Positions 1 through 64,000 of a DNA stretch of 64,000 nt are shown piece by piece. The translations under genes were made by a program, and so were the position numbers. This DNA is from an uncultured Coriobacteriaceae bacterium (GTDB taxonomy: Bacteria > Actinomycetota > Coriobacteriia > Coriobacteriales > Atopobiaceae). Within the stretch, counting starts at the first letter, position 1. The number at the start of each line of letters is the position of its first letter. Where the stretch lies: NCBI GenBank assembly GCA_902803315.1, contig CADCPM010000037.1, forward strand, positions 1-64,000. Direction: 5' to 3'. The notes beneath the pieces are model-generated. The model saw only the letters and a list, made by a program, of their open reading frames with translations, searched no databases and was not told the DNA's origin.

Positions 1-1
1 A

Positions 2-78
2 TGGTGGGCCTGACAAGGCTCGAACTTGTGACCTCCCGGTTATCAGCCGGACGCTCTGACCAACTGAGCTACAGGCCC
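2..78 (-). tRNA. tRNA-Ile (GAT)
   Basis: Read on the minus strand, the sequence folds as a complete 77-nt cloverleaf with a 7-bp acceptor stem (GGGCCTG with CAGGCCC), discriminator A and an encoded CCA tail. The anticodon loop reads CTGATAA, giving anticodon GAT for isoleucine. The T-loop TTCGAGC and the D-arm GCTCAGTTGGTCAGAGC are normal. It is transcribed away from the gene that follows. No rRNA genes are visible in the few bases before it. Confidence 0.95.
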
Positions 79-166
79 ATCCGCAACGAAATACATTACC
101 CGAGTTGCATGGGTTAGTCAAGTGAAATCTCAAAATTCATTTGTCTTTTTCGTTGCGAGGGGTAGA

Positions 167-676
167 ATGTTCCGCATGGCACTCATTCGTATGGACATAC
201 AATCAGTGGTTGTGGGCGCAGGTCCCGTTGCGTCGGTGGTCGTGCTCAAGCCTCGACACAGCGACTCTAGCGCTAAGCTCCCCATCCGCATTGGGACGTT
301 CGAGGCGGCAGCCATTAGCATGGGCGTCGACGGGCGCAAGCAGAAGCGTCCCACGACGCACGATCTGCTGCAAAACGTCATCGCGGAACTTGGCGCCAGC
401 GTTACTAGCGTGGTTATAAACAACGTGCGCGACACGACCTTCTTCGCCCAAGTGTGCATGAGAAACGCGCAGGGGGAGAGCCTGAGCATCGACGCGAGGC
501 CCTCTGACGCGCTTGCCCTTGCCGTACGCACGCACGTTCCCGTGTTCGTGGAGAGCGACGTTTTTTCGGCCGCGACGCTTCCGGATTTCTCATCGGTTGA
601 GCGGGACCAGCGCGAGCAGGAAGCACAGGCATTCCACGACTTCGTCGAGGGCTTGTCTCCCGAAGACTTTTCGTAG
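167..676 (+). CDS. Bifunctional nuclease family protein (DUF151)
   Basis: A 169-residue protein of the DUF151/BFN family (PF02577). The core is recognisable: an N-terminal strand IQSVVVG, then LPIRIGTFEAAAI, a helix THDLLQNVIAELG, strand VTSVVINNV with FFAQV, and the signature SIDARPSDALALAVR followed by VPVFV. Plant and Thermotoga members have been described as nucleases or wound-response proteins, but the bacterial role is poorly known. A GTG 45 bases upstream is in frame. I chose the ATG at 167 because GAGGGG sits just before it. The acidic C-terminal tail is typical of actinobacterial members. The gene stands alone: the tRNA upstream is on the other strand and an inverted-repeat array begins 24 bases after the stop. 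Confidence 0.85.
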   Translation: MFRMALIRMDIQSVVVGAGPVASVVVLKPRHSDSSAKLPIRIGTFEAAAISMGVDGRKQKRPTTHDLLQNVIAELGASVTSVVINNVRDTTFFAQVCMRNAQGESLSIDARPSDALALAVRTHVPVFVESDVFSAATLPDFSSVERDQREQEAQAFHDFVEGLSPEDFS

Positions 677-700
677 CCCTACCGCTGCCCAACCAGGCTT

Positions 701-983
701 GCGAAGTCTGTAACCGGGCACACAAAGTCTGTAGCCCCTCTCGCAAAGTCTGTAACCATCATTGCAAAGTCTGTAGCTCGGCTCGTAAAGTCTGTACATT
801 TCTGAATAAATATCAAATTCGACAACTGCTTTACCTGCGGTTTTGTAAAGAGTTCACATATTTCCCTACAGACTTTAGCCGAAAGATTACAGACTTTGCG
901 AGAGGGGCTACAGACTTTGTACGAGGCGCTACAGACTTTGCAGGAACGATTACAGACTTTGTCGCGGGCGACAGAGGTTTTGC
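701..983. repeat. 21-bp-period inverted iteron array 1
   Basis: Five copies of a 13-mer close to GCAAAGTCTGTAG start at 701, 722, 743, 764 and 785, an exact 21-bp period with variable 8-bp spacers. After a 68-bp gap (798-865), the reverse complement CTACAGACTTTGC recurs at 866, 887, 908, 929 and 950, with a decayed sixth copy near 971. The gap holds TTTACCTGC at offset 33. The 8-bp spacers are mostly not complementary between arms, so conservation of the 13-mer looks more like protein binding than pure RNA pairing. It lies downstream of the nuclease-like gene at 1039-2106. A near twin lies on the other side of that gene. Confidence 0.95.
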
Positions 984-1038
984 AACGCATTGTTCACTGG
1001 CGCATCCAGGAAGACGCCATCCTTCGGTCCAACCACAC

Positions 1039-2106
1039 TCAAAGACCCGAGGTTCCGAATCCGATGCTCTTGCGCTTTTCTCTGAAGTAGCGAAGTCTTT
1101 TCCTTGCCTCGGACGAGCTCACGTAGGGGTCAAGCGACATGATCTCGTCCCTGAGTTCCCGTTGCAGATTCATGTATCCCTGCGTCAGGGACGGCACTTT
1201 TGCGCCCAAAGACGGCGCAAGAACCCCACGTATTATGCGATCGAACTTAAGTGTGTCATTCATGTTTTCCGTTCGCAGGGTAAGGGCCGTCCAATCGTCT
1301 TTTACAAACGCCTGAATTCGCAGGTCGTCAACCGAAAGACGCGCACTGTCCTGGTGATTCTCCCAACTGTCATACTCTAAAAGGGTCTTATGGTCATACC
1401 AACACAAATCTGGAGTTATCTCCGACATTCCCACAATGGCCGCAGCTTCGGGAGACAAATGCACCTTTCGGTTGAGTTCTGGACGCTCCAACTCGTATCC
1501 GCCCATCATGGGTGGCAAACTGATGAGCAGGGGCGCTATGGACTCCCTCGGCGAGCGCGACCCCTCCAAACACATGTCGAGAGCGCGGCGCGCCGTTGCG
1601 GCGCCGTGAAACCTCCTTGTGCTATCAACCATATGCCGCAACGATTCCAGCGACGTGAGTGGTTTTCTCTCCAACAGGCTACGCTCGTCGTTGGGAGCAA
1701 TGGAGTAGTTTCCACACAACATCATGCCCACAGTCGCGAGCTGCACGTCGGTAAGGACACTCCCCAGCTGGACAAATGTGAGTTCGGGAGATGAGATGAA
1801 CACATGCTCGGTAAGACGGCGCAGGCTCCCAGGCGGAAGTTTTCCCTCTCGGAGGTGACAAGTGAAGAGGTCTGACTTGAAGGTGCGTCCATGGGCTGGT
1901 ACCAGCACGTCGAGAGGTGCGGGGAGCTTCTGCATAAACTTGCTCTCAAGAAGCCCCTCGCCAAGGATGGTGGTCGGGTTCTTTGCCGCCGCTCCCACGT
2001 CTTGAATATCCGTTTGGGTTTGCGGCAGCAGGCCCTTGTGTCCGATCACCGCCCAACAGGCGAGTGCGGACACGTGACTGAGGTATATGTTCGTATAAGT
2101 ATCCAT
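1039..2106 (-). CDS. AbiEi/DUF559-like nuclease-fold protein, paralogue 1
   Basis: A 355-residue protein, paralogous to the genes at 36574-37773 and 55764-56999. Shared landmarks, in order: LDVLVP near 65, SPELTFVQLG near 106 to 115, MLCGNY near 129, a helix with SPRE near 185, a GGY...RPELN segment near 202 to 212, then PDLCW (D233), LLEYDS (E244, Y245, D246) and H251. The last part resembles the PD-(D/E)XK core of DUF559/Vsr-type nucleases. The whole layout recalls actinobacterial proteins with an AbiEi-like N-terminal part. A basic tail follows residue 300. No toxin partner lies next to it. The upstream DNA is AT-rich and both sides carry 21-bp inverted arrays, which suggests acquisition as a unit. 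Enzymatic activity is inferred only. Confidence 0.6.
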   Translation of the reverse strand: MDTYTNIYLSHVSALACWAVIGHKGLLPQTQTDIQDVGAAAKNPTTILGEGLLESKFMQKLPAPLDVLVPAHGRTFKSDLFTCHLREGKLPPGSLRRLTEHVFISSPELTFVQLGSVLTDVQLATVGMMLCGNYSIAPNDERSLLERKPLTSLESLRHMVDSTRRFHGAATARRALDMCLEGSRSPRESIAPLLISLPPMMGGYELERPELNRKVHLSPEAAAIVGMSEITPDLCWYDHKTLLEYDSWENHQDSARLSVDDLRIQAFVKDDWTALTLRTENMNDTLKFDRIIRGVLAPSLGAKVPSLTQGYMNLQRELRDEIMSLDPYVSSSEARKRLRYFREKRKSIGFGTSGL

Positions 2107-2436
2107 GGCGCAACCATACCCAACCTATTGCGCGGAAATTGCGCTTATAGCGACCGCATACTTCCCCGCTGAATCACGATATTTGGGTGTGACGTGCGAA
2201 AATGCGGTCTGTTCCAAAATGCACTGATGCTTTTTGGAATTTTATGGCTACGTTTCTCCATCTTTTGAGCACATTTGACCTGCGATTATATGTTTTCAAA
2301 TTTTTTGTATGCAAATTGCATAATCAGTGCCTAATTTTTATGCAGTAATCCGCTTGTTTATGCATAAATGAATGTTGAATACTTTGTTGAAAAATCAAAA
2401 CGCACTCAGCGATAGAAGATTCCCGCTCAATCACTC
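2107..2436. other. AT-rich upstream region of paralogue 1
   Basis: No gene is visible in these 330 bases. The stretch is clearly richer in A and T than the flanking gyrA side and contains runs such as CAAATTTTTTGTATG, which suggests imported DNA. A small hairpin, TTCCAAAA...TTTTTGGAA, lies near 2212-2241. The string GTTCCAAAATGCA also occurs near 36184, upstream of the second paralogue. The promoter of the 1039-2106 gene should be here, but no convincing -35/-10 pair was found. Confidence 0.5.
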
Positions 2437-2740
2437 GCAAAGTCTGTAGCCCGCCTCGCAAAGTCTGTAGCCACGCCCACAAAGTCTGTAGCGTTTCGAA
2501 CAAAGTCTGTAACCTGGATGGCAAAGTCTGTAGTGCCCAGAGTAAAGTCTGTAGATATTTAAAAGCTGTTTAGGAGAAGCATACGGTTTACCAGGTGTTT
2601 TATATAAAGGTCATTTTTAGTTCTACAGACTTTGCTGCCTAAATTACAGACTTTGCCAGGGAGATTACAGACTTTGCGAGGCGGGCTACAGACTTTGCGA
2701 GGCGGGCTACAGACTTTACGAATAGGGGTACAGACTTTGC
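2437..2740. repeat. 21-bp-period inverted iteron array 2
   Basis: Six copies of GCAAAGTCTGTAG-like 13-mers start at 2437, 2458, 2479, 2500, 2521 and 2542, every 21 bp. After a 68-bp gap (2555-2622), six inverted copies start at 2623, 2644, 2665, 2686, 2707 and 2728. Gap length and period match array 1 exactly, and TTTACC again falls at gap offset 33-38. The right halves of the two gaps also align (TTTACC, then GTTTT, TA, AG and TCA at the same positions). The two arrays therefore form a same-orientation pair enclosing the nuclease-like gene. Confidence 0.95.
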
Positions 2741-2811
2741 ACATGGTGTGGCCAGCGACGTGGCCAGAGGCGTGCCCAGCGACGCGGCCGGACAGAACGC
2801 TGACCCAAGCA

Positions 2812-2849
2812 CAGAGGCCCCTCCCCGGCGAAGCGGGAAGGGACCTCTG
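2812..2849 (-). terminator. Probable gyrA transcription terminator hairpin
   Basis: On the minus strand, AGAGGTCCCTTCCC pairs with the later GGGGAGGGGCCTCT around a GC-rich loop, about 55 bases after the gyrA stop. No T-run follows, so it may be a Rho-assisted or processed end rather than a classical intrinsic terminator. Confidence 0.55.
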
Positions 2850-2902
2850 CAGTGTCTAGGCCCTCGTGGGAAAGGCCAACAAAACGGCATCGAACGTTAA
2901 GG

Positions 2903-5728
2903 TTACTCGTCCAACAGCGACTCGTCAAATTCCTCGTCGCCGCCGACGTCCACGTTGTCAGGATCGTCCATGTCGCCACCGGCGGCCGCGATGTCGAGCA
3001 CCGCCTGCGCCTCGCCGGCACCGGCACGACGCTTGGGCGCCTTCTTCTTGCGCGCGATCATGCGAGCCATGGCGCTCACGCGGTCGCCTTCGCTCAGGTT
3101 CATGATCTTGACGCCCTGGGTCGCACGGCCCTGACGCGAGATGTCCTCTGCCTTGACGCGTATCATAACACCGGCAACGGACACAATCATGAGCTCGTGC
3201 TGCGGGCCAACCACTCGGCACGCCACCAGCTTGCCCTTCTTCTGGGTCATGGCAATGGTAAACACGCCCTGACCACCGCGATTGCGGACGGGATACTCGC
3301 TCACCGCCGTGCGCTTGCCAAAGCCGTTCTCGGTGATAACGACGAGGTCGCCCTTGCCGTTGCTTATCTCCATGCCCAGCACGCGCGCGTCGTCCTTGAG
3401 GGCCATGCCGCGCACGCCGCTGGTGTCGCGGCCCATCGAGCGCACCTGGCTCTCGTCGAACACGATCGCCTTGCCGTCGGTGCTGCACAGGATGACCCTG
3501 TCCTCGGACTTCACGCGGCGCACGCCCACCAGCTCGTCGCCAGCCTTGAGCTTGATGGCGATGAGCCCGCCGGAGCGGTTGACGTCGTACTCGGCCATAG
3601 CCGTCTTCTTCACCATGCCGGAGGCGGTGGAGAACATGAGGTACTCGTCCTTGGGGAAGTCGCGCGCGGCGATGACGGCCATGGGATGCTCGCCCTCTGC
3701 CAGGTTGAGCACGTTGACAAGTGCCGAGCCGCGGGCTTGTCGGCTACCGAGCGGCAGCTCGTGCACCTTGAGGCGATACACCTTGCCCTTGTTGGTGAAG
3801 AACAGCATGTAGTCGTGGGTGCTCGCCACGAACAGGTCCTCGACGTAGTCGTTGTCCTTGAGCGACAGGCCCCTCATGCCCTTGCCGCCCCGCTTCTGCG
3901 AGCGATAGGTGGCCACCGGCAGGCGCTTTACGTAGCCTGCGTGGGTGAAGGTCACGACCATGTCCTCCTCGGCGATAAGGTCCTCCACGTCCAGGTCCTC
4001 GGCGCCCTGCGCGTTGATCTGCGTGCGACGCGGGGTGGCAAAGCGCTCGGAGATCTGGCGCAGCTCGTCCTTGATCACGCCCAAGAGCTTGTCCTTGTGC
4101 TCCAGGAGGTCGGTGTAGTAGGCGATCCGCTCGCGCAGGTCCTCGATCTGGGCCACGAGCTGGTCGCGTGCGAGTCCCGTAAGGCGGCGCAGGCGCATCT
4201 GCAGGATGGCCTCGCACTGAACCTCGTCCAGGCCAAAGCGCTCGTTCATGCGGCGCTTGGACTCCGCGTCGTCGCGCGAGCTGCGGATGATGTGCACGAT
4301 CTCGTCGATGTTGTCCACGGCGATGAGAAGACCCTCGCGGATGTGCAGATCCTTCTGCGCCTTGGCGAGGTCGAACTGCGTGCGCCTGGTGACAACGTCC
4401 ACCTGGTGATCGATGTAGTGGCGCAGCATCTCGGGAAGCGTGAGGGTGCGCGGCACGCCGTCCACCAGCGCGATGTCTATGACGCCGAAGTTGGCCTGGA
4501 GCTGCGTGCGCTTGTACAGGTTGTTCAGGACGACCTGCGGCACCGCGCCGCTCTTGAGGTCGATCACGATGCGCATGCCCTTGCGGTTGGACTCGTCTCG
4601 CATGTCGGAAATGCCCTCTATGCGCTTCTCGTTTACCTGCTGGGCGATCTTCTCCTGCAAAAGACCCTTGTTCACCTGATACGGGATCTCGGTGACCACC
4701 AGGCGCTGCCTGCCGCCGCGGCCCACGCTCTCCACGTGCACCTTGGAGCGCACCGTAATGGAGCCACGACCCGTGGCATACGCGTCGCGGATGCCGTCGG
4801 TGCCCATGATGATGCCTCCGGTGGGGAAGTCCGGACCGGGAAGGACCTTCATGATTTCTTCCAGGGAGGCGTCGGGGTTGTCGATAAGAAGGCAGACGGC
4901 GTCGATGACCTCGCCCAGGTTGTGGGGAGGCACGTTGGTGGCCATGCCCACCGCGATTCCCGACGAGCCGTTTACCAGCAGGTTGGGAAAACGTGCGGGC
5001 AGCACGGCCGGCTCGGACAAGGACTCGTCGTAGTTGGGTTGCAGGTCAACGGTCTCTTTGTCCAGGTCGCGCAGCATCTCCATCGCGGCATGCGTGAGGC
5101 GCGACTCCGTGTAGCGCATGGCCGCCGGGGGATCGCCGTCCACGGAGCCGAAGTTGCCGTGGCCGTCCACGAGCGGCAGGCGCATGGAGAAGTCCTGCGC
5201 CATACGCACCATGGAGTCATAGATGGCCGAGTCACCGTGCGGGTGGTACTTGCCCATAACCTCGCCGACGGTCCACGCACTCTTCTTATGCGGGCGCGTG
5301 GGCACGATGTGGGCCTCGTTCATGGCGTACAGGATGCGGCGGTGGACCGGCTTGAGGCCGTCTCGCACGTCGGGCAGTGCGCGGGCCACGATGACCGACA
5401 TGGAGTACTCGAGGAACGAGGTCTTCATTTCGGACGCCATCTCGATGGGCTTGAGCGCGCCGCCGTGGATGTCGGTGAGGTCCAGCCTCGTGCCAGCCTC
5501 GTCGGATATGGTGTGACTCAGGTTCGCGCCCGCAAGGTTGACAGAACCCTGCTCGGGCGGATAGTCGTCCTCCATCTCGTCGTACACGTCGGAGGGGTCC
5601 TCGTCGTCGCGCTCGGGATCCACCTCCATGTCGTGCATGGCGCGATTTACGAGGTCGTCCAGGTGGTCGCGCCCGTCGGGACCGCGCAACTCGTCCTGGT
5701 TCTCGCTGTTGTTCGTCTCGTCTGCCAA
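2903..5728 (-). CDS. gyrA: DNA gyrase subunit A
   Basis: A 941-residue GyrA, the breakage-reunion subunit of DNA gyrase. The catalytic tyrosine is Y206 in AAMRYTESR. The quinolone-resistance region reads [11 protein letters not shown] with S167 and D171, equivalent to E. coli S83 and D87, so it has the susceptible-type residues. The GyrA box [12 protein letters not shown] and the C-terminal beta-pinwheel repeats are present, with an acidic tail. Relative to E. coli there is an N-terminal extension of about 84 residues that is strongly acidic ([19 protein letters not shown]). The start codon is TTG, supported by AAGGAGAG upstream. It follows gyrB in the same direction, separated by 149 bp containing a large hairpin. 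Confidence 0.98.
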
Positions 5729-5797
5729 CTATCTCTCCTTCTAAACTCGCCGCGAAGCGGCGAACCATCATCTACGCGGGTGGCGTTACCCGCCCGC

Positions 5798-5866
5798 GGG
5801 GATTCCTCTCGTCTCCGCGCGCAGTTCGCGAAGCGCTGTTTGAGCGCGGAGACGAGAGGAATCCCC
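5798..5866. repeat. Perfect 23-bp inverted repeat between gyrB and gyrA
   Basis: Arms 5798-5820 and 5844-5866 are perfectly complementary over 23 bp and are separated by a 23-base loop that itself contains TTCGCGAAGCG. The hairpin fills most of the gyrB-gyrA intergenic gap. No T-run follows on either strand. It could attenuate or stabilise the gyrBA message, or be an inserted palindromic element. A smaller hairpin, CGCCGCGAAGCGGCG, lies at about 5749-5763. Confidence 0.9.
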
Positions 5867-5877
5867 GTACGAACACC

Positions 5878-8418
<2,541 letters not shown>

Positions 8419-8435
<17 letters not shown>

Positions 8436-9513
8436 AGCGCACCACCTTGGCATCCTCGAGCAGCTCGGACGGGAAGTACGCGAGGTTGGTCGTGGTAACG
8501 ACCGTCTGGATGCCGCCCTCCACGAAGCGCGTCATGGCGGCGCGTCGCTTCTCGTCCAGCTCGCTCATGACGTCGTCGAGCAGCAGTAGGGGCTGCTCTC
8601 CCAGGACCTCCCGCGCGATGGCGACCTCAGCCATCTTCCACGCGAGCACCACCGACCGCTGTTGCCCCTGGCTGCCGAACGAGCGCGCGTTGCGACCGTC
8701 TATGCTGAACGCCACGTCGTCGCGCTGGGGCCCCACCAACGTCACGCCGCGCGCGAGCTCCTCCTCGCGCAGCTCGGCGAGTCGGTCGAGGAACAGGTCG
8801 CGCAGCTCGTCGCGCTCGAGGTCCTCCATGCCGCCGCCAAGGCTGCTCTCGTAGGTGCATTCAAGGACCTCGTTGCCTCCCACCTGCGAATATATGGATC
8901 GCACGTGGCGCCTCAGCCTGCAGAACATGGAGAGACGGGCGTGGAGCAGGGTGGCGCCGCCCAAGGCGACCGACGCGTCCCAGGCATCCAGGAGGCCGAG
9001 GTCGACCTGGGGGTCCTTCAGGAGTCGGTTGCGCTGCTCCACCGCGCGGGCATACGTGCGCGCGACCTTGCGGTAGCCCGCGCTCGCCTGCATCCCAAAC
9101 GCGTCGAGCTCGTCGCGGCGGTACTTGGCGCCGGCCTTCACGAACGAGAGGTCGTCAGGGCAGAACAGCACCGACATGAGCGTCGAGGACAGGTCCGCGG
9201 GGCGGGCGGGCTTGTCGTTGCGCTCGAAGCGCCGACGACTGCCCTCCACCGAGCACGCCACGTCCACCACGCGCCCGTCGCCTTCCAGGCGAAGATCCGC
9301 GCGGCCTGCCTGGGCACCCTCGCGCACGAGGTCGGCCGTGCGCGGATGCCTGAACGACGAGCCAGCCGTGAGCAGCTGCAGGGCCTCCACCGTGTTCGTC
9401 TTGCCCGTGGCGTTGGGCCCACACAGCACGGTAAGGCCCGGACCGAGCTCTATGGCCAGGCTGGAGAAGCTGCGCCAGTCGCGCAGGGCTATGCGGGTTG
9501 CAACGAGACCCAT
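8419..9513 (-). CDS. recF: DNA replication and repair protein RecF
   Basis: A 364-residue SMC-like ATPase that helps load RecA at gaps. Walker A is GPNATGKTN near residues 33-41. The signature region reads RSFGSQGQQRSVVLAWKMAE and Walker B is PLLLLDDVMSELDEKRR. The N-terminus ATRIALRDWRSF is typical of RecF. The start ATG is preceded by GGAGGAGAT. Downstream it overlaps dciA; upstream a hairpin separates it from dnaN. Confidence 0.96.
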
Positions 9514-9563
9514 GGTTCTATCTCCTCCGAGGTTTGCGGGGCTGCCCAGACGTTATATCTGGC

Positions 9564-9610
9564 CGATAACATCAGACGATAGGGATACTCCCCATTGTCT
9601 GATGTTATCG
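9564..9610. repeat. Hairpin between dnaN and recF
   Basis: Arms CGATAACATCAGAC (9564-9577) and GTCTGATGTTATCG (9597-9610) are perfect complements with a 19-base loop. The hairpin occupies the intergenic gap and begins seven bases after the dnaN stop. It could be an attenuator or terminator. No T-run follows on the minus strand. Confidence 0.8.
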
Positions 9611-9616
9611 TGTGGG

Positions 9617-10720
9617 CTACATGCGCACCGGCATGAGCAGGTACAGGTAGTTGATGCTGCCGTAGCTCTTGAACACCGCCGGCTGCATGGAACTCAGGAG
9701 CTCGAACGAGAGTTCCTTGTCCTGCGAGCTCGCGGCCACGCAGTCCAGCACGTAGTGGTAGTTGAGCGCAATGGAGAGCGACTCTCCCTCGACCTCCACG
9801 TCCATGAGCTCGGTGGACTCACCCTGGTCGGGCGAGGACGCCGAGAGCTTGAGCAGCGAGCCGTCGGCGTCTATGTCAAAGCGTACCGAGGGGTTGGACG
9901 TGGCGATTACGGCCACGCGGCGCAGCGCCTGCATCAGGCTCGCGGCGTCTATCTTGGCCGTCGTGTTGCAGGTGGCGGGAAGGAGCTGCCTGAAGTTGGG
10001 GAAGTTGCCCTCGATGCGGCGCGAGACGTAGGTGGTGTTGCCGAACGTGAACACGATCTGGCTCGAGGCGATGCCGATGGACAGCGTCTCGGAGCCCGAG
10101 GCGAGGGCCATGACGTCGTGGAGCACGGTTCCCGGCACGATGGCCTCGAACGGCTCCGACGCGCTGGAGGTCTCGGAGTTGGTGTCGCACACGGCGAGGC
10201 GGTACGAGTCGGTCGCCACCAGGCGAATGGTGTTCTGGTCGACGGTAAGCAGCACGCCCGCCAGGATGGGCCGCGACGTGTCCTTGCTGGTTACCTTGTA
10301 GACCTTGTCTACCATGGAGGACAAGAGCTCGCAGGGAAGCTCCACCGTCTGCTCCAAGTCGACGTGCGGGAACTCGGGGAAGTCCGAGGGATCGAGCGCA
10401 TTGAGCCTGAAGTGTGCCTTCTGGCAGTCGATGGACACCATGCCGGCCTCCGCCTCGACGGAGACGGCCGCGTCGGGAAGGTTCTTCGCCACGTTGGTGA
10501 GGATCCTGCCCGAAACCACCGTGGCGCCCTCCTCCTCCACGTTGGCGGGAATCGCGTGGCGAATGGAGATGTTTACGTTCGTGGTCTGCAACTCGATGGC
10601 ACCGGCCTCTGCCTTGATATAGATGCCCCCGAGGATGGGGAGCGTGGACTGTCCCCCGATGCCCTTGGCTACTACGGCGATGGCGCGTCCGAGTGCGGAC
10701 TGGCTGACGGTAAACTTCAT
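9617..10720 (-). CDS. dnaN: DNA polymerase III beta sliding clamp
   Basis: A 367-residue clamp of standard length with the expected three-fold domain arrangement. It starts MKFTVSQSALGRAIAVVAKGI and ends with the usual YLLMPVRM tail that lines the peptide-binding pocket. It tethers the polymerase to DNA and recruits repair factors. AGGAGG lies just before the ATG. It follows dnaA in the leftward direction. The 232-bp dnaA-dnaN gap (10721-10952) is AT-rich but shows no clear consensus DnaA boxes. Confidence 0.97.
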   Translation of the reverse strand: MKFTVSQSALGRAIAVVAKGIGGQSTLPILGGIYIKAEAGAIELQTTNVNISIRHAIPANVEEEGATVVSGRILTNVAKNLPDAAVSVEAEAGMVSIDCQKAHFRLNALDPSDFPEFPHVDLEQTVELPCELLSSMVDKVYKVTSKDTSRPILAGVLLTVDQNTIRLVATDSYRLAVCDTNSETSSASEPFEAIVPGTVLHDVMALASGSETLSIGIASSQIVFTFGNTTYVSRRIEGNFPNFRQLLPATCNTTAKIDAASLMQALRRVAVIATSNPSVRFDIDADGSLLKLSASSPDQGESTELMDVEVEGESLSIALNYHYVLDCVAASSQDKELSFELLSSMQPAVFKSYGSINYLYLLMPVRM

Positions 10721-10952
10721 GGCTCCTCCTATTTCTATTTATATATTCAATACATTTAGTAGTAACAATAGGTGCTGTATAAAAGTCGATAACTCCGACA
10801 AGGTGCAGGTGAGAGGGTAAATCGTGGGCCGCAAACGAGTACGTGGAATTCTACGCTTTCTTCTTTGAACACGGTTTCGAAAATGAGATTCTTCAACCGA
10901 GGGGCACTTGTCGCTCGTTGTGTTCGCGCTATTGACAAGATTTTGAACATTG

Positions 10953-12440
10953 CTATTCCAGTATTGAGTCGCGAATGCGTCCCACACGGTCCTGCAGGGT
11001 GCGGTCGTCTTTCATGCCCTCCTCTATGACGCCTATGCTGTGCTTTACGGTGGCGTGCGTGCGACCGCCGAAGTGCTTTCCGATGTCGGCCAGGGTGTTG
11101 TCGGTGAGCTCGCGCGTGAGCCAGATCGCCACGTGGCGCGGCTCCATGAGCTCCTTGTTTCTCTTGCTGCCTACCAGCGACTCGTGGTCGATGCCGTAGC
11201 TTCGCTCCACCGCCTCCTGGATCTGTATGACGGTGACGCGCCGCTGGCCGCTGGGCCACTTCTGCTCGGCGACGGCGATGATGTCCTCCTCGCTCACGGG
11301 GCGTCCCATGAGCTCGCCCTGGAACGCCAGCATGAGGCAGGACTGCACGAAGCCCTCGATCACGCGGATGTTGGTGCCGGCCCGCTCGGCCATGAGGCGA
11401 CGCAGCTCGGGCGATATGTCGGCGTCCAGGCCGGGGATGTGCTCCTTGCGCGCGTCGGAGCGCATGCGCTCGTAGAAGGCGTCGATGAGCTGCAGCTTGA
11501 GCTCGTAGTCGGGCACCTGGATGCTCACCGTCATGCCCGAGTCCAGCCTGCTGGTTACGCGCTCGTCGAAGCGCGACTGGCCCATGCCCAGCTCGGAGGG
11601 GGTGCGGTCGGCGGCGAGCACGATCTGCTTGCCGTGTCCCACCAGGTAGTTGAACGTGTCGTAGAAGAAGCCGATGGTGCCCGCGGCGGTGCTCATGAGC
11701 TGTATGTCGTCGATGATAAGCACGTCGATGCTGTGGTAGTTCTCGGCAAGCGCCGCCGCCGCGCCGGAGTTGGCGTTCTTCATGGCGCGAGAGTAGTCGT
11801 CTATGAAGTCGGTGGCCACGCGGTACACGCAGGTGCGCTCGGGGTCGTTCTGCGCGATGTAGTTCTGGATGGCGCGAAGCAGGTGCGTCTTCCCCAGGCC
11901 GCTCTTGCCGTATATGAACAGGGGGTTGTAGTTCCGGTTGCCGTTTGCCACCTGCTTTGCGGCGTCGAAGGCGAACTTGTTCTGGGGACCCTCCACGAAT
12001 CGGTCGAAGGTGAGCAGGGAGTCCGTTGGAGTGATGGTCTCTACCAGCGGATTCTTTGACTTCTTGGCCGCCGGTGCGGCGTCGCTGGGAAGCGGCTGCC
12101 GTGGTGTGGGCTCATCGTGGCGGGCGGGTTCGGGCGCGCGGCGCTCGGGCGTGGCCTTGGGCTTTGCCTTTGGTGCGGCGTCGGCGGCCACGACGACGTC
12201 CACGTGCAAGGGCTGGAACGCCACCGCCGACGCGGTCTCGTCCAGGCGCGCGCCGATCCGGCCGATGGTGCGCTGCACAAAGCGCGACGAGGTGCGTATG
12301 CGCAACGTGTCGTCGGTAAGTGCCTCGGCCTCGCAGCTCTGGAGCATGGCGACCGTGGCTGCGGGCAGCTCTTCCGCCTCGAGGGAGGAAACGATGTCGT
12401 CCCACAGTATCTCTGCGTCCGATTCGCTGGCTAAGTCCAT
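10953..12440 (-). CDS. dnaA: Chromosomal replication initiator protein DnaA
   Basis: DnaA of 495 residues. Domain I is at the N-terminus, a Pro/Lys/Glu-rich linker (about 95-140) is domain II, and the AAA+ domain carries Walker A IYGKSGLGKTHLLRA and Walker B VLIIDDIQLMS. The C-terminal DNA-binding domain has the signature MEPRHVAIWLTRELTDNTLADIG followed by FGGRTHATVKHS. Two consecutive ATGs occur. I chose the second because AGGAGG lies five bases before it, whereas the first would leave only two bases. It is the first of the leftward replication genes. Confidence 0.97.
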   Translation of the reverse strand: MDLASESDAEILWDDIVSSLEAEELPAATVAMLQSCEAEALTDDTLRIRTSSRFVQRTIGRIGARLDETASAVAFQPLHVDVVVAADAAPKAKPKATPERRAPEPARHDEPTPRQPLPSDAAPAAKKSKNPLVETITPTDSLLTFDRFVEGPQNKFAFDAAKQVANGNRNYNPLFIYGKSGLGKTHLLRAIQNYIAQNDPERTCVYRVATDFIDDYSRAMKNANSGAAAALAENYHSIDVLIIDDIQLMSTAAGTIGFFYDTFNYLVGHGKQIVLAADRTPSELGMGQSRFDERVTSRLDSGMTVSIQVPDYELKLQLIDAFYERMRSDARKEHIPGLDADISPELRRLMAERAGTNIRVIEGFVQSCLMLAFQGELMGRPVSEEDIIAVAEQKWPSGQRRVTVIQIQEAVERSYGIDHESLVGSKRNKELMEPRHVAIWLTRELTDNTLADIGKHFGGRTHATVKHSIGVIEEGMKDDRTLQDRVGRIRDSILE

Positions 12441-12591
12441 CATGTCCTCCTGTCATTTATCTCACAGTGAACAGTATATGATGAAAACCTCCGCAAGATG
12501 TTAAAAACTTCTGTTGATTTTTAAACGGTAGAAGGCGGGGGTGGGGTCTTGGGGTGGGGAGGGGCGGCGGCGACCCCTGTGAGCTGGGCGT

Positions 12592-12713
12592 GACGTCCGA
12601 TTTTATAGGCAGGCTCGGCGTTGCCGACAATTTCGGAAGTTACGGCACCTGCGTGACGACCAACATGTCCAAAATCGTCGGCGCTCTCCGAGTTACCGAC
12701 AAAGTCCGACGTC
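12592..12713. repeat. Large imperfect inverted repeat upstream of dnaA
   Basis: Arms of about 50 bp (12592-12641 and 12662-12713) start with GACGTC and are imperfect reverse complements. Read inward, both contain GACGTC-GA-TTT-T-GG and GCCGAC-ATTT-GGA. The 20-base centre contains CACCTGCG. The left arm, reverse-complemented, shares TCCGAAATTGTCGGCA, then 16 bases, then TAAAATCGGA with a copy at 20043-20090. The rest of the 12444-12756 gap holds no gene that I can support. Confidence 0.8.
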
Positions 12714-12756
12714 GAACTGGCGGAACGAGGGCGCCGGGCGTCCGCGCCCGGCGGAC

Positions 12757-13779
12757 CTACGAGAGGAAACTCCTGCCCATGGCCGTGAGGCGCCGCTTTT
12801 GTCCGTCCTTGCGGATGAGCCCCGCCTCCTCGAGCGCCTGGAGCTCGCGCGTCCAGGTCGGCTGCGACTCGCCGTACTCGCGGGCGAGGTCGGACGGACC
12901 GACCGCGTCGTGGGCGCTGAGGTAGTCCAACACCGCGCGCCCACGGACCGAGACGGACGGCCAGCCCGCCTGCTGCGGCGCGGGCTGCGGCTGAGGCTGC
13001 TGCCAGCCCTGTTGCTGCCAACCCTGCGGCGCGGGCATGCCCGGCGCGGGCGCGGCCTGCTGCGGCCACGCCTGGGGCTGCTGGGTCCACGGCTGCTGCC
13101 ATCCCTGCTGCGCCTGCCAGCCGGGCGACGGCGCCGGCGCCGTCGGCTGCGAATAGCCCTGCGCCCCCTGCGGCTGCTGGCCCCACGCCGCCCCTTGCTG
13201 CGCGAAGCCCTGCTGCGGCAATCCCGCCTGCTCTACCTGTGACAACGCGGCACCTCCGCCCTCTTGGCCCCTGGCATGCAGCGTCACCACGGTGCCGCCC
13301 GAGATGTTGTCGTCTATCTCCAGAGAGCCGCCCTTGTCCCTCATGTACTGCTGTACGTAGGGCAGCCCCGACCCCACGCCGCGGATGTAGCGGCGCATCT
13401 CCTCGGTGGCGGAGGTGGTGCCGTACTGCAGCGCGCGGTCCTTCTGCGCGATGCCGGGACCCTGGTCCGAAAAGCGGATGGTGTTGCCGTGGTCCAGGAT
13501 GGAGATGGTGGGCTCCATAAAGTAGGCGTGGATGAAGTTCTCCACGATCTCGCGGATGACCATAAACGGAATGGTTCCGCCCTGGCCCTGCGCGAGCTGG
13601 GTGACCTGCAGGGTGATCTCTTCCAAGTACGGCCGCACTTCCTGGGGTTCCACCATAACGACGCGGGGCGCCGCCGCCGCGTCGTCGTAGACCGCGATGC
13701 GCGCCGGATGGCGCACCTGCGAGACGTCCGGCGCCTGGCCGTCGCCGTTTTCCACGAAGGGGTAGAAGTCCTGTGCCAC
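12757..13779 (-). CDS. GHKL-type ATPase fused to a winged helix-turn-helix, near the origin
   Basis: A 340-residue protein with an unusual layout. Residues about 60-170 form a histidine-kinase-like ATPase fold: N-box REIVENFIHAYF, G1-like DQGPGIA and G2-like GVGSGLPYV. No dimerisation/phosphoacceptor (HisKA) region is visible, so it is closer to SpoIIAB/RsbW-like ATPases than to a sensor kinase. Residues about 185-275 are a Gln/Pro/Trp/Gly-rich low-complexity linker. The C-terminus (about 280-340) looks like a winged helix: VLDYLSAHDAVGPSDLAREYG, then LEEAGLIRKDG. The start is GTG with AGGGAG upstream. Its position between dnaA and the rpmH promoter suggests a role tied to the origin or cell cycle, but this is inference. 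Confidence 0.75.
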   Translation of the reverse strand: MAQDFYPFVENGDGQAPDVSQVRHPARIAVYDDAAAAPRVVMVEPQEVRPYLEEITLQVTQLAQGQGGTIPFMVIREIVENFIHAYFMEPTISILDHGNTIRFSDQGPGIAQKDRALQYGTTSATEEMRRYIRGVGSGLPYVQQYMRDKGGSLEIDDNISGGTVVTLHARGQEGGGAALSQVEQAGLPQQGFAQQGAAWGQQPQGAQGYSQPTAPAPSPGWQAQQGWQQPWTQQPQAWPQQAAPAPGMPAPQGWQQQGWQQPQPQPAPQQAGWPSVSVRGRAVLDYLSAHDAVGPSDLAREYGESQPTWTRELQALEEAGLIRKDGQKRRLTAMGRSFLS

Positions 13780-14030
13780 GTCTGTCTCCCTGCACTTTTC
13801 GACACATTCTCGACGGTTGACGAAAAACTTTCGCGTTGAAATTTATGCGAAAGAAAGTTTTCTTCAAATGAGAATAACTTGATGAAAACCGTTGAGAAGA
13901 GCTGAATAAACGGGAGAAAATTCTACCACGAAGAAAGAAAGTTAACGGCACAAGGAAAGATTTCTTTCAGCGGAGGCAGACGAGATGGTTGTCGCTCGCG
14001 CGGCTGGCTCGACGGCGGCCACTCAATAAG
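13780..14030. other. Candidate replication origin region (oriC)
   Basis: Gene direction switches here: everything from gyrA to the GHKL gene runs leftward and everything from rpmH onward runs rightward. The first about 200 bases are AT-rich with many GAAAG and GAAAA runs. TTCTCGACGGTT at 13807-13818 recurs inverted as AACCGTTGAGAA at 13887-13898. No canonical TTATCCACA boxes were found, so the exact origin could instead lie at 10721-10952 or 12444-12590. Confidence 0.4.
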
Positions 14031-14058
14031 TGAGCGAGCGAAGCGAGCGCGGAGCTGC
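14021..14058. repeat. Dispersed GAGCGAGCGAAGCGAGCG repeat, copy 1
   Basis: A 38-base stretch containing AGTGAGCGAGCGAAGCGAGCG recurs, nearly identical, at 52268-52305. The core GCTCGCTTCGCTCGC type is self-complementary and can form a tight hairpin. It lies between the candidate origin and the rpmH promoter. Confidence 0.8.
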
Positions 14059-14197
14059 CCGCGAGCCAGGCGCGTGGGTGGCAACCGACTCAGTCACGCG
14101 TCTCGTTGCCCAAGACGTACCCATATCGCGGCGCTCCCATGCGCCTCCGCTGCAAATCACACCTCCACCACATGCCCGCCGACACAAATTTGGCAGG

Positions 14198-14226
14198 TTG
14201 ACACCCACGTTGTGTACTTCTAAAAT
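14198..14226 (+). promoter_or_regulatory. Probable rpmH operon promoter
   Basis: A perfect -35 box TTGACA (14198-14203), a 17-bp spacer and a -10 box TAAAAT (14221-14226) lie 65 bases upstream of the rpmH start codon. This is the strongest sigma-70-type promoter seen in the window and fits a highly expressed ribosomal protein operon. Confidence 0.85.
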
Positions 14227-14290
14227 CTTTAGCTCGATTCTCGCATGCAATGGGGAGCTTCTCCCCACACCATAGGTATCAGGAGGAACC

Positions 14291-14425
14291 ATGAAACGCA
14301 CGTACCAGCCCAACAAGCGCAAGCGCGCAAAGACGCACGGCTTCCGTGCCCGTATGGCCACGAAGGGCGGCCGCCAGGTGCTGGCACGTCGCCGCGCCAA
14401 GGGCCGCAAGCGCCTTACGGTGTAG
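14291..14425 (+). CDS. rpmH: Large ribosomal subunit protein bL34
   Basis: A 44-residue, highly basic protein starting [20 protein letters not shown], the canonical bL34 sequence. It starts at an ATG preceded by AGGAGG at 14281-14286. It heads the conserved rpmH-rnpA-yidD-yidC-jag-rsmG cluster. Confidence 0.98.
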
Positions 14426-14438
14426 AACTCGCCGATCC

Positions 14439-14762
14439 GTGGAGACCATCAAGTCTAGAAAAGAGTTTGAGAAGGTCTTCTCTCGCGGAAGACGGTACGG
14501 TCATCCGTTGGTTCGGGTGACCGTTCTTCGTGGCGATGAGACCGCCCAAGGCAGGGTGGCCTTCGTTGCCGCAAAGAGGCTGGGTAACGCCGTGTTCCGC
14601 AATAGGTGCAAGAGGGTGCTGCGTGAGGCCGCGCGCGAGTGCGGGCTTCCCGCCGCGGGCGCAGACGTAATACTGTTTGCCACCCGATCCACGCATGCGT
14701 CGTCTCCTTCCGAGGTGGCCGGCGCGCTGCGAGGGCTTCTTGGCAAGGCGCGTGTGGCATGA
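14439..14762 (+). CDS. rnpA: Ribonuclease P protein component
   Basis: A 107-residue RNase P protein that binds the catalytic RNA and the tRNA leader. The RNR signature is [20 protein letters not shown] near residues 46-65, preceded by [10 protein letters not shown] chose the GTG at 14439, 13 bases after the rpmH stop, because it begins just before [11 protein letters not shown], the usual start region; no strong ribosome binding site is visible. The stop overlaps the yidD start (ATGA). Confidence 0.94.
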
Positions 14763-14998
14763 GCGGAGAGCGTAAAGAGTCAGGTGCCGTCGCGCGCGTG
14801 CTCATGTGCATGGTGCGAGGCTACCGACGTTACATATCCCCGCTTCTACCCGACTCCTGCATCTATAGCCCAACCTGCTCCGAGTACATGCTCGAGGCAT
14901 TGCAAAAGTATGGCGCCGCCCGCGGCTTTTGGCTGGGGTTCAAGCGCATCCTGCGCTGTCATCCCTTCCATCGCGGCGGCTATGACCCGGTACCCTAG
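14759..14998 (+). CDS. yidD: Membrane protein insertion efficiency factor YidD
   Basis: A 79-residue protein with the full YidD core [22 protein letters not shown] and [18 protein letters not shown], including the conserved cysteines. YidD is a small membrane-associated protein that aids YidC-dependent insertion. Its ATG overlaps the rnpA stop by four bases and yidC follows after 21 bases. Confidence 0.96.
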
Positions 14999-15019
14999 AG
15001 AGCAAAGGCATTTACCAGT

Positions 15020-15814
15020 ATGGGATTATGGGACGCTTTTATTAAACTCATCACCAACATCCTCGTCGCCATTCACGGTTTCTGCGGCGACTGGGGCTTG
15101 TCTATTATCATCCTTACGCTCATCGTGCGTCTGCTCATCATGCCCCTTATGACGCGCTCCACGCGCTCGTCGGCAAAGATGCAGGTGCTGCAGCCAAAGA
15201 TGCAGGAGCTTCAGGAGCGCTACAGAGACGACCCCGAGACGCTGCAGCGCGAGATGTCCAAGTTCTACTCCGAGAACAAGTTCAACCCGCTGGGCGGCTG
15301 CTTGCCGATTCTGTTGCAGATGCCCATCTTCTTCGCACTGTTCGGCGTTATCCGCGAGGTCGTGAGCAAGCCCGAGGTCTACGGACCCGCGTCGTTTTTC
15401 AACATCGTGCCGAACCTCGGCATAGGACCCTCGCAGGCGATTGCGCAGCTCAACGGAGGTCCGTGGACCGACGTGGCAATATACGTGTTCCTGGACGTCC
15501 TGTTCGGCCTCCTTACGTTAGTGCCGATGCTGCTCAACACGCAGGTATCCGCCGACCCCAAGCAGCAGCGTACCACGCGCATCATGGGCATCGTGATGTC
15601 GGTGTGGATGGTCTGGATCGGTTGGGGCTTGCCCTCCGGCGTTCTTTTGTACTACAACACCTCCGCCCTGTGGCAGGTGGCGCAGCAGCAGCTCGTTACC
15701 AGGCGCGTTATGGATGCCGCAAAGGCTGAGGCCGAGGCGAACATGGCCAACAAGCCCGTGGAGATCGACGTCGTGCGCAAGGAGCGCAAGCAGCGGCCGC
15801 ACAAGAAGTCGTAA
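15020..15814 (+). CDS. yidC: Membrane protein insertase YidC/Oxa1
   Basis: A 264-residue YidC of the short Gram-positive type without the large periplasmic domain. The first membrane segment is about residues 25-45 (WGLSIIILTLIVRLLIMPL). The positively charged RSTRSSAKMQ hairpin follows, then FNPLGGCLPILLQMPIFFALFGVI, and further segments around 150-170 and 190-215. It lacks an obvious lipoprotein cysteine. The basic C-terminal tail (VRKERKQRPHKKS) is typical and interacts with ribosomes in this family. Confidence 0.96.
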   Translation: MGLWDAFIKLITNILVAIHGFCGDWGLSIIILTLIVRLLIMPLMTRSTRSSAKMQVLQPKMQELQERYRDDPETLQREMSKFYSENKFNPLGGCLPILLQMPIFFALFGVIREVVSKPEVYGPASFFNIVPNLGIGPSQAIAQLNGGPWTDVAIYVFLDVLFGLLTLVPMLLNTQVSADPKQQRTTRIMGIVMSVWMVWIGWGLPSGVLLYYNTSALWQVAQQQLVTRRVMDAAKAEAEANMANKPVEIDVVRKERKQRPHKKS

Positions 15815-15831
15815 GCAAGTTCTACGTTAGA

Positions 15832-15858
15832 GGGCGCCTTTCCTGTGGGAGGGCGCCC
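15832..15858. terminator. GC-rich hairpin between yidC and jag
   Basis: GGGCGCC (15832-15838) and GGGCGCCC (15851-15858) can pair because each is self-complementary in its core. The hairpin lies 17 bases after yidC and 25 bases before jag. No T-run follows, so it may partially attenuate or stabilise the transcript. Confidence 0.45.
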
Positions 15859-15883
15859 AAACCATATTGATGGGAGGTACACA

Positions 15884-16486
15884 ATGGCAGAAGACACGAC
15901 TGCCGCGGACGTAGTGGCCGCCGAGCAGGTCGAAGTGGATGAGCAGACCGCCACGCCGTCGGAAGACAAGTACGCCCAGCTGCGCGAGCACTACGCGGCG
16001 GGGGAGGACCTTACCGACGACGAGGTGGATACCATTGCGGACGTGGCCGTGGGCTACCTGCGCTCCATCCTGGCCCTCTTCGGCGAGGACGGCGCGTCCA
16101 TAGACGAGTATGAGGGCGACGAGGGCGAGCTCATCCTCGACGTCACCGACGGTGACCTGGCGGTGCTCATAGGGCGTCACGGACGAACCCTGGACGCGCT
16201 GCAGATGATCATCTCATCGCTCATGAGCAGCACGCTGCGCTTCCACTATCCGGTGGTGGTGGACGTCGAGGGATACAAGAACCGCCGCAAGGAGAAGCTT
16301 CGTGGGATTGCGCTTTCGGCAGCCTCCCGCGCGAAGCGTCAGCATTCCAAGGTGTCGCTGCCTCCCATGAATGCCTACGAGCGGCGCCTGATCCACCTTG
16401 CGCTGGTCGCCGACGACGAGGTGACCACGCACTCGGAAGGCGAGGATCCCGTTCGTCACGTGGTCATTACGGCAGTGCGTGGGTAG
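15884..16486 (+). CDS. jag: Jag/KhpB RNA-binding protein (KH and R3H domains)
   Basis: A 200-residue protein with an acidic N-terminus (1-60), a KH domain with the loop IGRHGRTLDALQ near 105-116, and an R3H domain containing RRKEKLRGIA and MNAYERRLIHLALV. KhpB/Jag binds RNA and, in firmicutes, influences cell elongation and division. The usual N-terminal Jag_N domain is not evident and is replaced by the acidic segment. The ATG at 15884 follows GGGAGG. An upstream in-frame start lacks a site. Confidence 0.93.
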   Translation: MAEDTTAADVVAAEQVEVDEQTATPSEDKYAQLREHYAAGEDLTDDEVDTIADVAVGYLRSILALFGEDGASIDEYEGDEGELILDVTDGDLAVLIGRHGRTLDALQMIISSLMSSTLRFHYPVVVDVEGYKNRRKEKLRGIALSAASRAKRQHSKVSLPPMNAYERRLIHLALVADDEVTTHSEGEDPVRHVVITAVRG

Positions 16487-16490
16487 CGGC

Positions 16491-17240
16491 ATGCAAGAGC
16501 GTGAAAGCTACGAGCGGTGCGCGGAGGCTCTGCGCGCCGCTCTTTTTTCTGCGAACATCGAACTGCCGAGTGACCAGGTGGTGCTTTTGGCGTGTCACCT
16601 GGCGTTGGTAATACGCAAGAACGAAACCGTGAACCTCACGCGCATTACCAGCGTGGAGAACGGCGCGTACCTTCATGTGGTGGACTCGCTGCTCCTGCGC
16701 GGGGCCTTTGACGCCGCGCCGTCAGGTCGCTTCGTGGACGTGGGGACCGGCGCCGGCTTTCCGGGCATTCCCTTGGCGGTCACAACCGGTCGCCCGGCGC
16801 TGCTGCTGGATTCGGTGGGCAAGAAGGTCGCGGCCGTGCAAGAGTTCGTGCGCGAGCTTGGGTTGGACGGGAGCGTGGAGGCGCGGCAGGATCGCGTCGA
16901 GGATTTGGGTCGTACGCAGCGAGGGCAGTATGCCGTCGTAACCGCCCGGGCGGTGGCGCAGGCCAACGTGCTCGTGGAGTACGCCGCTCCGCTGCTGCGC
17001 AAGGGAGGTCGGCTGGTAGTGGCCAAGGCTCGCCCGTCCGAGGATGAGGTCACCGCCGCAAAGAGAGCCGCGCGCCTGTGTGGCATGCGCTTTGTTTCAC
17101 GTGAAACATTCGAGCTTCCCGATGGGCGCGGCCACAGGGAGGTCCTGAGCTACGAGAGGGTCGGGAAACCCTCGCTGCGCCTCCCGCGCGCGGTGGGGAT
17201 GGCCAAGCGGTCCCCGCTGGGGGTGGAAAGGAACGCTTAG
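16491..17240 (+). CDS. rsmG: 16S rRNA (guanine527-N7)-methyltransferase
   Basis: A 249-residue RsmG that methylates G527 of 16S rRNA using S-adenosylmethionine. Motif I is FVDVGTGAGFPGIPLAV near residues 79-95 and VVTARAVAQANVLVEYAAPLL is the usual downstream signature. The ATG at 16491 lies five bases after the jag stop; a GTG at 16479 would overlap jag. A perfect parS site is embedded in the coding sequence at 17093-17108, where it encodes FVSRETF. A C-terminal extension of about 40 residues is Arg/Pro-rich. Confidence 0.95.
   Translation: MQERESYERCAEALRAALFSANIELPSDQVVLLACHLALVIRKNETVNLTRITSVENGAYLHVVDSLLLRGAFDAAPSGRFVDVGTGAGFPGIPLAVTTGRPALLLDSVGKKVAAVQEFVRELGLDGSVEARQDRVEDLGRTQRGQYAVVTARAVAQANVLVEYAAPLLRKGGRLVVAKARPSEDEVTAAKRAARLCGMRFVSRETFELPDGRGHREVLSYERVGKPSLRLPRAVGMAKRSPLGVERNA
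17093..17108. promoter_or_regulatory. parS centromere site 1
   Basis: The exact 16-bp palindrome TGTTTCACGTGAAACA, the consensus ParB binding site of chromosomes. It lies inside rsmG, about 650 bases before parA, as in many bacteria. ParB spreads from such sites to organise and segregate the origin region. Confidence 0.97.
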
Positions 17241-17280
17241 CAAGTAACCTCATCCAATGCGATACGTTGATGCCGACCAT

Positions 17281-17575
17281 AATAAACGGAAAAAATGCCT
17301 TCCATTGTTTTAAAAACGCCGTTTATTCGGGTTTCGAAGAAACGAAAACCGAATAAACGGCGTTTTCGATAAATAATGTGTCCAAAAAAGCCACTTGTTC
17401 GGGTTTTGGGGACTTTGAGAGGGGTAACGAAGAACGTAAAACCCGAACAAAAGTCACCGTCTCGGTTATTTGGGGCGCAAAAAGCCACTTGTTCGGGTTT
17501 TGTGTTTTGGAAATCCGAATAAGTGGAAAAAAGTGAAGAAGAGAGCCGTCAGTTTTTCGTTTATTCGGGTTTTGA
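17281..17575. repeat. TTATTCGGGTTTT inverted repeat cluster upstream of parA
   Basis: A motif near TT(A/G)TTCGGGTTTT recurs in both directions. A hairpin with 20-bp arms at 17318-17337 and 17343-17362 has one mismatch. TTGTTCGGGTTTT at 17395-17407 is mirrored by AAAACCCGAACAA at 17438-17450. A third hairpin lies at 17486-17525 (CCACTTGTTCGGGTTT with ATCCGAATAAGTGG). A solo TTATTCGGGTTTT lies at 17561-17573. AATAAACGG at 17281 starts the cluster. No gene is visible from 17241 to 17752. Confidence 0.9.
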
Positions 17576-17752
17576 GAGCGTTGGGATAGCCGGAGACACG
17601 GGCTCCATGCACCTCTTTGCTCAAGTTTGCGTTGGAAGTCCCTGGAGCGCGCCCCCTCTTCACATGACGACCTATCTTCGGCTTCGTGTCCACGTTTTCG
17701 TCTATTATGGTGTGTCGCAAAAGCACGGAATACGAAGCATAAGGGAGGCAAC

Positions 17753-18514
17753 GTGTCGAATGTCATCGCAATTATCAACCAAAAGGGTGGGGTGGGAAAA
17801 TCCACCACCGCCATCAACCTCGCCGCAGCGCTCGGCGACCTTGGCAAGCGCGTGCTGGTGGTGGACTTCGATCCACAGGGAAACGCGACGAGTGGCTTTG
17901 GGGTCGACAAGGACTCCCTGGAGCGCGACGTGTACGACACCCTTATGAACAACGTGTCGATGGAAGAGGTCACGGTGCCTTCGCCCGTGGAGGGCGTAAG
18001 CGTGGCCCCGGCGACCATACAGCTCGCCGGAGCGGAGATCGAGCTCGTAAGCGTCATGGCGCGCGAGAGCGTCCTTCGCTATGTCCTCGAGCCCGTACGC
18101 TCTTCCTACGACTACATTTTTGTGGATTGTCCCCCGTCGCTGGGACTGCTTACCGTAAACGCGTTGGTGGCCGCCGATTCGCTGCTGGTGCCCATCCAGT
18201 GCGAGTTCTATGCCTTGGAGGGTCTCTCCAAGCTCCTTGAGTCCATGCGCATGGTAAAGGGTCGCCTCAATCCCGCGCTAGACATCTTTGGGGTTGTCAT
18301 GACCATGTTCGATGCACGCACGACGCTCTCGCGCCAGGTGGTGGAGGAGGTGCGTGACTTCTTTGGGCCCAAGGTGTTCAACACCATCATTCCTCGCAAC
18401 GTCAAGCTCTCGGAGGCTCCGAGCCACGGACTGCCCATCAATCGCTACGACCCGCGCAGCAAGGGTGCCTTGGCGTATGCGGAGCTTGCCGAGGAGGTCG
18501 TGAAGCATGGCTAA
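17753..18514 (+). CDS. parA: Chromosome partitioning ATPase ParA (Soj)
   Basis: A 253-residue deviant Walker-type ATPase. The P-loop is NQKGGVGKSTTAINLAAAL near residues 9-27, followed by VLVVDFDPQGNATSG and DYIFVDCPPSLGLLTVNAL. It works with ParB and parS to segregate the origin. The start is GTG at 17753 with GGGAGG seven bases before it; longer in-frame starts lie in the repeat region and have no site. It overlaps parB by eight bases. Confidence 0.97.
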   Translation: MSNVIAIINQKGGVGKSTTAINLAAALGDLGKRVLVVDFDPQGNATSGFGVDKDSLERDVYDTLMNNVSMEEVTVPSPVEGVSVAPATIQLAGAEIELVSVMARESVLRYVLEPVRSSYDYIFVDCPPSLGLLTVNALVAADSLLVPIQCEFYALEGLSKLLESMRMVKGRLNPALDIFGVVMTMFDARTTLSRQVVEEVRDFFGPKVFNTIIPRNVKLSEAPSHGLPINRYDPRSKGALAYAELAEEVVKHG

Positions 18515-19370
18515 GAAATCCGGCTTGGGTCGCGGCCTGGGTGCCCTTCTGGGCGAGACCGCCCTTGAGGTGGGGGAGGCGTCAAACGACGCTCCTCCAC
18601 GCACCTTACCGGTGGACGAGGTCGTTCCGAATCCCGATCAGCCGCGCAAGACCTTCGACGATGACGAGCTGGACGAGTTGGCCGACTCCATTCGCAAGAA
18701 CGGCATCCTGCAGCCGCTGGTGGTGCGCGAGCGTGGGGGTTCCTATCAGATAATCGCGGGCGAGCGCCGATATCAGGCGGCCAAGCGTGCTGGTCTCGAG
18801 CAGGTGCCCGTGGTGGTACGCGAGGTGAGTGACGAGGAGGTGCTGCAGCTCGCACTCATAGAGAACCTGCAGCGCTCCGACCTCAATCCGTTGGAGGCTG
18901 CGCGCGGATACCGTGACCTCATGGAGCAGAACGGGCTGACGCAGGAGGAAGTCGGCAAGATCCTCTCCAAGTCTCGCTCGGCAGTGGCGAACAGCCTGCG
19001 CTTGCTCGATTTGCCGGACGAGGTGCAGGATATGGTCGCGCGGGGAGAGCTGAGCGCTGGTCATGCGCGGGCGATCTTGAGCGTGAGCGGCGATTCTGCC
19101 CGTATTGCGCTTGCACACAAGGTGAAGGACGAGGGTTTGTCGGTTCGTCAGACAGAAATCCTCGGACCGTTGTTTTCTGTCAAAGACGACGGTGAGCGCC
19201 CGCGTCGCCAGCCCGCGCCGCAGTCGTACAAGCGCGCCGCGCGAACCTTGCGCAACAAGCTCTCTACCAAGGTGTCGGTGAGGTCGGTGCGTGGGCGCAA
19301 TAAGATTGAGATAGAATTTGGTGACGAGCAGGAACTCGCCGCTTTGGTGCAAAGGATTGTGGGGGAGTAG
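18507..19370 (+). CDS. parB: Chromosome partitioning protein ParB (Spo0J)
   Basis: A 287-residue ParB. The N-terminal CTPase domain carries LVVRERGGSYQIIAGERRYQAAK and ALIENLQRSDLNPLEAARGY. The helix-turn-helix that reads parS is around TQEEVGKILSKSRSAVANSLRLL. A shorter C-terminal dimerisation segment ends ELAALVQRIVGE. It binds the two parS sites at 17093 and 20109. Translation is coupled to parA by overlap. Confidence 0.97.
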   Translation: MAKKSGLGRGLGALLGETALEVGEASNDAPPRTLPVDEVVPNPDQPRKTFDDDELDELADSIRKNGILQPLVVRERGGSYQIIAGERRYQAAKRAGLEQVPVVVREVSDEEVLQLALIENLQRSDLNPLEAARGYRDLMEQNGLTQEEVGKILSKSRSAVANSLRLLDLPDEVQDMVARGELSAGHARAILSVSGDSARIALAHKVKDEGLSVRQTEILGPLFSVKDDGERPRRQPAPQSYKRAARTLRNKLSTKVSVRSVRGRNKIEIEFGDEQELAALVQRIVGE

Positions 19371-19371
19371 C

Positions 19372-19629
19372 ATGAAGCTGTATGAAAAGATAATCGTCGG
19401 TGCTGGTCTGTTGGTAGTGGGCGTGACTGCGGCTTATCGCTATGTGCTCTCGGACGACCAGCGCTCGGCCCTGCGCGAGGTTGGAGACTCGTTGCGCGAG
19501 GCCACGCAGGAAGTGCGCGATACCGTGGCACCGCTGGTTTCGGATGGGCCGACCAAGAGGGAAATACAGGAGAGCTTCGAGGCCAATCGTGAGCGTACCG
19601 CGAAGCAGTGGGAGAAGCTTGGCTACTAG
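19372..19629 (+). CDS. Small membrane-anchored protein, function unknown
   Basis: An 85-residue protein with one N-terminal membrane helix (IIVGAGLLVVGVTAAYRYV, about 7-25), followed by a charged region that is probably helical (ALREVGDSLREATQEVRDTV). I do not recognise the family. It starts one base after the parB stop, so it is probably co-transcribed with parAB. An in-frame GTG further upstream lies inside parB and is not used here. Confidence 0.65.
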   Translation: MKLYEKIIVGAGLLVVGVTAAYRYVLSDDQRSALREVGDSLREATQEVRDTVAPLVSDGPTKREIQESFEANRERTAKQWEKLGY

Positions 19630-19777
19630 TTACCTGGTGTTGGTACGGCTGTCGGTTGTTCGTAGCGTATATGTTGGGGCGCCCGCAATGGAGACGGTGG
19701 TCTCCGTTGTGGGCGCCTTTCCTGAGGACCGGGCGCATTTTTCTGTCCACTGGCTTCTCCGCCGGGCGCCTTTCCCG

Positions 19778-20040
19778 AGGTTCCGGGGAGGCCGTGTACA
19801 CTTTCCCACCCGCAAACGTCCTTGACGGGCACACTCTCCCGAGGTTCCGGGGATGCCGTGTACACTTTCCGCTCCTCGAACGTCCCCACCGTGCGTACAA
19901 ATGACCGATTTGTGTGCACGGTGGGGATAGTTGTGGGCAAAAGAGTGCGCACGGCGAGAGGTGCGGCGCCGTGGAGTGCGCACGGTGGGGATGTCCGAGG
20001 GTCGATGAGTGTACACGGCGAGCGCCGCGGAGCCTCGGAA
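19778..20040. repeat. Multi-unit inverted repeat with GTGTACAC and CCCCACCGTGCGCAC boxes
   Basis: Two direct units with CCGAGGTTCCGGGG followed by GCCGTGTACACTTTCC start near 19779 and 19840. The second continues into GTCCCCACCGTGCGTAC. After a small central hairpin (ACAAAT...ATTTGT, about 19895-19912) the pattern runs in reverse: GTGCACGGTGGGGAT, GTGCGCACGG twice, GTGTACACGGCGAGCGCCG and GAGCCTCGG. The elements occupy the convergent gap between the 19372-19629 gene and rlmN. No gene is visible in 19630-20139. Confidence 0.85.
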
Positions 20041-20042
20041 TG

Positions 20043-20090
20043 TCCGAAATTGTCGGCAGCCCTCCAGTTGCTCGTAAAATCGGATGACGC
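20043..20090. repeat. Solo copy of the TCCGAAATTGTCGG element
   Basis: TCCGAAATTGTCGGCA, 16 unrelated bases, then TAAAATCGGA. The same two blocks with the same 16-base interval occur on the minus strand at 12592-12641. This shows that the large palindrome upstream of dnaA belongs to a dispersed family. Confidence 0.8.
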
Positions 20091-20101
20091 GCCACGCTGT
20101 G

Positions 20102-20131
20102 CCCCCAGTGTTTCACGTGAAACACTGGGGG
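20102..20131. promoter_or_regulatory. parS centromere site 2 within a 30-bp perfect palindrome
   Basis: The consensus parS TGTTTCACGTGAAACA occupies 20109-20124. The palindrome extends perfectly on both sides (CCCCCAG...CTGGGGG) to 30 bp. It lies nine bases after the rlmN stop, so the same DNA could also form a hairpin at the 3' end of the rlmN transcript. Confidence 0.97.
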
Positions 20132-20139
20132 CGAAATAC

Positions 20140-21204
20140 CTACTGCGCCAACCGCTGGCGTAGCTGACCGCAGGCGGCGTCTATGTCGGCACCGCGGGAC
20201 TGTCGTATGGTTGCCTCCACGCCCACGCTGGCCAGCCTGCGTACGAAGTCCTCGGCGCGGCGGGCCGAAGCGGGCTGGAACTTGGACCCGCTTACCTGGT
20301 TGAGCTGGATTATGTTCACGTGGCACAACGTGTCCCGGCAGAAGTCACACAGGTAAGTGAGCTCCTCGTCGGAGTCGTTGACGCCCTTTATGAGGGCATA
20401 CTCGTAGGTTGGCCTCCGTCCGGTTCGGTCGGCATACTCGCCCATGGCATCGTAAAGTCGCAGCAGAGAATAGCGCTTGACGCCGGGCATAAGCGCGTCG
20501 CGGGTCTTTTGCACAGCAGAATGTAGCGACACCGCAAGCGTGAACTGCTCGGGCTCGCGTGAGAAGCGCGTGATCATGGGAATGATGCCGCAGGTGGAAA
20601 CGGTAAGATGTCGTGCGCCGATGCCCATACCGTCGGGCGCGTTCAAGCGTCGCAGCGCCGCGAGGGTGTTGTCGTAGTTGGCAAACGGCTCGCCTTGGCC
20701 CATGAGCACCACGCCGGTAACGCGCTTGCCAAAGTCGTCGCGCACGTGGATCACCTGGTCATAAATCTCCCCGGCCGTAAGGGAGCGCGTGAGTCCAGAG
20801 GCACCCGTCGCGCAAAACGCGCAGCCCATGCCGCATCCTGCTTGCGTGGAGGCGCACACCGTAAGGCGTTTGTCGGTGGGCATCCCCACGCACTCAACGG
20901 TTGTGCCGTCCTCAAACGAGAGCAGGTACTTCTTGCTGCCATCGGCGGACTTTTGGCTTGCGACCAAGCTCGTGCCGCCCAACGTGTATTGCTCGGCCAG
21001 CGTCTCTCGCAGCGCTTTGGGAAGGTTGGTCATCTGGTCGAACGAGGAAACGCCCTTCTCCCAGATCCACGAATCGATTTGCTTGGCCCTAAACGCCGGC
21101 TGTCCCATGCCCACAAGCAGCTCCTGCAGCTGCGTTCGCGAGAGCGCCTTGAGGTCCGTACGCTGGTTTTGGCCATCTTTGCGTGATTGATTTACAGGCT
21201 GCAT
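20140..21204 (-). CDS. rlmN: Dual-specificity RNA methyltransferase RlmN
   Basis: A 354-residue radical-SAM enzyme that makes C2-methyladenosine in 23S rRNA (A2503) and some tRNAs. The cluster motif CGMGCAFC (CX3CX2C) is present, as are GVVLMGQGEPFANYDN and the SLHSA segment. The C-terminal part contains GVEATIRQSRGADIDAACGQL, whose cysteine forms the methyl-carrying pair with one near the substrate site. I chose the ATG at 21204 because GAGGAG precedes it; an in-frame ATG 60 bases upstream has no site. Confidence 0.95.
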   Translation of the reverse strand: MQPVNQSRKDGQNQRTDLKALSRTQLQELLVGMGQPAFRAKQIDSWIWEKGVSSFDQMTNLPKALRETLAEQYTLGGTSLVASQKSADGSKKYLLSFEDGTTVECVGMPTDKRLTVCASTQAGCGMGCAFCATGASGLTRSLTAGEIYDQVIHVRDDFGKRVTGVVLMGQGEPFANYDNTLAALRRLNAPDGMGIGARHLTVSTCGIIPMITRFSREPEQFTLAVSLHSAVQKTRDALMPGVKRYSLLRLYDAMGEYADRTGRRPTYEYALIKGVNDSDEELTYLCDFCRDTLCHVNIIQLNQVSGSKFQPASARRAEDFVRRLASVGVEATIRQSRGADIDAACGQLRQRLAQ

Positions 21205-21344
21205 GTTATTTTCTCCTCGTCGTTGGTATTGCGCGCATAACGAAGTATCCTCATCATTTGGCAAAGCCTACATAGGTGGGCAAAGCGCAAACAAAACTTT
21301 ATGGTATGAGTCTAACGCACGCTCATTGAGTGGGGGAAAACAAC

Positions 21345-22295
21345 ATGACAAACGACGTTACTCGCAAAAAGGTGGTCGTTCTCGCCGGTGGGTGGTCCGA
21401 CGAGAGGGACGTTTCGTTTAATTCCGCGCGCGAGGTGGAGGCGGCACTTAAGGAAGCTGGCTTTACCAGCGTCGATTTGCTGGACATAGCGGAAGAGGAC
21501 TTTGTGGTGCGGCTGCACCAGGGTAACTACGACGTTGCCTTTGTGGCGCTCCATGGCGAATATGGCGAGGATGGCTGCATACAAGGCCTTCTTGAGGTGC
21601 TACATATTCCATATACGTTCTCGGGCGTGATGGCCTCCAGCATGGCCATGTCGAAGGACGTGGCAAAGAGGGTGTATGAGCGCGTGGGACTGCCCGTTGC
21701 GCCGGGCGTCGTGTTCGATGCCACGCACGAGCCGACCGCAGCCGAACTAGACAAGACCGTCGAGCAGCTTGGGCTGCCGCTGTTTGTAAAGCCGGCGGGC
21801 AACGGCTCCAGCTTTGGCGTTACACGCGTCGTTAAGCGCGAGGCGCTGGATGAGGCCGTGCGCGTTGCCGCCAAGGCGGGGGACCGCGTGCTGGTGGAGT
21901 CCGCCGTGGAGGGCCGAGAGATAACCGTTCCGGTGCTCGGCAACAAGAATCCCAAGGCACTCCCCATCATCGAGATAGACACGGGAGCGGAGTTCTACGA
22001 CGTTACCGTTAAATACGAGCCTGCAGAGCTGCATCACCGCATACCGGCTCCCCTGGAGGCTGATGTGTACAGCAAGGCGCAGGAATACGCGATACTGGCG
22101 CACGAGGCACTGGGATGCAGGGGATGCTCGCGCAGCGACTTTATTATCAACGAAGAGGGCGTTCCCGTGATCCTGGAGACAAACACCATCCCGGGCATGA
22201 CGTCCGCGAGCCTGTTGCCTGACTCCGCACGCCACGATGGGATTGCCTTCCCGGAGCTGTGCAAGCGCTTTGTGGAGCTCGCGTTCGAAAGATAG
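21345..22295 (+). CDS. ddl: D-alanine--D-alanine ligase
   Basis: A 316-residue ATP-grasp ligase for peptidoglycan precursor synthesis. Recognisable parts are VVVLAGGWSDERDVSFNSA, ALHGEYGEDGCIQGLLEVL, YTFSGVMASSMAMSKDV, FVKPAGNGSSFGVTRV and the C-terminal ETNTIPGMTSASLLP with the Mg-binding N and E. The tyrosine of the active-site loop (IPYTFSG) suggests the usual D-Ala specificity rather than D-lactate. The ATG at 21345 follows GGGGGAAAA. It lies 14 bases before the next gene. Confidence 0.96.
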   Translation: MTNDVTRKKVVVLAGGWSDERDVSFNSAREVEAALKEAGFTSVDLLDIAEEDFVVRLHQGNYDVAFVALHGEYGEDGCIQGLLEVLHIPYTFSGVMASSMAMSKDVAKRVYERVGLPVAPGVVFDATHEPTAAELDKTVEQLGLPLFVKPAGNGSSFGVTRVVKREALDEAVRVAAKAGDRVLVESAVEGREITVPVLGNKNPKALPIIEIDTGAEFYDVTVKYEPAELHHRIPAPLEADVYSKAQEYAILAHEALGCRGCSRSDFIINEEGVPVILETNTIPGMTSASLLPDSARHDGIAFPELCKRFVELAFER

Positions 22296-22309
22296 AGACG
22301 GCTAACAAC

Positions 22310-25255
22310 ATGGACAAGGTCACGCTTGAAACGCTTCTGCTTCCGGGTACGCTTGAGTCGGTGGCGCGCAACTACCGTACGCTTTCCCAACGCGCGAAGG
22401 AGGCTTCGTTCGGTCTTCTGGAGAGCGATTTAGTGGTGCTCGATACCGAGACTACGGGCCTCTCAATTCGAAAAGACGAGCTTACCGAGATTGCTGCAGT
22501 GCGTATTACGAATGGTATTATTTCCGAGAGATTTAATACCTTTGTAAATCCACTACGCCCAATACCTGCTGAAATACAGGTATTAACGGGTATTACAGAT
22601 CTGGACGTCGCTCAAGCGCCCACGCCCGAGGAGGCCGTTTGCGCCCTGGCCGAGTTCGTGGGAGGCCTTCCCGTAATCGCCCACAACGCGCAGTTCGATC
22701 GCAGCTTCGTGCAGAAGGCGCGTGGCGGCGAGGCCGTAAGCGACATATGGATCGACTCGCTCGCGCTCTCGCGCATCGCGCTGCCACGCCTCCGTTCGCA
22801 TGGCCTCGCAAACATGGCCCAGGCGTTTGGCTGCGCAGCCGTGGAGCATCGTGCCATGGCGGACGTGGAAGCCCTCGTTGGCATGTGGCGCATTATTCTG
22901 CTCGGCCTTCTCGACCTTCCCGCGGGCGTGCTGGACCGCATGGCCAACATGCACGAGGATGTGCCGTGGGCGTATAGGCCCATCCTTCGAGGGCTTGCGG
23001 CGCAAAAGGACGGCGAGCGCCTGTCGCTTCGTGACGTGAGGCGCTCGCTAGTGACGGCGGGCGACCTGCGAAGGCGGCACGACCCCATGGAAGACGGGGC
23101 GCTAGACGTCGACGACGCTGAGCGGCGGTGGCGGGCGTCCGAGGAGATCGAGGAAGCGTTCTCCGACGACGGGCTCGTGTCGCAACTGTATGACACATAC
23201 GAGCGCAGGCCTGAGCAGCAGGCGATGGCGCATGAGGTGTGTGCCGCACTGCACGACTCCACGCATCGGGCCCTGGAGGCGGGAACCGGCGTGGGTAAGT
23301 CCATGGCGTATCTGCTGCCGGCCATCCAATACGCGCAGGAGCATGACGTGACCGTGGGCATCGCAACGAAGACCAATGCGCTTACCGACCAGCTCGTGTC
23401 ACATGAGCTGCCGGCGCTCGACGAGGCGGTGCCGGGTGGTGTGCGCTATTGCAACCTAAAGGGTTACGACCACTACCCGTGCCTGCGGCGCGTGGACGCG
23501 GCCTGCGTGCGCGAGCTGCCCCTGGAGCGCATGGCGCGCAACGGCGATCCCGTGGAGCAGGTGGCCCATGACCAGCTGAGCGCGCTGGCCGTTATTATGG
23601 CTTTTGCGAGCCAGTCGAGTGAGGGCGACTTGGATGCCTTGGGCATTCGCTGGCACAACGTTCCCCGCGACATGGTTACCACGACGCCTGCTGAGTGCCT
23701 TCGTGGACGCTGCCCGTTCTTCCCCAACGAGTGCCTCATCCACGGTGCCCGCAGGCGGGCGGGATGCTCGGACGTGCTCGTTACGAACCACGCTCTGCTG
23801 CTACGCAACGTCGCGCTGGATGGCGCCATGCTGCCGCCCGTTCGCCATTGGATTGTGGACGAGGCCCATTCCTTCGAGCAGGAGGCGCGCAAGCAGTGGG
23901 CGCAGGAGCTTTCCGCGGAGGCGTCAAATCGCGCGTTTCAGACGCTTGGAGGCACGGAAGCAGGCGTAATACACAGGGTATTAACCAGTATTACAAAATA
24001 CGACTCCTCAACGCTGTTAATACGTCTTATTACAAAGGCGGCCGCAAGCGTCCAGCGAGCCTCTACGGCGAACTCCGAACTCTTGGCGCGTATTCATGAC
24101 TTGAGTGCGGTTGCTCCCTCGAGTGGCGGCTACGACAGCACCACGCTGTGGATCGGCGAGGAAGTGCGCATGAGTGAGCAGTGGCGGCTGCTCGAGGCTA
24201 CGGCAGCGCAGGCGAGCGACGCCCTTGACGCAGCGACCAAGGCGCTCAGGGAAGCGACGGACGCCATCTCGGCAGAAGACGCGCAGCTGGGCAGTGAGCT
24301 TGTCGATGCAACGCGGGCCCTGGAGCAGATTCTGGAAGCCGTGCGTATTATCGTGCTCGAGCCGGACGACACCTACGTGTATTCCGCCGAGCTCTATCGC
24401 GCGAAGAAGCGGCAGGGTCGCGAGCGTCTTTGCGCGCAGAAGCTCGATGTGGGACAAGACCTCGTGAGCAAATGGTATCCAGAGACCAAGAGCGTCACCT
24501 ACACGTCGGCGACGATTGCCGTGGGAAGCAGCTTCGAGCACTTCGACCACGCCGTGGGCTTCGATCAGCTGCCTGTCGACAAACACCAGGAGCTGCAATT
24601 GGAGAGCAGCTTTGACTACGACGCCCAGATGTCGGTGGTGGTGGCGCGCGACATGCCCGCGCCTGGCGCCCGCGGTTACCTTGAGGCACTGGAGGACCTT
24701 CTGTTCGACGTGCATCAAAGCATGGGAGGGTCTGCCCTGACGCTCTTTACGAACAGGCGCGAGATGGAGCAGGTGCATCGCAGCCTACGTCCGCGCCTGG
24801 CGCAGATTGGGCTCGACCTTGCGTGTCAGGAGAGAAACTCGTCTCCGCGCTATCTCCGCGAGCGATTCATGAGCCAGAAGAGTTTGTCACTGTTTGCGCT
24901 CAAGTCGTTTTGGGAGGGGTTTGACGCCGCGGGAGACACGCTGCGGTGCGTGGTGATTCCGCGCCTCCCGTTTGCTAGTCCCAACGATCCGTTGGTGTGC
25001 GAGCGAGAGCTACGAGACAAGCGCTCATGGTGGCGCTACTCCTTGCCTGAGGCGGTGCTTTCGGTTAAGCAGGCGGCGGGCCGTCTTATTCGCACGGCAA
25101 CCGATACCGGCGTGCTCGTGCTGGCCGATTCGCGCGTGAGTACCAAACGCTACGGCAAGACGTTTACGAACGCACTGCCCACGAGCAACGTGTACGAGTT
25201 AGGGTGCGGCAACGTCGGTGGCTACATAGAGCTCTGGCGCAAGAGCCACGAATAG
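22310..25255 (+). CDS. DinG-family 5'-3' helicase with N-terminal DEDDh exonuclease
   Basis: A 981-residue fusion. Residues about 38-205 form a DEDDh exonuclease of the DnaQ type (VVLDTETTG at 42-50, HNAQFDRSF and HRAMADVEAL). The helicase part has Walker A AGTGVGKSMAYLLP near 323-336. A cysteine-rich stretch resembling the XPD/DinG iron-sulphur region (CNLKGYDHYPCLR...CLRGRCPFFPNECLIH) follows, then VDEAH. The C-terminal motifs read ALKSFWEGFDAAGD and VLSVKQAAGRLIRT. It probably acts in DNA repair or R-loop removal. Two AT-rich patches with rare codons and GTATTAC/GTAATAC strings lie at 22500-22600 and 23960-24035. It faces the two WYL regulators. Confidence 0.92.
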   Translation: MDKVTLETLLLPGTLESVARNYRTLSQRAKEASFGLLESDLVVLDTETTGLSIRKDELTEIAAVRITNGIISERFNTFVNPLRPIPAEIQVLTGITDLDVAQAPTPEEAVCALAEFVGGLPVIAHNAQFDRSFVQKARGGEAVSDIWIDSLALSRIALPRLRSHGLANMAQAFGCAAVEHRAMADVEALVGMWRIILLGLLDLPAGVLDRMANMHEDVPWAYRPILRGLAAQKDGERLSLRDVRRSLVTAGDLRRRHDPMEDGALDVDDAERRWRASEEIEEAFSDDGLVSQLYDTYERRPEQQAMAHEVCAALHDSTHRALEAGTGVGKSMAYLLPAIQYAQEHDVTVGIATKTNALTDQLVSHELPALDEAVPGGVRYCNLKGYDHYPCLRRVDAACVRELPLERMARNGDPVEQVAHDQLSALAVIMAFASQSSEGDLDALGIRWHNVPRDMVTTTPAECLRGRCPFFPNECLIHGARRRAGCSDVLVTNHALLLRNVALDGAMLPPVRHWIVDEAHSFEQEARKQWAQELSAEASNRAFQTLGGTEAGVIHRVLTSITKYDSSTLLIRLITKAAASVQRASTANSELLARIHDLSAVAPSSGGYDSTTLWIGEEVRMSEQWRLLEATAAQASDALDAATKALREATDAISAEDAQLGSELVDATRALEQILEAVRIIVLEPDDTYVYSAELYRAKKRQGRERLCAQKLDVGQDLVSKWYPETKSVTYTSATIAVGSSFEHFDHAVGFDQLPVDKHQELQLESSFDYDAQMSVVVARDMPAPGARGYLEALEDLLFDVHQSMGGSALTLFTNRREMEQVHRSLRPRLAQIGLDLACQERNSSPRYLRERFMSQKSLSLFALKSFWEGFDAAGDTLRCVVIPRLPFASPNDPLVCERELRDKRSWWRYSLPEAVLSVKQAAGRLIRTATDTGVLVLADSRVSTKRYGKTFTNALPTSNVYELGCGNVGGYIELWRKSHE

Positions 25256-25264
25256 GCCAACCCC

Positions 25265-25286
25265 AACTTGGGGACTGTCCCTAAGT
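25265..25286. repeat. GGGGACWGTCCC-type element, half copy
   Basis: AACTTGGGGACTGTCCCTAA sits in the 44-base gap between two convergent gene ends. It matches one arm of the long palindromes at 31493-31554 and 54068-54128, but lacks the second arm here. Confidence 0.8.
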
Positions 25287-25299
25287 CAGGGTTAACTCG

Positions 25300-26223
25300 C
25301 TACAGCAGTCCCTCGGCGTATTCGCGCACACGCTGCATAATACGCTCATCTTCTGCAATAATACTGCCGCCACCAGCGCAAATACGTCGTAGTAACCACG
25401 TACTACGCTCACCGTAATACGGTATGTCGCATACCAGGCGATCGCTGTATTCCGTTACCACCTTGATGCCAGGCCAGTCAAATACGGTGTAATACGATTT
25501 GTCCAAAAACGTAATACGCACGAGCTCCGCTTGTTCTGCGGGCTTCTCGATTGGGGCGCTGGGCAAGGGGTCGCCTAGCTCCACATGCGACATCCGATCG
25601 CCCCTAAAGGTCCGCTCCTCGTCCAGGTCCAGGTCGAGCGCGCGCACGTACCAAGCGGATCCGTCGTTGGTAAGCCTCGTTACCGAGACGCGGCGTGGCC
25701 GCGGCTCGTCGTCCTTCATGCCCTTGTACCAAAACTCCAGGACTCGGTTTTCGGCCTGTGCCTGCGCGCAGACCATGAGGGAGTGCTGTTCTCCCGAAAA
25801 GCCGCCGAGCGTCTTACGCACCTCGTCCACAAGAACGTCGGGTGAGGTAAAGGCGGCTTGGAGCCGCTGACGCAACGGGTCGTCCTCCGCGATGCCGGCC
25901 ACGTCCATGGCATGCATGAGCGCGATGGTCTCGGCGGTGGTAAGGCGTATGGGAACCCCATGCACGGTTGGGTACTGCAGGGTGTATTCGCTCTCGTCCT
26001 CGTTGGACGAGAGGAGCAGCCCGCCTATGTCTTCTCCAGATGCCATGCATACGATGTCCATGAGCGAGCGGGCCTCGTCCTGCGATACCCCAAGCCTCGT
26101 GCTTATGGCCTCGATGGTTATGCTGTCGCCCGTACGACTGAGCGCGGCCATGAGCGCAACCAGCTCTCGAATTCGCTCGTTGTTGTTCTTTCGTCCCGAG
26201 GGGGAAGACTTACGATTGGCCAT
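25300..26223 (-). CDS. WYL-domain transcriptional regulator
   Basis: A 307-residue regulator with an N-terminal helix-turn-helix (ITIEAISTRLGVSQDEA) and a WYL domain (AENRVLEFWYKGMKD, then PRRVSVTRL, WYVRALDLD and RTFRGDRM) that in relatives senses nucleic acid or nucleotide ligands. A C-terminal extension follows. It overlaps the upstream WYL gene by 14 bases, so the two probably act as a pair like PafB/PafC of actinobacteria, a DNA-damage-responsive activator. I chose the ATG at 26223 because GGGAGG precedes it. The gene has an AT-rich patch rich in GTAATAC strings (25335-25530). Confidence 0.87.
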   Translation of the reverse strand: MANRKSSPSGRKNNNERIRELVALMAALSRTGDSITIEAISTRLGVSQDEARSLMDIVCMASGEDIGGLLLSSNEDESEYTLQYPTVHGVPIRLTTAETIALMHAMDVAGIAEDDPLRQRLQAAFTSPDVLVDEVRKTLGGFSGEQHSLMVCAQAQAENRVLEFWYKGMKDDEPRPRRVSVTRLTNDGSAWYVRALDLDLDEERTFRGDRMSHVELGDPLPSAPIEKPAEQAELVRITFLDKSYYTVFDWPGIKVVTEYSDRLVCDIPYYGERSTWLLRRICAGGGSIIAEDERIMQRVREYAEGLL

Positions 26224-27139
26224 CGGTACCTCCCGTAATACCGTGTATTTTCGCACGCCAAGCCGCAACGAGCTCGGGTGGGTCCACCGGCGTCAGGCCT
26301 TGGGAGAGTGCCCATGCTGCCGCTATGTTTTGGTTGGAAACCCACTCCTCACGCCTCTGGCCGTTGTCGTCCTGGAACGTGGCGACATAGCGTGACGGGC
26401 CCATTTGGAAGGGAAGCAGCACAAAGTCACGCACGTCAAAGTCGACTGGCCGCTCGAACGTGGAACGTGCCTGCTCCTGCGTGGTAATCACGCGATCGAG
26501 CCTATAGGTGTGCGGAGCTTCGTCCTTGTCGATGCGCGCGGCCACCATATAGGTGTTGCCCCTAAAGAAGAAGAACCCATACGGTGCGACCACGCGCTCC
26601 ACAATGACCCCGTTGGCCTTCGCATACTTTATCTTTGCGAGATGACGCGCCGTCATGCAGTCCTCAAGGCGCGAGAGGTTCCTGTCGCGGCGCCGTGCCT
26701 CGGTCGGTATGGCCGCCTCGGAGGTCCCGTCGAAGGAGCGGTCGATTTTGGCAAGGGCAAAGCGCAGGTCGCGTGCATACGGGTAGGAGGGGTCGGACGC
26801 CAGCGGCAGGAGCAGCAGGTCCAGCGTAAGGGCGTCTTCGCTGGTAAGTTCGCTTTCCTTGGCAAAGGAGGCCTCGGCGTCCACCTCCCAGGTTTGCACG
26901 TCGTCCATCTTGCCGGCATCGCGCACGCTGAGGCCAGCCATGGCAAGACGGCCGCGGTCGCGCTGGAACGTCTTCCGAAAGGCGGCGTCGCTCATATTCT
27001 CGGGATAGTATTCGCGGCGTATTTGGTCAGTTGAGAGGGGCCTTTGAGCGTTGATAAGACCAATGGCCAGCGCGAGCACGCGCCGGGCGGAGCGCTCGTC
27101 CTCCGTTGGTTCCCTAAAGTCGTCGTCCCATGCATCCAT
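26210..27139 (-). CDS. WYL-domain transcriptional regulator, upstream partner
   Basis: A 309-residue protein of the same architecture. An N-terminal helix-turn-helix region is around LSTDQIRREYYPENMSDAAFRKTFQRDRGRL, and the WYL domain is in the middle (ARHLAKIKYAKANG, VVAPYGFFFFRGNTYMVAARI and TYRLDRV). It is the first gene of the WYL pair, with the downstream partner overlapping its end. The genes converge on the DinG-type helicase, which suits a DNA-damage role, but their targets cannot be read from sequence. Confidence 0.86.
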   Translation of the reverse strand: MDAWDDDFREPTEDERSARRVLALAIGLINAQRPLSTDQIRREYYPENMSDAAFRKTFQRDRGRLAMAGLSVRDAGKMDDVQTWEVDAEASFAKESELTSEDALTLDLLLLPLASDPSYPYARDLRFALAKIDRSFDGTSEAAIPTEARRRDRNLSRLEDCMTARHLAKIKYAKANGVIVERVVAPYGFFFFRGNTYMVAARIDKDEAPHTYRLDRVITTQEQARSTFERPVDFDVRDFVLLPFQMGPSRYVATFQDDNGQRREEWVSNQNIAAAWALSQGLTPVDPPELVAAWRAKIHGITGGTDGQS

Positions 27140-27188
27140 GTGCTACCCCCGGATGTTCGTCCTGCCTCACGACCATTGTATACCGCAA

Positions 27189-27223
27189 ACCGTGCGTAGG
27201 GGGATTGTCCCCTTTTGCACGGT
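27189..27223. repeat. Small GGGGATTGTCCCC hairpin upstream of the M28 gene
   Basis: ACCGTGC (27189-27195) pairs with GCACGGT (27217-27223), enclosing GGGGATTGTCCCC. The centre resembles that of the larger palindromic family but the flanks differ. It lies in the divergent gap between the WYL pair and the M28 peptidase gene. Confidence 0.65.
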
Positions 27224-27347
27224 AAGCCGTTCAAACGTGCATACTCCCCGAAGGTTTATCTTGTGGTTCTTCTTCTCAATTGTTTTACGTATACTGTACG
27301 TTGTGGCGGCATGTCCGTCGCGTACGCGGATAGTAAAGGAAGAGAAC

Positions 27348-30300
27348 ATGGCAAAAACGCGTGACTACATGGACTATCTGGACGAGACAGTTGATATTGC
27401 TCCCGCAAACAGTCAGGAGGAGTATCAGGCCGCACAAACCATAGCGGGCGTTCTGCGCGACCACGAATTGGAAACATCGGTAGAGGAGTTTGACGCGTAC
27501 CCATGGGCTACGCTCGTGTCGCCCGTAACGGCACTGCTGCTCCTGGTGTTTCTTTTGGTGGGTGGCCTCACGGAGGGCGCCATCCACATCGTGTTCCTGC
27601 TCCTGAGCGCGGCCTTGGTGGGCGTAACGCTGTTTATGCACTACAGTGGCACCAACCTGTTCGAGACCATAGGCCCTGCCTCAAAGAGCCAAAACGTGGT
27701 GGCCGTGCATCGGGCGTCTGGAGACAAGGTCGTCAAGGGAGCGCGTCCCATCGTGGTGGTCGCTCACTACGACACCCCGCGTCAGAACTTCCTCTACAAT
27801 TCTCAGCTCGCCCGCTATCAAGCCATGCTGCGAGGTCTCACCGTTCCTTGCTACATCGCCGTTGCCGTTTCCGTCTTCGTTCAGATCCTGGGCTTCTTGC
27901 CTGGCATCCTGCGTACCATAATGTTGATCGTGGGCATCATTGCCCTTCTGCCGATGATCTTGCTCGCCGTGGCCGACCTACAGTCTCGTTTTGCCTCCTG
28001 CACGCTGGGCGCAAACGACAACAAGTCTTCGGTCGCGGCGCTTCTGGCCCTTGCCAACAAGGTCCGCCCGATGGAAGACCGCGTTACCGGAGAAGCTCGC
28101 GAGGCTGGCGATCAGAGGCCCGCTCGTCGCACGCCGCGCCGTGCGGGAGACGAGCTGGAGCCTGCACCAGCACCGCGTCGCGTGGAAGTCGTCGAGGACG
28201 TGCGTGGCGTCCGTCACGGCAGGGAAGCCCTCATGTCGCTTGGCATCCTTCCGCCTTCCTGCGAGATCGTGTACAAGGAGCCTCGCGTGCAGGTTGTGGA
28301 GGAAGAGCCAGAAGCGGCACAGGGCGTTGTGGAGCCGTTGCAGGAATCCGTCGAAGACTCCAGATCGGAAACGGCCGGCGCTGCCGTGGCCGCGGGCGCT
28401 GCCGTGGCCGCTGGTGCCTTGGCCGCGGGTGCGTTTGAGGACGATCGCGCACCTGAGGACGATCGCGCACCTGAGGACGATCGCGCACCTGAGGACGAAG
28501 AGCCCAAGAGCTCGGATGAGGCCGATCTTGAGCCCGCCGTCAACGTAGAGGACGAGGGTGAGGAGAGCGAAGACGCAAAGACGTCCGCACGTCCTCGCCG
28601 CACCGTAGCGTCGCCCCTGCCCCCGCTTGAGGACGACGATGAGGACGACTACGAGCGTAGCAGTGCCGACAATCGCAAGAAGAGGGATGCCGACGAGTAC
28701 GACGACATCTACGAGGACGAATACGACGACGAGTACGGAGAAGACGAGGAGTACGACGAGAAAGACTGGGAGGAACGCCCGGGCGTTGGCACGTGGTTCA
28801 AAGGTGTTGTCTCAAACATCCGCGATCGCTTTGGCAAGGGTCGCAAGCAGGACGAGGACGAAGAAAGCGACGAGGAGTACGACGAGGACGCCGAGGAAGA
28901 ATACGGCGAGGACTACGACGAGTACGACGAAGAGTATGAGTACGAGGACGAGGAATACGAAGACGACTACGAGGACGACGCTGAGCAGGAGCCGGTGGAC
29001 GAGGACTCGGATGGCCAGGACGATAACGAGGCCGACGAGCAGGCCGAAGATAGCGAAGAGTCGGCGGTAGAAGAGAAGCTCGCGGACAAGGTCCCAGCCA
29101 TAGGCGATGAGCTGGCATCCGAGGACGAAGACCTTGTTGAGGACGAGAAGGAAGTCGCAGACAAGGTCGAGGACGAGGACGTGCCTGCGGCCGTTGCAGT
29201 GGCCGTTCCAGCGGCGGCACTTGCGGCAGAGGATGAGGTTGCTGCCAAGGCAGACGCCGAGCCCGAAGCCGAGGAAGACGCCGAGCCTGAGGAAGAGCCC
29301 ACGGTCGAGGAAGAGCCCGAGCCCGAAGAGGAATACACCGACGAGGGTGCCGATGAGGATCAACCGGTTTCCTCGGACGACGAGTACGACGAGTACGAAA
29401 CCGACGAAGAGTACGAAGACGAGTACGTCGAGGACGAGGAAGAATACGTAGAGGATGAGGAAGAGGAGTACGAGGAGGAGCAAGAGGAGGAAGAGCCTCG
29501 CCGCTCGTTCCTGCACCGAATCCTTCCTCGCGTGAAGAGGGAAGAAGAGGAAGAGTACGCGGAAGACGAAGAAGAGCAAGACGACGAGGTGTACGAGGAC
29601 GAGGAATACGTCGAGGAAGACGGCGAGTACGTAGACGAGGACGAAGAGTACGTAGATGACGATACGTATTACGACGCGGAGTCCGACGACGAGGAGTACG
29701 TTGAGGACAACGATGAGGAATACGTAGATGAGGACGAGTCCGAAGAAGAGGAATACGAGGACGAATACGTTCGTCCGACCATCGGGCAGCGGATCTCCGG
29801 TTTCTTCTCCAAGATTCGCGTGAGCAACGTTCCCGAGCCGGACGACAATTACGAGTCCTTTGAGGGCGAGCTTGGCAATCAGGTGGAACAAGGGGAAGAG
29901 GAGGTCTACGAGGAGGCCTACGACGAGGGCGACTTCTACGAGGATGACTACGTCTACGAGGGCGAAGTAGAGCCTGAGCCCGATGCATACGAGGATGAGC
30001 CTGCGTATGAGAGCTACCAACGGGAGGTTGTGACCCGGGAAGTTCGCGAGGAGGACTACGAGGACGTTCGCGAAGAGGTCTACGAAGAGGACTACGAGGA
30101 GACTGGCGAAGTCGAGTCCGAGTACATGACCTCAGAATCGAATTACGCAGAGGAAGAGCCGTACGACGGTCGCAGCGAGAACCCGTACATTGGTGGGTTT
30201 GTGGACGTTGAGTTGGACTTCGACGAGGAGATAAGGCAAGAGTCACGCCCGGCTGTGCAGCAGGCCCCACAGGAGCAGATCGCCGAGGAGCCTGTGCAGC

Positions 30301-31481
30301 CAGTACAGGCCGCGCGCACGCAGGACGAACCTGCCCTGAGCGATCCGAACCTGCTGCACTTCGACCGCGTGGAAGACGAGGACGTGGCAGCTCGCGACAC
30401 CTCCGGGCTCGACAAGATCTCCGACAGCTACGATTTGTATGCGATGAAGAGCACGCCGAAGGAAGAGCGCAAGCGTCCGGAGCCCATGGGCGATCCAAGC
30501 TGGGGAGTGACATCGTATCAACCGGCGCGTCCTACCCTGAACATTGCCCGCCGTGCCGCGCTGTTCGACATTCCGGATCCCTCTTCCGTGACGGTCGATC
30601 CTTTCAACAGCGACGACTACGACGACTATGACGACGTTTATGAGTACGACGACTATGGCTACGAAGACGTGCGGGACGACGTGATGGAGGACCAGCAGGA
30701 TGATGACGGCTACCAGCCTGTTGAGGAACAACCCGTAGAGTACGATCAGGTGGAGCCGGAGCCCGTGGAGTCTCAGCCATTCGAACCCCAACAGCCTTCC
30801 GTCGAAGACGTAAGGGACGACGTGCGTCCTAATGATTCAGCCAACGACCAGGACGTTCAGGGACGCCAAGAGCAGAGACCTTCCCAAAAGAGCTTCTGGG
30901 GTTCCGATAGCTCAAGGAAGTCGGACTGGAAGGGCGGTGCGACCGTGCGGCAGGACTTGCTGGAGAATGAGGACGAGCCTCTGATCATAGACGAGCAGGA
31001 CTTGCAAGACGCGATTGTGGAGCTCGGCGACGAGTACCTGGTGTCACACGACATATGGTTCGTCGCAACCGGCGCCTCCGAAGTCGACCACGCGGGCATC
31101 CGCGCATTCATTGAGGAGCATCGTCGCGACATCCGCGGTGCGTTCCTCATCAACCTGGATAGCGTGGGCGCTGGTGCGCTTTCGGTGCTGGTACGCGAGG
31201 GTCTCCATGCTCCGCGTCGCGCCGATCGCCGACTGGTGCGCATGATAACCGGCATCGCCCAAGACCTGCACGTCCAGCTCGAGACAGCCATGTACAACTG
31301 GGGCGAGCGTGACTCGGCGACGGCCATGCGTTCGCGCGTCCGTGCCGTGAGCGTCGTTGGCCTGGATGAGAACAACATGCCTGCGTACTCGCATACGCCC
31401 GACGACGTGCCGGAAAACGTTGACCCGCGGCAGGTATCGAACGTGGTACGCATTGTGACGGAGCTTATCCGTCGCTCGTAG
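27348..31481 (+). CDS. M28-family metallopeptidase split by a giant acidic insert
   Basis: A 1377-residue protein. The N-terminal part has membrane segments (about 55-95 and 165-210) and the first M28 zinc ligands in VVAHYDTP (H140, D142) and GANDNKSS (D224). Residues about 245-1225 are a low-complexity insert dominated by Asp, Glu and Tyr. The peptidase resumes at VSHDIWFVATGASEVDHAG (E1245 in the base position), NLDSVG (D1271) and YSHTPDD (H1349), so all key residues are present. Three short basic, amphipathic-looking islands (GTWFKGVVSNIRDRFGKG, RSFLHRILPRVKR and IGQRISGFFSKIRVS) interrupt the acid region. I chose the ATG at 27348 because AAAGGAAGAG precedes it. It is probably an integral membrane peptidase; its substrate is unknown. 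Confidence 0.88.
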   Translation: MAKTRDYMDYLDETVDIAPANSQEEYQAAQTIAGVLRDHELETSVEEFDAYPWATLVSPVTALLLLVFLLVGGLTEGAIHIVFLLLSAALVGVTLFMHYSGTNLFETIGPASKSQNVVAVHRASGDKVVKGARPIVVVAHYDTPRQNFLYNSQLARYQAMLRGLTVPCYIAVAVSVFVQILGFLPGILRTIMLIVGIIALLPMILLAVADLQSRFASCTLGANDNKSSVAALLALANKVRPMEDRVTGEAREAGDQRPARRTPRRAGDELEPAPAPRRVEVVEDVRGVRHGREALMSLGILPPSCEIVYKEPRVQVVEEEPEAAQGVVEPLQESVEDSRSETAGAAVAAGAAVAAGALAAGAFEDDRAPEDDRAPEDDRAPEDEEPKSSDEADLEPAVNVEDEGEESEDAKTSARPRRTVASPLPPLEDDDEDDYERSSADNRKKRDADEYDDIYEDEYDDEYGEDEEYDEKDWEERPGVGTWFKGVVSNIRDRFGKGRKQDEDEESDEEYDEDAEEEYGEDYDEYDEEYEYEDEEYEDDYEDDAEQEPVDEDSDGQDDNEADEQAEDSEESAVEEKLADKVPAIGDELASEDEDLVEDEKEVADKVEDEDVPAAVAVAVPAAALAAEDEVAAKADAEPEAEEDAEPEEEPTVEEEPEPEEEYTDEGADEDQPVSSDDEYDEYETDEEYEDEYVEDEEEYVEDEEEEYEEEQEEEEPRRSFLHRILPRVKREEEEEYAEDEEEQDDEVYEDEEYVEEDGEYVDEDEEYVDDDTYYDAESDDEEYVEDNDEEYVDEDESEEEEYEDEYVRPTIGQRISGFFSKIRVSNVPEPDDNYESFEGELGNQVEQGEEEVYEEAYDEGDFYEDDYVYEGEVEPEPDAYEDEPAYESYQREVVTREVREEDYEDVREEVYEEDYEETGEVESEYMTSESNYAEEEPYDGRSENPYIGGFVDVELDFDEEIRQESRPAVQQAPQEQIAEEPVQPVQAARTQDEPALSDPNLLHFDRVEDEDVAARDTSGLDKISDSYDLYAMKSTPKEERKRPEPMGDPSWGVTSYQPARPTLNIARRAALFDIPDPSSVTVDPFNSDDYDDYDDVYEYDDYGYEDVRDDVMEDQQDDDGYQPVEEQPVEYDQVEPEPVESQPFEPQQPSVEDVRDDVRPNDSANDQDVQGRQEQRPSQKSFWGSDSSRKSDWKGGATVRQDLLENEDEPLIIDEQDLQDAIVELGDEYLVSHDIWFVATGASEVDHAGIRAFIEEHRRDIRGAFLINLDSVGAGALSVLVREGLHAPRRADRRLVRMITGIAQDLHVQLETAMYNWGERDSATAMRSRVRAVSVVGLDENNMPAYSHTPDDVPENVDPRQVSNVVRIVTELIRRS
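28437..28490 (+). repeat. 18-bp tandem repeat (DDRAPE) inside the M28 gene
   Basis: GAGGACGATCGCGCACCT is repeated three times exactly, encoding EDDRAP units at the start of the acidic insert. Just before it is a second 18-bp-like tandem built from GCTGCCGTGGCCGC. Copy number is likely to vary between strains by slippage. Confidence 0.95.
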
Positions 31482-31492
31482 ACATAAACACA

Positions 31493-31554
31493 AACTAAGG
31501 GACAGTCCCCAAGTTACGGTTTTGGTACCGTAACTTGGGGACTGTCCCTTAGTT
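31493..31554. repeat. 28-bp-arm perfect palindrome between convergent genes
   Basis: Arms 31493-31520 and 31527-31554 are perfect complements around a 6-base loop. The arm contains AAGGGACAGTCCCCAAGTTA. It fills the gap between the M28 gene end (31481) and the surface protein gene end (31563), so it may act as a bidirectional terminator. Relatives occur at 43295-43351, 48021-48062 and 54068-54128. Confidence 0.95.
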
Positions 31555-31562
31555 GGCATTAG

Positions 31563-34500
31563 CTATCGTAACAATCGTCGTGCGATCAGCAGGCTCGCGC
31601 CAAACACCGCGAGTGCCGCCGCAAGGGCAAGCGCATGGCCGTAGTCGCCGGTGCCAGGGGACTTGCTCCGGGATGTGGAGTCCCTTTGCTCACCGGATCC
31701 CTTGCTGTCCTTGTCACTTCCTTTGTTTGGCCTGTCTATGAGGACGGTTTGGTCCTCGTCCGAGAGACTTCCGTGTCGTACGATCACGCGACCTTCCTTC
31801 ATGCAGGTCTCAAACACCACGATGCCACTGCCGCTTACCTCGCTCGCGTCAAAGTCAAAGTCCACGTTCACGCTGCCGTTCTTCTCTTGCGCGGTAAAGG
31901 TGGACTTAGCACAGAGAGGTTTTCCGTCTTTGCCCTGCAAAGCCTCACCGGTATCCTTGTTGTACAACGTACCCTCGATGGTATAGGTTTCCTGCGGGAT
32001 AAGACCTTCGTAAAGCACGACGTCACGTATGTGGGCTACGCCGTCACCGGCAATCTTCTTGCTAGAGTCGTTGCGGTTGGAAGCCGTCGTGTGGATGTCT
32101 GGCACATACACGGTTTGTTCGGCAGAGTCTATGTTGGCGTGGGAGGCAACCTGCCTGCCGTCTTGGTTCTCTCCCTCGTGCAGGAACTCAAAGGCAACGA
32201 TCGCATGTCCCCCAAGCTCGCGTGTATCCAGCGCAAACGTGAGCTCCACGGTGCCGTTTGGCTCGTTGGGGGTAAACGTCGTGGTGGCGGTGTATGCCTT
32301 GCCGTCCCCGTCCTGCAGAGGCTTTCCGTCACTCTTGTTCATGAGCGTGCCCACCAGCGTATAGGGCACGTTTGGTCGCAGCCCCTCGTAGGCCACGGTG
32401 TCGGTAAGGGTAATGTTGTCCTGCTCCACCTCGTGCGTTCCTTGCGCTCCGAGCAGGGTGGTGTGCAACAGAGGGAAGTGCGCGGTTTGCGCCTCGTCTT
32501 CCAGGTTGGCATGCACGACGATCTCCTTCTCGTCGCGTAACAATGACTCAAAGGCAACCACCTGCGAGCCGCGCAACAGCGAGGCATCCACCTCAAAGGC
32601 CACCGTTGCGGTGCCTGACGGTTCGGTGGGTGTGAAGGTCGTGCTTGCATGGACTTCCTGCCCCGATGCGTCCTTGAGGGCCTCACCCGTAGCCTTGTTC
32701 ATGAGCGTGCCCTTTGCGATGTACGTTGCGCCAGGCTCCAGACCGGCATAGGTGATGGTGTCCACGAGGCGTACGGTTTCTGTGACGTCAACGACCTGGT
32801 TGGACTGCTCGTCGGCAAGGGTCGTCCGAATGGAAGGCACATGAACCGTCTGACCCGCATCGTCTATATCTGCGTGGACGGCAACCTCGGCACCCATGCG
32901 TAGAAGCGTCTCAAAGGCCACGAGCGTCTTTCCCTCCGCAACTCTGCCAACGAATTCGAAGACAACTGCTTCCGTTCCCTGCGATTCTGTGGGAACGAAG
33001 CTCGTAGACGCATGTATCTCCTGACCTGCGGCGTCACGCAGCGGCTCGTCCGATTCCTTGTCTACGAGTGTGCCTTCCAAATCGTAGCGAACGCCAGGTA
33101 CCAGGTTTTCGTAGGAGACCGTATCTACCAGGCGTATTCGCTCGTGAGGGGCCACTTCCTTGTTGCCCTCGCCGTCATCGAGCGTGGTACCTATTTTGGG
33201 GAAGTGCACGGTCTGTCCCTCGTCGTTTTGGTCGGCGTGCGAGGTCACCTCGTCGTTTCCCTGCAAGAGTCGTTCGTAGGCAACAACCGAGCTTCCCCCA
33301 AGGGAGGTCGCATTGAGCTCAAAGGTCACCTGTACGGAACCCGCGCTTGTGGTTGGGGTAAACGTGGTGCTTGCAACAATGGGCTGCCCGTCCTCGCCGG
33401 CCACGCTCGCCCCGGTGTCCTGGAAGTGAAGCTCGCCTTCCACCGCATATTCCTCGTTTGCCTTAAGTCCCTGGTAGGAGATGGTGTCTACGAGCTGTAT
33501 GCGCTCGGACGCCGGGGCAACGTGATCGGAGCCACCATAGGTGAGGGTGGTGTGAATGGAGGGGGTCTCGGTTCTCTTGTTGTCGATGGAACCCATGTTT
33601 ATGTGGACGTCATGCTCATGGATGCGAACGGTAAAGGCAACGAGGTCATGGCCCTCGTTTGCGGGAGACCTCAGCTCTTGTACGGTATACACGTCGTAGG
33701 GGAGTGCGCGAAGCTCGTCGTTGGGCGTGGTTTGCAGGTCGGTACGACCGCTAAACCAAAGGCCAGCATGTGGGTCCAGGGCGCTCACGTTAACGACCCC
33801 ATCTTCCAGCGCCTGATCGCTCGCGTTGGTGTTCTTGGAATGATTCGACGCCTCGGTATTTGCAATGCCGTTCTCGTCGCATACCAGTACGTGGCTCTCG
33901 CCCGTGGTAACGCTCGTAACCAGCCACGCCACGTTTGCCATGCGCTCCATGGTGCTCTCGTCCGCCTTGTTGAAGCTAAAGGACCCGCGCATTACCTGGT
34001 CGTCAACGGAGTCGGCTTCACCGGAAATGTCCTCAATCACGCCGTTCTCGCGAATGCGTATGGTTGACGACCAGGATTCGTTGTGCAGGAAGCCCAAAGG
34101 CGCCTCCTCCTCGCGAATGGTATACGTTCCATACGGAAGGGCGTGGTCGTCGGTTTGTGCCAGGCCATCCTCGTTGGTGGTAAGCGTGCACACGACCTCG
34201 CCAGTACTATGCCGCGCGCCGTTTACGAGCACGGGTTGCTCGCTGTCCAGCGTAACGCTAAAAACAGCGCCGCTGAGCACGGCCTCTCCCTGCGTGAGGT
34301 GCTGCCCCGTCTCACGCGAGATCTTCCCCACCCTCACGCCACCTCGTACCACGTCGTTTGCCATGGGAGCAGACAAGGGCACGATTTGGTTGGTGTGGGC
34401 AACGTCCAGGGCAACCGTCTGCGGCTGGCAGGTGAGCAGCATGGAGTCGTTTGTTGCGGACTCTCGCACCTCGTAGGTGCCAAGGGGCAGACAATCGGTT

Positions 34501-36020
34501 GCGGTTTGTGCCACACCCTGCGCATCGGTGGTAATGGTGGTAACCGTCTGTCCCTCGTCGTAGGCTACGTTGCCTACCACCACAGCCTGTTTGTTGCGGT
34601 TCACAACCTCAAACTCAATGCCCTCGAACGAGGCATCTCCCTGAGCCTGCGTCCCCGTTTGGGAATCAACCTTGCGAAGGCTCAATCCCGCACGGCGTAC
34701 CTGCTCCTTTATCTCCGGCACCTCGTAGCTACCCTCGCCCGACACGTGCGCAAGGTGTACGGGAGCCGTATAGTCTGCCGGTGAGTCGACGTTCTGCCCC
34801 TCCAGCCAATACCCCGAAGGCGCCTTGGTCTCCTGAATGGTTACGGTGCCCAACGGCAGCACGACCTCGTTCTTGTCGTTTCGATAGAAGGCACTGCCGC
34901 GAACGAAGCTCTTGTCGCTGGGCATAACGTTGCCGGAATCGTCGCTGCGAATAACCCATGTGCGCGTTGGGTCGTCTGGCAGGTCGTTGAGGTCGTAGGT
35001 GCCGTCGTAATAGCGAATGGTGAACTCGGCTCCCGCCAGGCTGGCCGAGCCCTGCGCGCCTTCGTATTGGGCGTCCTGCTTGTTTGCCCACACTTTGGGG
35101 GCCTCGTATGCAGGAATGTCCTCAAGCGAGACATTCTTTGTCTGACCTGCCGAAACAGTTACCTTGTGTGCGTTGTTGTCGGTCCTATATCCCTTTGGGG
35201 CACCGGTTTCCTTAACCCAATAGGTGCCAGGGTCGAGGGTGATTTCGGCGCTGCTCCCCGCTTCGTTGGTTTCCAGGGTCCCCGCACGCTGGGTACAGGC
35301 GCTGTCCTTCCAAACGGTGTAGCGGGCGTTGGCAATGGAGTAGCAGGAATTGCCATTGGTTATGTTGGCCAAAGCGGAAGACTTGGATATTTTGAGCTTG
35401 CCGGTGATTGTGGGCGACCACGTAAAGCCGCCTATGAGCTGCGTGGGTGGGACCAGGGGAATATCTATTTGGCGAGGATTGGGAGGCAACGTGGTGGTAT
35501 CTATAGTCACGTCGTAACTCCCGTCTCCGCGAGGCGTCGCAGAGAACGGATGGTTGCCAGACGAGGGGGCAAGGAGCCCGTGCTGCAGGCACCAGCCGTC
35601 CTTATGGGCACCGTCAGGCATCACTACGGGAAAGTGCGTGCCAAGCTCATCGTCCCACTCGCCTATCCACGCCGTACCGGATATGGTGCCATCGGCATTA
35701 AGCGTTGCGGTGCCGCCATTGGGAAAGCTGATGGACGTGGCTGCCAGGGCAGGGGAGGGTGAGCAGACAAAAGTGGCGGATAGAAGCGCGAGCAAACAGA
35801 CCGAGACGACGAGGTTTACCGGAATCTTGCCTGTGTTCGCGAATGAGAAGGCCGCAAGACCGCTTCTTCCAGCGTGACCGATAGCTGCGGGGACGCCACC
35901 GCGGGCAATGTCGCCGCCGCGAAGCCTGTGGCGCGGCGGCGTCGTTGGGGCTTCGTGGTTGGGTTGGTTTGGGCTTCTGGACCGATCGCCCGATGACGGA
36001 GCGAGTGTTTTGGATCGCAT
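31563..36020 (-). CDS. Large VaFE-repeat, Cna-B-type surface protein with sorting signal
   Basis: A 1485-residue cell-surface protein. An extended N-terminus precedes a signal segment (IPVNLVVSVCLLALLSATFVCSP) ending ALAA. Next come several SpaA/Cna-B-type domains (for example GTYWVKETGAPKGYRTDN and GTVTIQETKAPSGYWLEG), which usually form internal isopeptide bonds. Then come five tandem VaFE-type repeats (about 105 residues each, with VAYE, VAFE, VAFE, VAFE and VVFE), which form Thr-Gln ester bonds in relatives. The C-terminus is SPGTGD, a hydrophobic helix and RRLLR, a variant LPxTG sorting signal for sortase anchoring. I chose the ATG at 36020 because AAGGGAGG lies ahead of it. The role is probably adhesion; no sortase gene lies nearby. 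Confidence 0.88.
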   Translation of the reverse strand: MRSKTLAPSSGDRSRSPNQPNHEAPTTPPRHRLRGGDIARGGVPAAIGHAGRSGLAAFSFANTGKIPVNLVVSVCLLALLSATFVCSPSPALAATSISFPNGGTATLNADGTISGTAWIGEWDDELGTHFPVVMPDGAHKDGWCLQHGLLAPSSGNHPFSATPRGDGSYDVTIDTTTLPPNPRQIDIPLVPPTQLIGGFTWSPTITGKLKISKSSALANITNGNSCYSIANARYTVWKDSACTQRAGTLETNEAGSSAEITLDPGTYWVKETGAPKGYRTDNNAHKVTVSAGQTKNVSLEDIPAYEAPKVWANKQDAQYEGAQGSASLAGAEFTIRYYDGTYDLNDLPDDPTRTWVIRSDDSGNVMPSDKSFVRGSAFYRNDKNEVVLPLGTVTIQETKAPSGYWLEGQNVDSPADYTAPVHLAHVSGEGSYEVPEIKEQVRRAGLSLRKVDSQTGTQAQGDASFEGIEFEVVNRNKQAVVVGNVAYDEGQTVTTITTDAQGVAQTATDCLPLGTYEVRESATNDSMLLTCQPQTVALDVAHTNQIVPLSAPMANDVVRGGVRVGKISRETGQHLTQGEAVLSGAVFSVTLDSEQPVLVNGARHSTGEVVCTLTTNEDGLAQTDDHALPYGTYTIREEEAPLGFLHNESWSSTIRIRENGVIEDISGEADSVDDQVMRGSFSFNKADESTMERMANVAWLVTSVTTGESHVLVCDENGIANTEASNHSKNTNASDQALEDGVVNVSALDPHAGLWFSGRTDLQTTPNDELRALPYDVYTVQELRSPANEGHDLVAFTVRIHEHDVHINMGSIDNKRTETPSIHTTLTYGGSDHVAPASERIQLVDTISYQGLKANEEYAVEGELHFQDTGASVAGEDGQPIVASTTFTPTTSAGSVQVTFELNATSLGGSSVVAYERLLQGNDEVTSHADQNDEGQTVHFPKIGTTLDDGEGNKEVAPHERIRLVDTVSYENLVPGVRYDLEGTLVDKESDEPLRDAAGQEIHASTSFVPTESQGTEAVVFEFVGRVAEGKTLVAFETLLRMGAEVAVHADIDDAGQTVHVPSIRTTLADEQSNQVVDVTETVRLVDTITYAGLEPGATYIAKGTLMNKATGEALKDASGQEVHASTTFTPTEPSGTATVAFEVDASLLRGSQVVAFESLLRDEKEIVVHANLEDEAQTAHFPLLHTTLLGAQGTHEVEQDNITLTDTVAYEGLRPNVPYTLVGTLMNKSDGKPLQDGDGKAYTATTTFTPNEPNGTVELTFALDTRELGGHAIVAFEFLHEGENQDGRQVASHANIDSAEQTVYVPDIHTTASNRNDSSKKIAGDGVAHIRDVVLYEGLIPQETYTIEGTLYNKDTGEALQGKDGKPLCAKSTFTAQEKNGSVNVDFDFDASEVSGSGIVVFETCMKEGRVIVRHGSLSDEDQTVLIDRPNKGSDKDSKGSGEQRDSTSRSKSPGTGDYGHALALAAALAVFGASLLIARRLLR

Positions 36021-36247
36021 ACATGCCTCCCTTGATCGAAGTTGGGAGACCAGACTACGAACACCGTTTCGCACGAATTTCTCCGCTAGGAAGTAGATTC
36101 TTCGCGCGTTTTTCTCGGCAATTGCGCAGCTAGAGGGTGTATCCGCAGGAAATGCGGCTTGCAGGATTGCTGCTGCTGCGCGGTTCCAAAATGCAGTCCA
36201 AAATTCGGCGTTTGCTCATTCACAAATCCTTCACATGCACGCAAAGA

Positions 36248-36284
36248 AAAAGCTGACAAGTGACCTGTCCCCTTGTCAGCTTTT
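36248..36284 (-). terminator. Intrinsic terminator after tRNA-Gly
   Basis: AAAAGCTGACAAG (36248-36260) and CTTGTCAGCTTTT (36272-36284) form a perfect 13-bp stem. On the minus strand it ends in a T-run, 48 bases beyond the tRNA. It can also work from the other direction. The stretch from 36021 to 36247 shows no gene; it would contain the promoter of the surface protein gene, which is not obvious. Confidence 0.85.
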
Positions 36285-36331
36285 CACGTAAAAAAGTGGT
36301 CCCCATTGCTGGAGACCACTCTGCTTTGCTC

Positions 36332-36406
36332 TGGAGCGGGTGACGGGACTCGAACCCGCGGATGGTAGCTTGGGAAGCTACTGCCTTACCACTTGGCGAC
36401 ACCCGC
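36332..36406 (-). tRNA. tRNA-Gly (CCC)
   Basis: On the minus strand the 75 bases form a cloverleaf with acceptor stem GCGGGTG and CACCCGC, discriminator T and an encoded CCA. The anticodon arm GTAGC-TTCCCAA-GCTAC gives anticodon CCC. The T-loop is GGTTCGAGTCC. A strong terminator follows. Confidence 0.94.
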
Positions 36407-36468
36407 ATTTCGCAGTATGTTAGCACAAAAGCCAACAAGGGGACAGGGTCTTGTTAGCCTTATGTCTC

Positions 36469-36544
36469 GAATTACCGACAGCTGCAATTTCGCCATGCAG
36501 CCAACAGGCATTTTATGGCTCTATAATTCAGCTGTCGGTAATTC
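36469..36544. repeat. Palindromic element E1 (GAATTACCGACAGCTG arms)
   Basis: Arms GAATTACCGACAGCTG (36469-36484) and CAGCTGTCGGTAATTC (36529-36544) are perfect complements, with a 44-base centre. Read on the minus strand, the centre begins AATTATAGA, like E3, and has a 20-base deletion relative to E2 and E3. It ends 30 bases before the start codon of paralogue 2. A separate small hairpin (CAACAAG...CTTGTTAG, about 36433-36458) lies just upstream. Confidence 0.95.
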
Positions 36545-36573
36545 GCCAATTCGCCAGTGGAAAAGAGCGCCAA

Positions 36574-37773
36574 ATGACAAGCCCATACGACGATCCAGAA
36601 GGAAAAACCTACGCCCTTGTAAGTCACGAATCCGCCGTCGAGGCGATTTGGTCGCTGGCTGCGCGTGGTTGGAAGGGCGTGCTGTGGGACGAGGACATTT
36701 GGCTCGTGCCTGCTGCCGCTAGCTGCGTTACGACCCAAGGCGATTTCAAACAGCTGGCCAGTGAGATCGATCTTTTGTCATTTGGCATTTACAAAAGGCC
36801 CGTCGACCTTTTGGTTCCCAACAAGTCGTGCTACTCCCGTGGGAAGTCTGCACGGTTTCATGTGTGGAGGGACTTCTTTCCGCCCAAGTCGTTCGTGCGT
36901 GTGCACGACCGTGTGTTTGTGAGCACTCCCTACTTTGCCACCGTGCAGCTCGCAGTGGCAAAGCCTGCAAGTCGTCTATCGAAGGAACGGGCGCAGCAAT
37001 CTGCCGAACTTAGCGACCGCCTGTGCAAAGAAGCTGGCCTTAACGGATCAAGCCCTACGGCCAAGGACCTTCTTGCTTGGGAGAACATCGAGCGATTCGT
37101 TCGGGCGACCCAAGTGCTCTGTGACTTTATGGGTACGTACAGATATGTGCCCGTGTGCGAAGAGAACGAGACGGTCGAGTGGGACGTTGTGTTTAAAACG
37201 AAGCCTATCGTGAGTCGCACCAAGCTTGTGGACTATCTTAGACAAATGCCTGCAAGCAAGGGGATAATGCGGACCCGCAAGGTGGCTGACGCAGCGTTTG
37301 AGGGTCTGGCGTCTCCCATGGAAACCATGCTCGCGCTTGTGCTGTCGCTCCCAACGAACATGGGCGGCTTTGGTCTGCCGCGTCCGCAGGTGAATTACGA
37401 GATTAAAGTAGGTGAGGAGGACAAGTCGATTTCGTCACAGAACGTAATGTATGCAGACCTCTGTTGGCCGGACCAGCGTTTGGTGGTGGAGTACTACGGT
37501 TGGGACGAGCATTTTGGTGCTGGAAAACACAAGGTCGCAAGCGATGCCAATCGTTCTAATACGCTCTCGGCGCTTGGGTGGACCGTACTTCATGTTACCT
37601 ACGAGCAGATAAGAACGACGGAGGGCATCTCGTTGCTGGCACGGCAGATCGCGCGCTGTGTGGGAGAGGCGCTGGAAGTTCCAACGGAGCTCGAGCAGAT
37701 TTGGCGCGTGAGGCTTGTGTCGATGCTACTGCCTCCTTTGCTTCCGAAGGAATTACCGACAGTTGAAATATAG
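36574..37773 (+). CDS. AbiEi/DUF559-like nuclease-fold protein, paralogue 2
   Basis: A 399-residue paralogue of the genes at 1039 and 55764. The N-terminal 110 residues look like an AbiEi-type winged-helix/linker region (VSHESAVEAIWSLAARGW, PVDLLVP and ARFHVWRDFFPP). The middle has VSTPYFATVQLAV and SPMETMLALVLSLPTNMGGFGLPRPQ in segments. The nuclease-like core is ADLCWPD (D295), VVEYYGWDEHF (E306, H313) and GWTVLHVT. An Asp of the other copies is Tyr here. The ATG at 36574 lies 30 bases after palindrome E1. The last codons (KELPTVEI) are written by the left arm of palindrome E2, so gene end and repeat overlap. No toxin-like partner is adjacent. Confidence 0.65.
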   Translation: MTSPYDDPEGKTYALVSHESAVEAIWSLAARGWKGVLWDEDIWLVPAAASCVTTQGDFKQLASEIDLLSFGIYKRPVDLLVPNKSCYSRGKSARFHVWRDFFPPKSFVRVHDRVFVSTPYFATVQLAVAKPASRLSKERAQQSAELSDRLCKEAGLNGSSPTAKDLLAWENIERFVRATQVLCDFMGTYRYVPVCEENETVEWDVVFKTKPIVSRTKLVDYLRQMPASKGIMRTRKVADAAFEGLASPMETMLALVLSLPTNMGGFGLPRPQVNYEIKVGEEDKSISSQNVMYADLCWPDQRLVVEYYGWDEHFGAGKHKVASDANRSNTLSALGWTVLHVTYEQIRTTEGISLLARQIARCVGEALEVPTELEQIWRVRLVSMLLPPLLPKELPTVEI

Positions 37774-37845
37774 GCATTATGCATGTGGTATTTACCTGCG
37801 AATATAATGTATAAAACAAATAGGATTTGCAGCTGTCGGTAATTC
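37750..37845. repeat. Palindromic element E2
   Basis: Arms GAATTACCGACAGTTG (37750-37765) and CAGCTGTCGGTAATTC (37830-37845), one mismatch, with a 64-base centre containing TTTACCTGCG and TATAATGTATAAAA. It overlaps the 3' end of paralogue 2. Centre length and central sequence match E3. Confidence 0.95.
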
Positions 37846-37992
37846 GGTCGACGAGCGAGCTTACGCCTTTGCCGCTCCTTAGACCGCAAGCCCAAAGCGT
37901 ACATTCAGTAGCATCAAGCTTTACGGAAGGTAATGTATAACCCCGCACGAAAGAGTATTATGTGCACTGAATCCAAGGGTAGGAGGCTTGGC

Positions 37993-39276
37993 ATGCACAA
38001 GCGAATGACGCGCGAAGAGGCAGAGGCTTCGATTGCGGGACTGCACCGCAAGATCGAACGCTATGCGGAGCTTGCCGTAAAAAAGGGTGCGTCAGTGCAG
38101 CCAGGTCAGGAGCTGGTTATAAATGCGCCGGTGGAGCGTGCGGACTTCGCGCGACTTCTGGCGAAAAAGGGATACGATGCCGGAGCGGGGCACGTTACGG
38201 TTATATGGGCGGACGATGCGGTGGCGCGCCTCGAGTACGAGCATATGGATGTGAGCTACTTCGAAAACGTACCTGCATGGAAGAGAGAACAGCTCAATTC
38301 CCTTGCGGCGGACGGGGCCACGTTTTTACACGTGCGTGGAAACGACCCAAACGCCCTGACGAACATTGATCCCAAAAAGCTGGCACTTCGTGCACGGGCG
38401 CAGAGTACGCAGTGTGACGTGTATAGGGACGGGCTGGACTTTGGCAAGAACGCTTGGAGCATCGCGGGCGCACCGGTTGCGGCATGGGCAAAGAGGGTGT
38501 TCCCGGACGCATCGGAATATGAGGCAATGTATCGCCTGTGGGACGCAATACTGGTTGCGGCGCGTGCGGATGGGCCAGACCCCCAAGCCGAGTGGGAGCG
38601 CCACAACGCCACATTCGAGAAGAACAAGCGCATGCTAAATGAGCACTCGTTTGACCGTTTGCGGTATTACTCAGCAAACGGGACTGACTTGGAAGTGGGC
38701 ATGAATCCAGGTCATCGGTGGATGGGCGGCGCATGCCGAACGGTGGATGGCGTGGTGTTCTTCCCCAACATCCCCACCGAGGAGGTGTTTACCTCACCCG
38801 ACTGTAAACGTATTAACGGTGTAGTACGCTCCGTATTACCGCTGGTATACGCAGGTAACGTAATACAAGACTTCTGGCTGAGGTTCAAGGATGGCAAGGT
38901 CGTAGAATACGACGCATTACAAGGCAAGGATGTATTACGCAGCATTTTGGAGACAGACGAGCGCTCTTGCATGCTGGGGGAGTGCGCCCTGGTTGCCAAA
39001 GACACGCCCATCCGACAGAGCGGTCTTTTGTATTACGACACACTGTTCGACGAAAACGCGAGCTGTCACCTAGCGTTGGGTACGGGCTTTCCCGAATGTT
39101 TGGACAAGGGCCTTTCCATGAGCAAAGAGGAGCTCATGGCGCATGGGGTAAACCAAAGCACGACTCACGTTGACTTCATGATCGGCGCGGACGACCTGGA
39201 AATCACCGGGATCACGCATGCCGGCGACGAGGTGCCGGTATTTACGGACGGTCGTTGGTCCTGGAGCATAGACTAA
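37993..39276 (+). CDS. M29-family aminopeptidase
   Basis: A 427-residue metallo-aminopeptidase of the AmpS/M29 type. Diagnostic parts are LVINAPVERADFARLLAKKGY near the N-terminus, GTDLEVGMNPGHRWMGG, FFPNIPTEEVFTSPD with a metal-binding Glu, and the C-terminal CHLALGTGFPECLDKG and THVDFMIGADDLEITG. It would release N-terminal residues from peptides in the cytoplasm. I chose the ATG at 37993 because AGGAGG lies eight bases before it. The part from 38650 to 39040 is unusually AT-rich and contains five GTATTAC/GTAATAC strings. Elements E2 and E3 flank the gene. Confidence 0.9.
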   Translation: MHKRMTREEAEASIAGLHRKIERYAELAVKKGASVQPGQELVINAPVERADFARLLAKKGYDAGAGHVTVIWADDAVARLEYEHMDVSYFENVPAWKREQLNSLAADGATFLHVRGNDPNALTNIDPKKLALRARAQSTQCDVYRDGLDFGKNAWSIAGAPVAAWAKRVFPDASEYEAMYRLWDAILVAARADGPDPQAEWERHNATFEKNKRMLNEHSFDRLRYYSANGTDLEVGMNPGHRWMGGACRTVDGVVFFPNIPTEEVFTSPDCKRINGVVRSVLPLVYAGNVIQDFWLRFKDGKVVEYDALQGKDVLRSILETDERSCMLGECALVAKDTPIRQSGLLYYDTLFDENASCHLALGTGFPECLDKGLSMSKEELMAHGVNQSTTHVDFMIGADDLEITGITHAGDEVPVFTDGRWSWSID

Positions 39277-39363
39277 TATATATAGTGCGTTCGGGACCCT
39301 AGCGGCACTAGACTCCCTCCGGATTGCTCGAAGAATGCAGGTTGACCCCTTGTCTATGGAGCA

Positions 39364-39457
39364 AATTACCGATAGCTGAATTATAAGATTAAGGCATGGC
39401 CCATTTACCTGCATATATAATGTATCAAAGTACATCACTTTTCAGCTGTCGGTAACT
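39364..39457. repeat. Palindromic element E3
   Basis: Arms AATTACCGATAGCTG (39364-39378) and CAGCTGTCGGTAACT (39443-39457) enclose a 64-base centre. By eye the centre matches that of E2 at 42 of 64 positions, and at 24 of 27 around TTTACCTGC and TATAATGTAT. It lies about 90 bases after the M29 gene, with no nuclease-like gene attached. Confidence 0.93.
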
Positions 39458-39862
39458 CACCCGTGGGAGCGGGATGTTTGGGACGGCCTGTTTGGGGATG
39501 AGAAGAACCACGCCCGCATGATCTGTGCCACGCGTGGTATCCCGCGCGGCCTGCGTTTAGGTATGCCCTGCGGCGATCGGTTCCGGCACCGAGTCTCCGA
39601 AAAGTGCGCGAAAGGTGCGTGAATAGCCTCGGTTTTCCGCTTTGTCCCAACAACCTTTAGGGTCAGGGATGCTCCCATTGGACACGGGTGATATGTAGGC
39701 ACGTGTCCATCAAACCCATGCACAAATCTCCTAAAAGAGCAAGCAAATTACTACGAAATTAGATACGTATCCGCTCACGGAGTGTGTAATCACGTTCGGC
39801 GAATCGCAATTGTGGGCGCGCGACCGCATATAAAGAAACTGCTAATTTGATACAGAATGCGG
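39458..39862. other. Intergenic region with a possible gene remnant
   Basis: An open frame on the plus strand directly after E3 up to a stop at 39621-39623 could encode WERDVWDGLFGDEKNHARM and about 30 more residues, but it has no start codon or ribosome site. I do not recognise it; it may be the tail of a lost gene. The later part (39720-39862) is AT-rich and would hold upstream signals for the surface protein gene. A weak inverted pair TGGACACG...CGTGTCCA is at about 39678-39708. Confidence 0.3.
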
Positions 39863-39907
39863 ATTTTTAGGTTTCGATTCAGGAATCTAATTCAGTAACC
39901 TAAAAAT
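39863..39907. promoter_or_regulatory. Inverted repeat upstream of the pilin-like gene
   Basis: ATTTTTAGGTT (39863-39873) and AACCTAAAAAT (39897-39907) are perfect 11-bp complements. A second palindrome, GATTCAGGAATC, is nested between them. The site ends 33 bases before the start codon, where an operator or RNA leader structure would sit. Confidence 0.6.
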
Positions 39908-39940
39908 GAGAGCGGTAAAAGCGGACAAGGGGGAATAGAA

Positions 39941-42900
39941 ATGAAGAAGAAGGGCACGGGCTTTTGGCTTAGGAACAAGTCGTTAGCGCGCTTTATGAGC
40001 GTCTTGGTAAGCGTGTCGATGATCTTGAGCCTTTTGCCAGTTCAGGGCGTGCAAGAGGCTCGCTCTGAGTTCCTTATGGCAACGGCCATAGCGCAGGAAG
40101 ATCCCAAGACGAACGAGACCACCGACCCAGGTGGAGGCAACACGAACAACTCGTCGTCGAGTGCAGGCAGTTCGTCCACGAATGAGGGCAACACTCCCAC
40201 CGAGTCTCAGCCCGAAGGCGAGCCCGAGCCCACTAGCGAGCCCGAGCCTACAAACCAGGCTCCCGCAAACAACAGCTCTAGCAGCGACGAGCAAAGCCAA
40301 CCCGCGCAAAGCTCGTCGTCGAGCAGCAGCTCGGAAACCCCCGAGCCCGCAAAGACGCCCCAAGGTGCCAATCTTGCCGACTTCATAACCAAGGCAGAGA
40401 TCAAGGACGCCGACGATAAGGACGTTGAGGAGAAGGACGGTGTGCTGCAGGTAAAGGAAGAGCAGAAATACATTGCGAAGCTCACCTTTACCGAGAAAGA
40501 CGAAAAGCAGTTTGCCACCGAGGGAGAGCTCACCTACAAGCTGCCTGCCGGCTTTACCCCCGCAGCCGAGCAGCCCGCAGCGAAGGAAGCTCTCTTTATT
40601 ACTTATGTTGACGACAATGGCGGGCGTCAGCCCATCGAGCTCGGCAAGGAGTGCTGGTGGATTGACGGCGACACCGTACACATGGTGTGGAAGGTCCGCG
40701 ATGCCGACAAGCGCACGCAGGAAGAAATCGCAGAGGCCCTTGCCACGGTCAACGAGCTCACGAGCGTTGAGTTTGAGCTTTCGATCGCCGGCACGTTCGC
40801 CGCCGGAACCGAGTCTGTGGACTTTGGTGCCCCCACCGAGCCCATAGCGATTGAGGTCGAGGCTGCGAAGAAGGACGAGCAGCAGAAGTCCGATGAGCAG
40901 CAGAAGTCGAGCGAGGAGCAGAAGAAGGAAGAGCAGCAGAAGGACGAAGAATCTGAATCAAAGAATGCTGGCAACAATAATGGCGCGACCGCAAGTGAAG
41001 AAGAGCAAACGGGTCTTACAAATATCATTCGTCAGAAAAGCATTCTGAATTCGCAAGTCAGGAGCGTCCAGAGCATTACCACTCAAGCTGGCTTTGAGGG
41101 GGCCTTACATGCGCAGGAAGACACAAACCTTGCTTCTTTTCTAACCGACGCAACTATCAATGCTCCTAAAAACGACCAGGGCGTATACCAAGTGAATCCC
41201 GGCCAGTCCTACAACATAAGCCTCTTCTTTGCGGAGCAGCCGGATGGCATTCAGTTCCCCACGCCGGGCACGGAGATGGAGTACACCATTACCGCACAGA
41301 TTGAGAACATCAACGGAACAACGGGGACGTTTACCATCAATGTTACCGACACTTCCACAGGACAGGTTTATGCAGTACCGGGCAACACCTATAGCGTTAG
41401 CGGAAACACGCTCAAGGTAACGTTTAATCCTAATGCTCAAAACATCGACAAGCTCCTAGCTTCCGCCAACGCCCGCTTTAACGTGAGCTTTACGGGCACG
41501 ATTAAGGAGGACGCAACCCAAATCCCCTTTAGCGACAACGTGAACAAGCAAGTTCATGTAGACAACTCCTCCGACGTTACGGTTACCGGACCCGATGACT
41601 CGACGAATAGCCAAGACGTAACGGTTGAAGTGACTGACGGAAAGTCCAACACGGTTACAGTCGACAACTTGATGCCTGGTGTCTATACAGTAACTGAGGA
41701 CACGTCAAAGAACCCCAACGGCATGTCACTCCTTGGCGAAAAGTCAAAGACAGTCACGGTCTACTCACAAAACAAGAAGGATGGCGAAACGGTTGTGGAG
41801 ACGGCCGAGTTCACCAACACCAAGCCTGGCACTCCTGGCTTCGACAAGAAGATCAAGGACACCAACGACACTACGGGCGAGACCAGCGACTGGCAGGACT
41901 CCGCGGACTACGACATCGGCGATGCCGTGCCGTACAAGCTCACTGCCACGCTGCCTAAGGACGTTACGACCTACAAGAAGTACCATATCACCTTCACTGA
42001 CAAGATGGAGAACAGCCTCACCTACAACAAGGACGCCAAGATTACCGTTACCGGCAATGACGGCAAAGTAATACCCGAGTCCGAGTACGAGGTTACCAAG
42101 GTCGCCGAGAACGAGCACGACTTCGGATACACGATTACGTGGACAGGCGTAGACGAAGGGTTGATAACCAACGAAGCCCTTAACGGTGCTAAGGTAGATC
42201 TTGAGTTCACTGCTACGCTTAACAGTGATGCCGTGTTGGGTAAGGAAGGCAACGTAAATGCCTGCAAGCTAACATTTAGCAACAATCCAGAGATTGACAA
42301 GCAGGAGCAAGAGGGTGAGCTGCCTTGGGACTACGTAATCGCCTTCACCTATAAGCTGGACATCAGTAAGGTGAACGAGCATTCTATGCCGCTCAAGGGC
42401 GCAGAGTTCAAACTTCAGAAGAAAATTGCGAATGGCGACCCCAAGGAAATAGAGCTTACTGTCAATGAAAGCACGCTCCTCGGCGGTGGCAACACGTTTA
42501 CCGCCACTGGCTTGGACGACGGCGACTACATCCTTACCGAGACGGTTGCGCCCGAAGGCTACAAGAAGATCGATCCCATTGAATTTACGGTAAAGGCCGA
42601 CCACGAAAAGGATTGGAAGTACCACTCCGATCCTGAGTCCGACCCCGTGTTCGACAACGACGGTACAAAGGACAGCAATCGCCTTGGCATCCTTACCTCG
42701 CTCACGGGCGACGTTACGAAGGGCGAACTCGAGCTTACGGCAGACAAGAACCTGGAAGGTCTTGCGGGCGATGTTATCAACAAGAGTGGTGCCAACCTGG
42801 TTGTGAAGAAGAAGGTTTCCAGCTCGCGTTCCGACGACAAGACCCGCGACTACAAGTTCAAGGTCACGCTGTACAAGGACAAAGACTATAAGGAAGTCTA

Positions 42901-43282
42901 CAAGACCATCAATGGCAAGTACGGCAACATGGAGTTCAAGGACGGCGTGGCGAACTTCACGCTCAAGCACGACGAGAGCAAGGAAGCCAGCAAGCTGCCG
43001 ATTACCAAGGATGGCATCTACTACAAGGTTGAGGAGACCGACTCCGGCGACCTCACTCCAAGCATGTCCAATCCAAGAAAGTCCTTGGATGGATATACCC
43101 ACACCGTAACCTGCACCAACAGCTACAAGTCAAGCACACCCAAGAGGAGCACCTCCTCCAGGCTCGCAACAGCCAGGACGGGTGACAACACCAACAGCGC
43201 CATCGTTATAGCGCTTGTCGGCATAGGTGTGGTTGGCGTCGTAGCCGGCGTACTGTACAGGCGCCGCCGCATGAGCGAGTAA
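39941..43282 (+). CDS. Isopeptide-type pilin-like surface protein with sorting signal
   Basis: A 1113-residue secreted protein. A long signal peptide (KSLARFMSVLVSVSMILSLLP) leads into a Ser/Pro/Glu/Asn-rich low-complexity stalk (about 50-150). Later domains include a fimbrial-isopeptide-like region (DIGDAVPYKLTATLPKDV, then YHITFTDKME) and SpaA-type domains (MPLKGAEFKLQKKI and GDYILTETVAPEGYKKI). A central Lys/Glu/Gln-rich segment (about 305-345) divides the N-terminal half. The C-terminus reads TARTGDNTNSAIVIALV with a membrane helix and RRRRMSE, a sorting signal in which ARTGD replaces LPxTG. AAGGGGGAA precedes the ATG. It is probably a pilus or adhesin subunit. No sortase is encoded in the window. 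Confidence 0.85.
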   Translation: MKKKGTGFWLRNKSLARFMSVLVSVSMILSLLPVQGVQEARSEFLMATAIAQEDPKTNETTDPGGGNTNNSSSSAGSSSTNEGNTPTESQPEGEPEPTSEPEPTNQAPANNSSSSDEQSQPAQSSSSSSSSETPEPAKTPQGANLADFITKAEIKDADDKDVEEKDGVLQVKEEQKYIAKLTFTEKDEKQFATEGELTYKLPAGFTPAAEQPAAKEALFITYVDDNGGRQPIELGKECWWIDGDTVHMVWKVRDADKRTQEEIAEALATVNELTSVEFELSIAGTFAAGTESVDFGAPTEPIAIEVEAAKKDEQQKSDEQQKSSEEQKKEEQQKDEESESKNAGNNNGATASEEEQTGLTNIIRQKSILNSQVRSVQSITTQAGFEGALHAQEDTNLASFLTDATINAPKNDQGVYQVNPGQSYNISLFFAEQPDGIQFPTPGTEMEYTITAQIENINGTTGTFTINVTDTSTGQVYAVPGNTYSVSGNTLKVTFNPNAQNIDKLLASANARFNVSFTGTIKEDATQIPFSDNVNKQVHVDNSSDVTVTGPDDSTNSQDVTVEVTDGKSNTVTVDNLMPGVYTVTEDTSKNPNGMSLLGEKSKTVTVYSQNKKDGETVVETAEFTNTKPGTPGFDKKIKDTNDTTGETSDWQDSADYDIGDAVPYKLTATLPKDVTTYKKYHITFTDKMENSLTYNKDAKITVTGNDGKVIPESEYEVTKVAENEHDFGYTITWTGVDEGLITNEALNGAKVDLEFTATLNSDAVLGKEGNVNACKLTFSNNPEIDKQEQEGELPWDYVIAFTYKLDISKVNEHSMPLKGAEFKLQKKIANGDPKEIELTVNESTLLGGGNTFTATGLDDGDYILTETVAPEGYKKIDPIEFTVKADHEKDWKYHSDPESDPVFDNDGTKDSNRLGILTSLTGDVTKGELELTADKNLEGLAGDVINKSGANLVVKKKVSSSRSDDKTRDYKFKVTLYKDKDYKEVYKTINGKYGNMEFKDGVANFTLKHDESKEASKLPITKDGIYYKVEETDSGDLTPSMSNPRKSLDGYTHTVTCTNSYKSSTPKRSTSSRLATARTGDNTNSAIVIALVGIGVVGVVAGVLYRRRRMSE

Positions 43283-43294
43283 CGCTCAAACCCC

Positions 43295-43351
43295 AACCAA
43301 GGGACAGGCCCCAAGTTCGGATCAGCCGAGCTTGGGGCCTGTCCCTTAGCC
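43295..43351. repeat. GGGACAGGCCCC-type palindrome after the pilin-like gene
   Basis: Arms 43295-43320 and 43326-43351 are complements with three mismatches; each includes AAGGGACAGGCCCCAAG or its complement. It lies 13 bases after the stop codon, so it may form the transcript end. It belongs to the family at 31493 and 54068. Confidence 0.9.
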
Positions 43352-43586
43352 AGGGGAGCATAATCGATGGTCTTGTCTCTGAGTAATTAATCATTGCATT
43401 TAGAAAGATTATGTATTTAAAATACGCGTTTACGACGTAAAATATAAATAACCCACTGCGATAGGAATCACCATGAGCGACTCATAAACCTCTACCTCTC
43501 GCAGTGTGCCGTCAAAGGACAAGATTCTCATGTTCGTCTGAAGTCCTGTTGACTCATATTTCCATGATAAAATGACCAACATGACA

Positions 43587-43602
43587 TTTATCTATAGATA
43601 AA
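43587..43602. promoter_or_regulatory. TTTATCTATAGATAAA palindrome, possible operator
   Basis: A perfect 16-bp palindrome about 37 bases upstream of the broken ATPase gene. GATAAAATGACCAA (from 43565) and GATAAAATTGACCAA overlap it as near direct repeats. It could be an operator for the former gene. The stretch 43352-43586 shows no gene. Confidence 0.45.
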
Positions 43603-43638
43603 ATTGACCAAATTGCCTATGAAGAGCCGGGAGTAATC

Positions 43639-43945
43639 ATGCAAAGAGATGCGATGAACGCACCTCAATTGGAAAAGCAATCCAGTGCGCAAGCCTCTTA
43701 TGCTGTTCGGCGCGAGACAGGTGGGAAAGAGCCATCTGCTCGAGAGATTCGCTACTGAGAACTACCAAAGCTACGCCCTGCTCGACCTCGAACAAAGTGC
43801 AAGCCTACGCGCTGCGTTTGAAGGCGACCTATCCCCAAAGGCGATTCTATCGAACCTCTCGCAGCTCATACACGCACCGTTGCCAAATTACAGATACCCC
43901 TCCCACCGTGAAGTGAGTGAAGTCCACAGTGAAGTAGAGTGTTAA
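43639..43945 (+). pseudogene. Broken AAA ATPase (AAA_14/DUF4143 family) fragment
   Basis: The start MQRDAMN is in one frame, and the continuation NWKSNPVRKPLMLFGARQ with VGKSHLLERF (Walker A GARQVGKS) is in another, so a frameshift lies near 43655-43665. The frame then carries YALLDLEQSASLRAAFEGD, typical of the DUF4143-associated ATPases, but stops at 43945 after about 90 residues. The Walker B, sensor and DUF4143 parts are missing. Both a frameshift and a 3' deletion are therefore present. An intact gene would be about 400 residues. The breakpoint abuts a 19-bp hairpin. Confidence 0.75.
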
Positions 43946-43970
43946 ATTACTACACTCTACTTCACTGTGG
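43924..43970. repeat. Perfect 19-bp-arm hairpin after the ATPase fragment
   Basis: Arms 43924-43942 and 43952-43970 are perfect complements with a 9-base loop (TAAATTACT). It overlaps the end of the pseudogene and the first bases of the next palindrome. It could be a terminator or part of an inserted element. Confidence 0.9.
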
Positions 43971-43998
43971 CACAGCTATGCCAGGCATAACTGTGCCA
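43968..43998. repeat. 31-bp palindrome upstream of the GGDEF-EIIC gene
   Basis: A 31-base imperfect palindrome with outer arms TGGCACAG and CTGTGCCA. A second 31-base copy lies at 46720-46750, at the other end of the gene, and matches at 25 of 31 positions by my alignment. Confidence 0.85.
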
Positions 43999-44066
43999 CT
44001 GCCTGAGTTCGGACCTCCAAGCCCTTGCAATCGTGTTACGCTCGATAGGGAGACTAAGGGGGCAGC

Positions 44067-46742
44067 ATGCACGACAGGCGAACAGGAGGCATCGTGGCAG
44101 CGGTGACGCTCACCATTGCCGCCGCCTTTGTCGCCATTGTTCTTTTGATTATTCACACCAGCATTGACTCCGCCAAAAACCATGCCGAAAGCTCGATGGA
44201 CCTCTATGCCGCTGAGCTAACGTCCACGATCAACACGGTTGTGCGGAGCCACTTTGAGCTCGTGGACGCCTCCATGATAGACGCGGATGTGTCGCAGGCC
44301 TTCAAGCAAGAGGATGCCGGCGCGACCTCAGAGCAAACCTCGGCCACCGTTACTCCGTTGCTTGCCAAGTCGACGCCAAACGCAGAAAAGGGATTGTCGT
44401 ACGCCCTTTCGGGCACGACGCACATGATCTACAAGGCCGACGGAACGTACGAGCACATTGAGGACAAGGACTGGAGTCGGTTTTGGTTCGTGTATTCCGA
44501 TGCCGTGCGTAACAATGCGGGCGGATATCACGTGCACGGCTTCGTGGGCAAAAACGCAAACGCGAGCGAGCTCATAGTCGGCAGGGCGATTCGCGGCGAG
44601 TCAGCGCACTCTGGTACGCTGGGCGTTTTTATACCTACGTCTGCCCTAATAGACACCGTGCTCGAGCTTTGGACGGAGGAGCAGCCGAACACGATTCTGT
44701 ATAGCGCTGACGGAACGGTGCTTCTTAGCACCCAAGACCCGTCTGCTGAGGGGAAAAGCGTATACGATCTGTATCCCAACCTTGCGGGAGCGCTTGGCGA
44801 CCTGCAAAGCGGCAAGACCCAAAAGGTGCAGGTATGGGAGGGACTCGAGGGAATTCTGCCGCAGGGACAGATGCTCTACGAGGCATGGAGAAGCAACGAA
44901 ACGGGCTGCTTTGCGCTTGCTGCCTATACCGCCGAGGACATTTTTGGCCCCATGCGAGAGCGTGTGACCACGCTGGTTCTCGCGCTGTGCGTCGTTATGA
45001 TCCTGCTCCTGCTACTCGTGATGTTTATTGTGCGCTGGTATCGAACGCGCCTTATGCGCGTTGCAACAACCGACGAGCTTACGGGCTTGGCTAACCGCAA
45101 GTGGTTCTCGTCGAGCTTCGAGACGCTTAGCGAGGAGGGAATGGGCGAGGCCCATCTGGCGCTTATCGACGTAGACAAGTTCAAGGGAATCAACGACACC
45201 TACGGCCACGCCTCCGGCGACAAGGCCTTGTCTATGGTGGCGTCAAAGGTGCGTGAGGCAGCTGGTGGCAACGGCATCTCGGGACGTTGGGGCGGCGACG
45301 AGTTTATTGCCGTGCTGCGCGGACCTGTGGAGGAGGCCGAGGCTCGTGTGCAAAAGATGATCGACGCGGTTGCGGGCCAGACGATCGATGACCAGATTCA
45401 CGTGTCGGTGAGCGTCGGGCTCGCGCAGCTGCGGGACTGCGACTCTCTTGAGATTGCGGTGGAGCGTGCCGACGACGCCCTCTACGTTACCAAAGAGGGC
45501 GGGCGTGGGTTCCTTACGGTCTACGAGGAGGGCGTGACGCCGCATATGGCCAACGACCAGGTGGGCGTGGTAAGAGGACCCGCGCGACAGGCGGCGACGG
45601 AGGAGGCTGGCCCGGCAACGGACGCTTCCGGCGATGCGGAGACATCTTCGCCGAACGAGCGGCCCACGAGGTTGCAAAACGTGCGGCCAACGCTTGATCT
45701 TGTGGTAAAAAGCCTGCTAGAAGCCGTGTACAAGATGGTTCCGTTTGTGGCTGGCGGCGGCATCCTCATTGCCCTCGCATTTCTTATTGACGCTGCAAGC
45801 GTGGACGTAAACACGCTGTCGGCCGAGGCGCGCGCGAACTTTGGATCGATAACCCCCATTGCCGCGGGCTTGCGCGACGTGGGTTCGGCGGCGTTCAACT
45901 TTATGCTGCCCATCTTTGCGGCCTTCTTTGCGCGCGGACTTGCGGGTGATGAGGCGTTTATGGCGGGCTTTGCCGGCGGGTTCTTGTCTTCGCAGGGGAG
46001 TGCGGGCTTTGCCGGGGCCATTGCGGCGGCTTGCGTGGCCGCCATTGTGGTGCGTCTTATGAAAGGGTTCCTGTGCGAAACGGGTCCGCGCCTGCAGCGT
46101 GTGGCGCCGGTGCTGCTCTACCCGGTATTCTCGCTGCTCATCATGTATTTGCTGATGACCTACATCATCGATCCGGTGGCGAGTGCCTTTGATGCGGCGC
46201 TGACCTCGATGCTCGCCGCGCTGCAGGAGGGGAGCGGCGTGGTGATGGGCGCCGTGTGTGGCGCCATGATGGCAACCGACATGGGCGGCCCCATAAACAA
46301 GGCGGCGTACCACTTTGGCGTTGCCTCCATTGCGTCTGGCTCGCCGAACATCATGGCCTCCGTTATGGTGGGCGGCATGGTGCCTCCGTGCGGAATCGCC
46401 CTTTGCATGCTGCTGTTCCGCAACAAGTTTGACGAGGAGGCGCGTGACCAGGGGGCTGCGACGCTGTTTATGGGTCTGTCGTTTATTACCGAAGGCGCCT
46501 TGCCTTTCGTGCTTACCGACCCGCTTCGCGTGATTCCCTCGTGCATGGTTGGCTCGGCCGTGGCAGGCGGGCTCTCCGAGGCGTTTGGATGCACGCTCGT
46601 GGCGCCTCATGGGGGGATTTTCGTTATCCCCGTTGTGGGCAATCCGGTTTTGTACCTGTGCGCGTTGGTGGCGGGCTCAATGGCCTGTGCCGTAATGCTT
46701 GGCCTCCTCAAGCGCAAGGTGGCACAGTTAAACCAAGTATAA
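44067..46742 (+). CDS. Diguanylate cyclase fused to a fructose-type PTS EIIC domain
   Basis: An 891-residue fusion. Residues about 10-30 are a membrane helix. About 35-300 form an extracellular Cache-like sensor, and a second helix follows (LVLALCVVMILLLLLVMFIV). About 335-490 form a GGDEF domain with TTDELTGLANRKWF, DVDKFKGINDTYGH and an intact RWGGDEF near 407-413. After a linker, residues about 541-891 form a PTS EIIC permease of the fructose family (MVPFVAGGGILIALAF, GPINKAAYHFGV, SFITEGALPFVLTDP and APHGGIFVIPVV). No EIIA or EIIB domain is encoded here or nearby. The EIIC part may therefore act as a sugar sensor for c-di-GMP synthesis rather than as a transporter. No inhibitory-site RxxD is evident before GGDEF. 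Confidence 0.9.
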   Translation: MHDRRTGGIVAAVTLTIAAAFVAIVLLIIHTSIDSAKNHAESSMDLYAAELTSTINTVVRSHFELVDASMIDADVSQAFKQEDAGATSEQTSATVTPLLAKSTPNAEKGLSYALSGTTHMIYKADGTYEHIEDKDWSRFWFVYSDAVRNNAGGYHVHGFVGKNANASELIVGRAIRGESAHSGTLGVFIPTSALIDTVLELWTEEQPNTILYSADGTVLLSTQDPSAEGKSVYDLYPNLAGALGDLQSGKTQKVQVWEGLEGILPQGQMLYEAWRSNETGCFALAAYTAEDIFGPMRERVTTLVLALCVVMILLLLLVMFIVRWYRTRLMRVATTDELTGLANRKWFSSSFETLSEEGMGEAHLALIDVDKFKGINDTYGHASGDKALSMVASKVREAAGGNGISGRWGGDEFIAVLRGPVEEAEARVQKMIDAVAGQTIDDQIHVSVSVGLAQLRDCDSLEIAVERADDALYVTKEGGRGFLTVYEEGVTPHMANDQVGVVRGPARQAATEEAGPATDASGDAETSSPNERPTRLQNVRPTLDLVVKSLLEAVYKMVPFVAGGGILIALAFLIDAASVDVNTLSAEARANFGSITPIAAGLRDVGSAAFNFMLPIFAAFFARGLAGDEAFMAGFAGGFLSSQGSAGFAGAIAAACVAAIVVRLMKGFLCETGPRLQRVAPVLLYPVFSLLIMYLLMTYIIDPVASAFDAALTSMLAALQEGSGVVMGAVCGAMMATDMGGPINKAAYHFGVASIASGSPNIMASVMVGGMVPPCGIALCMLLFRNKFDEEARDQGAATLFMGLSFITEGALPFVLTDPLRVIPSCMVGSAVAGGLSEAFGCTLVAPHGGIFVIPVVGNPVLYLCALVAGSMACAVMLGLLKRKVAQLNQV

Positions 46743-46750
46743 GTGTGCCA
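46720..46750. repeat. 31-bp palindrome at the 3' end of the GGDEF-EIIC gene
   Basis: TGGCACAG...TGTGCCA over 31 bases, the partner of 43968-43998. It includes the last codons and the stop of the fusion gene, so the repeat supplies the end of the coding sequence. It lies in the convergent junction with the LtrA-like gene. Confidence 0.85.
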
Positions 46751-46754
46751 TCGG

Positions 46755-47930
46755 CTAGTTGTCCTCGTCGTCCTCGTGGGTGATTCCCACCGATCTGCCA
46801 AGGACCGCGTGCTTCGTGCGCCGATGCCACAAAAAGTATTCGTAGCCAAAGGCGGCGTATATGGCCAGCACATGGCAAACAAGCCCGATGGCGGGATCGA
46901 AGCTCGTCAGGACGCCCACTGCAATAATGAAGACACACACCGCAATCCTACCGATTATGTAATAGATTGAGTAGCGATATTCGGGCTTGTTGTAGCGTCC
47001 CAGCAAAAACGAAGTGAGCAGGTAGAGCACCAGGCACGCAGACAGGTAGATGCTCTTGGGAATAAAGTCGATCTCGTCGCGGGGCATGTAGTTCAGCGCC
47101 ACGGTGAGGTTGCCAATAATCACGATGAGCCACGACGAAATTGTCATGTACGTCATGCCGTCGGTTTTGGCGTGGTGGTCCAGCATGTGGTCGTGTTCGA
47201 AGATGTATATGAGGAATAAGCCCACTACCAGCAGGAATACGCCAACGGGATAGAGCATGGACGATACGTCTACCATGTACGACGAGATTCCCACCAGCAT
47301 TTCTCCAAAGGCGATAATGGTGAGCAGCGAGCAGCGCTCCGCCACGTGGTCAAAGCGCGCGTGCTTGATGCGATGTCGGCTGGAGAATACCCAGATGAGC
47401 ATGCCAAACAAAAGCGCGATCCACGACGTAAGCTCGCTGGGAATTTTGGCCAGGAAGGCGCCGGAAATCGCAATGGCAGCTTGTATCAGCAGGGTGATGG
47501 CCGATCCGCGCATTTGGCGGCGGTCGTCCTCGTCCAAGTTGGTGTAGGTGCGTAGCTTGATGATCCACTGGATTGCGAGGTTCACAAGGATGCCGGCCCA
47601 GGTGACGTTAAAGAGCCGGGCGGTTTCCGTCCAATCCTGCCGTACTCCGTTGGCCAAAAAGTACAGCAGGAACATGTTTATAAAGAGGCTCACGCACTCT
47701 ATGGGAGAGCGGTCGCTGTAGCGATTGAGCAGGAGCGTGGAGTAGAACCAAACCTGCAGGACTACAAGAAAGCAAAACAGGTAGATGAGCCAGGTGCCCA
47801 TATCCAAGAAGCCACCCTGTATGCCGTGACACAGCGACGTGATTACGCTAATGGCATATACGAAGATAAGATCGTAGAAAAGTTCGATGTTCGATACGCC
47901 CTCAACGAGGGCGAGTGCTCGTTTGTGCAT
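46755..47930 (-). CDS. Low-temperature-requirement protein A (LtrA)-like membrane protein
   Basis: A 391-residue membrane protein with about ten hydrophobic segments. The start VEGVSNIELFYDLIFVYAIS and the middle HVAERCSLLTIIAFGEMLVGIS are the LtrA family hallmarks. LtrA was named from a Listeria low-temperature growth mutant and its molecular function is unknown. I chose the ATG at 47930 because GGAGG lies ahead of it; the in-frame extension upstream is Pro/Arg-rich and not protein-like. It converges on the GGDEF-EIIC gene with a 12-base gap. Confidence 0.9.
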   Translation of the reverse strand: MHKRALALVEGVSNIELFYDLIFVYAISVITSLCHGIQGGFLDMGTWLIYLFCFLVVLQVWFYSTLLLNRYSDRSPIECVSLFINMFLLYFLANGVRQDWTETARLFNVTWAGILVNLAIQWIIKLRTYTNLDEDDRRQMRGSAITLLIQAAIAISGAFLAKIPSELTSWIALLFGMLIWVFSSRHRIKHARFDHVAERCSLLTIIAFGEMLVGISSYMVDVSSMLYPVGVFLLVVGLFLIYIFEHDHMLDHHAKTDGMTYMTISSWLIVIIGNLTVALNYMPRDEIDFIPKSIYLSACLVLYLLTSFLLGRYNKPEYRYSIYYIIGRIAVCVFIIAVGVLTSFDPAIGLVCHVLAIYAAFGYEYFLWHRRTKHAVLGRSVGITHEDDEDN

Positions 47931-48020
47931 GCTGGCCTCCACTCCTCTTAGTGCAAGAGTATAGGCAAAGTTGGGGGTCGGGCGTAGGGTTGGGGCATAC
48001 GCAGGCTGGGGCTGGACGCA

Positions 48021-48062
48021 AAGTTGGGGACCGTCCCCAGGATTTGGGACGGTCCCCGAGTT
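48021..48062. repeat. GGGGACCGTCCC palindrome
   Basis: AAGTTGGGGACCGTCCC (48021-48037) and GGGACGGTCCCCGAGTT (48046-48062) pair with two mismatches around an 8-base loop. It lies 22 bases after the stop of the 48085-49122 gene, as expected for a 3' hairpin. Confidence 0.9.
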
Positions 48063-48084
48063 GCGGCGCTTGTTTGAGGGGTGC

Positions 48085-49122
48085 TTATGCTGCTGCGGGT
48101 TCGGTGGTGGCTTCGGTCTTTTGCTCGGTGTCGTTCTGGGTCTTGGGTTCGGCCTTTTCCTCGGCCTTGGGCTCGGTGCTGTTCTGGGTCTTGTCTTCGG
48201 TCTTTTCTTCGGGCTTGGGCTGAGCGGCTTTGTTCTCGAGCTTTGCGATGCGGTCCTGGAGCTTCTGGGGTACTTCCTTGCCGTTGCGGACAAGTGCGTC
48301 GCGCTTGTTGTAGAGCTTTACCAGGGTTGCGCGCTCTTCGTCGTTGAGGTTGTTCATGCCGGCTACGCGCTCCTCGTTGGCTTTGGCTGCGGCTTCTGCC
48401 TCGGCCTTCGCCTTGGCCTTGGCCTCGGCTGCCTTCTTCTCTGCCTCGGCCTTGGCCTTGGCCTCGGCTTCGGCCTTCGCCTTTGCCTCGGCCGCCTTCT
48501 TCTCTGCCTCGGCCTTGGCCTTGGCCTCGGCTTCTGCCTTCGCCTTGGCCTCGGCTGCCTTCTTCTCTGCCTCGGCCTTGGCCTTGTCGTTCGCATTGGC
48601 GGAAGGCTTTGCCTGCTTGTTGCTGGCGGTTGCAGACTCGCTGGTTCCGGCCTCGTTTTCCTGGTTGTTTACCGTGGCGCTCTGGGTGTTCTCGGTTCCC
48701 TCGTAATCGCTGTAGTCGTAGTCGGAATCGTCGTAGTCAACATAGTCAGAGTCATCGTAATCGCTGTAGTCATACTCTGCATCGTCGTAGTCGCCGTAAT
48801 CGTAGTCGGAATCGTCGTACGCATACTCTTCGTACTCCTCGCCTGCGGTGGTGCCGTTTGCAGCAGATCCTCCATTGGCCGTCTGATTGCCGGTGGCGTA
48901 CGTCGCATCGTCCAGGACGAGCAGCTCTTCTTCGGCCTGGCCTTCGGTTGGGGCGACGGTGGCTGTCTTGGTTGCGTTCTGAGTTGGCTGGCTCTTGAGT
49001 TGACGCTGAAGCGAAGCGTTGGAGCCCATGGTGTAGGTTGCGACTCCGGTGCCGGTAAGGGCGATTGCGATGGCGGCTGCCACGGCGACTTTCTTGGCGT
49101 TGATATTGTTGGTGGCCTTCAT
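48085..49122 (-). CDS. Secreted repeat-rich protein (Asp/Tyr stalk and Lys/Ala/Glu helix)
   Basis: A 345-residue protein of unknown family. It has an N-terminal signal or anchor helix (VAVAAAIAIALTGTGVATY) and an Asp/Tyr/Ser-rich segment (about 95-145, with DDSDYDYSDY units). A TolA-like Lys/Ala/Glu helix follows, built from a 21-residue unit (KAEAEKKAAEAKAKAEAEA) repeated about three times, then a short globular part (MNNLNDEERATLVKLYNKRD) and a Thr/Glu/Lys-rich tail. No sorting signal is visible. I chose the ATG at 49122 because AGGAG lies six bases before it. The helix DNA repeats are prone to length variation. Confidence 0.75.
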   Translation of the reverse strand: MKATNNINAKKVAVAAAIAIALTGTGVATYTMGSNASLQRQLKSQPTQNATKTATVAPTEGQAEEELLVLDDATYATGNQTANGGSAANGTTAGEEYEEYAYDDSDYDYGDYDDAEYDYSDYDDSDYVDYDDSDYDYSDYEGTENTQSATVNNQENEAGTSESATASNKQAKPSANANDKAKAEAEKKAAEAKAKAEAEAKAKAEAEKKAAEAKAKAEAEAKAKAEAEKKAAEAKAKAKAEAEAAAKANEERVAGMNNLNDEERATLVKLYNKRDALVRNGKEVPQKLQDRIAKLENKAAQPKPEEKTEDKTQNSTEPKAEEKAEPKTQNDTEQKTEATTEPAAA

Positions 49123-49280
49123 GATTATCTCCTTCACGTTTTGTGATTGGTTCCTTTCCTTATCTACCTATAAATACGAGGCCAGGCCATATACAATCTC
49201 ACGCCTAGCTGCAAGAAAAGAGTCAAGAAAATGTCAACGCCCGATGACAAACGCAACGATTGCTTGGGACAATACGTATG

Positions 49281-49322
49281 TCCGATTTTGTCCGCACGTT
49301 TGGCCAAAACGTCCGATTTTGT
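49281..49322. repeat. Two TCCGATTTTGT direct repeats
   Basis: TCCGATTTTGT occurs at 49281 and 49312, 31 bp apart, flanking GTTTGGCCAAAAC, itself a palindrome. The box resembles TCCGAAATTGTCGG at 20043 and in the palindrome upstream of dnaA. It lies between the repeat-rich protein gene and the zinc-ribbon gene. No gene is visible in 49123-49365. Confidence 0.7.
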
Positions 49323-49365
49323 GTGCATCACAACCGCCCGCGGGCCGCCGCGACCGCCGCCCGCG

Positions 49366-50673
49366 CTACTCTACTTGCCAGGTAGACACGAACGCCGCAA
49401 TCTGGTCGGCGATCTTTTGGTCACCAATCGCTCCGCAATTGACCGAAAGGACCACGCTCACCTTTTCGTCGTTGTCGCGATCGATCACAATGCTGGCAAC
49501 GCTCACGTTGTCGGTGGTATTGGAGCTCGACACATAGATGGCGCGCCGCTTGCCCACCGTCATACGCGACGTGGTGGTGTTGGCGTAGTTGCTGTCCTTC
49601 TTGTAGGAGTCAGCAAGCTGCTGAGCCAACTGCGTGTAGGAACCGCTGTGACGGCTCATCTGGATCATCTGCGAAAACGCCGCGTGGCCAAGCGCGGGAG
49701 ACAAGTACTCGGAGCGCTGATTAACGTACATAAGCGCATCGTAGGACTTTACGAACTCCGACTCAAGATCGCTGGTGCGATTGGTCCACGACTCGGGCAC
49801 CTGCATGTATCCCACGCTCTCGTTGCCGATGAGCTTAAGATACTGCTCGACCTTAATGGTGCTGGGGTCAACCGTAACGCCTTGCCCGTGATTGGTGAGG
49901 TCCACGGCATTGGACATGTCGACCTCGTCCTCGGGCACGAAGTACATCTCCGCTCCATCGGCATTGGTCATGGTGAGCTTCTTGCTCCTCAGTGAGAGGG
50001 GCATCTCCACGTCGTCGACCTTCATCTTGGCCTTGGTTACGGACTCTGCGTCCCACGTGGTCTTTACGGGACCGGTATCCGTGCGGAACACGCCGGTGCC
50101 GTCGTCCCAAAGCGTGAGGGTAATGTAGATGCCCTGGTCAGCGTTGGAGTCGAACCACTGCTTGGGCATGTTTTTGTCGGTGGAGTCCTGAGCGACCCAC
50201 TTGCCCACGAAGAACGCGCGCTTCTCCTCGGGAGAGAGCTCCGGCTCGGGCGGGTTCTCGGGAGGAGCGGGTTGTTCGGAAGAGCTGGCGGAGTTGTTGG
50301 ATGAGGTGGTTACTACGATGCCAACCACTAGTGCAGCTATGACCAGCACCGCTACGGCGATAAGGGCGATGAGCTTGGTGTTGGGCTTGGGTTTGGGCGA
50401 AGCCTCGGGTGCGGGCTCGGGCTCGAGCTCGGGCTTCGGCGCTGGCGCGTGCTCCGCAACCGGCTCAGGCTCGGTCGCCGCTGGCGCGTGCTCCGCAACC
50501 GGCTCAGGCTCAGGCTCTGCCGTCGGCTCGGGCGCGACCTCTGCCGCCGGCTCGGCCTCCTCCTCCGCCGGCGCCTCGACCTCCGCCATGCCCTTGTCTA
50601 AGGCCGTACCGCAAGACGGACAAAATCGAGGATTTCCCTCTGGAATGTTGGCACCACAGTTCGGACAGAACAT
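49366..50673 (-). CDS. Zinc-ribbon membrane protein with extracellular domain, function unknown
   Basis: A 435-residue protein starting MFCPNCGANIPEGNPRFC, a zinc ribbon with four cysteines (CPNC...CPSC). An acidic Pro/Glu/Ala repeat region (about 35-110) follows. One membrane helix (LIALIAVAVLVIAALVVGIVV, about 120-140) is followed by a predicted extracellular domain (about 165-435) that I do not recognise, with GKWVAQDS near its start. This layout, cytoplasmic ribbon then helix then sensor-like domain, is common in actinobacteria and firmicutes. I chose the ATG at 50673 because GGGAGGAAGG lies ahead of it. It lies downstream of, and in the same direction as, the PASTA gene. Confidence 0.8.
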   Translation of the reverse strand: MFCPNCGANIPEGNPRFCPSCGTALDKGMAEVEAPAEEEAEPAAEVAPEPTAEPEPEPVAEHAPAATEPEPVAEHAPAPKPELEPEPAPEASPKPKPNTKLIALIAVAVLVIAALVVGIVVTTSSNNSASSSEQPAPPENPPEPELSPEEKRAFFVGKWVAQDSTDKNMPKQWFDSNADQGIYITLTLWDDGTGVFRTDTGPVKTTWDAESVTKAKMKVDDVEMPLSLRSKKLTMTNADGAEMYFVPEDEVDMSNAVDLTNHGQGVTVDPSTIKVEQYLKLIGNESVGYMQVPESWTNRTSDLESEFVKSYDALMYVNQRSEYLSPALGHAAFSQMIQMSRHSGSYTQLAQQLADSYKKDSNYANTTTSRMTVGKRRAIYVSSSNTTDNVSVASIVIDRDNDEKVSVVLSVNCGAIGDQKIADQIAAFVSTWQVE

Positions 50674-50769
50674 CCTTCCTCCCTTCCATAGGCAGTTACC
50701 AATCACTACCCTTGCCAAAAGAATGGCGATTTGCCCGGAGCGCGCCCCGAGACAAATCGCCACTACGCG

Positions 50770-52107
50770 CTAAATCTCGCGCGAGCTTACTACGTTGCCG
50801 TTTGCGTCGAGTATGCTCTCTATGTTGCCCGTTGTTTCGGAGGCGCTGATTACACTGCCTTCGATGGCGTCTACCTGCACCTGATACTTGGCCTCGCCAA
50901 GATTGAACTCAACGTTGTAATACAAGGTTCCACCGCCATTAATGAGGTCGGAGGTCTTGAGGTCAATGGGATCGCCCTTTGCCTGTCCGCCCGCTCCCAT
51001 GGCCTTGGTCGCAATGTCGGTGCACTGCTCCTTGCTGTAGTTGGCTTTATAGTCATCGTTGGAGCTGGACGAGGACTCTGGCGCAGGCGTCGGAGTCGGC
51101 GTCGGAGTCGGCGTGGATTCCTGCGTTGGCGCAGGCGTAGGTGCAGGCGTTTGCACCGGCGTTGGGCGCTTGAGCTCGAAGGTAACCGTAGAACCTTGGT
51201 CGACCTTGGCGTTGGGAGCAGGCTTCATGGAAACGACGGTTCCGTCCTCGTCGCCACTGTAGCTGTACTTGAGCCCCGCGCTCTCGAGCGTCTTAATTGC
51301 CTCGTTACGGCTGTAGCTAAGGATGTTGGGGACCAAAACCTGCGTTGCGGGCTTTTTGCCCAGCGAAACCTCAACGGTTACGACCGTGCCCTTGTTCACC
51401 TTGGTATCCTTGGCCACGCTTTGGCTTATTACCACGTCCTTCTTTACGATGTCGCTATAGGAGTTGGTGGTGTCGGAGCCCAGCCCGGCTTTGGCAAGGA
51501 TATCGCGAGCCTCGTTGACGCTCTTGCCGGCAACGTCGGGAACGGTCACCTGCTCCTTGCCAAGGCTTACGCTATAGGTAATAACAGAGAGAACCTGCGC
51601 CTTTGTGCCTGGCGCCGCGGATTGGGAGCAAACCTTGCCGGCCTCTACGGTATCGGAGTTCACCTGTGGTCCCGGCTGCGGAATAAACAGAGCGTCACTG
51701 AGCTTCTTCTCGGCTTCCTCGGCGCTAAGCCCGGTGAGGTCGGGAACCTCTACCGAATCGGAGAGCTTGGGACCCTTGGAAACCACTATGTTTACGGCGG
51801 AGTCCTTGTCTACGGTGGCGCCCACGGCAGGGTTGCACTCCAGCACGATATCGCCAAGGGGAACCTCTGCGCTTTCCTTCTCGGTTACCGACCCGATCTT
51901 GAGTCCGGCATTGGAAAGCTCCTTTTGAGCTTCGGTGTGCTCCATGTAGACAATTTCGGGCACCTTGACCTTGGGCTTGTTTAGAAGCACGAAGGCAGCG
52001 ACGGCAATGGCTGCCACCACCAGAACGCCAATGACTATGGGTACGACCGGCTTCTTCTTTGCCTCTGGAACTGCCTCTGGCCCTTTCTTCGGCTCATCCA
52101 TATGCAT
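50770..52107 (-). CDS. PASTA-repeat membrane protein with C-terminal PepSY-like domain
   Basis: A 445-residue protein with a short cytoplasmic N-terminus, one membrane helix (VVPIVIGVLVVAAIAVAAFVLL, about 20-42) and four extracellular PASTA-type repeats (VKVPEIVYMEHTEAQKEL, VEVPDLTGLSAEEAEKKL, VTVPDVAGKSVNEARDIL and VLVPNILSYSRNEAIKTL). A Thr/Pro stalk follows, then a PepSY-like domain (YSKEQCTDIATKAMGA and VDAIEGSVISASE). PASTA repeats usually sense peptidoglycan as part of a Ser/Thr kinase, but no kinase domain is present here. It may cooperate with a kinase elsewhere. The ATG at 52107 follows GAAGGGAAGC; a second in-frame ATG comes two codons later. Confidence 0.85.
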   Translation of the reverse strand: MHMDEPKKGPEAVPEAKKKPVVPIVIGVLVVAAIAVAAFVLLNKPKVKVPEIVYMEHTEAQKELSNAGLKIGSVTEKESAEVPLGDIVLECNPAVGATVDKDSAVNIVVSKGPKLSDSVEVPDLTGLSAEEAEKKLSDALFIPQPGPQVNSDTVEAGKVCSQSAAPGTKAQVLSVITYSVSLGKEQVTVPDVAGKSVNEARDILAKAGLGSDTTNSYSDIVKKDVVISQSVAKDTKVNKGTVVTVEVSLGKKPATQVLVPNILSYSRNEAIKTLESAGLKYSYSGDEDGTVVSMKPAPNAKVDQGSTVTFELKRPTPVQTPAPTPAPTQESTPTPTPTPTPAPESSSSSNDDYKANYSKEQCTDIATKAMGAGGQAKGDPIDLKTSDLINGGGTLYYNVEFNLGEAKYQVQVDAIEGSVISASETTGNIESILDANGNVVSSREI

Positions 52108-52223
52108 GCTTCCCTTCTGCTCGTTTATGCGATGAACGTAGTAATTAACGTATCACACGTTGCGCTCGTTGCGCGTGTCTTCGCCAAACGTGTGACCTGC
52201 CCCTCGGGCCGAGTCTTTGCACA

Positions 52224-52343
52224 GTTACTGCTCACACTCCGCGCCTTTGTCCGGACCGCAAGCGGCGACTCACAAAGTGAGCGAGCGAAGCGAGCGTGGA
52301 GCCGCATGCGGGACCGGTGAAGGCGCGGAGTGTGAGCAGTAAC
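52224..52343. repeat. 24-bp perfect inverted repeat with dispersed GAGCGAGCG core
   Basis: Arms 52224-52247 and 52320-52343 are perfect 24-bp complements (GTTACTGCTCACACTCCGCG and its complement). The 72-base interior contains the second copy (52268-52305) of the repeat at 14021-14058. It lies in the divergent region between the PASTA gene and the CmpB-type gene. No gene is visible in 52108-52446. Confidence 0.92.
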
Positions 52344-52446
52344 GATGCGCGTCTTACACCCCTCCAACCTGCCCCAACCATGCTAAGCGTGCCTGTCATT
52401 TCATGTACAATGAGGGTATTCGCGCGTACGAAGGAGACGTGGTAAA

Positions 52447-54045
52447 ATGCAGAACATCTTTCGCAAGCAGGAGAGAAGGCCCGAAAGCGATGAGCCGCTT
52501 ACCGAGGCCGAAGCACGCATGCAGGCGGTCGAAGGCGCCGAGGATGCAATAGAGGCAGCGTTTGGCACCGGCAAGGCCGATCGCGCAAAGATCACACGCG
52601 AGGCTCAGCTCGATGCCGCCGAAGCGGTGGCGCGCGCAGGCGAGGCCATGGAGGCCGACGAGGCAGCCGACGAGGCGGCACGCTTTGCCGTCATTGCCGA
52701 AAACATGGGCGACCGCGAGAAGACAAAAGCCGCGCGCACACGTGCCAAGGACGCGCGCAAAGATGCCAAGCAAAAGCACAAAGAGGCAACCAAGTCGGCT
52801 AAGGAAGCCTACGACGCCATCAAATTCAGCCAGCCAGGCAAGCTCGGCTTCATGCGCGTGGTGCAGATCGTGTACGCCGTAAACATTGCGTCCATTCTGT
52901 TTGCTCTGCTCATGACCTCGCGCGACACGATTGTGTACAACTCCGTTACCATCGTGGACTGGATTACCATCATTCTTCAGGGCGTGGGCTTCTGGTTCTT
53001 TATCAACTATTTCAAGATCACCAAGAAGTTCGTTATCGCAACGGCGGCGTTTAGCGCCGTGGCGCTCATAGTAAACAGCCTCATAACAAAAAGCGTAACT
53101 CCCTTTACCGTTGTTTGGGGGCTCGCTTGGAACGTCTTCCTCATCCTGTACTTCCTGTTCTCCAAGCGCGTGGACAAGGTACTGGTAAACGATTTCAGAA
53201 CCTATAGGCCAAAGCGTCAGGCGGAGATCGCGAGCAAACGCCGCGGCTGGCCCTTCGTGCGCAACCTTATCATCTACTTCATTGTGTTCTCGGTGCTTGG
53301 CCACTGGATGGAAGCGGCCATGTGCCAGCTCATCCGCCTGGGACTCGTTAAGGGCGAGTACGACCCCACCAACACCATGCTTTGGCGCGACTGGCTCTAT
53401 CCCTATCCCATGGAGGGTGCGGCGGTGGTCATAATCGCCCTGCTGCTCTATCCGCTTTGGCGATATCTCATGCGTCGCTTCGAGCGTCCCATATGGGGCT
53501 ATGTGGTAAGTTTTGTTGCCAACGCGCTCACCTGCAGCGTCATTGAGTTTTCCATGGGTCTCATTGTTAACGCCAACCACCAGCTGTGGGACTACTCCGA
53601 CATGCCCTTTAACATTATGGGGCAGGTGTGTCTGCAAAACGCGCTGGCCTTTGGCGTGGCGGCTTCGATCATTACCTGGTTTGTGTATCCCATGTTGGAG
53701 CGCTTGCTTGCGCGCATTCCCGACGACACCATGAACATCGTGTTTGTGGTCATTGCCGTTATTGGCGGCATCCTGTGGTCGCTCTACATCATCGACCCGC
53801 CCGCGAACCACCAGGTCTCGCAGGAGGAGGTTACCGCCGAGGCGATTAAGAAGGACAAGGAAGAGCTGCAAAAAGAGGTTAGCGACACCAAGGAGGACGT
53901 GGAGTCCCTGCAGGAGCGGCTCAACGAATCCAAGGGGTTGCTGTCGGATGACCGCGTGAGGATCCAGAAGGAGATTGACGAGCTCAACAGGAAGGTCGAC
54001 GATACGCGCAGGTCCGTCGAGAGGGTGGTCGTGCCTTCGAAGTAG
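52447..54045 (+). CDS. CmpB-type putative ABC transporter permease-like membrane protein
   Basis: A 532-residue membrane protein. Residues 1-130 are a charged Ala/Glu/Lys/Arg-rich helical region. A membrane domain follows with segments at about 138-160, 165-190, 195-215 and 220-240. It contains the ABC_trans_CmpB (PF06541) pattern: SVLGHWMEAAMC, YPMEGAAVVIIALL and NHQLWDYSDMPFNIMGQVC. A C-terminal coiled coil (about 460-530) ends the protein. No ATPase or solute-binding partner lies nearby, so transport is uncertain. It ends near a bidirectional hairpin shared with the HD-GYP gene. Confidence 0.82.
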   Translation: MQNIFRKQERRPESDEPLTEAEARMQAVEGAEDAIEAAFGTGKADRAKITREAQLDAAEAVARAGEAMEADEAADEAARFAVIAENMGDREKTKAARTRAKDARKDAKQKHKEATKSAKEAYDAIKFSQPGKLGFMRVVQIVYAVNIASILFALLMTSRDTIVYNSVTIVDWITIILQGVGFWFFINYFKITKKFVIATAAFSAVALIVNSLITKSVTPFTVVWGLAWNVFLILYFLFSKRVDKVLVNDFRTYRPKRQAEIASKRRGWPFVRNLIIYFIVFSVLGHWMEAAMCQLIRLGLVKGEYDPTNTMLWRDWLYPYPMEGAAVVIIALLLYPLWRYLMRRFERPIWGYVVSFVANALTCSVIEFSMGLIVNANHQLWDYSDMPFNIMGQVCLQNALAFGVAASIITWFVYPMLERLLARIPDDTMNIVFVVIAVIGGILWSLYIIDPPANHQVSQEEVTAEAIKKDKEELQKEVSDTKEDVESLQERLNESKGLLSDDRVRIQKEIDELNRKVDDTRRSVERVVVPSK

Positions 54046-54067
54046 GCCCAGCTCGCGTTGGCCATAG

Positions 54068-54128
54068 CTTAGGGACAGTCCCCAAGTTCGGATTCGCTCG
54101 TAATCCTAACTTGGGGACTGTCCCTAAG
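54068..54128. repeat. 27-bp-arm palindrome between convergent genes
   Basis: Arms 54068-54094 and 54102-54128 are nearly perfect complements containing AGGGACAGTCCCCAAGTT. It sits between the ends of the CmpB-type gene (54045) and the HD-GYP gene (54137), the same placement as at 31493-31554. Confidence 0.93.
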
Positions 54129-54136
54129 TTAGGGCC

Positions 54137-55417
54137 TTAGCCGTGTTCGCGCAGGTGGTAGCCCTTGTCTTCGTCCATGATCTCCAACATGGCGCGCGCG
54201 ACGTCGGGGTCGAACTGCGTCCCCGCGTTCTCTTGGATCTCTTTTCGCACCACGTCTTGCGACAAGTGCGTGCGATACACCCTGTCGGAGGTCATGGCGT
54301 CGTAGCAGTCGGCCACGCAGATAATGCGCGCCTCAAGCGGGATATCGTCGCCGGATATGCCGTCGGGATAGCCGTGTCCGTCGTAGCGCTCGTGATGCCA
54401 GCGCGCCCCAACGGTAAACTCGGGCATGGTCTCCACCTTGCTCAGGATGTCTCCGCCAAGAGAGGCGTGCGAGCTTATGACGCCGAACTCCTCCTTCGAC
54501 AGTCTTCCCGGTTTGCTTAGAACCGCGTCGGGAATGCCGATCTTGCCCACGTCGTGCAGCAGCGCCATGCGATAGATGCGCTCGGCCTCCTCGCGCCCCA
54601 ACCCCAAACGCTTGGCGAGCATCTTCGCGTATTCGGCAACGCGACCCGAATGACCGCGCGTGTAGGTGTCCTTTGCGTCGACCGCCTCGGCCAGCGCACC
54701 AATAACGTCGTCGAGCATTCTTCGCTCGTTGGCCACGATTTCGCGCGAGCATTCCAGCTCGTAGGCTATGAACATGAGCGCGAGCGACGTGGAGCCGGCG
54801 AACGTGGTAAGAGAGATCCCATAGGTAAACAACTGGGCAATTGCGGTAACGATTGGCATGACTTCGAGGGTCACGAACGAGGCGCGCTCGATGCGCGAAA
54901 AGCATCGCCAATGCTTGAGCGTCAGCGCGAAGAGGGCAAGCATCGATCCCCAAAGGATGATGACCATGAGCCAGTAGCTGTTGAGGCGATAGTACTGGTT
55001 GTGCTCGTCAAACGCGTAGTAGAAGCCGAAGATCCGCGAGAGGGCGAGCAGTGCGATCCCAACGAAGATCGCTGCATTGTATGCGCGCTTGAACATCGGA
55101 CTGATTACCGTCTCGCTTCGCTCGAGGGTTCGAACAATAAACGCTGCGGCAAACAACAGGACCAGATGGTTGCATAGGAACACGGCAAAGTTGGAAATGC
55201 GGACCATCCACCAGCCCAGGTCGGACGCGTTGCCGCGAAAGATGTATGCTAGGGCCTCAAATACGTTGAGGAACGTGTTTGCCAGCAGTGCGCCGAAAAG
55301 AGACTTCGCCTGCAACGGGTTATAGCGATGAGTCAAATAAACGCCAAGCATCAGGATGACGCTGAACAACGCACTCCAAATGTCGAATGTCGTATTTAGC
55401 GTCTGAACTGTGCTCAT
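54137..55417 (-). CDS. Membrane HD-GYP c-di-GMP phosphodiesterase
   Basis: A 426-residue protein. The N-terminal about 230 residues hold six to eight membrane segments of a 7TM-type sensor module. The C-terminal HD-GYP domain has GHSGRVAEYAKMLAKRLGL, MALLHDVGKIGIPD, a second metal site in HASLGGDIL, ARWHHERYDGHGYPDG and ICVADCYDAMTSDR. It would degrade c-di-GMP to GMP. I chose the ATG at 55417, which gives a proper first membrane segment, although no strong ribosome site is seen; an in-frame start 105 bases upstream adds a non-hydrophobic leader. Confidence 0.9.
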   Translation of the reverse strand: MSTVQTLNTTFDIWSALFSVILMLGVYLTHRYNPLQAKSLFGALLANTFLNVFEALAYIFRGNASDLGWWMVRISNFAVFLCNHLVLLFAAAFIVRTLERSETVISPMFKRAYNAAIFVGIALLALSRIFGFYYAFDEHNQYYRLNSYWLMVIILWGSMLALFALTLKHWRCFSRIERASFVTLEVMPIVTAIAQLFTYGISLTTFAGSTSLALMFIAYELECSREIVANERRMLDDVIGALAEAVDAKDTYTRGHSGRVAEYAKMLAKRLGLGREEAERIYRMALLHDVGKIGIPDAVLSKPGRLSKEEFGVISSHASLGGDILSKVETMPEFTVGARWHHERYDGHGYPDGISGDDIPLEARIICVADCYDAMTSDRVYRTHLSQDVVRKEIQENAGTQFDPDVARAMLEIMDEDKGYHLREHG

Positions 55418-55552
55418 CTGGCTACACCGAGAGTCTGATTCGAACCTCAGCTTAGTATAGACGTATATTCCTGAAGCATGACTTAGGATTGTCCCGCTGC
55501 CTATGATGTGCTTCAAAAGCATAGAGCATACAGTTTGGTGGATGCGTTACGG

Positions 55553-55753
55553 CTTCGTGTAGTTTGCGGCTTATATTTGCCAGTTTTATCGCATATTGCA
55601 CGGTTTTTGAGTGAGAGTCGTACGGAGCGATAGTATTGAGCCTTGCTAAGATGCAGGTAGAAGGGTCAAAAATGCGGGCCCGTAAAATCCGCTATTCAAA
55701 AACTGTGCAACATAGGCTAAAATTGGCAATTCCAAGCCGCAAATTACACGAAG
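55553..55753. repeat. 58-bp-arm inverted repeat upstream of paralogue 3
   Basis: Arms 55553-55610 and 55696-55753 match as reverse complements at 48 of 58 positions (both begin CTTCGTGTA and TTTGCGGCTT, both end GTTTTTGA). The 85-base interior contains, on the minus strand, CTACCTGCAT, like the core of elements E2 and E3. It ends 10 bases before the start codon of the nuclease-like gene. The promoter of the divergent HD-GYP gene lies to its left in 55418-55552. Confidence 0.93.
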
Positions 55754-55763
55754 CAGGAAACTC

Positions 55764-56999
55764 ATGGCAGACTACAAAGCGAAGGGCGGGGAGCGAACGA
55801 CCGCACCTTCTTCGGACGAGCAGATTGCCAGCACGAACGCACTGGTGCTCGACGGCCCGTCGGCCTTGGCGCTCTATCGGGATCGAGATGACCTAAAGGC
55901 GGGCTTGCAACAGCGCGACAAACCGTCGGAGCCCGTTGTTCGCTTTGACGAAGACGCCGAAGACTTTTGGCTGTCAGACGAGGACTTGGCAATGACCCTT
56001 TCCGGCGAGAGCATATTCAGCGACTTTAGCAAAAGCAAAGACGATGCGTACCTCGAATCGGACGGCGAAACCCTGCCACCGCTCGTACGATCCTCCATGA
56101 CTCGCATGAGAAAAGCCGCGGCACGTTCGCGTGACCTTAAGCAGGTACCCTACGAGACGCTCGGAATCCGACCTCCCGCACACAGCTCGCCCCTTTACCT
56201 GCTCGTACCGCAAGTCGGGCGCCGTCGCTCGGTAAAGCACGTAAGTCAGCGACTTTGTCGCACCACGTTGCCCGAGCGATCGTTTTTGCGGCTCGGCAAC
56301 AAGGTTTACGTGCCGACGCCGGAACTCACGTTTTTGCTGATGGCGCATTACCTCGAACTGCACCAACTCATAGTCCTGGGCATGGAACTATGCGGCTTTT
56401 ACCGCCTGGTTGGCGCGGCAACCCAAAGTCCGCTCGTCTCGAACCGCACGCTCTACGGACGGGCGCCGCTCACCACGCCGCACCGCATTGCGGCATTTCT
56501 CGATCGAGCCAGCGGCGTAACGGGGTTACCGCTTGCGAAAAGAGCGCTCTCATACCTAGAGGCAGGGTCCGCATCCCCCATGGAAACAGCGCTCTATCTG
56601 CTCCTTTGTCTCCCACGGAAGCTAGGGGGCTATGGCCTGCCGCATCCACAGCTCAACGCGCGCCGGCAGGTGACGCCACGCGCCGGCTCCTTTACCCTAA
56701 GCAAATCGCTTGTGCCCGACCTCCTCTGGCCAGATGCGCGCCTCGACCTGGAGTACGACAGCGAGGAGTTTCATGCATCGGAAGATGCTCTGCAAAGGGG
56801 TGCGCGTCGCGCCTTGGCCTTGCGAGCCATGGGCGTCGAGGTCGTGTCGGTAACCAAGGAAGTGGTGTACGACAAAGCTGCGTTTGACACATTGGCGCGC
56901 ATGGTGGCAAAGGCGATTGGCGCCCGCGTTCGCAAGCTAACGGAGTCGGGTGAGTGTGAGCGCCAACTTTTGCGCCAGACGACGCTCTTTGCGGAATGA
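55764..56999 (+). CDS. AbiEi/DUF559-like nuclease-fold protein, paralogue 3
   Basis: A 411-residue paralogue of the genes at 1039 and 36574. The first about 110 residues are an acidic extension (FDEDAEDFWLSDEDLAMT). Then come SSPLYLLVPQ, VPTPELTFLLMAHYLELHQ, GMELCGFYRL and SPMETALYLLLCLPRKLGGY, followed by GLPHPQLNARRQV. The nuclease-like core is VPDLLWPDARLDLEYDSEEFH (shown in two parts: D319 in VPDLLWPD; E330, Y331, D332 and H337 after it). The ATG at 55764 follows AGGAAA and lies 10 bases beyond a 58-bp-arm palindrome. No partner gene is adjacent. Activity is inferred. Confidence 0.65.
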   Translation: MADYKAKGGERTTAPSSDEQIASTNALVLDGPSALALYRDRDDLKAGLQQRDKPSEPVVRFDEDAEDFWLSDEDLAMTLSGESIFSDFSKSKDDAYLESDGETLPPLVRSSMTRMRKAAARSRDLKQVPYETLGIRPPAHSSPLYLLVPQVGRRRSVKHVSQRLCRTTLPERSFLRLGNKVYVPTPELTFLLMAHYLELHQLIVLGMELCGFYRLVGAATQSPLVSNRTLYGRAPLTTPHRIAAFLDRASGVTGLPLAKRALSYLEAGSASPMETALYLLLCLPRKLGGYGLPHPQLNARRQVTPRAGSFTLSKSLVPDLLWPDARLDLEYDSEEFHASEDALQRGARRALALRAMGVEVVSVTKEVVYDKAAFDTLARMVAKAIGARVRKLTESGECERQLLRQTTLFAE

Positions 57000-57175
57000 C
57001 TTTGCAGAAATCTTAATGTCAGCGCCCCGAGTTCGAGCTGCCCCAAAACTGCCCCTCTCGCCTTGTTTACCATCTTATGTCTACCCTTGACTGAATAAAT
57101 AAGATTCCGTGAGTACGAGATAAGAACAACATGTGTATCATTGAGCAATAGTGGCAATCGAGAGTCGGGGGACCG

Positions 57176-60103
57176 ATGGCGCGGGCAGCAGAAAAAATCA
57201 AACGGAGCATGGTCTTTTTTCTGCTGCTCGTACTCTCCCTCTCTGCGGTGGCCATGCCAACGCCGCGCGCGAGGGCGCTTGCGCAAGAGAAGGAAAGCAA
57301 GGTGGTGCGCGTTGGTTGGTACGACTCGTCGTACAACAACATGGACAAGTTCGGCCGCCGCTCTGGCTACGCCTACGAGTACCAGCTCAAGATCGCGGCG
57401 TATACCGGCTGGAGCTACGAGTACGTAACGGGAAGCTGGTCGGACCTCCTGCAGATGCTGGTCGAGGGCAAGATCGACCTGATGAGCGACGTCTCGTACA
57501 CCGAAGAGCGCGCCAATAACATGCTGTTCCCCGATTACTCCATGGGGTCGGAGGAGTACTACCTGTTTGTTGCCCCTGGCAGTCAGGAGGTCTTGTCGAC
57601 GGATCCCTCTACGCTCAACGGAAAGCGCGTTGGCGTGAACAAAGACAGCATTCAGGCCGACTTCTATCGTGACTGGGCTAAGCGCAACGGGGTAACCGCC
57701 GAGGTCGTCGAGCTTACTTCCACCGAGGACGAGTCGCTGCAAATGATCAAGGAAGGCAAGATCGACGCCTACGTTACGGTGGACTCCTTCGTGGACCCGA
57801 CACGCGCCATGCCGGTGTACAAGGTCGGGTCGTCCGACTTCTTCTTTGCCGTAAACAAGAACCGGCCCGATTTGCAAGAGGACCTCAATGCGGCGCTGAG
57901 TAGCATCCATAACGAGAACCGCTACTTCAACCAGCAGATGTTCGAGCAGTACATAAACACGGCGGGCGCAAACGCGTTCCTCTCGGCAACCGAGAAGGGC
58001 TGGCTCGATGGCCACGGCCCCATTCGCGTGGGCTACCAAGACAACTACCTGGCATTTTGCGCAACAGACAAGGAAACCGGAAAGCTTACGGGTGCCCTAA
58101 AGGACTATCTGGAATACGCCCAGACCTGCATGGAAAACGCGAAGCTCTCGTTTGACCCAAAGGCCTATCCCACGGCGGAGGATGCCCTGGAGGCCTTGAA
58201 GAGGGGAGAGGTCGACTGCGTTTTTCCCGCCAGCCTTGGCGGCTTTGACGGCGAGAAGCAGGGCATCGTTACGACGCCACCGCTCATGAGCACCGACGTC
58301 TATGCGGTTGTTCGTCAGACGGATATGAAGAACTTCAACAACGAAAGGCATGTGATCGTTGCCGTTAACGAGGGAAATCCAAACTACGACGCCTTTTTGG
58401 TGGACCACTTTCCCAACTGGCAGACGGTGTACTACAAGACGACCGACGACTGCCTAAAGGCGGTGGCGAACAACACGGCGGATTGCGTGCTCATTAGCAG
58501 TTACCGCTACAACAACATATCTCGGTTGTGCGAGCGACTGCATCTTACGACCATTCCAACGGCCGTGAGCCTGGACTCGTGCTTTGCGGTGGGAAAGGGA
58601 AACACGGAGCTCTACTCCATACTGGCAAAGGTCGTGAACCAGGTTCCCGACTCCACCGTCAACTCGTCGCTGTCGTACTACCTCACCGAGGACGCCAAGC
58701 GGACCCTCACGGACTTCCTTACCGACAACATGGGCATTGTGCTGGCAATCGTTGTGGCCGTAATACTAGTCATCACATTGCTTCTACTGCGCAGCAAGCG
58801 AGCGGAAAAGCTCGCGAAGGAGCTCATCTCGGCAACGGAAACGGATACCCTAACGGGACTCTACAACAGGGATTACTTCTTCCAGTACGCCAACAGGATG
58901 AGTCGCGAGCAACCCGACGTGCCCATGGATGCCATCGTGCTCAACATCGAGCGCTTCCACTCGATCAACGCCCTCAATGGAAGGGACTTTGGCGATCGGG
59001 TGCTCAAGACGCTTGGAAACGAGCTGCGTATAATCGCCCAGGAAAACAAAGGCATTGCGGGTCGATTTGGCGCGGACAGGTTCGATCTCTTCTGCCTGCA
59101 CGTAGAGGACTACCATGCCGTCTACGATCGCCTCCAGCACAAGCTGGAAGAGATGGCACCCAACGCAAGCATTCGCCTTCGCATGGGCGTGTTGTCTGAG
59201 CAAACGCAAATGGAGCCGGTGCAGATGTTCGACATGGCACGCACGGCATGCAGCATGGCTCGCGGTCACTTTAAGGAGCACGTTATCGTATTCGACGAGA
59301 AGGTCCGCGAGCGCGAGATGCTTGAGCAACGTTTGCTCAACGACGTGCAGCGTGCTTTGGACAGCTATGAGTTTGAGGTTCACTACCAGCCAAAATACAA
59401 CATTCAGGTTGATCCGCCACAACTCGTGAGCGCAGAGGCGCTCATTCGCTGGCGGCATCCGGAACTGGGGATGATCGCGCCTGACGACTTCATCCCCCTG
59501 TTCGAGCGTAGCGGCAAGATCGTGGAAGTGGACAAGTACACCTGGTCCACTGCGGCCAGACAGATTGCCCGCTGGCGGGCGGAGTACGGAAGAGTGATTC
59601 CGGTTTCCGTTAACCTGTCGCGGATTGATGTGTTCGATTCAGAGCTTGAGGAAACGCTCGATGGTATCCTCAAAGAGAATGGGTTGGATCACGATGCGCT
59701 AAAGCTGGAGGTCACGGAGTCGGCCTACATGGAAAACGGGGACCAGCTCATACGCGTAATCGAGAGTCTGCGCGAGAAGGGGTACACGGTTGAGATGGAC
59801 GACTTTGGAACCGGCTACTCTTCCCTCAACATGCTGTCTGCCACTCCCATTGACGTCATAAAGATGGACCGGGTGTTTATCCAGAACATCGAGAGCGACA
59901 AGAAGACCGCTCGTCTCGTAGAGCTGATTCTGGGAATCGCGAAGAGCTTGGATGCGCTGGTGGTTGCGGAGGGCGTGGAAACCGAGTCCCAGTTAAAGCT
60001 GCTCAAGAGCTTGGGATGTGCGATGGTGCAGGGGTTCTACTTCTCGAAACCGCTGCATCCGTCCGACTTCGAAGCCAAGTATCTTCAGGGCGAAGAGCGG
60101 TGA
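57176..60103 (+). CDS. Tandem SBP-domain sensor with degenerate GGDEF and EAL domains
   Basis: A 975-residue membrane protein. A signal or anchor segment (VFFLLLVLSLSAVAM) precedes two type-3 solute-binding domains (about 40-260 and 285-500; first VVRVGWYDSSYNN, second IRVGYQDNYLAF). A membrane helix (IVLAIVVAVILVITLLLL) follows, then a GGDEF-like domain whose active site is GADRF near 630 and so probably inactive, and an EAL domain with SAEALIRWRHPE near 750, LEVTES, DDFGTGYSSL, KMDR and EGVET intact. It is likely a c-di-GMP phosphodiesterase controlled by an extracellular amino-acid-like ligand. It leads an operon with the next two genes; eight bases separate it from the dCache-GGDEF gene. 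Confidence 0.9.
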   Translation: MARAAEKIKRSMVFFLLLVLSLSAVAMPTPRARALAQEKESKVVRVGWYDSSYNNMDKFGRRSGYAYEYQLKIAAYTGWSYEYVTGSWSDLLQMLVEGKIDLMSDVSYTEERANNMLFPDYSMGSEEYYLFVAPGSQEVLSTDPSTLNGKRVGVNKDSIQADFYRDWAKRNGVTAEVVELTSTEDESLQMIKEGKIDAYVTVDSFVDPTRAMPVYKVGSSDFFFAVNKNRPDLQEDLNAALSSIHNENRYFNQQMFEQYINTAGANAFLSATEKGWLDGHGPIRVGYQDNYLAFCATDKETGKLTGALKDYLEYAQTCMENAKLSFDPKAYPTAEDALEALKRGEVDCVFPASLGGFDGEKQGIVTTPPLMSTDVYAVVRQTDMKNFNNERHVIVAVNEGNPNYDAFLVDHFPNWQTVYYKTTDDCLKAVANNTADCVLISSYRYNNISRLCERLHLTTIPTAVSLDSCFAVGKGNTELYSILAKVVNQVPDSTVNSSLSYYLTEDAKRTLTDFLTDNMGIVLAIVVAVILVITLLLLRSKRAEKLAKELISATETDTLTGLYNRDYFFQYANRMSREQPDVPMDAIVLNIERFHSINALNGRDFGDRVLKTLGNELRIIAQENKGIAGRFGADRFDLFCLHVEDYHAVYDRLQHKLEEMAPNASIRLRMGVLSEQTQMEPVQMFDMARTACSMARGHFKEHVIVFDEKVREREMLEQRLLNDVQRALDSYEFEVHYQPKYNIQVDPPQLVSAEALIRWRHPELGMIAPDDFIPLFERSGKIVEVDKYTWSTAARQIARWRAEYGRVIPVSVNLSRIDVFDSELEETLDGILKENGLDHDALKLEVTESAYMENGDQLIRVIESLREKGYTVEMDDFGTGYSSLNMLSATPIDVIKMDRVFIQNIESDKKTARLVELILGIAKSLDALVVAEGVETESQLKLLKSLGCAMVQGFYFSKPLHPSDFEAKYLQGEER

Positions 60104-60111
60104 TGTAGAAG

Positions 60112-61728
60112 ATGCGCTCGATTAGAACGAGGATAACGCTACTCACCGTTTGTCTGATCATCATTACCGTGGTGAGCATGGCCATACACAGCGTGTTCTT
60201 TATTCGCAATACCGAGAAGCAGGAGTCCAATCAGCTCCTGTTGCTGTTGTGCGAAACCGGCGAGAAAAACCTTGACTACTACTTCAACAGCGTGCAGAAG
60301 TCGGTTGGCAAGGTTGCCTCCATTGTGGAAACCGACCTCGACGGTTTGGAGGAGAAGCAGCTTGCGCAGCATGTGGAGCGCGTGAGGAAGTCCTTCGACG
60401 AGATGGCCAGCAAGACGAACGGCGTCCTTACCTACTACTATCGCATCGATCCGGAGGTCTCCAAAAACGTCAAGGGCTTTTGGTATACCGACCTCGACGG
60501 CGAGGGCTTCGTGGAGCACCAGGTAACCGACATCACCGAATACGACACGAGTGACACATCCAAGCTCGTGTGGTTTACGGTTCCCAAGTACGAGGGCGAG
60601 CCCGTTTGGCTTCCGCCCTACATTACGGACAACCTCGACAAGCGTGTGATTTCCTACAACGTCCCCATCTACTGGCGTGGCAGGTTCATTGGAGTGGTTG
60701 GCATAGAGATCGACTACACCACAATGGCAGAGCAGGTGGAAAGCATACGACTCTACAACAACGGCTACGCATTCCTAAGCGACGAGAATGGAAACCTCTT
60801 CTTCCATCCTCGCATCGACGTGAGTCAGTACGCTGAGGGCGAGCTTCCCAAGGCGCCCGTCTCGGCCGTCGACAAGAGCACGTTCGTCCGATACAACTAC
60901 GAAGGCGTAGACAAGATCGCGGCGTGGCTGCCGCTGAGCAACGGAATGCGCCTTAACGTAACGGTGCCAGTTGCGGAGACGGAGGGGGACTGGCAGGACC
61001 TCATGTGGCAAATCATGGTCTTTGCCGTCGTGGTGTTGGTGGTGGCAAGTGCCTTTACCATGCTGTATGCCAAGCGCATCGCAAAGCCCTTGGAAGAGCT
61101 AACCAACGCGGCCGAGCAAGTGGACCAAGGCAATTACGACATAAGCCTTGCGTACGACAGGGACGACGAGGTCGGGCGGCTCACAAGAACCTTCAAGCGT
61201 CTGACTGGCCATATGAAGGACCACATAAGCGATCTCAACAAGCGCGCATACGTCGACTCCATGACAAACGTAAGGAACAAGGGGGCATACTCCTCCTACA
61301 CGGAGGACCTGCAAAAGGCCCTGGAAAGCAATGCCAATCTGGCGTTTGCCGTTGGCATGTTTGACTGCGACAACCTCAAGATGATCAACGACAAGTACGG
61401 GCACGAAAAGGGCGACGAGTACCTTATGGCGGCATGCCGCCTTATCTGCCGCGTCTTTCAGCATAGTCCCGTCTTTAGGATTGGTGGCGACGAGTTCTCG
61501 GTAGTCCTCCAAAACGACGACCTCAAGAACAGGGACGAGCTCGTTCGGAAGTTCAAGGAGTCCATGATCGAGATCAGCGCTTCCGCAAAGAACGAGTGGG
61601 AGCAGATACACGTTGCCATGGGCATTGCGGTGTACGACGCACAGACCGACCACAGTGTGAGGGACGTTCTTCTTCGTGCGGACGAGCTCATGTACGAGAA
61701 CAAGCGCGTGCGAAAGATGGGGAGGTAG
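60112..61728 (+). CDS. dCache-HAMP-GGDEF diguanylate cyclase
   Basis: A 538-residue membrane protein. An N-terminal helix (ITLLTVCLIIITVVSMAIHS) precedes an extracellular double-Cache sensor (about 35-300). A second helix (IMVFAVVVLVVASAFTMLYA) leads into a HAMP segment, and a GGDEF domain covers about 375-535 with MFDCDNLKMINDKYGH and an intact RIGGDEF near 456-462. It should make c-di-GMP in response to an extracellular ligand. It lies between the EAL sensor and the SBP-PAS sensor, so synthesis and breakdown are co-expressed. The next gene starts four bases after its stop codon. Confidence 0.92.
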   Translation: MRSIRTRITLLTVCLIIITVVSMAIHSVFFIRNTEKQESNQLLLLLCETGEKNLDYYFNSVQKSVGKVASIVETDLDGLEEKQLAQHVERVRKSFDEMASKTNGVLTYYYRIDPEVSKNVKGFWYTDLDGEGFVEHQVTDITEYDTSDTSKLVWFTVPKYEGEPVWLPPYITDNLDKRVISYNVPIYWRGRFIGVVGIEIDYTTMAEQVESIRLYNNGYAFLSDENGNLFFHPRIDVSQYAEGELPKAPVSAVDKSTFVRYNYEGVDKIAAWLPLSNGMRLNVTVPVAETEGDWQDLMWQIMVFAVVVLVVASAFTMLYAKRIAKPLEELTNAAEQVDQGNYDISLAYDRDDEVGRLTRTFKRLTGHMKDHISDLNKRAYVDSMTNVRNKGAYSSYTEDLQKALESNANLAFAVGMFDCDNLKMINDKYGHEKGDEYLMAACRLICRVFQHSPVFRIGGDEFSVVLQNDDLKNRDELVRKFKESMIEISASAKNEWEQIHVAMGIAVYDAQTDHSVRDVLLRADELMYENKRVRKMGR

Positions 61729-61731
61729 CAG

Positions 61732-63726
61732 ATGCGCCCATTTGCATGGAAACAACGCGTTAGCGGTGGGGTGTTCCTGCTTTTCGTGCTGGTACTGGTA
61801 GCACTTCTGCTTCCCGTTGCAGCGCAGGCGCAGGAGTCGAAGGAAGTCGTGCGTGTTGGCTGGTACGAATCCCCATTTAACACCACAGACGAGCAGGGTC
61901 GGCGCTCTGGCTATGCCTACGACTATCAACAAAAGATCGCAGCCCACACCGGGTGGAAGTACGAATACGTTGAGGGCAGTTGGGCAGATTTGCTCCAGAT
62001 GTTGCGCGAAGGCAAAGTCGACCTGTTGGGCGACGTTTCCTATACGGACGAGCGGGCCAAGCAGATGCTCTTCTCTTCCTTGCCCATGGGTGCGGAGGAG
62101 TACTACCTCTTTGCCGCTCCTGGCAACCAGGAGATTTCCGTAGAGGACCATGCCTCGTTTAACGGAAAGAAGGTCGGTGCCCAAAAGGGGAGCATCCAAA
62201 TTGACTACCTTCGTAACTGGGCCAAGGACAACAAGATCCAGCTTGAGATAGTGGAGCTAACGGGCTCCGAGGAGAGCAACATCGCAAAGCTTACCGATGG
62301 TGACATAGACCTGTACCTTTCGATGGACGGGTTCTTCGACAAAGGGGATGCCGTTCCCATTTGCAAGGTTGGCTTCTCCGACTTCTTCTTTGCCGTAAAC
62401 AAGGCTCGCCCTGAGCTCTTGGTTGAGCTCAACAATGCGATGAACCAGATCCAGGGCGAGAATCAGTACTACAACCAGGAGCTCTATGCCAAGTACCTGC
62501 AGACTTCCAGCGTGAACAACTACCTTAACGCCAGCGAGCGGGAGTGGCTCGATGCCCACGGGAGCATTAAGGTGGGATACCAAGACAACTACCTCGCCTT
62601 TTGCGCAAAGGATCAAAAAACGGGGGAGCTAACCGGCGCGCTCAAGGACTGGCTTGGCGCTGTGTCCGCAAACATCGAGAATTACGATGTGCGCTTTGAG
62701 CCCGTGTGCTACCCGTCCTCCGCCGCAGCCATGGAGGCAATGAAAAAAGGCGAGGTGGACTGCGTGTTCCCTGCTAACCTCACTGCCTATGACGGAGAGG
62801 CCCAGGGTGTCTTCATAACGCCGGCCATCATGCGCACCGACATGTCTGCGGTCATACGCGAGGCAGACCAAAAGACCTTCGCGAGCAAAGACCGGATGGC
62901 CGTTGCGGTTAATGCCGACAACCCCAATTACGACATATTCCTCAAAGACCATTTCCCAGACTGGCGGCCGATATACTTTGACGACACGCAGGAGTGCCTA
63001 AAGGCCGTTGCCGACGGACAGGCAGACTGTTTGCTCATTAGCAAATACCGCTATAACAACATAGCCAAGACCTGTGAGAAGTACCATCTGACCACGTGGT
63101 CGACGGGTGTGGAAATGGACTATTGCCTTGCGGTGAGCCGAGGCCAAACGGTCTTGTACTCCATCCTCTCGAAGGCCGCGGCAGTGGTGCCAACATCCAC
63201 CGTCAATGCGGCCCTTACGCACTACTACATGGAAGACGCCAGGACGAACATTGGCGATGCCTTTGTGCAGGCCCTTCCGTTTATCGTGGCTGGCGTGCTC
63301 GTTGTTGCGGCTTTGGTTATGGCATTCGTTCTGGTGCGTGGCGTATGGCAAGACAGGAAGAGCGCAAAGAATAGGCACAAGGTTCCCACCAAGGAAGACT
63401 TCGTTCTCTTTGACGACGTGCCCTTTTCCTATAGCGTCTATCGCATAATCCATGCCGAGCACAGCGAGCTCTATGATGCGGAGTTCATCTATGCGAACAG
63501 CATGTTCGCAAAGCTCGGAGGGCTTTCCATCGACAGGATCCTTGGCCATCACGTGAGGGAGCTGTATCCCTACATCGAGGACGAATGGTTCCAAAACGTT
63601 GGGCGTGCGGCCATAGACCGAGAGACGGTGGAGGTGGATTACACCGACCCCCTAACGGGGAACACCTACCATCTTACGGCCATCCCGGTAATTGAGCCCG
63701 ACTACTGCGCCGTTACCTACCAATAA
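61732..63726 (+). CDS. Tandem SBP-domain sensor with C-terminal PAS-like domain
   Basis: A 664-residue paralogue of the protein at 57176. It shares the signal segment, the two solute-binding domains (VVRVGWYESPFN and IKVGYQDNYLAF) and the membrane helix (about 515-540). After the helix there is only a PAS-like domain (about 555-664: SVYRIIHAEHSELYDAEFI, FAKLGGLSIDRILGHHVREL). It then stops, with no GGDEF, EAL or kinase domain. It may be a naturally short sensor that works through partners, or the remnant of a longer protein. The next gene, a cation efflux protein, has its own ribosome site. Confidence 0.85.
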   Translation: MRPFAWKQRVSGGVFLLFVLVLVALLLPVAAQAQESKEVVRVGWYESPFNTTDEQGRRSGYAYDYQQKIAAHTGWKYEYVEGSWADLLQMLREGKVDLLGDVSYTDERAKQMLFSSLPMGAEEYYLFAAPGNQEISVEDHASFNGKKVGAQKGSIQIDYLRNWAKDNKIQLEIVELTGSEESNIAKLTDGDIDLYLSMDGFFDKGDAVPICKVGFSDFFFAVNKARPELLVELNNAMNQIQGENQYYNQELYAKYLQTSSVNNYLNASEREWLDAHGSIKVGYQDNYLAFCAKDQKTGELTGALKDWLGAVSANIENYDVRFEPVCYPSSAAAMEAMKKGEVDCVFPANLTAYDGEAQGVFITPAIMRTDMSAVIREADQKTFASKDRMAVAVNADNPNYDIFLKDHFPDWRPIYFDDTQECLKAVADGQADCLLISKYRYNNIAKTCEKYHLTTWSTGVEMDYCLAVSRGQTVLYSILSKAAAVVPTSTVNAALTHYYMEDARTNIGDAFVQALPFIVAGVLVVAALVMAFVLVRGVWQDRKSAKNRHKVPTKEDFVLFDDVPFSYSVYRIIHAEHSELYDAEFIYANSMFAKLGGLSIDRILGHHVRELYPYIEDEWFQNVGRAAIDRETVEVDYTDPLTGNTYHLTAIPVIEPDYCAVTYQ

Positions 63727-63770
63727 GTCGTGTATTGTATGTAACATATGACTTAGAGAAGGGGTCGGCC

Positions 63771-64000
63771 GTGGCATCACGAGAGAAGCAGGTTGTAAGA
63801 ACTGGCATTATCAATGTCGTAGGCAACCTTTTGCTGGCCGTGCTTAAGTTTGCGTTGGGCGCATTCACGCACTCCATTGCCATTACGCTCGACGGCATAA
63901 ACAGCCTTACCGACAGCTTTTCCAGTGCGCTTACGATCGCGGGAACAAAGATCGCAGAACGTCCGCCTGACCACGAGCATCCCTTTGGCCATGGACGCTT
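63771..64000 (+). CDS. Cation diffusion facilitator family transporter, N-terminal part
   Basis: The first 76 residues of a CDF efflux protein, cut by the window end. Visible are a first membrane helix (GIINVVGNLLLAVLKFALG), the second helix with the metal-site residues in DGINSLTDSFSS, and the HPFGHGR signature that follows it. Family members export Zn, Mn, Fe or Cd ions in exchange for protons. The GTG at 63771 is preceded by GAGAAGGGG. Confidence 0.9.
   Translation, partial: MASREKQVVRTGIINVVGNLLLAVLKFALGAFTHSIAITLDGINSLTDSFSSALTIAGTKIAERPPDHEHPFGHGR

Follow-up and report, generated by a model that had tools for sequence, protein, structure and literature searches.

The window analysed here is a 64-kb stretch from a draft genome (G000; 2.95 Mb in 122 contigs, 87% complete) of the family Atopobiaceae, in a host group of uncultured gut bacteria. 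We take it to be the gyrA-gyrB-recF-dnaN-dnaA region, the gene names being assigned from the sequences except for BFN, which was named by a domain match. Near its left end, two arrays of short repeats (iterons), each made of two opposed halves around a central gap, enclose a single gene:

122..676, plus strand: BFN, Bifunctional nuclease domain protein, left neighbour of array 1 (domain match)
703..960: array 1, five forward and five inverted iterons AAAGTCTGTA with a period of 21 and a 70-bp gap at 797-866
821..846, minus strand: core of array 1, ACAAAACCGCAGGTAAAGCAGTTGTC as read on the minus strand
1039..2106, minus strand: gene of a 355-aa protein, the only long ORF between arrays 1 and 2, with a predicted Vsr/DUF559-like nuclease fold in its C-terminal half
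2439..2738: array 2, six forward (2439-2544) and six inverted (2624-2729) iterons with a 70-bp gap at 2554-2623
2578..2603, minus strand: core of array 2, degenerate ATAAAACACCTGGTAAACCGTATGCT, matching the seed motif at 15 of 26 positions
2903..5728, minus strand: presumably gyrA (from protein sequence and place), right neighbour of array 2

Two opposed arrays and the enclosed gene

Both arrays are real and far above chance expectation: the longest exact 21-bp chain within positions 1-4500 has six copies, versus one in each of 50 dinucleotide shuffles. The forward iterons of array 1 lie at 703 (one mismatch), 724, 745, 766 and 787 and the inverted ones at 867-951, and every step in the two arrays is exactly 21 bp. 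Our counts agree with the preliminary description of this locus, which had reported five forward and five to six inverted copies in array 1, six and six in array 2, a common 21-bp period, a single gene flanked on both sides and the hexamer TTTACC at offset 33 of both gaps. This hexamer is part of a conserved core, and the cores of the two arrays point the same way. The central gap is indeed the same in both arrays, at 70 bp between the innermost 10-mers rather than the 68 bp first given, which counts one base more per side.

The enclosed gene had been called AbiEi/DUF559-like. The 355-aa protein has no match in Pfam, NCBIfam or PADLOC, AbiEi included, and the first half of that label is not supported. 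The second half holds weakly by sequence, as one of nine family members, a paralog, touches the Pfam DUF559 model below its cut-off (17.9 versus 20.6 bits), and holds better by fold. An AlphaFold2 model built from 4 sequences has a mean pLDDT of 52, with 57-86 per block of ten over residues 151-320. Residues 185-301 of this low-confidence model align with I-Bth0305I at a Z of 8.3 (rmsd 2.4, 96 of 97 residues), a value that may reflect a common arrangement, with mitoribosomal proteins scoring just below that row (Z 7.7-6.8); Vsr follows at 6.8 and 6.1 and then TnsA at 5.3. Foldseek returned no significant match for the model (best E 0.12), and a search by sequence profile reached this I-Bth0305I entry at E 0.36, among unrelated hits. 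The C-terminal half therefore models, at low confidence, as a Vsr/I-Bth0305I-type (EDxHD) nuclease-like fold, and the family would combine such a domain with a divergent N-terminal part. What is shared with I-Bth0305I and other Vsr-like (EDxHD) homing endonucleases is the fold of the catalytic domain as judged by structure comparison. In contrast to those enzymes, no intron or split target gene was seen here, and sites lie on both sides of the gene and elsewhere.

A genome-wide set of arrays

The iteron AAAGTCTGTA occurs 69 + 72 times in G000, versus 0 + 3 times for the reversed control. Eleven more arrays of this kind were found beyond the two described earlier, giving 13 in total (12 complete and one half array at a contig end), and two single iterons fall outside arrays. 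The sister species (G065) has 13 arrays, one with an 89-bp gap, and a third species of the genus (G068, assembly 88% complete) has six. All 12 complete G000 arrays have a same-place counterpart in the sister species: for eleven of them there is a G065 array whose flanks match, and for array 1 the corresponding array is at locus L009 of an Atopobiaceae MAG from sheep jejunum (JAFWKQ01). The neighbours of the arrays are assorted genes in mixed orientation, among which we noticed no flanking gene common to the arrays.

We compared 28 arrays from the three genomes, obtained with a search that allowed gaps of 69-71 bp and left out the 89-bp G065 array and two G068 arrays. The gap is 70 bp long in 26 of them and 69 bp in two. 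The best position of an asymmetric core motif is offset 30 in 27 arrays and offset 29 in the remaining one, the fit being weak (12-16 of 26 bases) in ten of the 28. Each half holds 2 to 10 iterons, with variable outer ends and a constant centre; arrays of this genus measure about 150-390 bp, at 6-13 copies per genome. Among 226 iteron units chosen at no more than two mismatches, 224-226 agree at eight of the ten bases and 223 and 210 at the other two. Gap length remains steady at 69-70 bp (81-82 bp in a second genus) despite orthologous cores averaging only 65% alike (11 pairs), compared to 52% for non-orthologous cores. The ortholog was the best core match in eight of the 11 pairs and ranked 4, 5 and 12 in the other three, the last case pointing to replacement from another locus. 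The 11-nt spacers that separate the 10-mers agree to within one base in 77 of 419 pairs from the same half, 16 of 491 pairs from opposite halves and 106 of 24,515 pairs from different arrays, which suggests local duplication with some exchange between arms. Iteron, 70-bp gap and off-centre core are thus the conserved elements of the arrays, and the spacers turn over.

Several known kinds of repeat were considered. The arrays are open in frame (LQTLxxx heptads), yet the iteron keeps its bases even where a protein-coding repeat could change them synonymously, which indicates that constraint acts on the DNA. An RNA hairpin appears not to fit, as the spacers of the two halves fail to pair rank by rank (by eye). 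CRISPR arrays consist of direct repeats with unique spacers of about 30 bp; the spacers here are 11 bp long between 10-mers, often repeated and set in two opposed halves, and the earlier statement that no CRISPR explains the locus holds. Array 2 had no blastn match at E 1e-5 among 72,556 plasmid and 50,697 phage records, and no replication or partition gene was noticed by eye beside the arrays. A viral origin was rejected: two of the three viral-contig matches of an iteron pair (L095, L096) contain short clusters of similar repeats without opposed arrays and core, and the 22 matches of a second pattern read as coding or terminator-like. Regarding the features of an insertion sequence or MITE, the outer ends of the arrays vary and the empty junctions in relatives are too diverged for a target duplication to show (by eye). 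Plasmid iteron origins and ParR/StbA-type centromeres are likewise built of direct repeats in helical phase, in two sets around a central region. The arrays share this layout and differ in being chromosomal, present in many copies and opposed.

An alternative is that the arrays are chromosome-organising sites, centromere- or anchor-like, that are bound by an unrelated DNA-binding protein and for which the enclosed gene is a late guest. We consider this unlikely. The same-place counterparts in the sister species and the intergenic positions among unrelated neighbours in mixed orientation are what such sites would be expected to show, as is the presence of four of the 13 G065 arrays on one 133-kb gyrA contig (at about 57.1, 64.6, 84.9 and 86.6 kb). 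Against it, the strand of the core bears no consistent relation to GC skew (20 sites), the arrays were not found in 13 of the 16 genus members and many copies were present in only four of 395 genomes of the order (two patterns), a narrow distribution that is odd for a housekeeping function. It also leaves unexplained the other arm types that surround a similar core beside paralogs of the enclosed gene (see below).

Distribution of gene and arrays across genomes

Exact iteron pairs were found in three of 140 genomes of the family and three of 395 genomes of the order, all in one genus. A sequence model run on the 140 genomes (E <= 0.01) added one genome of a second genus (G081, 68% complete) and one weak match in a third genus (G113). 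A looser pattern matched 16 of the 395 genomes, with many matches in G000, G065, G068 and G081, seven in G138 and one each in 11 genomes. The single matches look like chance, as the reversed control yields similar numbers, and those of G138 stem from an unrelated 52-bp repeat.

The 355-aa gene was detected at E <= 1e-40, a cut-off that leaves weaker family relatives uncounted, only in G000 and G065 among the 16 genus members. Two members of the genus therefore have the gene with near-perfect arrays, one (G068) has decayed arrays with no detected gene and 13 have neither. Exact iterons account for 15 of 27 in G068 (four of its six arrays counted), compared to 134 of 141 and 107 of 114 in the two gene-bearing genomes. 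The absence of the gene from G068 could reflect its incomplete assembly (88%) or divergence past the 1e-40 cut-off.

A one-to-one pairing of arrays and gene fails, the preliminary description having named arrays mostly without the gene as grounds for refutation: only two of the 13 G000 array sites flank the 355-aa gene, and for the other eleven a tblastn search of 6.5-20 kb of surrounding sequence detected neither a family gene nor the remains of one. Because the arrays form a genome-wide set, most of them stand without the gene. Within the genus, the gene was found only together with arrays (2 of 2 genomes), and gene and arrays are nonetheless linked across genomes.

The junction occupied in the window was compared across relatives. 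In four array-less genus members (L081, L083, L084, L093), gyrA and BFN adjoin each other in convergent orientation and no array separates them, and the other BFN loci that we examined, some of them ending short of gyrA, had no array by period scan or array model. In G068, where BFN had no match at E <= 1e-30 in the 88% complete assembly, one array adjoins an apparent 3' fragment of BFN (L114, 1165-1452) that is fused to other sequence, and a family gene lies 3.4 kb from this array. G081 has nine array cores, with iterons like GAAGTCGGTAG, gaps of 82 bp (81 in one) and GCAGGTAGAT-like cores. Two of its arrays lie between BFN and gyrA, at the same junction as in the window, with no gene between them. 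Two others enclose a 378-aa family member (phmmer 5.6e-30 against the window protein, among nine sequences) that adjoins ribosomal protein genes, as read by eye; the cores of these two are 81% alike, and each is 42-68% alike to the others. The enclosed gene thus recurs at another locus in another genus. In the third genus, one minimal site with CGAGTCTGTA arms and a GCAGGTAGAT core was observed (L173, at about 5800; single and weak, E 0.004).

Such pairs could alternatively represent a transposon-like element of the form array-gene-array whose ends are the arrays, with solo arrays as remnants or non-autonomous copies. The two arrays that enclose the family gene in G081 are inverted copies of each other (85% complementary over 123 nt), and paired arrays without a gene occur in the same genome at the gyrA junction and at L169, both in keeping with this reading. 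It nevertheless appears improbable to us, since it is the centre of the arrays that is fixed and not their outer ends (from 2 to 10 iterons in each half), the cores of both window arrays are oriented alike, the solo G000 arrays come without gene remnants and the positions common to different species argue against recent movement.

LytTR regulators recognise 9-bp direct repeats 12-13 bp apart. The period of 21 bp is therefore the same, the iteron AAAGTCTGT fits eight of nine positions of the consensus, and one array lies between a LytTR gene and its kinase. A LytTR regulator was rejected as the special binding factor: the three genomes searched that lack arrays have two of the LytTR groups as well, and among all six genomes searched no LytTR gene was both common and special to the three with arrays. 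The C22-type LytTR DNA-binding domain looks alike in G000, G068 and the array-less G075, and the third LytTR gene of G000 and G065, which has a small membrane-protein neighbour that we take to be DUF3021-like, is of another type in G068. This pair of genes was observed in both array-rich species (L155 on G000 contig C24, L156 on G065 contig C71) and was not seen among the LytTR matches read in four other genomes.

Paralogs, their inverted sites and a putative site system

Two paralogs of the 355-aa gene, absent from the preliminary description, lie in the same window, each with its own, different inverted sites:

36451..37773, plus strand: paralog, 440-aa open frame, family match to the 355-aa protein
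36469..36544: inverted pair GAATTACCGACAG / CTGTCGGTAATTC with a 50-bp gap, at the 5' end of the 440-aa paralog, no clear core
37750..37845: inverted pair GAATTACCGACAG / CTGTCGGTAATTC with a 70-bp gap and core TTTACCTGCG, at the 3' end of the 440-aa paralog
55552..55754: inverted arms of 59 nt with an 85-bp gap and core GCAGGTAGA, directly upstream of the 411-aa paralog
55764..56999, plus strand: paralog, 411 aa, family match to the 355-aa protein

Ten loci in G000 hold family members, obtained from 13 matches by merging those that were split or duplicated; two of them (L028 and L030) contain an internal stop. In the family tree, whose deep branches are poorly supported and in which L026 is in the wrong frame and should be ignored, the two array-enclosed proteins are not supported as a clade (branch support 0.108). 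The inverted arms of several family members are private to each, and the core that they surround is similar (AAAACCSCAGG-like). Around such a GCAGG-type core, the arms are CTGTCGGTAATTC beside the 440-aa paralog, the 59-nt arm beside the 411-aa paralog, CTGTCAGTAAATT... at L030, GGGAAATGAATC at L033 and CCCAAAATCACACT at L034. A core with short arms lies 30 bp past the gene end at L029, inverted repeats with a poor or absent core were found at L026 and L028, and no clear inverted site was found at L035 and none with a core for two G068 family members. The L033- and L034-type sites recur once each on contig C57 with no family gene in the surrounding 20 kb, so that two arm types besides AAAGTCTGTA are found once each away from a family gene. 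The L033-type site on C57 is at the same place in G065, and the L034-type site lies outside the comparable stretch.

An inverted site with core was found within 300 bp of seven of 13 family genes and of 14 of 168 control genes (Fisher p 1.1e-4), in a comparison built after some sites had been seen and not independent of them, as the core was defined partly on sites near family genes. Without the two dispersed iteron types, the control count becomes 5 of 168. Family genes with no match were L028, L029 and L035 (3 of the 10 G000 paralog loci), both G068 paralogs and the G081 gene, the latter because its start had been set downstream of the array. When cores were shuffled, 12 decoys gave 0-13 sites with arms (mean 4), compared to 20 for the real core; of these 20, at least three (L041:1193, window 31512, L040:19640) are not arrays of this kind, and the known AAAGTCTGTA arrays make up most of the remainder.

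Some of these sites lie directly upstream of paralogs (window 55552-55754; L030), and AbiEi-type antitoxins are reported to bind promoter inverted repeats (PMC7319586). Each family protein might accordingly be a regulator whose operators are the iterons beside its own gene and those of a small regulon. This seems rather unlikely, since sites are downstream of other paralogs (L033, L034, window 37750-37845) and the dispersed arrays lie between convergent, tandem and divergent genes alike by crude gene calls, for example at window 676-1039, where two genes meet 3' to 3'.

Conserved sites at many places are associated with one nuclease-like family. The explanation that we favour, though we hold it at somewhat less than even confidence, is that the arrays are the cognate DNA sites of the 355-aa protein, a member of a multi-copy Atopobiaceae family, and that these sites are kept up in a REPtron-like manner. 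Binding of a protein to the arrays is plausible, and binding of the arms by the cognate protein, action at the core and upkeep by the protein are all putative. The 355-aa protein would occupy its iterons, which are in helical phase along a single face of the DNA, in two opposed arrays, and would so offer the core to the nuclease-like domain; nicking, site-specific exchange or copying could follow. In this way the protein would maintain a modest number of chromosomal sites, much as has been proposed for TnpA-REP and REPs. Sites would hold their position over the divergence of species, spacers would turn over via tandem duplication and exchange between the two arms, and sites would decay once the gene is lost.

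The closest parallel in way of working would be the REPtron, from which protein fold and site form differ. A REPtron is a single-copy gene for a DNA-cleaving protein beside its own palindromic repeats, which are also dispersed intergenically and vary with the protein group (PMC8266576). Similarly, the same, putatively cognate iteron is found at the 355-aa gene and at 11 other places in G000. The differences are that TnpA-REP is an HUH (HUH/Y1-type) single-strand transposase, whereas the 355-aa protein has a predicted Vsr-like fold, and that REPs are 20-50-nt palindromes preceded by GTAG in hundreds of copies, whereas the sites here are opposed 21-bp iteron arrays with a 69-82-bp gap and an asymmetric core.

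More tentatively, it is possible that each protein of this Vsr-fold family reads its private iteron arms and that all act on one common core. One chromosome would then hold several populations of dispersed sites side by side, without cross-reaction between them and each dependent on a single-copy gene of its own, in a REPtron-like arrangement with a different nuclease and modular site recognition. Arrays and nuclease-like genes together may represent an undescribed kind of site system. Among the open-licence papers listed for this iteron, Atopobiaceae intergenic repeats, chromosomal iterons and DUF559 with repeats, none was relevant, and to our knowledge few bacterial systems besides TnpA-REP/REP link a nuclease gene present in one copy to a dispersed set of sites of its own. 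A genome with several paralogs that differ in their arms and have a similar core offers a natural panel for studying DNA choice by such proteins, the maintenance or loss of a set of sites and any part that the sites have in shaping the chromosome. The two further family members within the same 64-kb window make the system readily testable.

Other repeats and rearrangements were observed along the way. Tandem 52-bp units with AAGTCCGTA/TACGGACT palindromes follow another type of tandem repeat in G138 (L183, about 1440-1810); they differ in form from the arrays and are also palindromic. Window 31512 and L041 1193 belong to another dispersed short inverted repeat that contains GGGACAGTCCCC-like sequence. 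On contig C56, the gene sequences L026/L027 and L030/L031 occur twice in opposite orientation, which suggests a large inverted duplication or an assembly fault. Finally, three types of inverted site lie within 9 kb on contig C57 (L040; 0.9-1.1, 5.9-6.2 and 9.5-9.9 kb) with no family gene in 20 kb, a cluster that is possibly a hotspot of such sites.

Follow-up and report, generated by a model that had tools for sequence, protein, structure and literature searches.

The gene at positions 44067-46742 of the window, by which we mean the whole analysed stretch of 64,000 nucleotides, belongs to a family of proteins in which a predicted diguanylate cyclase is joined to a complete fructose-type PTS EIIC domain. 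New are the fusion family itself, its single origin, its spread over two phyla and the signature of repurposing in its EIIC half; sugar sensing and cyclase activity are the functions that its members would combine. Our preferred reading, to which we give somewhat better than even chances, is that of a dimeric membrane diguanylate cyclase with two inputs, namely a classical sensor and an EIIC domain that would bind sugar without transporting it.

Organization of the fusion gene

The open reading frame is unbroken from its ATG to its TAA codon and encodes, from the N- to the C-terminus, a transmembrane (TM) helix, an extracytoplasmic domain, a second TM helix, a GGDEF domain, a linker of about 55 residues and the EIIC domain. 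The features are located as follows.

44067..46742, + strand: whole fusion gene, sensor-TM-GGDEF-linker-EIIC, 891 aa (open reading frame and domain matches)
44088..44156, + strand: TM helix 1, residues ~8-30 (hydropathy, centred near 14-28; predicted helix)
44157..44966, + strand: extracytoplasmic domain without family match, residues 31-300 (beta-rich part 204-290)
44238..44666, + strand: lineage-specific sensor insert, residues ~58-200 (alignments; restricted to G001 and the window copy)
44967..45047, + strand: TM helix 2, residues ~301-327 (hydropathy, centred near 305-319; predicted helix)
45063..45506, + strand: GGDEF diguanylate cyclase domain, residues 333-480 (Pfam, E 3.4e-31)
45291..45305, + strand: active-site GGDEF motif, residues 409-413, RxxD inhibitory site upstream absent (motif scan)
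45528..45695, + strand: variable, low-confidence linker, residues 488-543 (pLDDT; dN/dS 0.37)
45696..46712, + strand: fructose-type PTS EIIC domain, residues 544-882 (TIGR01427; predicted fold)
45945..45953, + strand: GDE at the position where ordinary EIICs have the D(R/K)P motif, residues 627-629 (residue comparison)
46278..46310, + strand: DMGGPINKAAY, core motif retained, residues 738-748 (residue comparison)
46482..46493, + strand: FITE, core motif retained, residues 806-809 (residue comparison)
46602..46616, + strand: APHGG, core motif retained, residues 846-850 (residue comparison)

Purifying selection is strong on both the GGDEF and the EIIC half. NG86 counts from a single genome pair, the window gene and its equivalent in G001 of the same genus, gave dN/dS values of 0.083 for GGDEF and 0.095 for EIIC; the linker reached 0.37 and the sensor insert 0.285. 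The predicted model assigns a pLDDT below 50 to linker residues 490-539; the linker is long and variable, so that EIIC and GGDEF show no sign of being rigidly coupled.

The GGDEF domain scores 108.6 bits against a curated Pfam cut-off of 23.8, and the GG(D/E)EF, DxDxFK, ND and GHxxGD residues of the window protein are all intact, in accordance with the sequence-only reading, which had called this domain intact. All 13 fused proteins known to us have the GGDEF motif together with the D-x-D-x-F-K and N-D residues; a single one has SHTVGD in place of GHxxGD, and the RxxD inhibitory site, which is optional for the family, is absent from all of them. The window protein is thus a predicted diguanylate cyclase, whose output would be c-di-GMP.

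The N-terminal part is less conserved. A single predicted helix (residues 290-333) runs without interruption from TM helix 2 into the GGDEF domain of the structure model, which shows the beta-rich part of the sensor with a pLDDT of about 73-85 and leaves residues 66-187 without confident structure. The alignment documents a sensor that varies next to a constant GGDEF-EIIC part, residues 58-200 being mostly absent from the copies in G002 and G012. A Pfam search of nine homologues retrieved no Cache family even at E<=1. The designation "Cache-like", proposed from the sequence at first sight, is accordingly not supported as a family assignment; its basis is topology and the secondary structure predicted around residues 204-290.

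Distribution of the fusion

The fusion is carried by four of the 16 genomes of the genus, namely, that of the window, G001, G002 and G012, the last three with 82%, 67% and 58% identity to the window protein. A scan of genome contigs detected fused frames with 43-46% identity in rumen Lachnospiraceae, Oribacterium and Oscillibacter; the Oribacterium hosts include P6A1 and NK2B42, neither of whose records is marked as a MAG. Four fusions, three of them new, were found among 397 sampled genomes of the Oribacterium family. Butyrivibrio fibrisolvens D1 carries one more fusion on its plasmid pNP243, the record of which is complete and originates from the bovine rumen; this brings the total to 13 fused proteins with the same layout. 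The annotation of this plasmid gene (L156:5527-8739; NZ_CP146964.1, WP_338802811.1) mentions the fructose EIIC only.

A profile search at E<=1e-95 in 396 genomes of the window's phylum retrieved the fusion in the window's own genome alone; the other eight matches comprise the EIIC part alone, in frames of 620-714 aa. The strongest non-fused match in this sample reached about 1e-101, whereas approximately 70 of the 397 genomes of the Oribacterium family gave matches of 1e-116 to 1e-146. Because these matches are so much stronger, the Oribacterium family is hardly part of the window's phylum, and the hosts of the fusion would span two phyla. A viral origin was rejected, since viral contigs gave no match to the fusion and matches in phage records cover less than 80% of the query; the five phage matches listed are all EIIC-only.

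Single origin of the GGDEF-EIIC joint

The EIIC domains were compared with those of ordinary fructose IIABC proteins. In the maximum-likelihood tree one branch separates 12 fused from 48 ordinary EIICs with a support of 100/100, and it is recovered in all 200 bootstrap trees. The split persists when the Butyrivibrio sequence is included in a quick tree (13 fused versus 47 ordinary EIICs, SH-aLRT 100). This phylogeny indicates that the joint between GGDEF and EIIC arose once and is common to the members in both phyla.

The GGDEF tree is weaker: it unites the 13 fused domains with a sole unfused sequence, L030, but in a group with a basal support of only 18. The grouping of the window's genus with Butyrivibrio and L030 has a support of 98. 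L030 (L030:525-1601), from a Lachnospiraceae MAG, encodes an unfused membrane GGDEF protein that may represent either an ancestor-like form or a secondary loss of EIIC. It resembles the window protein in its TM-extracytoplasmic-TM-GGDEF organization, the layout of membrane sensor diguanylate cyclases, and in its GGDEF domain (48% identity), but lacks the EIIC domain.

The window EIIC shares 49-55% identity with its counterparts in ordinary Lachnospiraceae IIABC proteins, but only 39-46% with EIICs from its own genus, family and order. This closer relationship to Lachnospiraceae than to its own order is consistent with a horizontal transfer.

Residues kept and lost in the EIIC half

The NCBIfam profile for fructose EIICs, TIGR01427, matches with an E value of 7e-91 and 305 bits (cut-off 157.55) over positions 13-346 of its 346, and Pfam PTS_EIIC matches residues 557-829 (E 2.2e-16). 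EIIA and EIIB domains were not detected in the chain with Pfam. The two databases thus agree with the initial description of a GGDEF domain combined with a full fructose-type EIIC in a protein that has neither EIIA nor EIIB. The structure model of the EIIC is confident (pLDDT 90.7, pTM 0.87), and its best solved matches are PTS EIICs, i.e., trehalose PTTBC, PtsG and MalT (Foldseek, E<=2e-4), followed by ChbC as a weaker one; a search with a 42-row sequence profile at E<=10 retrieved no solved structure.

We compared alignment columns between 47 ordinary and 12 fused EIICs. Of the 110 columns that are nearly invariant in the ordinary set (at least 97%), 56 are retained in all 12 fused EIICs, but the columns were chosen for their invariance in ordinary EIICs, so that some loss in the fused set is expected. 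The retained positions include D738, G740, G741, N744, K745, Y748, F806, I807, E809, D818 and A846-G850, and every fused EIIC has preserved the D-x-GG-x-N-K-x-x-Y, ITE and APHGG motifs. Conversely, S555, D627 (always replaced by G) and P629 are altered in 12 of 12 fused EIICs, and R628 is kept in one. The Butyrivibrio protein has also lost S555, D627 and P629 while keeping H556, which extends the loss to all 13 members. The 47 ordinary EIICs retain or conservatively replace S555, D627, R628 and P629; E. coli FruA has S, D, R and P, and even MngA, which serves another sugar, has S, D and P, with K in the place of R. Eight further columns are invariant among the 12 fused EIICs and specific to them.

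The universal loss of S555, D627 and P629, their retention in FruA and MngA and the eight fused-specific columns are the stronger points of this comparison. Loss combined with newly invariant positions is what a change of function, rather than decay, would produce. In the model D627 is placed in a break between two helices; judging from an N-in topology and the order of the model helices, it would lie together with S555 at the cytoplasmic face, the presumed docking side for EIIB. Because the fused EIICs lack S555 as well as the D(R/K)P motif, which even FruA and MngA keep, a role as sugar-binding input is likelier for them than one as functional PTS permease. With 13 fused and 47 ordinary EIICs at hand, a few residues appear to separate the presumed sensor from the transporter, and transport versus sensing is therefore testable within one fold.

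Links to sugars in related proteins

One example of an association with sugars is the Butyrivibrio fusion, which has a length of 1070 aa and carries a Peripla_BP_4 domain beyond the EIIC (Pfam, E 5.1e-50), with RbsB as its best substrate-binding match in NCBIfam. A lipobox-like stretch lies between EIIC and Peripla_BP_4, and because it precedes the latter, the C-terminal sugar-binding part may be a fused lipoprotein; one residue of the protein sequence is an ambiguous X. Another example is G847, where a ROK glucokinase gene (L126:3749-4672) follows the fused gene on the same strand at a distance of about 19 bp. In Oribacterium RUI013 the fusion adjoins a gene for a LacI-type sugar-binding domain with GGDEF (L029:10072-12378, - strand). 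The neighbouring genes scanned around the window fusion gene include no sugar genes and no genes for EIIA or EIIB. The original proposal of a sugar permease as the input of the cyclase is hence strengthened in its connection with sugars, via the RbsB-like domain and the glucokinase of the relatives, and revised with respect to the permease, the loss of S555, D627 and P629 making a sensor likelier.

Proposed mechanism and alternatives

In the preferred reading the extracytoplasmic domain would signal through TM helix 2 to the GGDEF domain, which is the usual route. The C-terminal EIIC appears to descend from a fructose PTS permease, and the GGDEF domain occupies the place of EIIB in the IIABC order. 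The EIIC most likely binds sugar and probably no longer accepts phosphoryl groups from EIIB; its conformation or dimer state would determine how the two GGDEF domains of the dimer meet, thereby raising or lowering c-di-GMP. The pattern suggests that an uptake domain of old origin is now reused as a sugar sensor. The more comprehensive scenario, in which EIIC is a sugar receptor without transport that acts as a transmembrane c-di-GMP input, in some members assisted by a sugar-binding protein, and in which the genes have been exchanged between two phyla, partly on plasmids, is proposed tentatively, its chances being a little below even.

The main competitor, which we consider unlikely, is an EIIC that still works as a fructose permease and is phosphorylated in trans through EIIB from the cell's ordinary fructose PTS, with the flux tuning the cyclase. 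The retention of the core sugar and phosphotransfer motifs would be equally consistent with transport, and a partner is at hand: EIIB domains are present in 16 of 16 genomes of the genus and in four of five Bacillota hosts, and the window genome itself encodes, apart from the fusion, an EIIC and an EIIB of the fructose type that are divided between contig ends. The fifth host, G448, in whose possibly incomplete genome no EIIB was found, speaks against this explanation, as does the loss of S555, D627 and P629 throughout the family.

An EIIC that only anchors and dimerises the cyclase and senses nothing is even less probable. ChbC and MalT, transporters of the EIIC fold, form dimers, and the conserved transporter surface is partly lost in the fused proteins, which would suit such a role. 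However, the core motif residues are invariant, the EIIC is under tighter selection than a mere anchor requires, and relatives are linked to a sugar-binding domain (Butyrivibrio) and to glucokinase (G847). We regard it as very improbable that the signal runs in reverse, i.e., that a GGDEF domain standing for EIIA-EIIB on the N-terminal side of EIIC gates the transporter by binding GTP or c-di-GMP: that position would fit, but the motif is intact throughout, unlike in the usual degenerate receptor GGDEFs, and the RxxD site for c-di-GMP is missing. A chimera from the assembly, or a chance read-through across two adjacent genes, is finally ruled out despite the draft state of the window genome (122 contigs), because the frame is open in 13 homologous proteins with one origin in the EIIC trees; among these, one comes from a plasmid with a complete record and others belong to another phylum, which excludes a joining error.

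Comparison with known systems

The fused EIIC shares the whole domain, the core motifs and the glucose-superfamily fold with the fructose PTS EIICs (TIGR01427; FruA, IIABC), but the window protein differs from IIABC and FruA in the absence of EIIA and EIIB, the loss of S555 and D627-R628-P629 and the fusion to GGDEF. A precedent by domain content is provided by the ammonium-transporter chains with a GGDEF stretch in the PDB (8qj3, 8qj4, 8qpf), which likewise combine, according to molecule name and GGDEF match, a transporter with GGDEF; the transporter family is, however, unrelated, and their GGDEF is C-terminal. If the preferred reading is true, PTS permeases join the transporters turned receptors, with sugar and c-di-GMP coupled within one chain, and a handle would be gained on how sugar supply lets gut and rumen bacteria decide whether to attach or to move.

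The literature searched contained no experimental work on a GGDEF-EIIC protein, which bears out the earlier statement that none has been characterised, and a survey of c-di-GMP proteins in C. difficile reportedly lists EIIC-EAL proteins. The domain pairing as such is not new to the literature. A 2022 review names PTS_EIIC among the rare domains found in c-di-GMP proteins and treats it as a phosphoreceiver (PMC8846402); the domain families paired there are the same, but counted only as an architecture. According to the same source, EIIA-Glc of Vibrio cholerae controls the phosphodiesterase PdeS, and a PTS component thus governs c-di-GMP turnover there as well (PMC8846402). In Vibrio, however, separate proteins are involved, with EIIA, a phosphodiesterase and the phosphorylation state as the elements, in contrast to EIIC and a cyclase in one chain.

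Surroundings of the gene in the window

Two tRNAs are the only RNA elements of the window. The fusion gene is convergent with an LtrA family gene (46755-48293, - strand), which was not seen at the syntenic place in G001. The upstream neighbour (39941-43282) encodes a large surface protein that combines a SpaA prealbumin-like domain with a tail at its C-terminus resembling a sorting signal. Just upstream of the fusion gene lie an apparently truncated frame fragment that is similar to the start of an AAA-type ATPase (43700-43945; MLFGARQVGKSHLLERF) and, at 43924-43999, a 16-nt inverted repeat whose end is overlapped by a perfect 19-nt inverted repeat.

Follow-up and report, generated by a model that had tools for sequence, protein, structure and literature searches.

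Hairpin-forming DNA elements standing beside nuclease-like genes in gut Coriobacteriales recur, without such a gene, elsewhere in the same genomes, and their arm sequences follow the lineage of the adjoining nuclease; together, genes and hairpins resemble a mobile-DNA system in miniature, centred on a nuclease. A parallel is offered by the REPINs and RAYTs, i.e. short dispersed inverted-repeat elements, each type of which lies beside its own enzyme gene, with several types per genome, no coding capacity, and co-evolution of enzyme and repeat (PMC3116915; PMC8266576). By analogy with these, we consider it somewhat probable that the hairpins, which are dispersed and paired by lineage with a cognate nuclease of predicted restriction fold, work in a REPIN/RAYT-like manner.

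The window, i.e. the whole 64,000-nt stretch of DNA that was analysed, belongs to a metagenome-assembled genome (designated G000; 2.95 Mb in 122 contigs, 87% complete), the named relatives of which are rumen and gut Atopobiaceae/Coriobacteriaceae. One of its nuclease-like genes, P3, is preceded by a hairpin element that we assign to family F:

55552–55754, + strand: hairpin element of family F, a long-armed imperfect inverted repeat, with homologous copies standing alone on G000 contigs C95 and C51
55653–55658, + strand: core sequence GCAGGT, on which the dyad of the family-F element is centred (from the sequence and a centring analysis)
55755–55758, + strand: AGGA, a plausible ribosome-binding site straight after the element (judged from the sequence)
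55764–56999, + strand: nuclease-like gene P3 (411 aa), encoding an N-terminal domain and a predicted Vsr/EDxHD-type restriction fold (structure match; invariant residues)

The original prediction of a long imperfect inverted repeat ending 10 bp before the ATG of P3 (at 55764) was borne out. Its arms (55547–55610 and 55696–55759) are 64 nt each, 81% complementary, and 85 nt apart, and its self-complementarity score is 98, the best of 200 dinucleotide shuffles of this region reaching 36; the element as a whole is discrete and about 200 bp long. Comparison of arms likewise upheld the claim that this repeat is unrelated to those of the other paralogues, none of which it matches. The further claim that the repeat is private to its gene did not stand: homologous hairpins without an adjoining nuclease gene (solos) were found by DNA search of the same genome at C95:9240–9393 and, more diverged, at C51:17587–17740. 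The repeat is private to the gene lineage instead, and is a dispersed element. A separate, perfect-looking 16-nt hairpin (CGGGCAGCAGAAAAAA / TTTTTTCTGCTGCTCG) lies at 57182–57230, right where the kinase gene downstream begins.

In the close relative G001, positions 54156–57061 of the window, which hold an HD-domain gene, the hairpin, and the nuclease gene, are missing; the genes to the left of the missing segment are 99% identical between the two genomes and the kinase to the right is 85% identical. A clean insertion of gene and hairpin was considered and rejected, because G001 keeps what looks like a leftover of the HD-domain gene's 3′ end. For the same reason, it is more likely that G001 has lost the entire 2.9-kb segment around P3 by deletion.

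Two other nuclease paralogues, P1 and P2, lie in the window:

700–962, no strand assigned: inverted array downstream of P1, built of CAAAGTCTGTA motifs at a spacing of about 21 bp and including the core AAAACCGCAGGT at 833–844
1039–2106, − strand: nuclease paralogue P1
2434–2740, no strand assigned: second array of P1's private motif CAAAGTCTGTA, upstream of P1
36574–37773, + strand: nuclease paralogue P2 (TTG at 36451 being an alternative possible start), with no such element adjoining

The expectation that all three window paralogues would have a large repeat beside them held for P1, on both sides, and for P3; it failed for P2, where the only repeat is weak (scores 33–39), encloses a tRNA-Gly gene (36332–36406), and is of a different kind from the hairpin elements. 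The two CAAAGTCTGTA arrays flank P1 as inverted halves, with solo arrays at C59:15722 and C119:2517. Across G000, a hairpin element adjoins eight of ten distinct paralogues (P1, P3, P4, P5, P6 [weak], P7, P9, and P10); among these ten, P2 and P8 are without one, and P8 has lost catalytic residues. Arm sequences assign solos to P1 (C59, C119), P3 (C95, C51), P4 (C50, C56), P7 (C32, C35), and P9 (C43, C63, C64, C65, C96, C105), with two of the P9-type solos matching P10 about equally; copy numbers in G000 come from searches and are to be read as 'at least'. The same assembly contains another hairpin family, CAAATGCGCATTTGGGC / TTGCAGTTTGG, which has the shared core and is seen at C15:34613, C62:8061, and C116:35606 (L060, L071, L079), its cognate nuclease not being found in the assembly. 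At C38:3552 (L063), the core AAAACCGCAGGT follows an apparent partial tRNA gene with no clear hairpin. Contig C56 (at about 45–58 kb and 72–85 kb) reads as its own inverted duplicate, the nuclease genes being identical in both halves, probably an assembly artefact.

The original prediction also held that the association of genes and repeats exceeds chance, and the wider sample agrees. With a hairpin defined by a span of at least 110 nt, a score of at least 30, and a distance of at most 350 nt from the gene, one is found near 48 of 76 nuclease genes (distinct homologues); for the genes next to them, the figure is 38 of 224 (Fisher p = 2e-13), a conservative control in that neighbours can border the same hairpin. 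Asking whether most other paralogues lack a repeat left the association standing: besides the eight in G000, 48 of the 71 distinct homologues from Coriobacteriia have one. No hairpin is detectable at the remaining third of the Coriobacteriia homologues, and none adjoins any of 20 homologues from other Actinomycetota. Counted over distinct genes, the hairpin lies downstream in 32 cases, upstream in 20, and on both sides in 4. Nuclease homologues are present in 52 of 246 sampled genomes of Actinomycetota, and a search of viral contigs found no relative. In the analysis as a whole, most genomes are metagenome assemblies, which are incomplete and broken at repeats. Homologous nucleases, several per genome and without hairpins, were also seen in metagenome-assembled genomes labelled Clostridiaceae (L151, L154, L158–L163), which are possibly misbinned or reflect transfer.

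Dispersal was assessed by joining the hairpins of 11 P3-type nucleases and searching 16 genomes of the genus, with all counts being minimum values. Among the matches listed, those at least 130 nt long are almost confined to the genome of origin or a close sister. They number at least 6 in G015, at least about 10 in G007, at least about 7 in G014, at least 4 in G011, at least 3–4 in G012, at least 3 in G000, and at least 1–2 each in G002, G003, G005, and G010; for some nucleases, the matches listed include a single hairpin copy in the genome concerned. G008 and G009, which are sister species, have one hairpin family in common, with at least 5 copies each, and their nucleases are 96% identical, with matching arms (score 96). 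Below about 66% protein identity, arm similarity is near chance: at less than 60% identity, the median arm score is 18 versus 15 for a shuffled null (95th percentile of the null, 19), and the two arms of each element score 30–84 against each other. This lineage-specific pairing of arm and protein supplies natural swaps with which to probe DNA recognition by the protein. An exception to lineage-private arms was noticed in Olsenella uli An733 (L156) and Thermophilibacter provencensis (L168), two genera in which nuclease-adjacent hairpins have similar arms; the An733 nuclease gene appears to be flanked by hairpins on both sides.

Across the arm families, most hairpins have a common core at the dyad centre. 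The 12-mer AAAACCGCAGGT is common to the loops of several unrelated hairpins, with 21 exact copies in G000, most of them within hairpins of distinct arm families, and with 271 copies in 60 genomes (G000 and 59 relatives) versus 11 for a reversed control. Of 79 hairpins, 50 contain the GCAGGT core, against 7.6% expected by shuffling, and it sits nearly always at 0.49–0.50 of hairpin length. One genome, G025, has six cores and no nuclease that we could find.

The elements have discrete ends and vary in presence between relatives. Six copies in G015 begin and end sharply (GGTGGTTACACG...CGTGTAACCACC) within unrelated flanks; by eye, no target-site duplication is apparent in these six, the empty sites being too diverged to prove one. 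Elements of another family, D, are about 300 nt long with motif sites at both ends, and two of its G000 copies are missing at the syntenic place in G001: that on C96 (404 versus 122 nt), which is missing from G006 too, and that on C105 (435 versus 23 nt). In G001, a genome in which the P3 nuclease was not found, the family-F solo known from C95 breaks off within the element. In an empty-site comparison of G008 with G009, unpaired copies sit in regions that differ between both genomes. The site of a family-A hairpin on G000 C59 appears to be tandemly duplicated in G001 (L226, C115).

The structure of P3 was predicted with confidence (mean pLDDT 88.9, pTM 0.85), and in this model the C-terminal part has the Vsr/EDxHD restriction fold: residues 271–387 match the catalytic domain of the homing endonuclease I-Bth0305I (3r3p; Z 10.1, rmsd 2.6, 96 residues), and the same region matches Vsr (1cw0) at Z 8.9 and, lower, TnsA at Z 6.6. 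Four residues (E274, D319, E330, and H337) do not vary across 49 homologues; these conserved acidic residues and histidine are putative active-site residues, and three paralogues in G000 are degenerate, having lost some of them. Among 36 family members, Pfam gives weak matches to DUF559 in 11 and to MTES_1575 in 9, and no match to a Y1 transposase; NCBIfam yielded chance matches only.

In the model that we propose, every nuclease lineage is paired with a separate family of short elements (about 130–300 bp) that encode nothing and can form a hairpin. Their arms bear sequence specific to the lineage, in some cases as a motif recurring about every 21 bp, and the dyad is centred on the GCAGGT core. 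One or two copies flank the nuclease gene, and others are scattered in intergenic DNA. This much the data show: the pairing and its lineage specificity, the dispersal, discrete ends, and variable presence of the elements, and intact putative catalytic residues in the nuclease. By analogy with the RAYTs, we infer that the N-terminal part of the nuclease may recognise the arms, that the Vsr/EDxHD-fold domain may nick or cut the element or its target, and that the nuclease may thereby drive the copying of the element in trans to new places, as a result of which arms and protein would co-evolve. The hairpins resemble REPINs in that the gene-adjacent repeats are dispersed in the same genome, that every type of enzyme is matched by a distinct type of repeat, and that several types live in one genome. 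They differ in the enzyme, which in RAYTs belongs to the HUH class and uses a catalytic tyrosine but here is predicted to have a Vsr/EDxHD restriction fold, and in that the present elements are longer (about 130–300 bp), fewer (1 to about 10 copies), and endowed with a GCAGGT core at the dyad centre. Because the defining HUH enzyme is absent, we do not file the system as a member of REPIN/RAYT, and say only that it would work like one. Counting against the model are that no transposition event was observed and no target-site duplication was seen in the six G015 copies, and also the Coriobacteriia homologues without a detectable hairpin, the lack of one at P2 and at P8, the latter having lost catalytic residues too, the hairpins present in single copy, and the G025 cores and G001 solo for which no nuclease was found; an enzyme other than the nuclease could move the elements.

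The main rival reading is one of operators and autoregulation, in which an AbiEi-like regulator represses its own gene through private inverted repeats, with the dispersed copies being its regulon. AbiEi and Rv2827c do bind 23-bp inverted repeats in their own promoters, a precedent for inverted repeats bound by the product of the neighbouring gene (PMC7319586). One member of the nuclease family matches the PADLOC AbiEi profile, if weakly (1.2e-4), the motifs of the P1 arrays are about 21 bp, i.e. about two helical turns, apart, and the window element lies directly upstream of P3. Kinship with AbiEi is nonetheless unproven, as the N-terminal domain modelled alone matched no PDB fold by Foldseek or VIA-align, a result that leaves room for a relation. 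Moreover, the repeats of AbiEi and Rv2827c lie in the promoter only and are, to our knowledge, not dispersed elements, whereas the hairpins cannot generally be promoter operators because more of them stand downstream than upstream (32 versus 20). Discrete ends, unrelated flanks, and absent sites in relatives are marks of an inserted element, and the putative catalytic residues are invariant. We therefore regard regulation by operators as unlikely, with the qualification that an arm-binding self-repressor and a mobiliser could be one protein, the two readings not being exclusive.

The hairpins could also be taken for MITEs derived from a conventional transposon, of the DDE or another type, with the nuclease genes merely carried along, and terminal inverted repeats, a length of about 200 bp, and no coding capacity are what such elements would have; indeed, sharp-ended terminal inverted repeats within unrelated flanks are present in the G015 copies and in family D. 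This we judge improbable, given that, across many species, arm sequence follows nuclease lineage, that eight of ten unrelated paralogue lineages in G000 have a family of their own, and that the six G015 copies lack visible target-site duplications. Still less probable, in our estimation, is a transcribed hairpin acting as a structured RNA, e.g. a guide or antitoxin for the nuclease, despite the resemblance of variable arms and a constant core to a scaffold with a variable part and the location of the window element in the 5′ leader of P3, should a promoter lie upstream. An apparent wobble-pairing bias in arm mismatches (78 versus 136) vanished once related copies were removed, G-U-type and A-C-type mismatches then being equal (46 versus 56, p = 0.37), and there is therefore no sign of selection on pairing within one strand; the orientation of the core relative to the gene is mixed, and Rfam gave no match.

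Compared with known nucleases of the same fold, the REPIN/RAYT-like arrangement that we favour has points of its own. I-Bth0305I, an EDxHD homing endonuclease, and Vsr share the predicted fold and the intact acidic and histidine residues, but EDxHD homing endonucleases differ from the present nuclease, which is free-standing beside a hairpin and outside any intron or intein, is multicopy, and has an extra N-terminal domain. The DUF559 and MTES_1575 proteins of Actinomycetota are alike at the level of weak profile matches, and those outside Coriobacteriia have no adjoining hairpin (0/20). We know of no enzyme of the Vsr/EDxHD type that runs a miniature mobile-DNA system. Thiomargarita is described as having putative transposases with a PD-(D/E)XK restriction fold in a MITE-rich genome; these belong to another nuclease family, and the available part of that account does not describe a lineage-specific pairing with hairpins (PMC4853749). 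In the open-access literature, we found no report linking AbiEi with DUF559, DUF559 with inverted repeats, or Atopobiaceae with inverted repeats, which does not by itself prove novelty.

A bolder formulation, which we put forward tentatively and hold as possible, is that a Vsr/EDxHD nuclease mobilises miniature hairpin elements, with as many as eight or more enzyme lineages and their private families side by side in a genome, and that this arose independently of the HUH transposases. If true, a restriction-fold nuclease driving a REPIN-like life would be a case of convergence with a mobilising chemistry not yet described, and a large, multicopy, unexplained group of DUF559-like proteins in Coriobacteriales would gain a function. 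The central claim can be tested in a cultured relative, Adlercreutzia mucosicola DSM 19490, in which the hairpin of the nuclease has about six further dispersed matches (E ≤ 0.001), mostly 70–75% identical.
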